Source: Methanobrevibacter sp. (lineage in GTDB: Archaea > Methanobacteriota > Methanobacteria > Methanobacteriales > Methanobacteriaceae). Taken from it: a stretch of DNA of 24,263 nt. The number at the start of each line of letters is the position of its first letter. The stretch's first letter is position 1. Below the pieces are notes generated by a model that was not told the DNA's origin, did not search any database, and was given only the letters and a program-made list of their open reading frames with translations. The DNA lies in NCBI GenBank assembly GCA_009784145.1, contig WRCI01000004.1, forward strand, positions 1-24,263. The letters are read 5' to 3'. Below are positions 1 through 24,263 of this stretch, one piece after another. Both the position numbers and the translations under genes were made by a program.

Positions 1-19
1 ATTTTTAAAAATGATTTAA

Positions 20-691
20 TTAAATATTACTCAATAATGAATATCTTAATTCAGCTCTTTTAATTGGATCTTTATGAATATTATTATGAGTAGGAACTGG
101 AATAAATTTATATTCATATTTATTATATTTATTTTTGAAAAAATTGTCTTCTGAAATATCCATATAGTCTGGATATACTATATAATCTACATCAATAATA
201 ATATCATCAAAATTACCAGAATTTACTCCATCAAAACTATCTGAATCAATAATATCAAAGCCCATATCATTTACAATATCCAAAAGAAACTTTGAATAAA
301 CTTTAACCTTTGTTTTTGAATTTTTCTCTTGAAATTCTTTTTTTTTTGATAAATTAAGCCATTCACTAGCTAAAGGATAATCTGAAAATATTTCCATTAA
401 TTTGTTGTTTTCAATAGTCTTTTCATTTTTAGATTCATTTAAATTATCCTTAGATTCATTTAAATTATCTTTAAACTCATAATTCCTATATCTTGAAACT
501 TCGATTATGCTATTTCGAATTTGTGAAAAGGTATTGAGTTTAATTTTTAATGATTTCATTTTAATCTTACTTTCAGATAAAAGAATAGCTAAATCTCCCT
601 TTTCTTCATCTGGATTTTTATTAACTTTATACTCATTAATTCCTGCAAATTCGAGTATTTTTTCACACATTGGTGTTGTTACAATTATCAT
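20..691 (-). CDS. Conserved-looking hypothetical protein, 223 aa
   Basis: I do not recognise the family with certainty. The N-terminal part (residues 1-65, beginning MIIVTTPMCEKILEFAG) looks like an ordered alpha/beta domain. Residues 73-91 are a low-complexity linker with the heptad DNLNESK repeated, encoded by a 21-bp direct duplication at 430-471. The C-terminal half (about 95-223) has a patterned charged/aromatic sequence ending in IKRAELRYSLLSNI. There is no signal peptide, membrane segment or metal motif, so it is probably cytosolic. The ATG at 691 has only a weak upstream Shine-Dalgarno match (TGAT). It ends close to the window edge and faces away from comB. The patterned ends suggest a real gene with an expanded linker. 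No function is proposed. Confidence 0.7.
   Translation of the reverse strand: MIIVTTPMCEKILEFAGINEYKVNKNPDEEKGDLAILLSESKIKMKSLKIKLNTFSQIRNSIIEVSRYRNYEFKDNLNESKDNLNESKNEKTIENNKLMEIFSDYPLASEWLNLSKKKEFQEKNSKTKVKVYSKFLLDIVNDMGFDIIDSDSFDGVNSGNFDDIIIDVDYIVYPDYMDISEDNFFKNKYNKYEYKFIPVPTHNNIHKDPIKRAELRYSLLSNI
430..471. repeat. 21-bp tandem duplication inside a coding region
   Basis: Two adjacent 21-bp copies starting TAGATTCATTTAAATTATC lie at 430-450 and 451-471 and differ only in the second-to-last base. Because 21 is a multiple of three, the copies add seven residues each (DNLNESK) without shifting the frame. Confidence 0.85.
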
Positions 692-805
692 AATATCATG
701 AAATTATTAGATTTGCTTATTAATTTTTCGATTAAGAAAAGCAATAACCTATAATAAGATTTATTGGCTTAAAATATTTAATAAATCAAATAATGAAAAT
801 AAAAA

Positions 806-1392
806 TTAATTATTATCAATATACTCAACAATCCCCTCTTAAAGTAATTTGTCAGTGCTAATTCTTAATAACTCATCAGGAACAATGTTTAACATAGTTT
901 TATCAATATCTCTTTCATTAAGCAACGTTTTATTTTTCTCTTATGAATTTTTAGTTATATATTCATTTGTTTTTTTATTATATAATTTTATCTCTACATC
1001 TTTATCAATAGACACAATTTCACTATCCCTATTCAAAGGATAAGTATTATTTAATCCATATTTGATTCTTCTTGAAAAACATGACAATTTATAGCAATTT
1101 TAAGAAAATCAACCCAACCATCAAACTTTGTTGCTCTAATAACAAAATCATTCCATTGTTTAGATAAAAAAAGATTTTTATAATTAATATATTTATTTTT
1201 TAGTTTACTTCTTTCAATCATTTTGTCAAAATTTGAAAAGTTTGTGAATTTACTTATAAATTCTTCTGTTAAAATTTCTCCAAGAGTTATTTCTTCAAAT
1301 TCACTAAATTCAACCTTAATTTCAGTTGATTGAGGTCTTTTGATTCTATTTAAAATAATAGAAATAGTATTGTTAATAAAATTATTTTTCAT
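806..1392 (-). pseudogene. Decayed gene: intact 113-aa 5' part, then frameshift and two in-frame stops
   Basis: The first part (1392 down to 1051) is an open 113-residue frame with a strong GGAGG six bases before its ATG. It ends at a TAA just after the residues FQEESNMD. Past that point another minus-strand frame continues the same hydrophilic, protein-like text: from about 1060 it reads YGLNNTYPLNRDSEIVSIDK and onward, then a TAA at 941-943, then LLNERDIDKTMLNIVPDELL and onward, then a TAA at 839-841, then EGIVEYIDNN and a final TAA at 806-808. The two interior stops and the final stop share one phase (941 and 839 both differ from 806 by multiples of three). The simplest reading is one gene of roughly 190 residues broken by a frameshift near 1050-1100 and two nonsense changes. 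The family is not recognised. The 113-residue 5' part may still be translated. Confidence 0.6.
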
Positions 1393-1909
1393 TAAATTCC
1401 TCCAAAACTTTATTTTTTAGTATTTATTCTTTTGTTTTAAATAATTTTCTGTTTTTTTCATCTAAATTATACACATCCATCTTAAAATTCTTATTTGAGT
1501 AAAAAATTATTTAAACATGACATTAAATTTAAATATATAAAATTTTCTTTATTATGGAAAAAATTTTAAATGTAAAAAATTATTGAAAGGATGCAAATTA
1601 TAATGAATGTGTGAAAAAATAATATCTTTAGAAAAAAATAATATCCTTAAAAAAGTATCCTTAAAAAAGTATCCTTAAAAAAGTATCCTTAAAAAAGTAT
1701 CCTTAAAAAAATATCCTTAAAAAAGTATCCTTAAAAAAGTATCCTTAAAAAAGTTACAATAAAAAAGTAAAATTTATTAGAAAATAGAAAATATAAAATA
1801 AAAAATAAGTATAAAATTAAATATAAAATAATTAAATATAAAATGATAATATATAATAATTAATTCTATAAAAAATCATGAAAAAAATAATAAAAACAGA
1901 GCATAAAAT
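1393..1909. other. Intergenic region between divergent genes, with tandem array
   Basis: This 517-base spacer separates the minus-strand decayed gene from comB. It contains a 14-bp tandem array at 1643-1754 and A/T-only runs up to the comB start. I see no convincing small gene in it. Several TATA-like runs occur near 1790-1860 and one probably serves comB, but base composition makes a specific choice unreliable. Confidence 0.6.
1643..1754. repeat. Tandem array of eight 14-bp units
   Basis: The unit ATCCTTAAAAAAGT recurs at 1643, 1657, 1671, 1685, 1699, 1713, 1727 and 1741. One copy (1699) ends AAAT instead of AAGT; the others are essentially identical. Imperfect copies appear to precede it (from about 1622). 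Near-identity implies recent expansion by slippage or unequal exchange. It lies about 155 bases before comB. Confidence 0.92.
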
Positions 1910-2665
1910 ATGAACATTACATTAAGCCTTGAAAAAACAATAAGTTCTGATGTTTCAATTATGGTTGATGCTTTTAGAGCTAGCACAAGTATTATTATAG
2001 CTATGAATGAGTTTAACGAAGTTATTCCTGCATTTTCACCAGAAGAAGCTATTGAAATAGCTAAAAAAGAAAATGGAGTCCTTGCAGGAGAACGAATGGG
2101 TGCTACCTTAGAAGGATTTGATATTGGAAATTCGCCAGTAGCTATTAAAAATTATACTAGTGAAAAAAAGAAATTAGTTTTAACAACAAGTAATGGAACA
2201 CGAATATTGAAAAATATGAATTCTACTGTTTTAATTGGAGCATTTATAAATGCTAAATCAGTAGCTAAGCTAGCTATTGAAATAGCTAAAAAACATGATT
2301 ATAATCATATTGATGTTGTGATGGCTGGGTGGAAAGGAAGTTTTGCAATTGAAGACTTTTTAGCTAGTGGTGAGATATTATACTGGATTCAAAATGAATT
2401 GAGTCAAAGTGCAAAATTTGATAATAGAGATAACAATACTAATAAAGATTATAATTCAGAAAATAAAATTAGTGAATATGCTCAAAGTGCAATTTTAGCT
2501 AATAATGATTATGAAGCTGTTAAAAAAGTTATTTATAAATCTAGAGCTGGCAAAGGTTTAAAAAAATTAGGATTTGAAAAAGATATTGATTTCAGTATCC
2601 AAAAAAATATTTCTAGTAATGTGGCTATTTATGAGAATGGAGTTTTAAAACTCTTTAATAAATAA
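1910..2665 (+). CDS. comB: 2-phosphosulfolactate phosphatase (ComB)
   Basis: ComB hydrolyses (R)-2-phospho-3-sulfolactate to sulfolactate, the second step of coenzyme M synthesis from phosphoenolpyruvate and sulfite, in the cytosol. Family signatures visible are VDAFRAST (residues 19-26), AGERMGATLEGFDIGNSP (59-76), LTTSNGTR (91-98) and MAGWKGSFAIEDFLASG (138-154), followed by the typical C-terminal AGKGLKKLGFEKDIDF stretch. At 251 residues it is somewhat longer than usual; the excess is an Asn/Lys/Asp-rich insertion at about residues 170-187. The ATG start has no clear Shine-Dalgarno sequence; the N-terminus MNITLSLEK fits family starts. It sits about 16 kb from comC-comD-comE, and its partner comA is not in the window. 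Identification is firm from family motifs. Confidence 0.95.
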   Translation: MNITLSLEKTISSDVSIMVDAFRASTSIIIAMNEFNEVIPAFSPEEAIEIAKKENGVLAGERMGATLEGFDIGNSPVAIKNYTSEKKKLVLTTSNGTRILKNMNSTVLIGAFINAKSVAKLAIEIAKKHDYNHIDVVMAGWKGSFAIEDFLASGEILYWIQNELSQSAKFDNRDNNTNKDYNSENKISEYAQSAILANNDYEAVKKVIYKSRAGKGLKKLGFEKDIDFSIQKNISSNVAIYENGVLKLFNK

Positions 2666-2734
2666 AATAAAGTAAAATAAAACTATTAAAAATAAAATAA
2701 AAATTTTTTCTAAATATATTACAAAATAACCAGA

Positions 2735-2747
2735 TTTATATATAAAT
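2735..2747 (+). promoter_or_regulatory. TATA box for the TraB-family gene
   Basis: TTTATATATAAAT preceded by a CCAGA purine/C stretch (BRE-like) forms a good archaeal TATA box. Transcription would start near 2765, giving a leader of about 90 bases before the ATG at 2854. Position-based inference only. Confidence 0.5.
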
Positions 2748-2853
2748 AAAAACATATTAATAATGAATTAATTTTTATATGATAATTTTTAAATGATAAT
2801 AATAATTAAAAATAATAATTAAACTAAATTTTACTACCCTGAGTGTTTTTTAA

Positions 2854-4014
2854 ATGAAAAGAGAATGTTTAACAATTATAGGTACTGCTCATGTTTCTCA
2901 AGATAGTGTTGATGAAGTTAAAGATGCTATTTATGAACAAATACCTGAAGTAGTAGCTATTGAACTAGATAAAGGAAGATATGAGCGACTTATGAAAGAG
3001 TTGTCAGGTATTGAAGAAGAGGAAAAAATATCTGTATCACATATTATTAAAGAAAATAAAGTAGGTTTATTTGTAGCTAGTGGCATTTTAACATATATCC
3101 AAAGTAAAATTGGAGAAGATGTAGATGTCAAGCCTGGTTCTGAGATGATTGGGGCTATTGAAGCAGCTAAGGATGTTGATGCTAGAATTGCTTTAATTGA
3201 TCGTGACATTAACATAACCCTTCAAAGAGCATTAAATGAAATGTCAATTTGGGAAAAGCTAAAATTCATGTTTAGTGCAATAGCTTCTTTATTTGCAAGT
3301 GAAGATGACTTACAAGATATTGAAGAGTTAAAAAAACAAGATACTTTAGATGAAATAATGGAATATTTCAAAGAAGTTTCTCCTAGTGCATATAAAGTCC
3401 TTGTTAAAGAAAGAGATGCTTATCTTGCCAATAGTATATTAAATATAGAAGAAGATCATATTATTGCTGTAGTGGGAGCAGGACATAAAGAAGGAATAAA
3501 ACAATACCTTGATAATCCTGAAGAGCTTCCTCCAATTGAAACATTAATGAATACTGAGAAAAAAGGATCAATTCCCTGGTTTAAAATTATTTTAATAGCT
3601 ATTCCAATATCATTTGCAGTGACATTTTTTCTGGCTTTTATGAATGGTATTGACGTGGGAGACAGTCTTTTAGAATATGTTCTAATAAGAGGAGGAGCTG
3701 CTTTTATTGGTTCAATTGCCTCTGGTTCAAAAATTCAATCTGCAATAGTTGGATTTATTGCTGCTCCTTTTACTATAGTTCATCCTATCATTTCATCAGG
3801 ATGGTTTTCAGGCTTAACAGAAGCAAAGTATAGAAAAGTAAAAAAAAAAGACATAACTAACTTAGGAAAGGTTGCTACCCTCAAAGATTTATGGAATAAT
3901 AGTATATTTAGAATTTTACTTGTTGTTATTGGGACAAATTTAGCAGTTAGTTTAGCTACATATTTAATTATACTACCCTCAGTTATTATTCCACTACTTT
4001 CACAAATATTTTAA
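2854..4014 (+). CDS. TraB/PrgY-family membrane protein
   Basis: The N-terminal domain carries the TraB hallmark GTAHVSQDSV (residues 10-19), the segment VVAIELDKGRYERL (about 33-46) and a VVGAGHKEG motif near 205-213. These conserved residues define a putative metal-dependent, protease-like fold found from bacteria (pheromone shutdown protein PrgY) to animals. The C-terminal third (about 240-386) holds several hydrophobic helices, including IILIAIPISFAVTFFLAFMN, a Gly/Ala-rich pair, and a final segment around LVVIGTNLAVSLATYLIILP, so it is an integral membrane protein with a large cytosolic head. The start is the ATG after GAGTG about ten bases upstream. Length (386) is normal for archaeal members. 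Substrate in archaea is unknown. It lies between comB and the DUF1922 gene on the same strand, each with its own spacer. Confidence 0.88.
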   Translation: MKRECLTIIGTAHVSQDSVDEVKDAIYEQIPEVVAIELDKGRYERLMKELSGIEEEEKISVSHIIKENKVGLFVASGILTYIQSKIGEDVDVKPGSEMIGAIEAAKDVDARIALIDRDINITLQRALNEMSIWEKLKFMFSAIASLFASEDDLQDIEELKKQDTLDEIMEYFKEVSPSAYKVLVKERDAYLANSILNIEEDHIIAVVGAGHKEGIKQYLDNPEELPPIETLMNTEKKGSIPWFKIILIAIPISFAVTFFLAFMNGIDVGDSLLEYVLIRGGAAFIGSIASGSKIQSAIVGFIAAPFTIVHPIISSGWFSGLTEAKYRKVKKKDITNLGKVATLKDLWNNSIFRILLVVIGTNLAVSLATYLIILPSVIIPLLSQIF

Positions 4015-4119
4015 ATATAATTACTAATAAAGAATTATTAATTACAAATGAAGGATGACAATTACTAAATAAGAATTATTAATTAACATCAAATATTCAT
4101 ATGGAGCTTTTGATAAAAA

Positions 4120-4368
4120 ATGTATTTAATTTTTCGTTGTGATTGTGGAAGAGTCTTATATGGGAAAGAAGGTGTAGTTACTAGAAAATGTCCTTGTGGC
4201 AAATCTCTTAAAGTAAAAGAGAGGAGAATTCTCAAAAAAGTAGACACATCAGAAGATGCTTCAGAAGCTGTGCGAGAAATACAAGAAGAAATATATGGTG
4301 AAATAACTTTTAAAAAAGCAAGTGAACTTCCAAAAAGTAAAAGAGGTCAAATTACTACAAAAGATTGA
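4120..4368 (+). CDS. DUF1922-family small zinc-ribbon-like protein
   Basis: This 82-residue protein starts MYLIFRCDCGRVLYGKEG and has CDCG (residues 8-11) paired with CPCG (24-27), a compact zinc-ribbon-like arrangement, then a basic strand (KVKERRILKK) and a C-terminal acidic helix (SEDASEAVREIQEEIYG). From memory this is the DUF1922 family of Methanobacteriales, represented by MTH1184 of Methanothermobacter; function unknown. A GGAG lies 13 bases before the ATG, longer than usual. The basic tail PKSKRGQITTKD could contact nucleic acid, but that is inference. It lies about 100 bases after the TraB-family gene and could share its transcript. Confidence 0.85.
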   Translation: MYLIFRCDCGRVLYGKEGVVTRKCPCGKSLKVKERRILKKVDTSEDASEAVREIQEEIYGEITFKKASELPKSKRGQITTKD

Positions 4369-4400
4369 AATTATTTTAAATATAAAACAAGACATTGTGT

Positions 4401-4481
4401 GTTAAACTGATAAAATAGCTACTAAACTTATAAATTATGGGTTAAGCTGATAAAATATGCTACTAAACTTATAAATTATAT
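4401..4481. repeat. Two degenerate ~40-bp direct repeats
   Basis: Copies starting GTTAAACTGATAAAATAGCT (4401) and GTTAAGCTGATAAAATATGC (4441) are followed by a shared CTACTAAACTTATAAATTAT. Decayed further pieces (GTTAAGCAGATAAATTATGT at 4482 and beyond) continue toward the next start. Together they fill the spacer between the DUF1922 and CNNM-like genes. Confidence 0.75.
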
Positions 4482-4557
4482 GTTAAGCAGATAAATTATG
4501 TGTTAAACTTATAAAATGCGGTTAAATTATAAACTAAATCCATAAGGTATTAGAGAA

Positions 4558-5886
4558 ATGATACAAGATATACTACTCGAAATTATAATCATATTATTTT
4601 TAATAGTTTTAAATGGAATATTGGCTATGGGAGAAATTGCAATTGTGTCCTCTCGGAAAACAAAATTGCAAGAGATGGCAAATAATGGTAAAAAACATGC
4701 CAATACTGTGATAAATCTAATTGAAGATCCAAATAAATTTTTATCAACTATTCAAATTGGTATTACTCTTATTGGGATTTTGACTGGTGTATTCAGTGGA
4801 GCTACTTTATCATACCCATTATCTCAATATTTAACATTTTTAGGAGACTCCGCCCATATAGTAGCTATGATATTGATTGTTTTGGTAATGACTTACCTTG
4901 CATTAGTTATTGGAGAGTTAGTTCCAAAGAGAATAGGAATGACTAATCCTGAAGAAGTAGCTGTTAGTTTAGCTAGATACATGAAAATATTATCTAAAAT
5001 TTGTGGACCTCTTGTTACAGTACTTAGTAAATCAACAAATTTTGTTTTAAAAATTTTAGGAACAGATGAATCTAGAGAAAGCGTTGTTACTGAAGAAGAA
5101 GTAAAAATGTTGATTCAAGAAGGAATAGAAGATGGAACTATTGAAAAAGAAGAAGAAGATATTATAAAGAGAGTTTTCCGTCTAGATGATCAAAAAGTAG
5201 ATATGTTAATGACTCCAAAAAATGACATTATTTGGATAGATATTGAAGAAGATATATCTATTTCAAAACAAAGAATAATAAAAAGTGAAAGATCTAGTTT
5301 TCCAGTAGCTAGTGGAGATTTAGATAATTTTCTAGGTGTTGTTCAAACTAAAGATATGCTTAGTTCAATTTTTAAAGAAGAAGATTTCAATATTGAAGAT
5401 TATCTCAAAAACCCACTTATGGTTCCAGAAAATCTTCCATCCCTAGATATACTAAAACTTTTCAAGGAAAATAATAAATATGTTCATATGGCACTTGTTG
5501 TAGATGAATATGGTAGTATTGAAGGATTAATTACACTTAATGATATATTAGAAGGCATTGTTGGAGACATTCCAGGTATTGATGAAACAGATGAACCAAC
5601 AGCTATACAAAGAAAAGATGGTTCTTGGCTCATTGATAGTGGTTATTCAATAGGGAAATTCAAAGACCTTTTCCAAATCGATGAATTATATGATGAAAAA
5701 GAAGATAATTATAATACTTTAGCTGGTTTTATTCTTAGCTATCTAAACAGAATACCAAATACTGGTGAAACATTTAGCTGGGAAAACTTTGATTTTGAAA
5801 TTGTGGATAAGGATGGGCATCGTATTGATAAAATTTTAGTTATAAAAAACGAGATTGGGGAATTAGAAGAGGATAATGAGGAATAA
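4558..5886 (+). CDS. CNNM/CorC (HlyC)-type membrane protein with CBS pair
   Basis: The domain order is classic: a DUF21 (CNNM) transmembrane domain over residues 1-190, with the hydrophobic start LLEIIIILFLIVLNGILAMGEIA and the helix ILIVLVMTYLALVIGELVPKR; a tandem CBS pair at about 205-335, including LMTPKNDIIWID and VVDEYGSIEGLITLNDILEGIVGDI; and a CorC_HlyC domain at about 350-432 (RKDGSWLIDSGYSIGKFKDLF). Family members move or sense Mg2+ and other divalent cations, with nucleotide binding at the CBS pair; older databases call them hemolysins. Length 442 is typical. The ATG follows AAGGT and GAG motifs. No truncation is seen. It ends convergent with the tRNA thiolase gene. Confidence 0.92.
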   Translation: MIQDILLEIIIILFLIVLNGILAMGEIAIVSSRKTKLQEMANNGKKHANTVINLIEDPNKFLSTIQIGITLIGILTGVFSGATLSYPLSQYLTFLGDSAHIVAMILIVLVMTYLALVIGELVPKRIGMTNPEEVAVSLARYMKILSKICGPLVTVLSKSTNFVLKILGTDESRESVVTEEEVKMLIQEGIEDGTIEKEEEDIIKRVFRLDDQKVDMLMTPKNDIIWIDIEEDISISKQRIIKSERSSFPVASGDLDNFLGVVQTKDMLSSIFKEEDFNIEDYLKNPLMVPENLPSLDILKLFKENNKYVHMALVVDEYGSIEGLITLNDILEGIVGDIPGIDETDEPTAIQRKDGSWLIDSGYSIGKFKDLFQIDELYDEKEDNYNTLAGFILSYLNRIPNTGETFSWENFDFEIVDKDGHRIDKILVIKNEIGELEEDNEE

Positions 5887-5955
5887 ATTGATTATTTAAA
5901 TTTTTAAAAAACTCAATATCCACATCTAAAATATCTTGGAATCCTCCGAAAAATT

Positions 5956-6007
5956 TGTTTATTTTTATAAACACCAATATATAAACTTATGTTTATTTTT
6001 ATAAACA
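5956..6007. terminator. Twin identical 18-bp hairpins between convergent genes
   Basis: TGTTTATTTTTATAAACA occurs at 5956-5973 and again at 5990-6007. Each has a 7-bp stem (TGTTTAT/ATAAACA) and a TTTT loop, so it reads as a hairpin on both strands. The 5887-6061 spacer lies between the ends of a plus-strand and a minus-strand gene, where a bidirectional termination or 3'-end processing element is expected. Function is inferred from placement. Confidence 0.55.
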
Positions 6008-6061
6008 TTAAAATTCAAACACAAAATCCCTAAGTTGACATATTAGAAAAAATCTAACACT

Positions 6062-6991
6062 CTATTTTTTTATAATATCTACAAATTCACATGCTTTACA
6101 AACAACACTTGAAGTAGGTTCCCCACATCTTTCACATTCATTTAGTTTAACTTCAGGATTTTCTATTTTAAGACTTTTTTCAAATGATTTCATTATATTT
6201 TCTTTTGTTTTAGGATATTTAGATTCTATCCTATTTAAAAACTCCTTTGTTTTTCCTCTAAGTGAAAGACTAGAATATGGACATTCATCAAGATGAATAT
6301 TTATATTGTTCATTATAGCCCATGTTCCAACATCTTTTTCTGGAGTATTCCAAAGAGGTTTAATTCTAGGAATAAGTTTTGGATGAATCACATCAAGTTT
6401 TGGTCCAAATTTTGAAAATTTAACTGTATCTGCCCTTGCAAAACTCATTGAAAAAGATTGAATCTCATCATCAAGATTATGACCTGTAGCTATTTTATTT
6501 GCACCAATTTCAAATGCGGTTTTGTTTAAAATATTTCTTCTAAAAACACCACAAGGAATACAAGCACTTTTAAAAAGATGGAAACAATCATCTAAAGTAA
6601 AATCAAATTCTTCTTCAAAAGATTTTTGGATTAATTTAACTCCAAGTTCTTGAGCATTACTTATAGCTGAATCAATACCATGTTGACGATACCCTTCAAT
6701 ACCTTCATCTACAGAAATAGCTGTTAATTTAAAATCAATATCTTTAAAATCATTATTATCAAAATTATACTTATTATTATAAGAATTACTATTAGATTCA
6801 TTACTAAATTCATTATTTTGAAGTTTATTTTTAAAATTAGTTAATGCATGTAATGTTAAAACACTATCTTTTCCACCAGAAAGAGCTATAGCTATATTAT
6901 CACCATTTTCAATAAGTTTATAATCAACTATAAGTTTTTCAATCCGTGCGAAAATCTTTTTATTGAAATCACTTTTTTGTAAAACTGTCAT
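6062..6991 (-). CDS. TtuA/Ncs6-family tRNA 2-thiolation protein (TIGR00269-like)
   Basis: This is a PP-loop ATP pyrophosphatase that probably adenylates and thiolates a tRNA uridine. It has the ATP-binding SGGKDS (residues 38-43), the cluster-ligand pair CIPC (144-147) in ACIPCGVFRRN, HNLDDE (171-176), a third cysteine in ECPYSS (237), and a C-terminal zinc finger CERC (286-289) with CKAC (298-301). The three catalytic cysteines are as in [4Fe-4S]-dependent TtuA. The N-terminal zinc finger common in this family is absent: the protein begins MTVLQKSDFNKK, and a TAA lies in frame 12 bases before the ATG. Residues about 57-86 are an Asn/Ser-rich insertion between core strands. An AGTGG motif lies six bases from the start. 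cofG ends 43 bases upstream on the same strand, so cotranscription is possible. Confidence 0.88.
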   Translation of the reverse strand: MTVLQKSDFNKKIFARIEKLIVDYKLIENGDNIAIALSGGKDSVLTLHALTNFKNKLQNNEFSNESNSNSYNNKYNFDNNDFKDIDFKLTAISVDEGIEGYRQHGIDSAISNAQELGVKLIQKSFEEEFDFTLDDCFHLFKSACIPCGVFRRNILNKTAFEIGANKIATGHNLDDEIQSFSMSFARADTVKFSKFGPKLDVIHPKLIPRIKPLWNTPEKDVGTWAIMNNINIHLDECPYSSLSLRGKTKEFLNRIESKYPKTKENIMKSFEKSLKIENPEVKLNECERCGEPTSSVVCKACEFVDIIKK

Positions 6992-7034
6992 TGAACCACT
7001 ATTTTATGATTTTAACATTATTTTCATAGGAATT

Positions 7035-8174
7035 TTAAGCACTATTTAAAGAATCTTTTAATTTTAAAGTTTTATTCAAAACATTTTCACTTAAATAATT
7101 ATTATTAATATATTTATCATAAATAGCTAATCGTTCTTTAAGTTCAAAACCTGCATCTTTGGTTAAATTTCTCATATAATCAATTTCTGGCCAATGAGCT
7201 TCAGGGTTTACATAATCTTTAGTTATTGGAGATATTCCTCCCCAATCATCAGCACCACAAAGTAAAAATATTTGATTACTTTCATAATTTAAGTTTGGAG
7301 GAACTTGAATAGAAACATCTTCAAATAATAATTTAGCTACAGAAGTTATTCTAACCATGTCTAAAACAGAAGGTTCTGGATTATTTTCCATTGGAATACC
7401 TGGTTTAGACCTAAAATTTTGAATAATAATCTCCTGAATATGACCATATTTATCATGAAGATTTTTTATAGTTAGTAAAGATTCAGCTATTTCTTCTTTT
7501 GTTTCTCCAATTCCAATAAGAATTCCAGTAGTATAAGGAATTTTTAACTTGCCAGCATTAGCTATTGTTTCAATTCTAATAGCAGGGTCTTTTCCAGGAC
7601 TATTTATATGAGCTTCGGTTGTTCTAAGTCTAGGGGAAGAGTTTTCTAACATCATTCCCATAGATACATTGACTTCTTTTAGCTTTTTCATATCTTCATA
7701 AGATAATATACCTGCATTAGTATGTGGAAGAAGATTAGTTTTATTTAATGTAGCTTCACAAATATCATAAACATAGTCAGTCATAGACTCAAAGCCTTTC
7801 TCAAGCAAAAGAGATTTTACAATATTATCTTCATCAGCTTGTTCACCAAATGTAAACAATGCCTCTTTACATCCCTGTTTTTCTGCAATTTTAAGTTGGT
7901 TAATAACTTCTTCTTTATCTTTTAGAATAATAGCTTTAGGATTATTTGAATCTTTTTTAAATGTGCAATAACCACAAGAATTTCTACAAATTTCAGTTAA
8001 AGGAATGAAAATATTTTTAGAATAAGTAACACTATTATCATGTCTTTTTGAGTTAGCTAAAGACATTAAATAATTAATATCATTATTTTCTGCATTAAGA
8101 AAACATATAATATCTTCTTTTGTTAAATCATTATTTTTTATTTTAGAATCATTAATATTAGAAATTAAACTCAT
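7035..8174 (-). CDS. cofG: 7,8-didemethyl-8-hydroxy-5-deazariboflavin synthase subunit CofG
   Basis: CofG is the radical-SAM half of FO synthase; with CofH it joins a tyrosine-derived fragment to a diaminouracil to make the F420 chromophore. The cluster motif CRNSCGYC (C63, C67, C70) has CxxxCxxC spacing in the context PLTEICRNSCGYCTF, followed by conserved TFGEQADE, SMGMMLENSSPRL, GILIGIGETKEE and IQNFRSKPGIPM segments and the C-terminal ADDWGGISP. I choose the ATG at 8174 (379 residues) over the GTG at 8183, because that GTG is part of GTGAT, a Shine-Dalgarno match four bases before the ATG. cofH is not in this window. Length and motifs are normal. Confidence 0.95.
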   Translation of the reverse strand: MSLISNINDSKIKNNDLTKEDIICFLNAENNDINYLMSLANSKRHDNSVTYSKNIFIPLTEICRNSCGYCTFKKDSNNPKAIILKDKEEVINQLKIAEKQGCKEALFTFGEQADEDNIVKSLLLEKGFESMTDYVYDICEATLNKTNLLPHTNAGILSYEDMKKLKEVNVSMGMMLENSSPRLRTTEAHINSPGKDPAIRIETIANAGKLKIPYTTGILIGIGETKEEIAESLLTIKNLHDKYGHIQEIIIQNFRSKPGIPMENNPEPSVLDMVRITSVAKLLFEDVSIQVPPNLNYESNQIFLLCGADDWGGISPITKDYVNPEAHWPEIDYMRNLTKDAGFELKERLAIYDKYINNNYLSENVLNKTLKLKDSLNSA

Positions 8175-8579
8175 TTGTATCACAATTATATCAAATTATT
8201 ATATTATTATATATTATAAAATATTATAAAAAATTACCTCATTAATAACATTAAAAATAAAATAATAGAGAAATATGTATTTATATTAATTTTAAATTAA
8301 ATTTATTAAAGTTATAAATATTTATATACTTATTTATCAAATTATATAAAAATATTATAAAATTTATATAAAAATATTATAAAATTCAGCAAAATTTCTA
8401 TTAAAATTATAAAAGTTAATGTAAGATTATAAATAATTATATAGATTTATAAAAATAAATATAAATTAGTATAAATTAATATAAATTAATATAATCTAAT
8501 ATAATTTAATATAATTTGATATGAATTAATATAAATTAATATTGACTGATAAATATAGAAAGAAATATAAAATAAAAAA
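8175..8579. other. AT-only spacer with short degenerate repeats
   Basis: About 405 bases with almost no G or C lie between cofG and the unknown minus-strand gene. From 8450 to 8545 the unit TATAAATTAATA/TATAATTTAATA recurs about every 10-11 bases. The cofG promoter must lie here (TATA-like runs near 8205-8220), but no specific box can be singled out. No coding frame or structured RNA is evident. Confidence 0.5.
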
Positions 8580-9035
8580 TTAAAGGCTAAATCCTTCCTG
8601 TTCATCATCAGAAACTACAACTTCTATGTAAACAGGACCCACATCTGCCTTGTCTTTCCAGAGAACAACAAAAACTCCAGTATGTATTAAATTCATTAAT
8701 TTAAATTTTACAAAAACATTCATAGCTTCTAATGATTTAGTCATTCGCATAATACCATTAGAATCTGTGTCGCCTTGAATTGAAACATTAGCTCTGATTT
8801 GTTCATCCATTCTATTAATAAGTTTTCCTGCTTCATCTGAAACAACATTAATTTCAGTTCCTTGAACAAGTTCTTTCAATTCCTCTAACATTCCTTCCAT
8901 TTCATCAATAGGAATATTTTTTGAGGATCTTCCTCTGACAATTAAAATTCTTTCAGTGTCTAAAGCCGCCTTTGATCCATCAAAAGCTTCAAAAAATTCA
9001 ATTACTTGTCCTGCAATTTTATGTAGTTTAACCAT
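8580..9035 (-). CDS. Unknown methanogen protein, 151 aa (possibly DUF2120)
   Basis: This is a small soluble alpha/beta protein with no membrane segment and no cysteines. It has a patterned N-terminus (MVKLHKIAGQVIEFFEAFDG), a strand ERILIVRGRSSKN (about 29-41), an acidic helix DEMEGMLEELKELV (about 45-58), and a C-terminal strand pair ending in PVYIEVVVSDDEQEGFSL. It resembles a family of conserved methanogen proteins of unknown function; I suspect DUF2120 but cannot confirm it. I choose the ATG at 9035 rather than the GTG at 9044, because GTGAT is a good Shine-Dalgarno match four bases before the ATG. It lies about 90 bases downstream of mptA on the same strand, with the tail spacing of a possible operon partner. 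Confidence 0.8.
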   Translation of the reverse strand: MVKLHKIAGQVIEFFEAFDGSKAALDTERILIVRGRSSKNIPIDEMEGMLEELKELVQGTEINVVSDEAGKLINRMDEQIRANVSIQGDTDSNGIMRMTKSLEAMNVFVKFKLMNLIHTGVFVVLWKDKADVGPVYIEVVVSDDEQEGFSL

Positions 9036-9187
9036 GATAATCACTATTTTTACAAATTAAACAATTTAAAACATGATATAATAAAATAATATCTAATTAA
9101 TAAAATAATATCCATTATTAAATAAATAAAACAACATTTGTCATTAAATAATAAAATAACCTCGATTATTAACTAATAGCATGATAT

Positions 9188-10129
9188 TTATTTACTTTCT
9201 TCAATTTCTCCTTTTAATTCACCTAAAGTTGCAATCTTTTCTGCAAAAGCATTGTGTCTATGAATACTTTCTTCATTAACTTGGCGAACTGTGACTAATG
9301 TGTCATCTGGAAGATATGAATAATTTTGAATAATTTTTTCAACCATATTTCTCACACAATCTTCAACAAAGCCTGGTTTTTTATGAGCTTGCATAACTAT
9401 AGCATTTTCATCAGGTCTTTTAAGAAGTTCACAGACAGAAGAACTCATAGATTCCTCAATAATTTGAATTATATCCTCTCCACGAACTGTATGATGTTCA
9501 GGAACTTCTATTATTACAGTCCCAATACCTCGCTGATTATGAGAAGCAAAGGTAACAGTATCCACTACTTTTTGAGTGGTTTCTTCATCTAAAAACTCTA
9601 GTAGTTTAGCTCTATCAGCTTCCATAACCGATTCCTGTGCACATGGGCAAACAGTCATCCCAATTACTTCAGCACCAATACTTTTACGTATTTTAACTTC
9701 TTCATCTTCCCTATATCCTACAGCTCTAGCTACAATTTTAGTCATTTCTTGAGTACTATTTTCAGTAACAGGTGATTTTTTTATAAACATGAAATCACTA
9801 AACATCTGTACTTCAGCCATTTTAGCATATTTATGTTTTTCCATCATTGATTTAACAATTTCAGCACATAATGATTCTACTTCAACAGCATTTTTAGTTA
9901 CAACTTCTTCTACAACTTCACTAATAGCTTCAGGACTTCGAGACATATGAATGCCTCTTTGATCACTTGGGAGATCTACAAAAGCATCAAATGTGGGAAT
10001 GAGAACTATAGGTCTTTTTTGACCCCTTTCGATTTTCAAAAGCTTTTTTACACCTGTGACTCCCACTCTAGTTAAGTGGACTGGGATTCTAGGCATTTTA
10101 TCTTGTGTATCTGGGAAACAAACAACCAA
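9188..10129 (-). CDS. mptA: GTP cyclohydrolase MptA
   Basis: MptA converts GTP to 7,8-dihydroneopterin 2',3'-cyclic phosphate, the first step of tetrahydromethanopterin synthesis; it is an iron-dependent relative of FolE2. Visible signatures are FPDTQDKMPRIPVHLTRVGV at the N-terminus, IPTFDAFVDLPSDQRGIHMS with SRSPE, the metal-site region GMTVCPCAQESVMEADRAK, and SHNQRG followed by a C-terminal helix-rich part ending GELKGEIEESK. The upstream GTG pair (10141, 10138) has no ribosome site of its own, while GGTG six bases before the TTG at 10129 fits a TTG start giving MVVCFPDTQD (313 residues). If the GTG at 10141 is used the protein is four residues longer. It lies upstream of the unknown 151-residue gene. 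Confidence 0.94.
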   Translation of the reverse strand: MVVCFPDTQDKMPRIPVHLTRVGVTGVKKLLKIERGQKRPIVLIPTFDAFVDLPSDQRGIHMSRSPEAISEVVEEVVTKNAVEVESLCAEIVKSMMEKHKYAKMAEVQMFSDFMFIKKSPVTENSTQEMTKIVARAVGYREDEEVKIRKSIGAEVIGMTVCPCAQESVMEADRAKLLEFLDEETTQKVVDTVTFASHNQRGIGTVIIEVPEHHTVRGEDIIQIIEESMSSSVCELLKRPDENAIVMQAHKKPGFVEDCVRNMVEKIIQNYSYLPDDTLVTVRQVNEESIHRHNAFAEKIATLGELKGEIEESK

Positions 10130-10341
10130 TGGTAACACCACAATAGATAAATTATTATGATTTATATTTTATTAATAAACGAATATTATTTATAAAATTT
10201 TTTAATTATAAATTATAAAATCCTATAAAAAAATATTGTTTATAAAATCCTATAAAAAATTTTTATAAAAAATTTAAATACTTAATAAAATTTATAGTAA
10301 TTAATATTTGTACTAATAATCATTTAAAAGTATCTAAAAAA

Positions 10342-10385
10342 TAATTAAAAAATAATTAAAAAATAATTAAAAAATAATTAAAAAA
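10342..10385. repeat. Four 11-bp tandem units
   Basis: TAATTAAAAAA repeats exactly at 10342, 10353, 10364 and 10375 in the spacer between mptA and the Taw2-like gene. It is simple A/T sequence consistent with replication slippage. Confidence 0.85.
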
Positions 10386-10425
10386 TTAAAGTTATAAGAA
10401 AAAATATCTAAAAATTATAGAGCTT

Positions 10426-11211
10426 TCAATATATTTTCACATCAATAACTGTATGAACAACACCTGGAGAATATTTTTTTATGATTCTATTATTTAATAG
10501 TTCAACTTCTCTTCCATATGCAGCTTTTTTTATTCTATTAATTGGACGTGTGTTCATTAACTTTTCAGGGACTGTTTCATGGTAATGAATTATCCCTTCT
10601 GGTTTTAAACATTCCATAGCTGAATCTAAAAATTCATGAGTGGTTTTTACATAACCCATTATTATACGATCAGTCGATAATTTAGGAGCTATTTCTGCAG
10701 AATCTCCAAAAATAGATTCTATAATCTTATTATCCTTATTTGTTTGAGAGTTATTATTGTTATTAGCTTTATTATTAATATTATTTAGATTTATATTTTC
10801 ATTTAAATAATAATATGAATCTGGATTAATTTCAATGGCAAAAAGCTTTCCCACATTAGAATATTTAGCTATAGGTATGGAAAAATATCCAATTCCAGCA
10901 AACATATCAACTACAACTTCATCGTCTTGAACAAGATTAGCTATTCTCATTCTTTCAGTTGTATTTCCTTTAGACCACATTATTTTAGCTATATCTAATT
11001 TAAAAAAGCATCCATTTTCTTTGTGAATAGTTTCAGTTTTATCACCAATTAATAAATCAATATTGGGTTTTCTCATCTGACCAGAGATATTGTTGATTTT
11101 TGCTATTGTATCAACGTTATGAATAGATAGAAGTTCATCTAATCTTCCATCATATTCTTTTTCTAAATTTTCATCAATTATGAGAATATTCCCTATTTTT
11201 TTCCACTTCAT
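10426..11211 (-). CDS. taw2: Taw2-like tRNA wyosine aminocarboxypropyltransferase
   Basis: This class I SAM-binding enzyme belongs to the Trm5/TYW2 group. It has the group-specific FFKLDIAKIMWSKGNTTERM (about 69-88), motif I VVDMFAGIGYFSIP (100-113), EINPDSYYYLNENINLN (127-143), and IIMGYVKTTHEFL (183-195). The IMGYV at the position of the Trm5 NLP-type motif, with HYHETVPE after it, favours Taw2, which transfers the aminocarboxypropyl group of SAM to the 4-demethylwyosine of tRNA-Phe position 37; a Trm5-type methyltransferase is the alternative. Residues about 142-162 are an Asn-rich insertion with a five-Asn run. Length 261 is slightly short for the family. The ATG at 11211 has no clear Shine-Dalgarno match. 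Confidence 0.85.
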   Translation of the reverse strand: MKWKKIGNILIIDENLEKEYDGRLDELLSIHNVDTIAKINNISGQMRKPNIDLLIGDKTETIHKENGCFFKLDIAKIMWSKGNTTERMRIANLVQDDEVVVDMFAGIGYFSIPIAKYSNVGKLFAIEINPDSYYYLNENINLNNINNKANNNNNSQTNKDNKIIESIFGDSAEIAPKLSTDRIIMGYVKTTHEFLDSAMECLKPEGIIHYHETVPEKLMNTRPINRIKKAAYGREVELLNNRIIKKYSPGVVHTVIDVKIY

Positions 11212-11516
11212 AATATCTTTATTTATGACTTATACTAATTATTTAAATTAATAAAATTATTAAATTATAGAGTTATAAAATTAAAATCATATAATATAAT
11301 AAAATATCATTTAAATATTAAATTATAATATATTTTATATATAAAATATGAAAATTATTTTTTAATTGATATATATTATAATTGTTATAAAAATATGAAA
11401 TTATACTTTTATACTTTTAATATAAAGTATATAAAATATAAATAAATTAAATATTTTTTGATATAAATTGATAAAATAGAAAAGATTTATATATATAAAA
11501 AAATATAATAAAATTT

Positions 11517-11537
11517 GTTTAGGTTAAATAACCAAAC
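11517..11537 (+). other. Inverted repeat near a predicted transcription start
   Basis: GTTT-A-GGTT, loop AAAT, AACC-AAAC form an 8-bp stem with one bulged A. It lies about 25 bases after the TATA-like run TTTATATATA at 11487-11496, so a transcript starting there would begin with this hairpin. It could be the 5' end of an unannotated RNA or of a long psmB leader. Confidence 0.35.
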
Positions 11538-11840
11538 GATTATACTATTTTATATTGTTTATTTTAATTAATCAAGATTTTTTAGTATTTACTATTAACA
11601 ATCAATTTAAAACTAAATAATTTTAAATACGCTTCAATGAAGCTTTAAAAAACAAAAATGTTCCAAAAAGCTATTTAATATCTTTTAAAAAGTTGGAGTA
11701 TTTGCCATATTATTAAATACTTAATATACATAATATTGATTTTAATATTAATCCTATTAAAGATTAATTTATAGATTAATTAATTAACATTATTAAATTT
11801 AACATATTGAAGATATATTAAAATTATAATGCTTAAAAAG

Positions 11841-11850
11841 TTATATAAAT
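11841..11850 (+). promoter_or_regulatory. TATA box for psmB
   Basis: TTATATAAAT preceded by AAAAAG (purine BRE-like) lies 98 bases before the psmB ATG. It predicts a start near 11870 and a leader of about 70 bases. The leader ends in a strong ribosome site, GAGGTG at 11926-11931. Confidence 0.45.
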
Positions 11851-11925
11851 CTAAAAATAGATTTAAAAAATTATAATATTTAAAAAATTATAAGATATAT
11901 CTCCTTAATTTTATATTATTATTAC

Positions 11926-11931
11926 GAGGTG
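11926..11931 (+). promoter_or_regulatory. Ribosome binding site of psmB
   Basis: GAGGTG lies seven bases before the ATG at 11939. This spacing selects that ATG over the in-frame Met at residue 7 and thus sets a 12-residue propeptide. Confidence 0.75.
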
Positions 11932-11938
11932 TTATTAT

Positions 11939-12568
11939 ATGAGTAATAAAAACACAATGGATACATTGGAAGGTACAACTACTGTAGGTATCACCTGTGA
12001 AGATGGAGTAGTCTTTGCAAGCGAAAGAAGAGCTAGTATGGGGAATTTAGTAGCTCATAAAGTTGCTGAAAAAATATTCAAAATTGATGACCATATTGTA
12101 GCTACTATAGCAGGTTCTGTAGCAGACGCTCAGAGTTTAATGAAAGTAATAAGTGCCGAAGTATCTTTATACAAAATGAGAAATGGAGAAGATATTAGTA
12201 TTGAATCGGCTTCTGCATTAGCTTCTAACATATTACACTCCTCTCCATTATATGTTCAAACATTACTTGGAGGGATAGATGAGAACGGAGCTTCAATTTA
12301 TTCTCTTGATCCTGCTGGAGGTATGATTAAAGATTCTTTCATATCCACAGGTTCTGGTTCTATGTTTTCTTATGGTGTCCTTGAAGACAGAATTAAAGAA
12401 GGTATTACTGTAGAAGAAGGAATTGATGTAGCTATTAGAGCTATAAAATCAGCTATGGAACGTGATACTTTCTCTGGAAATGGTATATTATTAGCTACTG
12501 TTACAGATAAAGGAGTCCAAATGTTATCAAAAGAAGCTATTGATGCTAAATTAAAAGAAATTAGCTAA
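11939..12568 (+). CDS. psmB: Proteasome beta subunit precursor (PsmB)
   Basis: This is the catalytic subunit of the archaeal 20S proteasome. A 12-residue propeptide ends LEG, and autocleavage before Thr13 would expose the nucleophile in TTTVGI. The other active-site residues are present: Glu29 (mature 17) in ASERRASMG, Lys45 (mature 33) in AEKIFKI, Ser141 (mature 129) in STGSGSMFS and Asp176 in RDTFSGNG. Total length 209 is normal. The alpha subunit gene is not in the window. A strong GAGGTG ribosome site fixes the start, and a hairpin plus T-tracts overlaps the stop codon. In Methanothermobacter I recall psmB lying next to the aCPSF1 gene (MTH1202/MTH1203), as here; this is from memory. Confidence 0.97.
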   Translation: MSNKNTMDTLEGTTTVGITCEDGVVFASERRASMGNLVAHKVAEKIFKIDDHIVATIAGSVADAQSLMKVISAEVSLYKMRNGEDISIESASALASNILHSSPLYVQTLLGGIDENGASIYSLDPAGGMIKDSFISTGSGSMFSYGVLEDRIKEGITVEEGIDVAIRAIKSAMERDTFSGNGILLATVTDKGVQMLSKEAIDAKLKEIS

Positions 12569-12605
12569 ATAGCTAATTTTTAATTTAAATTTTTAATTTT
12601 TATAT
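12560..12605 (+). terminator. Hairpin and T-tracts on the psmB stop codon
   Basis: ATTAGCT (12560-12566), loop AAAT, AGCTAAT (12571-12577) make a 7-bp stem that includes the first base of the TAA stop. It is followed by TTTTT, TTTTT and TTTTT tracts separated by short A-rich runs (to about 12601). This resembles an intrinsic-type terminator. U-tracts are also what FttA recognises, and the FttA gene is next downstream. Confidence 0.6.
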
Positions 12606-12949
12606 TATAAACTTTTACAAATTATGAATTAAAAAAATAAAATACAAATTAAATAAAATATAAACTAACTAAATAAAATATAAACTAAATAAAAACATAA
12701 ATGATTAAAAAATATTTTAAATTATGAAAATATTATTAAATAAATAAAAAATTGAATTATATTCTAATATTATACTTAATATTCAATAATATTAATTTTA
12801 TAACTTAATATTAATTTTATAAATTAAGTAGTAAAAAAATATGAATATAATTTTAACATGAGTATATTAAAAGATTTTGACAAAAAATTATTATTTTAAA
12901 AACATTTTCATATACTGCTTTTGTTAAATCAATACTGAATAAGTACTAT

Positions 12950-13072
12950 TTGTTAAAACAGTTAAATGCTATTTATTAAGACAATTAATTACTCTTTATT
13001 AAGACAGCTAATTGCTGTTTGTTAAGACAGTTAATTGTTGTTTGTTAAAACAATTGAGTATTATTTGTTAAA
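12950..13072. repeat. Array of 23-bp units directly upstream of fttA
   Basis: TTGTTAA/TTATTAA starts recur exactly every 23 bases at 12950, 12973, 12996, 13019, 13042 and 13065 (last partial), with a looser copy at 12921. Each full unit reads close to TTrTTAAGACAGTTAATT then TGTTG/TACTC-type bases, and most contain an imperfect inverted repeat TTAA-N5-TTAA. The array stops about eight bases before the TATA box. Period 23 is about two helical turns, so every unit faces the same side of DNA. Confidence 0.85.
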
Positions 13073-13079
13073 ATCAAAA

Positions 13080-13087
13080 TTTATATA
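13080..13087 (+). promoter_or_regulatory. TATA box for fttA
   Basis: TTTATATA lies 24 bases before the base preceding the ATG at 13111. Normal archaeal spacing places transcription start within a few bases of the ATG, implying a very short leader, yet GTGAT (13103-13107) is present as a ribosome-site match. Either the mRNA starts farther upstream or the leader retains only part of that site. Confidence 0.5.
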
Positions 13088-13110
13088 CGCTTATTTTTCG
13101 AAGTGATGAT

Positions 13111-15015
13111 ATGTCTTCAGAAATTTTAGAAGGAATCAAAAAAACAATCCTAGAACGACTACCTGAAAGAGTTAAAGTTGCTAAAGTAGAATTTGAAGGT
13201 CCAGAAGTTGTTATCTATACAAAAAACCCAGAAATAATAACTGAAAATGGGGACTTAATACGGAATTTAGCTAAAGATTTGAGGAAAAGAATAATTATTC
13301 GTTCTGACAAATCTGTGCTCTTAGACCCTGAAAAAACAATCCATAAAATTCATGATATTGTACCAGAAGAAGCACAAATTACAAATATTTCATTTGATGA
13401 AGTCACATGCGAAGTCTTGATTGAAGCTAAAAAACCAGGACTAGTTATTGGAAAATATGGAGTAACTTCCAGAAAAGTCGTTAAAAATACTGGTTGGGCA
13501 CCTAAAATATTAAGAACACCTCCAATATCTTCTGAAATAATTGAAAGAGTTAGAACTACCCTTAAACATAACAGTAAAGAGAGAAAAAAAATATTACAAA
13601 ATCTTGGAACAAGGATTCATCAAGGTTCAAAGTATGAAAATGAATGGGCTAGGCTAACTTCTATGGGTGGATTTAGAGAAGTTGGTAGATCATGTATGCT
13701 CCTTCAAACTCCAAATAGTAGAGTTCTACTTGATTGTGGAGTCAATGTTGCAGGGGATGAAAAAAACGCATATCCTTTCCTTAATGTTCCAGAATTTTCT
13801 ATAGCTGACTTAGATGCAGTTGTATTATCACATGCTCACTTAGATCATACTGGTTTTTTACCTTATCTTTATCATTATGGCTATGAAGGACCAGTATACT
13901 GTACCACTCCAACTAGAGATTTAACCACACTCCTTCAACTTGATCATATAGATATTGCTCACAGAGAAGATGATCCTCTTCCATTTAACACAAAGCATGT
14001 TCAAAAAAGTATAAAACATACTATAACCCTTGATTATGGAGAAGTTACAGATATTTCACCAGATATTAGATTAACATTACATAATGCAGGGCATATTCTT
14101 GGTTCAGCTATGGCTCATATGCACATAGGTGATGGACAACACAATATGGTTTATACTGGAGACTTTAAGTATGAAAGAAGCCGCCTTTTAGAACCTGCTA
14201 CCGTGCGTTTCCCAAGAGTAGAAACAGTAGTTATGGAAAGTACTTATGGTGGTCATGAAGATGTTCAACCTTCAAGAAACAATGCTGAAAAGCAAATGAT
14301 GAAAACAATCTACAGAACTCTTAAAAGAGGAGGAAAAGTCCTCCTTCCTGTTTTCGCTGTGGGAAGAGCACAAGAACTTATGATTGTATTAGAAGAATAT
14401 ATGCGTCATGGTATGATTGAAGAAGTTCCAATTTACATTGATGGAATGATATGGGAAGCTACAGCTATTCATACAGCAAGACCTGAATATTTAAGTAAAG
14501 ATTTAAGAGATCAAATTTTCCACATGGGAAGAAATCCTTTTATTTCTGATGCATTTAATAAAGTTCAAAATATAAATGAACGTCAAGACATTGTAGAAGG
14601 AGAACCATGTATTATTCTCTCAACTTCCGGTATGTTAACTGGTGGAAACTCAGTTGAATACTTTAAATGGTTAAGTGAAGATGAAAAAAGCACACTTATT
14701 TTTGTAGGATATCAATCTGAAGGTTCTCTTGGAAGAAGAATACAGAAAGGTTGGAAAGAAATCCCACTTAAAGAAGAAGGAAAAACAAATGTCTACAATG
14801 TAAAAATGGAAATAAAAACAATTGAAGGATTTAGTGGACATTCTAATAGGCGTCAATTAATGGAATATGTTAAAAAACTCTCTCCAAGACCAGAAAAAGT
14901 TATCATGTGTCATGGAGATGCTTATAAAACAATGGATCTTGCCTCTAGTGTTCATAGAAGTTATAAAATTGAAACTAAAACTCCACTTAATTTGGAATCA
15001 GTTAGAATTCAATAA
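13111..15015 (+). CDS. fttA: Transcription termination factor FttA (aCPSF1), beta-CASP ribonuclease
   Basis: FttA cleaves nascent RNA behind RNA polymerase at U-rich sites and releases it; it is the archaeal CPSF73-like endo/exonuclease. Residues 1-145 hold two KH-type RNA-binding domains, the second with [14 protein letters not shown]. The metallo-beta-lactamase core begins near 175 ([16 protein letters not shown]) and shows HAHLDH (H241, H243, D245, H246), H328 in AGHILGSAM and D351 in YTGDFK. The beta-CASP part follows VVMESTYG, and GHS (H577) and CHGD (H601) complete the active site. Length 634 is normal and all catalytic residues are present. It has its own promoter, with a regular 23-bp array in front, and is followed by purM after a long spacer. 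Confidence 0.97.
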
Positions 15016-15180
15016 TTAATAATGTGTTGTTATATTGAATTGAATATAATTAATTTATAAATTAAATTATTCTAATTAAATTATAACAATTATTTAAATG
15101 ATTCTAATTAAATTATATCTTGAATTCTTAACTTATAGCTTAAATACAATCAATTTATTTTTATTAATTAATTTATTTTA

Positions 15181-15222
15181 TAATTTTTATTTTATAATTT
15201 TTATTTTATAATTTTTATTTTA
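15181..15222. repeat. Three 14-bp tandem units, T-rich
   Basis: TAATTTTTATTTTA repeats exactly at 15181, 15195 and 15209, with partial copies on each side. Each unit gives U5 and U4 tracts in RNA read from fttA, so it could contribute to termination as well as being slippage-prone. Confidence 0.85.
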
Positions 15223-15434
15223 TAAATTTCTACTTTTTTTATAAATTAATAAGATTATAATTGATATATTTAAATATTTTAAATTAATATAAATATAAAT
15301 TAATAAAAAGTATAATTTATATTTAAAAATTGAAGATTTTATTTAAATAAGAAAATTTATTAGTTTATAAAGTTTATATTAAATTTAAGAAATATTTATA
15401 TAAAATTTAAAAAATTTATAATTTTATAATAAAT

Positions 15435-15540
15435 TTAAAAATGTTATACTAAATTTAAATATCTTATAACAATCTTAAATATCTTATAATGAATTTAAAT
15501 ATATTATAACAAGTTAAAATATATTATAACAAGTTAAAAA
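15435..15540. repeat. Degenerate 20-bp tandem array before purM
   Basis: Units like TTAAATATCTTATAACAATC start at 15435, 15455, 15475, 15495 and 15515, with a partial at 15535. Later copies read ATATTATAACAAGT. Period is exactly 20 through at least five copies, while sequence has drifted at up to about a third of positions. Confidence 0.82.
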
Positions 15541-15663
15541 TAATATACTATTAAAAAAAATTAGTATATAGGTTTAAAAAATTTATATTAATAGTAATAA
15601 ATTACATTAATCAATAAAATTTTATTAATCTATAAATTTTATTTATCAAAATATGGTGAGTAA

Positions 15664-16689
15664 ATGGTTACTTATTCAGATTCTGGTGTCAATATAGACC
15701 TTGAAGAAATCACAGTACGTAAAATAGCAGAAAAATTAAAACCGACCTTAAAGTATCGAGAAATTGTAACTGAAAGTGGGCATTTTGCAGCTTTAGTTAA
15801 AATGGGTAATCGTGGGATTGCAATGAGTACTGATGGTGTTGGAAGTAAGATATTGGTAGCTAAACTGATGGAAAAATATGATACTGTGGGAATTGATTGT
15901 ATAGCTATGGTAGTAAATGATATTCTCTGTGTTGGTGCTGAACCAATAGCATTAGTAGATTATTTAGCTGTAGAAAGTCCAAATCCTGAAATGGGAGGAC
16001 AAATAGCTGAAGGTCTTGCAAAAGGTGCTGAATTGTCTAAAATAGCTATTATTGGAGGAGAAACTGCTTCACTTCCAGAAATAGTAAATGACTTTGATTT
16101 AGCAGGAACTGGAATTGGATTTGTTGATATTGATAAAATAATTACTGGAGAAAATATTACTGATAACGATGTTTTAATTGGTCTTCAAAGTAGTGGTATT
16201 CATAGTAATGGTCTGAGTTTAGCTAGAAAGGTACTTCTTGAAAATAATAAGTTTAATATTGATGATACACTTCCAAATGATTCTACTACAACAATTGGTG
16301 AAGAACTTCTTAAACCAACTGAAATATATGTAAAACCTATTGTTAATCTATTGAAAGAAAATTTAAATATAAAAGGTTTAGCCCATATAACTGGTGGAGG
16401 ATTTACTAATCTTAAAAGACTTAAAAAAGGTATTGGTTTTGATATTGACAATCTTCCTGAACCTCAAGAAATATTCAAGCTAATTTATAAACAAAATGTT
16501 TCTTTAGAAGAAATGTATAAAGTCTTCAATATGGGAATTGGTTTTGTAGTAATAGCTCCAGAAGAAGAATCTGAAAAGATAATTGAAATATTAAATAAAG
16601 ATTGTAAATCTTATAAAATTGGAAAAGTAAATTCCATTTCAGATAAAATAACAATTAATACATTTGAAAATACTAAAATTGAATATTAA
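15664..16689 (+). CDS. purM: Phosphoribosylformylglycinamidine cyclo-ligase (PurM)
   Basis: PurM closes the imidazole ring to give AIR in purine synthesis, using ATP. Motifs present are [12 protein letters not shown] near the start, MSTDGVGSK (about 54-62), [16 protein letters not shown] (about 80-95), [11 protein letters not shown] (about 131-141), [16 protein letters not shown] (about 175-190) and [12 protein letters not shown] (about 241-252). Length 341 is normal. GGTGAG lies only three bases before the ATG, rather close, but no other in-frame start fits better. It lies between fttA and comC on the same strand, each with its own long spacer. Confidence 0.96.
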
Positions 16690-16821
16690 ATTAAATATTA
16701 AATATAGAATATACTAAAATTAAAAAAATAATACTAAAATTGAATATTAAATTAAACTATGAAATTGAATATTAAATTAAAAACTAAATATTAAATATAG
16801 AATATACTAAAATTAAAAAAA
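16670..16821. repeat. Copies of the purM 3' tail in the purM-comC spacer
   Basis: The 26 bases at 16670-16695, which include the last purM codons and stop (ATACTAAAATTGAATATTAA and six more), recur exactly at 16731-16756. A 37-base stretch at 16692-16728 recurs at 16785-16821. The spacer therefore arose by local duplication out of the gene end. Confidence 0.85.
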
Positions 16822-16864
16822 TTATTAGATAGAATAAATTATTGATTAGATAAAAGGTGTGTTC

Positions 16865-17893
16865 ATGAAAATAACTACTAAAAATGAAAAATCACTTATT
16901 TTAAATATCTTAAAAAAATTAGGTTTAAGTGATGAATATGCTGAAATCGTAGCTGAAGCTACTTTAGATTCAGATTTAAAAGGTTTTACTTCTCATGGAA
17001 TTGGAAGATTCCCTCAATACATTCATGGAATTGAAAAAGGAAAAATCAATATTAATCATGAAATAGAAATTGTGAAAGAAACTGAAGCTATTGCTTTAAT
17101 AAATGGTAAACATACCTTTGGTCAAGTAGTTGCTTATAAAGCTATGATGTTAGCTATTGAAAAAGCTAAAAAAATAGGAATTGCAGCAGTAGGAACACAT
17201 GAAGCAAATCATTTTGGAGTTACTGGATATTATTCTGATTTAGCTATAAGAAATGATGTTATTGGAATTGTTATGGCAAATACTGAACCTGCAATTGCAC
17301 CTCTTGGAGCTAAAACAGCTTTAATAGGAACCAATCCAATTGCAATAGGAATTCCTTCAAATGAAACTTATATTGCAGTAGATATGGCAACTTCTGTTAC
17401 AGCTAGAGGAAAATTAATGGAAGCCAAAAGAAAAGGAGAGCCGATTCCTGAAAATATGGCTTTAGATAAGGATGGAAATCCTACAACCGACCCTAGTGAA
17501 GCTCTTGAAGGATCAATATTACCATTTGGTGGTTACAAAGGATATGCACTAGCTTTTATGATTGAACTTTTAACTGGTCCTTTAGTAAATGCTGCATTTG
17601 GATCAGGTGTTCATGGAACAGCTAATCATACACAACTTTGTACTAAAGGAGACTTATTTATAGTTATAGATCCTTCAAAATTTGTAGGTATGGATAAATT
17701 TAAAGGAGAAACAGAAGAATTTATTAAAGAAGTTCGAGGAAGTGGAGACACTATTATCCCAGGAGATCTCGAAGTCGAAAGCATTCAAAAAAACTACAAA
17801 GAAGGATTAAAAGTTGATGAAAAACTTTATAATAATTTAAAAGAAATCTGTGATAATTTAGATATTAATATTGATGAATATATTTCACAGTAA
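16865..17893 (+). CDS. comC: L-sulfolactate dehydrogenase (ComC), Ldh2/MDH type
   Basis: ComC oxidises sulfolactate to sulfopyruvate with NAD(P) in coenzyme M synthesis. The protein is of the Ldh2/YlbC fold, with SHGIGRFPQYIHGIEKG (about 41-57), THEANHFGVTGYYSDLA (about 114-130), ANTEPAIAPLGAKTALIGTN (about 138-157), VDMATSVTARGK, and FGGYKGYALAFMIELLTGPL (about 221-240). Length 342 matches ComC of Methanocaldococcus (MJ1425, from memory). On sequence alone malate dehydrogenase of the same family is possible; placement directly before comD and comE favours ComC. I choose the ATG at 16865, five bases after AGGTG; the GTG at 16859 belongs to that ribosome site. Confidence 0.9.
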   Translation: MKITTKNEKSLILNILKKLGLSDEYAEIVAEATLDSDLKGFTSHGIGRFPQYIHGIEKGKININHEIEIVKETEAIALINGKHTFGQVVAYKAMMLAIEKAKKIGIAAVGTHEANHFGVTGYYSDLAIRNDVIGIVMANTEPAIAPLGAKTALIGTNPIAIGIPSNETYIAVDMATSVTARGKLMEAKRKGEPIPENMALDKDGNPTTDPSEALEGSILPFGGYKGYALAFMIELLTGPLVNAAFGSGVHGTANHTQLCTKGDLFIVIDPSKFVGMDKFKGETEEFIKEVRGSGDTIIPGDLEVESIQKNYKEGLKVDEKLYNNLKEICDNLDINIDEYISQ

Positions 17894-17971
17894 TGTTATC
17901 ATTATAGTTTTTCTAATTTTTATTTTTTTATAATATTTTTTCTTATTTTACATAAATATGATTATATAATG

Positions 17972-17980
17972 TATATAAAT
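17972..17980 (+). promoter_or_regulatory. TATA box for comD-comE
   Basis: TATATAAAT lies in the 145-base comC-comD gap and predicts transcription start near 18000, inside the repeat structure at 17981-18029. It suggests comDE can be transcribed separately from comC. Confidence 0.5.
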
Positions 17981-18029
17981 ATTAATATCTTATTCACACT
18001 AAAAGATATTAATTATTCACACTATAAGA
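17981..18029 (+). promoter_or_regulatory. Operator-like repeats at the comD promoter
   Basis: TTATTCACACTAAAAGA (17990-18006) recurs as TTATTCACACTATAAGA (18013-18029), one mismatch in 17, with a 23-bp period. An 11-bp inverted repeat ATTAATATCTT / AAGATATTAAT (17981-17991, 18003-18013) brackets the first copy with an 11-base loop. The elements cover the predicted transcription start and end ten bases before the GTG start. This suggests a repressor site or a leader structure; function is inferred. Confidence 0.6.
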
Positions 18030-18038
18030 GGTTATCAA

Positions 18039-18530
18039 GTGGACAGTACTGAAGCAGTTTATCAAGGACTAAAATCAGCAGGAATTAATTTTATTGTTAG
18101 TGTTCCTTGTATTAATTTAGGAAAACTTCTTGAAATTATTGATAATGATGATGAAATCATACATGTTCCAGTTACAAGAGAAGAAGAAGGAATTGGAATA
18201 TGTGCTGGTGCTTATTTTGGAGGTAAAAAAACAGCAATTTTAATGCAAAATTCTGGACTTGGGAATTGTGTCAATGCATTGGGATCTCTTTTTCAATTAT
18301 ATTCTTTGCCTTTAGTTATGATAATGAGTCACAGAGGAACTGAAGGTGAGCCTATCGTTGGACAAGTTCCAATGGGTAAAGCTACTCCAAAAGTCCTAGA
18401 AGCTTTGGAATTAAAATACATTAATCCAAAAACTCCAGAAGAAGCTAAAAAAATTATAGCTAATTCTTGGAAAACATCAGTTGAAGAAAAATCACCAATT
18501 TCAATATTATTGGATATTAATTATTGGTAA
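18039..18530 (+). CDS. comD: Sulfopyruvate decarboxylase subunit alpha (ComD)
   Basis: ComD is the Pyr-domain half of the thiamine-diphosphate enzyme that decarboxylates sulfopyruvate to sulfoacetaldehyde. The sequence opens [20 protein letters not shown], has the conserved glutamate region [20 protein letters not shown] (about 47-66), [20 protein letters not shown] (about 71-90), and [20 protein letters not shown] (about 101-120). Length 163 is normal for the split archaeal form. GAGGTTAT ahead of the GTG at 18039 supports that start. comE follows after 47 bases and encodes the other subunit. Confidence 0.95.
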
Positions 18531-18577
18531 ATAATTAAAATAGAGTTACCTTTATTATTTTATTAGGAATTGTTAAA

Positions 18578-19207
18578 ATGGAACGTTTTGATGGAATAAA
18601 AAATATAATGGAATACATTAATGATGAAATCATAATTTGTAATATAGGATTTCCATCAAGAGAACTTTATCAAATAAAAGATAGAGCTAAAAACTTTTAT
18701 ATGTTAGGGTCTATGGGACTTGCTTCTTCTATTGGATTAGGATTAGCTATGGCAAAAGAAAATAATGATGAAAATAAAAAATTTTCTAAGTTATTAAAGA
18801 TAACTGATGAAAATAAAAATAATAATAATAATAATAAAAATAACTGCGAAAAAATCATTGTTTTTGATGGGGATGGATCTGTTTTAATGAATATGGGTTC
18901 ATTAGTTACAATATTCAATCAAAGCCCAAAAAATCTTATTTTAATTGTTTTTGATAATGGATGTTATGGGTCTACTGGAAATCAATGCACTTATGCAGAA
19001 AATATAAATCTTTTGGAAGTAGCTAAAGGTATTGGGTTTGAAAATTGTTATAACTGCGAAGATATTGATTTTGGAGAGATTTTAAAAAAAGATCAAGAGA
19101 ATTCTATTTTTATTCATTATAAAATCCTCCCCGGCAATGCAGATTCTCCAGTAATTGATATGTCTCCTGATGAAATAAGAGATAGGTTTTTAGATACTAT
19201 AAAATAA
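18578..19207 (+). CDS. comE: Sulfopyruvate decarboxylase subunit beta (ComE)
   Basis: ComE is the thiamine-diphosphate-binding half of the ComDE enzyme. It has the glycine-rich start of the PP domain [16 protein letters not shown] (44-59), the cofactor signature [14 protein letters not shown] (96-109) and [14 protein letters not shown] (123-136), with the Mg-binding GDGS at 98-101. Residues about 61-90 are a Lys/Asn-rich insertion with a run of six Asn between the two conserved blocks. Length 209 versus the usual about 185-190 is explained by that insertion. The AGGAATTG ribosome site precedes the ATG. It closes the comC-comD-comE run. Confidence 0.94.
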
Positions 19208-19259
19208 TTGATTGGATTTTACAAGGACAATGACTTAAATTCGTGAATACTAACTTCAT

Positions 19260-19739
19260 TTAGTCATGATATCTTGGATAAGGTCCTTTTCCATCTTCTC
19301 CATAAATTTTACCATCTATTGCACCAATAAAGATATAATCTCTGTATTCATCATATGCGAAAAATAAAGGTATTTTATATAACATTTTACCGTTAACTTC
19401 TATTAATATTGGGTTTCCTGTGATTTCAATAATATAATCAGGGTCTGGGAACTCATAATCTAAAATATCCCGAGCTATTTGTTTAGCTCTACTTTTACTA
19501 ATATATTCTTGTTCTACTTGGGGTTTAGATTCTGAAACATTTTTTATCTGGGAAACATTATTGTTTACAACAAGTTTTTCCTCAGATTTATCTTGATTTA
19601 AAGTTAAAAAAGCATAAGTAGCAAGTACAGAAGTAATTACTATTAAAATAATGATAATTATTAATAGAATTTTTTTATTGTTACTGCTTTTAGCATTATT
19701 ATCTGTTCTAGAATTTTCACCTTTTTCTATTTTAGCCAT
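19260..19739 (-). CDS. Single-pass membrane protein with PepSY-like outer domain
   Basis: The protein has a short basic cytosolic tail rich in Asn/Ser (1-22), one membrane helix at about 23-46 (KKILLIIIIILIVITSVLAT), a linker, and an outer domain (about 75-159) beginning EYISKSRAKQIARDILDYEF and ending FIGAIDGKIYGEDGKGPYPR. The pattern of an ISKSRAKQIA helix followed by strands and a xDGKIYGEDG turn resembles PepSY domains, which often inhibit or regulate proteases, but the match is not certain. It lacks the zinc ribbon of its upstream neighbours. GGTGA seven bases before the ATG fixes the start. It is the last gene of the minus-strand membrane cluster. Confidence 0.8.
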   Translation of the reverse strand: MAKIEKGENSRTDNNAKSSNNKKILLIIIIILIVITSVLATYAFLTLNQDKSEEKLVVNNNVSQIKNVSESKPQVEQEYISKSRAKQIARDILDYEFPDPDYIIEITGNPILIEVNGKMLYKIPLFFAYDEYRDYIFIGAIDGKIYGEDGKGPYPRYHD

Positions 19740-19854
19740 TGAAAATTCACCTTATTTTTTAATTCTTTTATATGAAAAACCATATCCTACTGCATAAATA
19801 GTTCTGCTTTGAATTTAAAAGAAGCAATATAATTATAATTTAAGTTAAATATAT

Positions 19855-20616
19855 TTATAACTTTAAATTATCAATTGTGTTTATTAACTTATTAATATAA
19901 TCAAGAGTTATTTCACTTGATTCGTACATATAAGTTTCATAAATCAATGTGGGAGTGCCTGATTGCATAATAGGAACTGTGACATAATTTGGACTTGTTT
20001 GAGACATTGGATAATAGTAAAGCAAAGGAGGAATTTTAGCTATAATTTCATCAGCTAAAACTTTAGATTTATAATCATTTAAAGGAGCAAAAATAAAATT
20101 AGTTTCATCATAATTACCTCCCTGAGTACCTTGATTAGAATGAATATCAATGACCAAATTATAATTTTTAGAAGTAGCATCAGGAACAACAAATTCGTTA
20201 GCTAATAGTTGACCATTCATCCTACCCACATTATAATCATCAGGGCTATCTGTAACAGTAATCTTATAAATATAATAAGAATAATTTAAAGAATCAGATT
20301 TAACTTTTAGAGAATCATATAATGCATTATGAACATTAGATTCTAATGGATGAACTCCAATAATATAAGCTATTTTTACATTTGAATTTTTATTGCCAAT
20401 AGGACCAATAAGGTCAACTGTTCCTTTATTATTTGAACCTAAATTAACAGTATTGAATCCATTGAAGATTGTATCAATTATATTACTGTCACTATCATTA
20501 TTGACATTATTATGACTATCCTCATTATTAGCATTAATAAAAATATTGAAAACTAATAACCCTAATAATATTGTCAATAAAACTATGACTAGTATAATTA
20601 TTCTTCTTAATCTCAT
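19855..20616 (-). CDS. Membrane-anchored M14/AstE-like zinc peptidase candidate
   Basis: A basic start MRLRR and membrane helix (about 6-27) are followed by an Asn/Asp-rich stalk (28-60). The outer domain (about 65-253) shows a pattern like zinc carboxypeptidases or AstE/AspA hydrolases: IIGVHPLESNVH with HxxE (H89, E92), GRMNG with R132, VIDIHSNQG giving the third zinc ligand H159, and PTLIYETYM with E227 as general base. The protein would be held by its helix facing the pseudomurein wall; a peptide-crosslink target is inference. No family name can be assigned with confidence. The start ATG overlaps AGGATG and has a poor Shine-Dalgarno sequence. Confidence 0.8.
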   Translation of the reverse strand: MRLRRIIILVIVLLTILLGLLVFNIFINANNEDSHNNVNNDSDSNIIDTIFNGFNTVNLGSNNKGTVDLIGPIGNKNSNVKIAYIIGVHPLESNVHNALYDSLKVKSDSLNYSYYIYKITVTDSPDDYNVGRMNGQLLANEFVVPDATSKNYNLVIDIHSNQGTQGGNYDETNFIFAPLNDYKSKVLADEIIAKIPPLLYYYPMSQTSPNYVTVPIMQSGTPTLIYETYMYESSEITLDYINKLINTIDNLKL

Positions 20617-20650
20617 CCTAATCTATTTCCATTAATAAGAATTTATAATT

Positions 20651-20702
20651 TCTAAAAAATCCTTATTTATAAATTCTAAAAAATCCTTATTTATAAATTC
20701 AA
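20651..20702. repeat. 24-bp direct repeat between membrane-cluster genes
   Basis: TCTAAAAAATCCTTATTTAT plus AAAT occurs at 20651-20674 and 20675-20698, with a partial third copy after it. It lies in the gap upstream of the M14-like gene. Confidence 0.8.
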
Positions 20703-20725
20703 AAATTCTTTTTTTTCATGATTCC

Positions 20726-21460
20726 TTACCAATTTATACTTGAAGGAAGTGAACCACTTTCAGATCTTATTATAACTATAGCAAAAGCTAGTATAAGTCC
20801 TTCATAACCAAAATCAGGACTTCCTGCAACAACAATTCCTGTGTAATTAGGAGCTCTACCATGATTATCCATCCACCTATAAGTTCTTTGTGCCATATCC
20901 ACATATTGTGATCTAGTAAGAGATGAAGTACTCACACCATATAATGGATTATCTGGAGAGGCAAAAGATCTAAAGTTAATATTACCACTATCACCCCTAT
21001 TTTTCATATCAATAGCTTTAGAAAAAATATAAAGACACTGTGGTCTTGTAAGTGTGACTCCTTTATAATGAATAGAAGAAGAAGGATTAGCACTATATGC
21101 TACTGCAAGACCATAAACTGCAGATAAAGGAATACTTGAACTAGTAACAGTATCAAGATTACTATTAGAATTTAAATTAGCATTATCGCCATTATTAAAA
21201 ACATTATCATTATTATTGTTATCATTGCTATTACTGTTATTATCATTAAATAACACGAAAGAAGATACTCCTACAATAGCTATAGCTATTACAAGCACTA
21301 TAGCAATAGCAATTAAGAGTTTTTCATTATTTTCACTACCCTCAGAACCCTCATTTATATTTTGTAAATTTGATAGTGAAGTTCCACAGTTTTGACAAAA
21401 TTTCGAGTTTCTAGTATTTTCTGTTCCACAATTTGGACAATATTGTAATAAAATAAACAT
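20726..21460 (-). CDS. Zinc-ribbon membrane protein with pseudomurein-binding-like repeats
   Basis: Residues 8-25 form a zinc ribbon (CPNC, CQNC; C8, C11, C22, C25), then a membrane helix at about 48-71, an Asn-rich stalk (72-103), and an outer region of about 140 residues. That region contains LTRPQCLYIFSKAI (137-150) and LTRSQYVDMAQRTYRWMDNHGRAPNYTGI (181-209, here interrupted only for description), which match the pattern of pseudomurein-binding repeats (helix, then GrxPNYv, then helix). It ends in a partial repeat, SGSLPSSINW. It probably sits in the membrane and grips the wall. A strong AAAGGAGG lies only one base before the ATG, which is too close; the true start may be the downstream ATT or another unusual codon. 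Confidence 0.82.
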   Translation of the reverse strand: MFILLQYCPNCGTENTRNSKFCQNCGTSLSNLQNINEGSEGSENNEKLLIAIAIVLVIAIAIVGVSSFVLFNDNNSNSNDNNNNDNVFNNGDNANLNSNSNLDTVTSSSIPLSAVYGLAVAYSANPSSSIHYKGVTLTRPQCLYIFSKAIDMKNRGDSGNINFRSFASPDNPLYGVSTSSLTRSQYVDMAQRTYRWMDNHGRAPNYTGIVVAGSPDFGYEGLILAFAIVIIRSESGSLPSSINW

Positions 21461-21520
21461 GCCTCCTTTAATTTTTATTTATATGTGAAAAATTATTTAT
21501 TTGTAAAAAAGCATTAAATT

Positions 21521-22105
21521 TCATAAATCTTTTGTTATTTTCTCAACAATCTCATGTCTATTAGATATTTCTTTATCAAAGTCAACCATTATGTAATCAT
21601 TTCCATTAGCAATATTATAAGCATAGTAATTCATATTTTGTATTGTATAAGTTTCTTTTCCATTAATTTTAGTTTCAGAAACACCTAAATATTTTGCAGC
21701 AGTAGTTTGATAAACATACTCATACAAACCAGTATTTATTAAAGCACCTTTACTAACGAGTATTCGAATTTCATTTCCTTCAGAATTTTCAAAATTGTAT
21801 TGTTTCCCACTAACAACTATTTCAGTGCCAGAAGCTTTAAATTCTGAAGGAACATTAAATTTATAACCTTCAATAAATTCTGCATGAGTATCTGGAAAAG
21901 CTAGGTTAATTACTAAAACAGCAAGAACACAAGTTAGAACAACAACAATCAGAGGTAAAATAAATTTTTTATGTGATATTATGAATTTATTTTGTGTAAA
22001 ACTTTCTGTAATATTTTGTGATTTTCCACAATCTGGACAAAACTTATCATCTTCATCTAATTTTCCCCCACATTTACTACAAAAAATTCCTTTTTCATCT
22101 TCCAT
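21521..22105 (-). CDS. Zinc-ribbon single-pass membrane protein, 194 aa
   Basis: The N-terminus has the zinc ribbon CSKC/CPDC within FCSKCGGKLDEDDKFCPDC, then one membrane helix at about 46-66 (ILPLIVVVLTCVLAVLVINL). The outer domain (about 70-194) starts FIEGYKFNVPSEFKASGTE and resembles small alpha/beta outer domains of methanobacterial zinc-ribbon proteins; the fold is not identified. I choose the ATG at 22105 rather than the TTG at 22114, since the sequence then begins MEDEKG right before the ribbon and the upstream TTTGG is a poor start context. It is related to its neighbours in architecture but not in its outer domain. Confidence 0.82.
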   Translation of the reverse strand: MEDEKGIFCSKCGGKLDEDDKFCPDCGKSQNITESFTQNKFIISHKKFILPLIVVVLTCVLAVLVINLAFPDTHAEFIEGYKFNVPSEFKASGTEIVVSGKQYNFENSEGNEIRILVSKGALINTGLYEYVYQTTAAKYLGVSETKINGKETYTIQNMNYYAYNIANGNDYIMVDFDKEISNRHEIVEKITKDL

Positions 22106-22205
22106 TAATACCAAACCCTTAAACTTAATAACAATTCTCTAAAACTGATAATAATTACTTAAAATTAATAACAATTCCTTAAATTGATATCAATTCATTA
22201 AAATA

Positions 22206-22820
22206 TTAATAGTATTCATATACTTCCAAATTCCAATATTGTAACTCATAAGCTGAAATATATACACGATAAGTTCCAGAACCTGAAAATTCAATAGTGT
22301 CAGACTTTGTAGCTACTGCACTTTTACTATTCCATGACAATTGAGAAGATCCAATAGTATTACCATTTTTACTAACAGTTGTATACATAAAATTGTCAGC
22401 ATAGTTTTTAATTGGCATAGCTGATGGAACAACTTTCATCCTATTTCCACCACCATTTATAGTAACGATATAATCGCCAACCCCATTGAATGAATCAATT
22501 TTATGCCAAGTTTTAGTATTTACATTAGAAGAATCACTAACATAGCTATTAGAAACACCATCAACAGAACTACCACCATTATTACTAATATCTGAATTAT
22601 TGTCATTATTATTTAAACTAACAAAAGCATAAGTTCCAACAATAGCAATAACTATCAATAATGCTACAATTACTCCAATTAATATTTTTTGATTATTTCC
22701 CCCTATAACCTTATTATCAGAGTTTATCTCATGTATTTCTGATAATTTTTTTCCACAACTTTTACAAAATGTAGAATTGTCATCATTCTCTGCTCCACAA
22801 TCTTTACAATATTTTGGCAA
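22206..22820 (-). CDS. Zinc-ribbon single-pass membrane protein, 204 aa
   Basis: It opens MPKYCKDCGAENDDNSTFCK with zinc-ribbon cysteines at about 5, 8, 19 and 22, a linker, a membrane helix at about 46-65 (KILIGVIVALLIVIAIVGTY), a Ser/Asn/Asp stalk (66-98), and an outer beta-rich domain from about 100 (TWHKIDSFNGVGDYIVTING) ending YWNLEVYEYY. No enzyme motif is visible; a ligand-binding beta-sandwich is plausible. The start is TTG at 22820, eight bases after AGGAGGG; an upstream TTG at 22841 would put the ribosome site itself in the coding frame. It is the first gene of the five-gene minus-strand cluster. Confidence 0.82.
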   Translation of the reverse strand: MPKYCKDCGAENDDNSTFCKSCGKKLSEIHEINSDNKVIGGNNQKILIGVIVALLIVIAIVGTYAFVSLNNNDNNSDISNNGGSSVDGVSNSYVSDSSNVNTKTWHKIDSFNGVGDYIVTINGGGNRMKVVPSAMPIKNYADNFMYTTVSKNGNTIGSSQLSWNSKSAVATKSDTIEFSGSGTYRVYISAYELQYWNLEVYEYY

Positions 22821-22841
22821 AACAATAACCCTCCTTTTCAA

Positions 22842-23194
22842 ATTTTATTAAATTATTCTAATCCCATAAATAATTTTTTCATGTTTTTATAAAAAAATAT
22901 ATTGCAGGTTTATTTAGATATTTATAATATAAAAATAATGAAATATAAATGTTGTTTATATAATGAATCTTAAACAAAAGTAATTTTCTCTAAGAAAAAA
23001 TTATCTTTATTTCTTAAACAAATGATTTTAAGATAATTTTTGATAAATGATTTAAACTTCTGATTATGACTCATAAGAAAAGGAAGACTATATAAACTAA
23101 CTGATAAAAGAAAAAAAAGCATTGAAAATTATAAAAGAAAAGTTTTAAAAATTTAATAAAGAAAATAAATAATTAAATCTAATTTTAAAACACA
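22842..23194. other. Spacer upstream of the membrane cluster
   Basis: About 350 bases between the thioesterase end and the first zinc-ribbon gene. It holds a 12-bp inverted repeat (22996-23041) and a TATA-like TTTATATTAT run reading toward the cluster near 22920-22945. No frame is supported. Confidence 0.5.
22996..23041. other. 12-bp inverted repeat
   Basis: AAAAATTATCTT (22996-23007) and AAGATAATTTTT (23030-23041) are perfect complements with a 22-base loop. It could be a 3'-end structure for the thioesterase transcript or an operator of the membrane cluster. Confidence 0.55.
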
Positions 23195-23626
23195 CTAGTA
23201 ATTAATCATTTTTTCAGCTATTGTAAATCCATTTCCAATCATTACTGCAATTTTTTTATCTAAATCGTCTGTAATGTCAATTTGATAAACAGACATGTTT
23301 CTGCCTTTGTTTAGGCATTTTGACTTCGAAAAAAGAATACTTCCTTTTGTACTTTTAAGATATGATATAGTACAGGATTGACTAACAGTGGCACCTACAA
23401 TAGATCCAGAAAAATTATCTACATTAGCATGTAACCCAAATGTAAAATCAGCAAGAGTGAAAATAGCTCCCCCATGAACATTAACTGCTGCATTTTTGTG
23501 AATATCTTTGATTTCCATGCTGCATTCAACAGAATCTTCAGATATTGATTCAATTTTAATTCCTGCAATTTCTGCAAACTTATCTTCGGAAAAAAACCTT
23601 TTTATATTGTCTATATCTATTTTCAT
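23195..23626 (-). CDS. PaaI-family hotdog thioesterase
   Basis: This 143-residue protein has the single-hotdog PaaI pattern: IKDIHKNAAVNVHGGAIFTL (about 39-58) with the conserved HGG, then ADFTFGLHAN with the catalytic Asp equivalent, a SCTISYLKSTKGSILFSKSK strand pair, and NMSVYQIDITDDLDKKIAVM near the end. PaaI-type enzymes hydrolyse aryl- or acyl-CoA thioesters; the archaeal substrate is unknown. GAGGA six bases before the ATG supports the start. It is transcribed from its own promoter, with a TATA-like TTTATATATC about 27 bases upstream, and is separated from the TPR gene by about 155 bases. Confidence 0.92.
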   Translation of the reverse strand: MKIDIDNIKRFFSEDKFAEIAGIKIESISEDSVECSMEIKDIHKNAAVNVHGGAIFTLADFTFGLHANVDNFSGSIVGATVSQSCTISYLKSTKGSILFSKSKCLNKGRNMSVYQIDITDDLDKKIAVMIGNGFTIAEKMINY

Positions 23627-23652
23627 TTTATTCCTCTTTATTTTTTAGTTAA

Positions 23653-23662
23653 GATATATAAA
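23653..23662 (-). promoter_or_regulatory. TATA box for the PaaI-type gene
   Basis: Read on the minus strand, TTTATATATC lies about 27 bases before the ATG at 23626. It predicts a very short leader, although a GAGGA ribosome site is present. Confidence 0.4.
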
Positions 23663-23685
23663 TCAAATGTTTCTAATGTAAAATA

Positions 23686-23707
23686 TCAAAAACATGAAAG
23701 TTTTTGA
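23686..23707 (-). terminator. Hairpin downstream of the TPR gene
   Basis: TCAAAAAC and GTTTTTGA form an 8-bp stem with a 6-base loop, and on the minus strand it is followed by TATTTTAC. It lies about 75 bases after the TPR gene stop and before the thioesterase promoter, a fitting place for a terminator. Confidence 0.4.
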
Positions 23708-23782
23708 CAGAGCCAATAATTAAAGAAAAGGGATAACCTTATATTGGAAAACATAATTTATTCATAGTGTAATATAAAATTG

Positions 23783-24263
23783 TTATAATAATTCTTTTAA
23801 GGTTTTCATAGCTATTTTATCATCATTCCATGCTTTGAGTGCTAAATCAACATAAATAACTGCTTCATTCTCATCACCCACACTATAAAATCCTGGAAAT
23901 TCCTTAGGAAATTTCTTTTTGCCAGTTAAAAAAGGAATAACATGTTTATTCATTTCAATAGCTCGTCCATATAACATTTCTATGATTTCTTTTTCTTCTT
24001 TATTTTTAATGGAAAGTAATAATTCTGAAAATGCCCATGTGGCGCTATATTCTTCATCAAACAAATTCAATAAATCTTCAGCTTCTTTTAGTCTATTTAG
24101 TTCTAGGTATTGGCTAATTAAAATATGCCTTATTCCTTGATTATCGTCTGGATTTAATTCTAAAATATATTCTAACTGATTAACTCCTTTTTCTTTTTGA
24201 CCATCTTTCAATAATAACATAGCTTGTTCCAATAGATGCATCATAAATGGTCGAGTTTCATGC
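23783..24263 (-). CDS. TPR protein, 5' end outside the window
   Basis: This is a helical-repeat protein with TPR-like units (LEQAMLLLKDGQKEKGVNQL, then YILELNPDDNQGIRHILISQ, LNRLKEAEDLL) and a C-terminal signature KKKFPKEFPGFYSVGDENEA with AVIYVDLALKAWN. That tail, the NPDDNQGIR phrase and an upstream in-frame ETRPFM match a widespread TPR family whose members often read TRPYM ahead of the first TPR helix. The frame stays open from the Met codons at 24244/24241 through codons for H, E, T, R, P and F to the window edge, so the apparent ATG is internal and the true start lies beyond 24263. Function unknown; probably protein-protein contacts. Confidence 0.8.
   Translation of the reverse strand, partial: HETRPFMMHLLEQAMLLLKDGQKEKGVNQLEYILELNPDDNQGIRHILISQYLELNRLKEAEDLLNLFDEEYSATWAFSELLLSIKNKEEKEIIEMLYGRAIEMNKHVIPFLTGKKKFPKEFPGFYSVGDENEAVIYVDLALKAWNDDKIAMKTLKELL

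What the first reader, a model, noticed from the sequence alone, without database searches (positions are those of the whole stretch)
19260..22820. Five-gene cluster of single-pass membrane proteins facing the pseudomurein wall
Five consecutive minus-strand genes each have one membrane helix and a distinct outer domain. Three begin with a double-CxxC zinc ribbon on the inner face. One outer domain looks like pseudomurein-binding repeats, another like an M14/AstE zinc peptidase, another PepSY-like. Zinc ribbons that stay inside while the outer part differs suggests a shared inner partner and a diversified outer sensing or wall-remodelling set. Architecture is seen; the joint function is inference. 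This is the strongest candidate in the window for an undescribed system.
Basis: partly seen in the sequence, partly recalled or inferred. Interest (0 to 1): 0.72.

Follow-up and report, generated by a model that had tools for sequence, protein, structure and literature searches.

The report
Wall-trimming membrane module of methanogens
Five neighbouring genes of a methanogen encode predicted single-pass membrane proteins, and their core pair, a pseudomurein-binding-repeat protein followed by a predicted zinc peptidase, recurs side by side in relatives from two families, where it likely trims the archaeal cell wall.

Summary
The five minus-strand genes are real. Each has one predicted membrane helix; P3, P4 and P5 carry zinc ribbons; P3 has a pseudomurein-binding repeat (PMBR) over Pfam's cut-off. 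P2 belongs to an M14/AstE-like family that Pfam misses, with conserved HxxE / DxH / E / R residues, matched in 148 of 151 genomes of the phylum. P1 being PepSY is only weakly supported.

The whole set is not conserved: the other four genomes of the genus lack it, and in one the flanking genes are neighbours. The core is conserved. P3 is directly followed by a P2-type gene in 8 of 25 Methanobacteriaceae genomes with full-length P3 (5 genera), and P5 lies upstream in 8 of 25. In a second family, 7 of 8 genomes have zinc-ribbon gene > PMBR gene > M14 gene, a few small genes from pseudomurein biosynthesis cluster B.

A 2025 pangenome paper lists a pseudomurein-specific 'Zn peptidase' of unknown function at that place; eight paper searches found nothing on the operon. 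Best reading: a membrane-anchored module that trims pseudomurein stem peptides, its zinc ribbons likely docking on an inner partner. The wall link is likely; the bond cut and the roles of P1, P4 and P5 are inference.

The parts
22206..22841 (-). P5: zinc ribbon + one helix + outer beta domain (likely start TTG near 22820)
   Evidence: (outer domain pLDDT above 90 in most blocks)
22743..22811 (-). zinc ribbon of P5
22623..22685 (-). predicted helix of P5
21521..22114 (-). P4: zinc ribbon + one helix + ~120-aa outer domain of no Pfam family (possibly PsbP-like, not shown)
22022..22084 (-). zinc ribbon of P4
21902..21964 (-). predicted helix of P4
20726..21460 (-). P3: zinc ribbon + one helix + pseudomurein-binding repeat region
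21374..21442 (-). zinc ribbon of P3
21254..21316 (-). predicted helix of P3
20843..20929 (-). PMBR match PF09373, residues 178-206 of P3
19855..20616 (-). P2: one N-terminal helix + M14/AstE-like domain
20539..20601 (-). predicted helix of P2
20341..20352 (-). HxxE motif of P2 (H89, E92), predicted zinc ligands
20140..20142 (-). H159 of P2, predicted third zinc ligand
19936..19938 (-). E227 of P2, predicted catalytic residue
19260..19739 (-). P1: one helix + outer domain without known relatives, weakly PepSY-like
18578..19207 (+). flank: comE-like gene (label recalled)
23195..23626 (-). flank: thioesterase-like gene (label recalled); next to the comE-like gene in G004

Best explanation
The five genes are a lineage-specific version of a conserved gene module of pseudomurein-walled archaea whose core is P3, a predicted membrane-anchored protein with a pseudomurein-binding repeat, followed by P2, a predicted membrane-anchored M14-like zinc peptidase, and the pair likely works at the membrane-wall interface, where P3 would hold the wall while P2 would trim pseudomurein stem peptides. 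Shown: the recurrence and the order P5, then other zinc-ribbon genes where present, then P3, then P2; the conserved active-site residues; the same two domains in one polypeptide elsewhere; the place beside the pseudomurein ligase cluster in a second family. Inferred: zinc binding and hydrolysis; the substrate (most likely the C-terminal residue of the stem peptide, as expected of an M14 carboxypeptidase); P3 and P2 as physical partners; P5, P4 and P1 as accessory or regulatory subunits whose inner zinc ribbons dock on a shared partner.
For: M14 directly downstream of P3 on the same strand in 8 of 25 Methanobacteriaceae genomes with full-length P3, 5 genera, chance p below 1e-10 on assumed gene counts. 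P5 upstream within three genes in 8 of 25. In family f3 zinc-ribbon gene > PMBR gene > M14 gene at 7 of 7 loci fetched, each within a few small genes of a MobA-like NTP transferase, a 395-aa protein and a double Mur ligase, the make-up that Lupo et al. give for pseudomurein cluster B (PMC11915815 section 6). PMBR region fused to M14 in 10 of 52 domains. H89, E92, R132, H159, E227 kept in 51-52 of 52. P2 relatives in 148 of 151 genomes of the phylum at E 1e-8. AstE motif alignment. Confident AF2 model, pLDDT 91.
Against: Set absent from the other four genus genomes. 17 of 25 P3 loci have no M14 next door, and 7 of 25 have none of M14, P5 or the 337-397 aa one-helix neighbour. The eighth f3 genome, G150, has no P3 match at E 1e-15 and only a distant M14 match. 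P3-adjacent M14 domains are not one clade. P2 passes no Pfam or NCBIfam M14 model; the profile match to AstE has a reported probability of only 9.6%; one relative weakly touches Amidase_3 instead (E 0.015), so an amidase is not excluded. P1 and P4 have no established family. No activity, binding or expression data; fold search unavailable.
Confidence: 0.45

Rival explanations
1. An envelope-sensing array: zinc-ribbon membrane proteins with varied outer domains relay wall state to an inner partner or to the small winged-helix regulator often found divergent to P5; P2 is incidental.
For: A winged-helix gene (HTH_45, one tested) stands upstream and divergent of the P5-domain gene or its array in 17 of 28 P5-domain loci (the profile was built from 7 of these loci). 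Shared N-terminal module of P3 and P5. Arrays of short single-helix proteins with a P5 domain behind such a regulator in G001 and G002.
Against: No such regulator beside P5 in the window. P2 and PMBR are linked by order and by fusion.
Confidence: 0.2
2. A loose collection of paralogous surface proteins that settled side by side, without joint function.
For: Genus mates lack the set and in G004 the flanking genes are neighbours. P1 is an orphan. Zinc-ribbon/helix proteins are common in the family and the genus has further zinc-ribbon matches.
Against: P3 > P2 order kept in 5 genera and a second family; adjacency far above the chance estimate.
Confidence: 0.2
3. P2 is an AstE-like hydrolase or adhesin acting on something other than the wall.
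For: Sources name relatives 'adhesin' and 'Succinylglutamate desuccinylase'; AstE profile likeness.
Against: Near-universal in the phylum, fused to PMBR regions, beside the Mur-ligase cluster. Proper AstE_AspA_cat matches occur in 141 of 151 genomes; the listed ones that I compared, such as those of G143 and G148, are at other places than the P2 genes.
Confidence: 0.1

Closest known systems
OG0000169, a 'Zn peptidase' specific to pseudomurein archaea (Lupo et al. 2025, PMC11915815; abstract, sections 5, 6, 13 and passages seen)
   Same: Zinc peptidase, exported, close to the MobA-like NTP transferase of cluster B in M. thermautotrophicus; the P2-type genes of f3 lie at that place
   Different: The sections read give it no function and mention no zinc-ribbon or PMBR neighbours; I could not read its sequence list, so identity with the P2 family is inferred from position
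Phage pseudomurein endoisopeptidases PeiW, PeiP and PeiR (search listing only)
   Same: Act on pseudomurein (their abstracts)
   Different: Phage lysis enzymes; P2 has no relative in phage records or viral contigs and carries a zinc-type motif; that the Pei enzymes are cysteine peptidases with PMBR domains is recalled
Bacterial M14 enzymes that trim peptidoglycan stem peptides, such as Csd4, Pgp1 and MpaA (recalled)
   Same: M14-like zinc motif HxxE...H...E and proposed trimming of wall peptides
   Different: No sequence match to a solved structure at E up to 10; different wall polymer; membrane anchor and PMBR partner
TcaA-type zinc-ribbon membrane proteins of Gram-positive bacteria
   Same: P3 residues 6-96 match the TcaA model weakly, E 6.3e-5: zinc ribbon followed by a helix
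   Different: 22 bits against a cut-off of 550; the match ends before the outer domain
AstE/AspA (PF24827)
   Same: GVHxxE and DxHS motifs align
   Different: Pfam's model is not passed by any of 50 relatives (3 weak hits)

Membership tests
M14/AstE-like zinc peptidase (P2) | HxxE plus later His as zinc ligands | tested here: met
   H89 51, E92 52, H159 52 of 52 domains; aligned with the AstE motifs
M14/AstE-like zinc peptidase (P2) | catalytic Glu near the C-terminal end | tested here: met
   E227 in 51 of 52
M14/AstE-like zinc peptidase (P2) | Arg binding the substrate carboxylate | tested here: inconclusive
   R132 in 51 of 52, but its role is not established
M14/AstE-like zinc peptidase (P2) | significant match to a curated family model | tested here: not met
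   so filed as M14-like, not as a member
M14/AstE-like zinc peptidase (P2) | M14 fold | tested here: inconclusive
M14/AstE-like zinc peptidase (P2) | peptidase activity | not testable with these tools
   needs assay
Pseudomurein-binding repeat protein (P3) | PF09373 over cut-off | tested here: met
   39.8 bits against 24.9
Pseudomurein-binding repeat protein (P3) | binding to pseudomurein | not testable with these tools
   needs sacculus pull-down
Zinc-ribbon membrane proteins (P3, P4, P5) | PF13240 over cut-off plus one helix | tested here: met
PepSY (P1) | PF03413 match | tested here: not met
   its counterpart in G132 passes
PsbP_2 (P4) | PF18933 match | tested here: not met
   zinc-ribbon neighbours of P3 in L212 and L140 pass; profile comparison not significant
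OG0000169 of Lupo et al. 2025 (P2 family) | position a few genes from the MobA-like NTP transferase of cluster B | tested here: met
   7 of 7 f3 loci
OG0000169 of Lupo et al. 2025 (P2 family) | sequence membership in the published group | not tested

The most novel reading that the evidence does not exclude
The module is the missing stem-peptide carboxypeptidase machine of pseudomurein: the M14 enzyme removes the terminal residue that must leave before cross-linking, P3 holds it on nascent wall, and the zinc-ribbon tails tie outer trimming to inner precursor synthesis, an archaeal counterpart of bacterial carboxypeptidase-elongation complexes built from unrelated parts.
Probability: 0.25. Interest if true: 0.8.

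Novelty: new variant of a known kind. Interest (0 to 1): 0.62.

Why it matters
How pseudomurein is trimmed and cross-linked is open: Leahy et al. 2010 state that cross-linking needs removal of a terminal residue and that none of the enzymes of pseudomurein biosynthesis had been characterized (PMC2812497, passages; some synthesis ligases have been assayed since, PMC12996149, abstract start in the listing), and Lupo et al. 2025 leave their zinc peptidase without a function (section 13). A recurring PMBR-M14 gene pair, beside the ligase cluster in one family, gives a named enzyme, a partner and a substrate class that can be tested in Methanothermobacter, for which a shuttle-vector system is reported (PMC8609365, abstract start in the listing).

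Tried and rejected
Whole five-gene set conserved: rejected; it is absent from the four other genus genomes, and in G004 the flanking genes are neighbours.

One ancient P3-M14 operon inherited once: not shown; P3-adjacent M14 domains need at least two label changes on the tree.

P4 as PsbP_2 and P1 as PepSY by profile or shuffle comparison: not established.

Fusion of P4-type and PepSY domains in the 337-397 aa neighbour of P3 (6 loci): the PepSY end passes Pfam's cut-off in 2 (L147, L151), is below it in 1 (L152) and has no hit in 3; the P4-type end aligned over 11 residues only. Dropped as evidence.

Phage or mobile origin: no P2 relative in phage records or viral contigs; no tRNA in the window; transposases were not searched for.

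P3 in genome contigs gave three loci, bacterial by title, matching the zinc ribbon only; relatives of the window's genome may be left out of that collection.

P3 and P5 profiles against solved structures: only zinc-ribbon or helix-region matches.

Papers: eight searches listed none on this operon; five papers were opened, by section or passage only; supplements could not be read.
Full report
WHAT IS THERE. The window is one whole contig (G000:C4, 24263 bases) of an incomplete genome, 65% complete, 185 contigs. Five minus-strand ORFs fill 19260-22841: P5 (211 aa), P4 (197), P3 (244), P2 (253), P1 (159) in transcription order, gaps 91, 60, 109 and 115 bases, one predicted helix each. Flanks are a convergent comE-like gene and a thioesterase-like gene (labels recalled). 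P3, P4 and P5 start with zinc ribbons over Pfam's cut-off; P3 has one pseudomurein-binding repeat over cut-off. P2 and P1 pass no Pfam family.

P2. Relatives align with H89, E92 and R132 invariant and H159 and E227 nearly so; in 52 domains from fetched loci H89 51, E92 52, R132 51, H159 52, E227 51 (domains under 140 residues, weaker than E 1e-15, or identical to another were dropped before the count, among them the split L076 and the partial L081). No Pfam or NCBIfam M14 model is passed; 3 of 50 relatives touch AstE_AspA_cat at best E 0.038 and one touches Amidase_3 at 0.015. A profile of AstE-like proteins from the same phylum (10 usable of 30 loci) aligned with the P2 family so that HxxE and DxHS meet the AstE motifs, score 26.5 against 13.5-18.0 for three column-shuffled controls and 9.2 and 11.0 for two unrelated profiles; the reported probability is only 9.6%. 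The AF2 model is confident (pLDDT 91, pTM 0.79). I call it M14-like. Sources name relatives adhesin, M14 family metallopeptidase or succinylglutamate desuccinylase; 120 of 226 hits were listed, and of those with a name one bears a bacterial one, a partial 'Firmicutes' MAG protein.

DISTRIBUTION. P2 relatives: 148 of 151 genomes of the phylum at E 1e-8, 20 of 20 genera; 120 of 138 family genomes at E 1e-18. None found in phage records or viral contigs. P3 matches at E 1e-10: 76 of 138 family genomes, of which by my reading of the list 25 hold a full-length single-pass P3; all 25 loci were read. P5 matches at E 1e-6: 104 of 138, including hits to the N-terminal module alone. P4 matches at E 1e-3: 104 of 138, in the listed part mostly through the zinc ribbon and helix; the best match over its outer domain lies in G014 and lacks the ribbon. 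P1: weak matches in 4 other genomes of 138 and none but itself in the protein database.

IN THE GENUS. None of the four other genomes has the set. In G004 the comE-like and thioesterase-like genes are convergent neighbours; in G001-G003 other genes follow the comE-like gene. A P5 relative remains in G001 (69% identity), a partial one in G002, broken pieces in G003, none in G004. P2-type domains are present in all five genomes, in the others within PMBR-bearing proteins or in unlinked short ones.

CONSERVED CORE. Of 25 P3 loci in Methanobacteriaceae, an M14 gene lies directly downstream on the same strand in 8 (window, L137, L138, L139, L140, L142, L149, L155: genera g1, g11 three times, g15, g14, g9 twice), and P5 lies upstream within three genes in 8 (window, L141-L144, L148, L149, L155); one or both in 12 of 25. 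Six more have a 337-397 aa one-helix protein next door (L146, L147, L151, L152, L153, L203), and seven have none of these (L145, L150, L154, L156, L160, L204, L205). Chance would give about 0.4-0.8% per locus for M14, from assumed gene counts. In a second family (f3, 8 genomes) 7 loci, fetched by their M14 gene, read zinc-ribbon gene, PMBR gene, M14 gene in that order, 7 of 7; the zinc-ribbon gene is split into two ORFs in L213 and L226. The eighth genome, G150, has no such P3 match and only a distant M14 match. There the PMBR protein lacks its own ribbon, and the ribbon protein carries PsbP_2 (one tested, E 2.9e-12). A third family (f2) has zinc ribbon-helix-PMBR without an M14 neighbour (L273, L274) and M14 fused to PMBR elsewhere in the same two genomes (L228, L229). 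In G132 a zinc-ribbon/4-helix protein, P5, a PepSY protein, P3 and P2 stand in a row. Of 52 M14 domains 15 are beside a short PMBR gene, 10 are in one polypeptide with a PMBR region and 27 are neither; the loci were chosen through P2, P3 and P5 hits, so these are not genome-wide rates, and the 15 are not one clade.

LINK TO PSEUDOMUREIN. At all 7 f3 loci a MobA-like NTP transferase, a 395-aa protein and a double Mur ligase follow two or three small genes away on the other strand (Pfam on one locus; the ligase is split in L213 and the transferase and 395-aa protein share one frame in L223). G133 of Methanobacteriaceae has another M14 gene one gene from the same three (L216). Lupo et al. 2025 describe cluster B with such parts, and a pseudomurein-specific exported Zn peptidase three genes from the NTP transferase in M. 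thermautotrophicus (section 6), unknown in function (section 13). G148's contig length, 1,751,377, is from recall that of strain Delta H. So the peptidase is, in all likelihood, already listed as a candidate; the PMBR and zinc-ribbon partners are what is added here.

MECHANISM. Commitment: P2 is a membrane-tethered trimming peptidase for pseudomurein stem peptides and P3 its wall-binding partner. Classic M14 enzymes remove C-terminal residues (recalled), and Leahy et al. note that cross-linking needs a terminal residue removed, with no characterized enzyme then. P5, P4 and P1 would be accessory. The shared N-terminal module of P3 and P5 (39% over about 110 residues) suggests one inner partner, untested. 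A winged-helix gene is upstream of the P5-domain gene or its array in 17 of 28 P5-domain loci, not in the window.

VERDICT. Interest 0.62.

Noticed in passing
L161:5938-8856, L162:6188-8321, L163:6245-8420: In G001 and G002 the P5 outer domain sits in arrays of four to six short single-helix proteins with similar N-ends and differing outer parts, behind a divergent winged-helix gene.
   Followed up: partly
L164, L165, L167-L172, L221: In genus g9 the P5 gene often stands between a divergent winged-helix gene and genes that I take for RNase P subunits (labels recalled), with two soluble zinc-ribbon genes of about 300 aa upstream.
   Followed up: no
L142:7748-8320: The PepSY protein of the G132 cluster ends in a DnaJ-like stretch of CxxC motifs (weak Pfam hits).
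   Followed up: no
L155 (G061:C83): The contig is an inverted duplication of the same genes, probably an assembly artefact; counted once.
   Followed up: partly
L213:5633-6330 and L226:4882-5579: The zinc-ribbon gene upstream of the PMBR-M14 pair is split into two overlapping ORFs in two genomes, one likely M. thermautotrophicus.
   Followed up: no
L216:7398-14089 (G133): An M14 gene without a PMBR neighbour sits beside the cluster B genes in Methanobacteriaceae too.
   Followed up: partly
L142:8911-9516, L140:6657-7925, L146:9037, L147:9869, L151:11012, L152:5874, L153:9223, L203:5814: Zinc-ribbon proteins with four or five helices stand near P3 in eight loci of three genera; pairwise BLAST relates them, partly through the ribbon.
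   Followed up: partly
window 1910-2665 and 16859-19207: Genes that look like coenzyme M synthesis (comB, comC, comD, comE; labels recalled) flank the finding.
   Followed up: no
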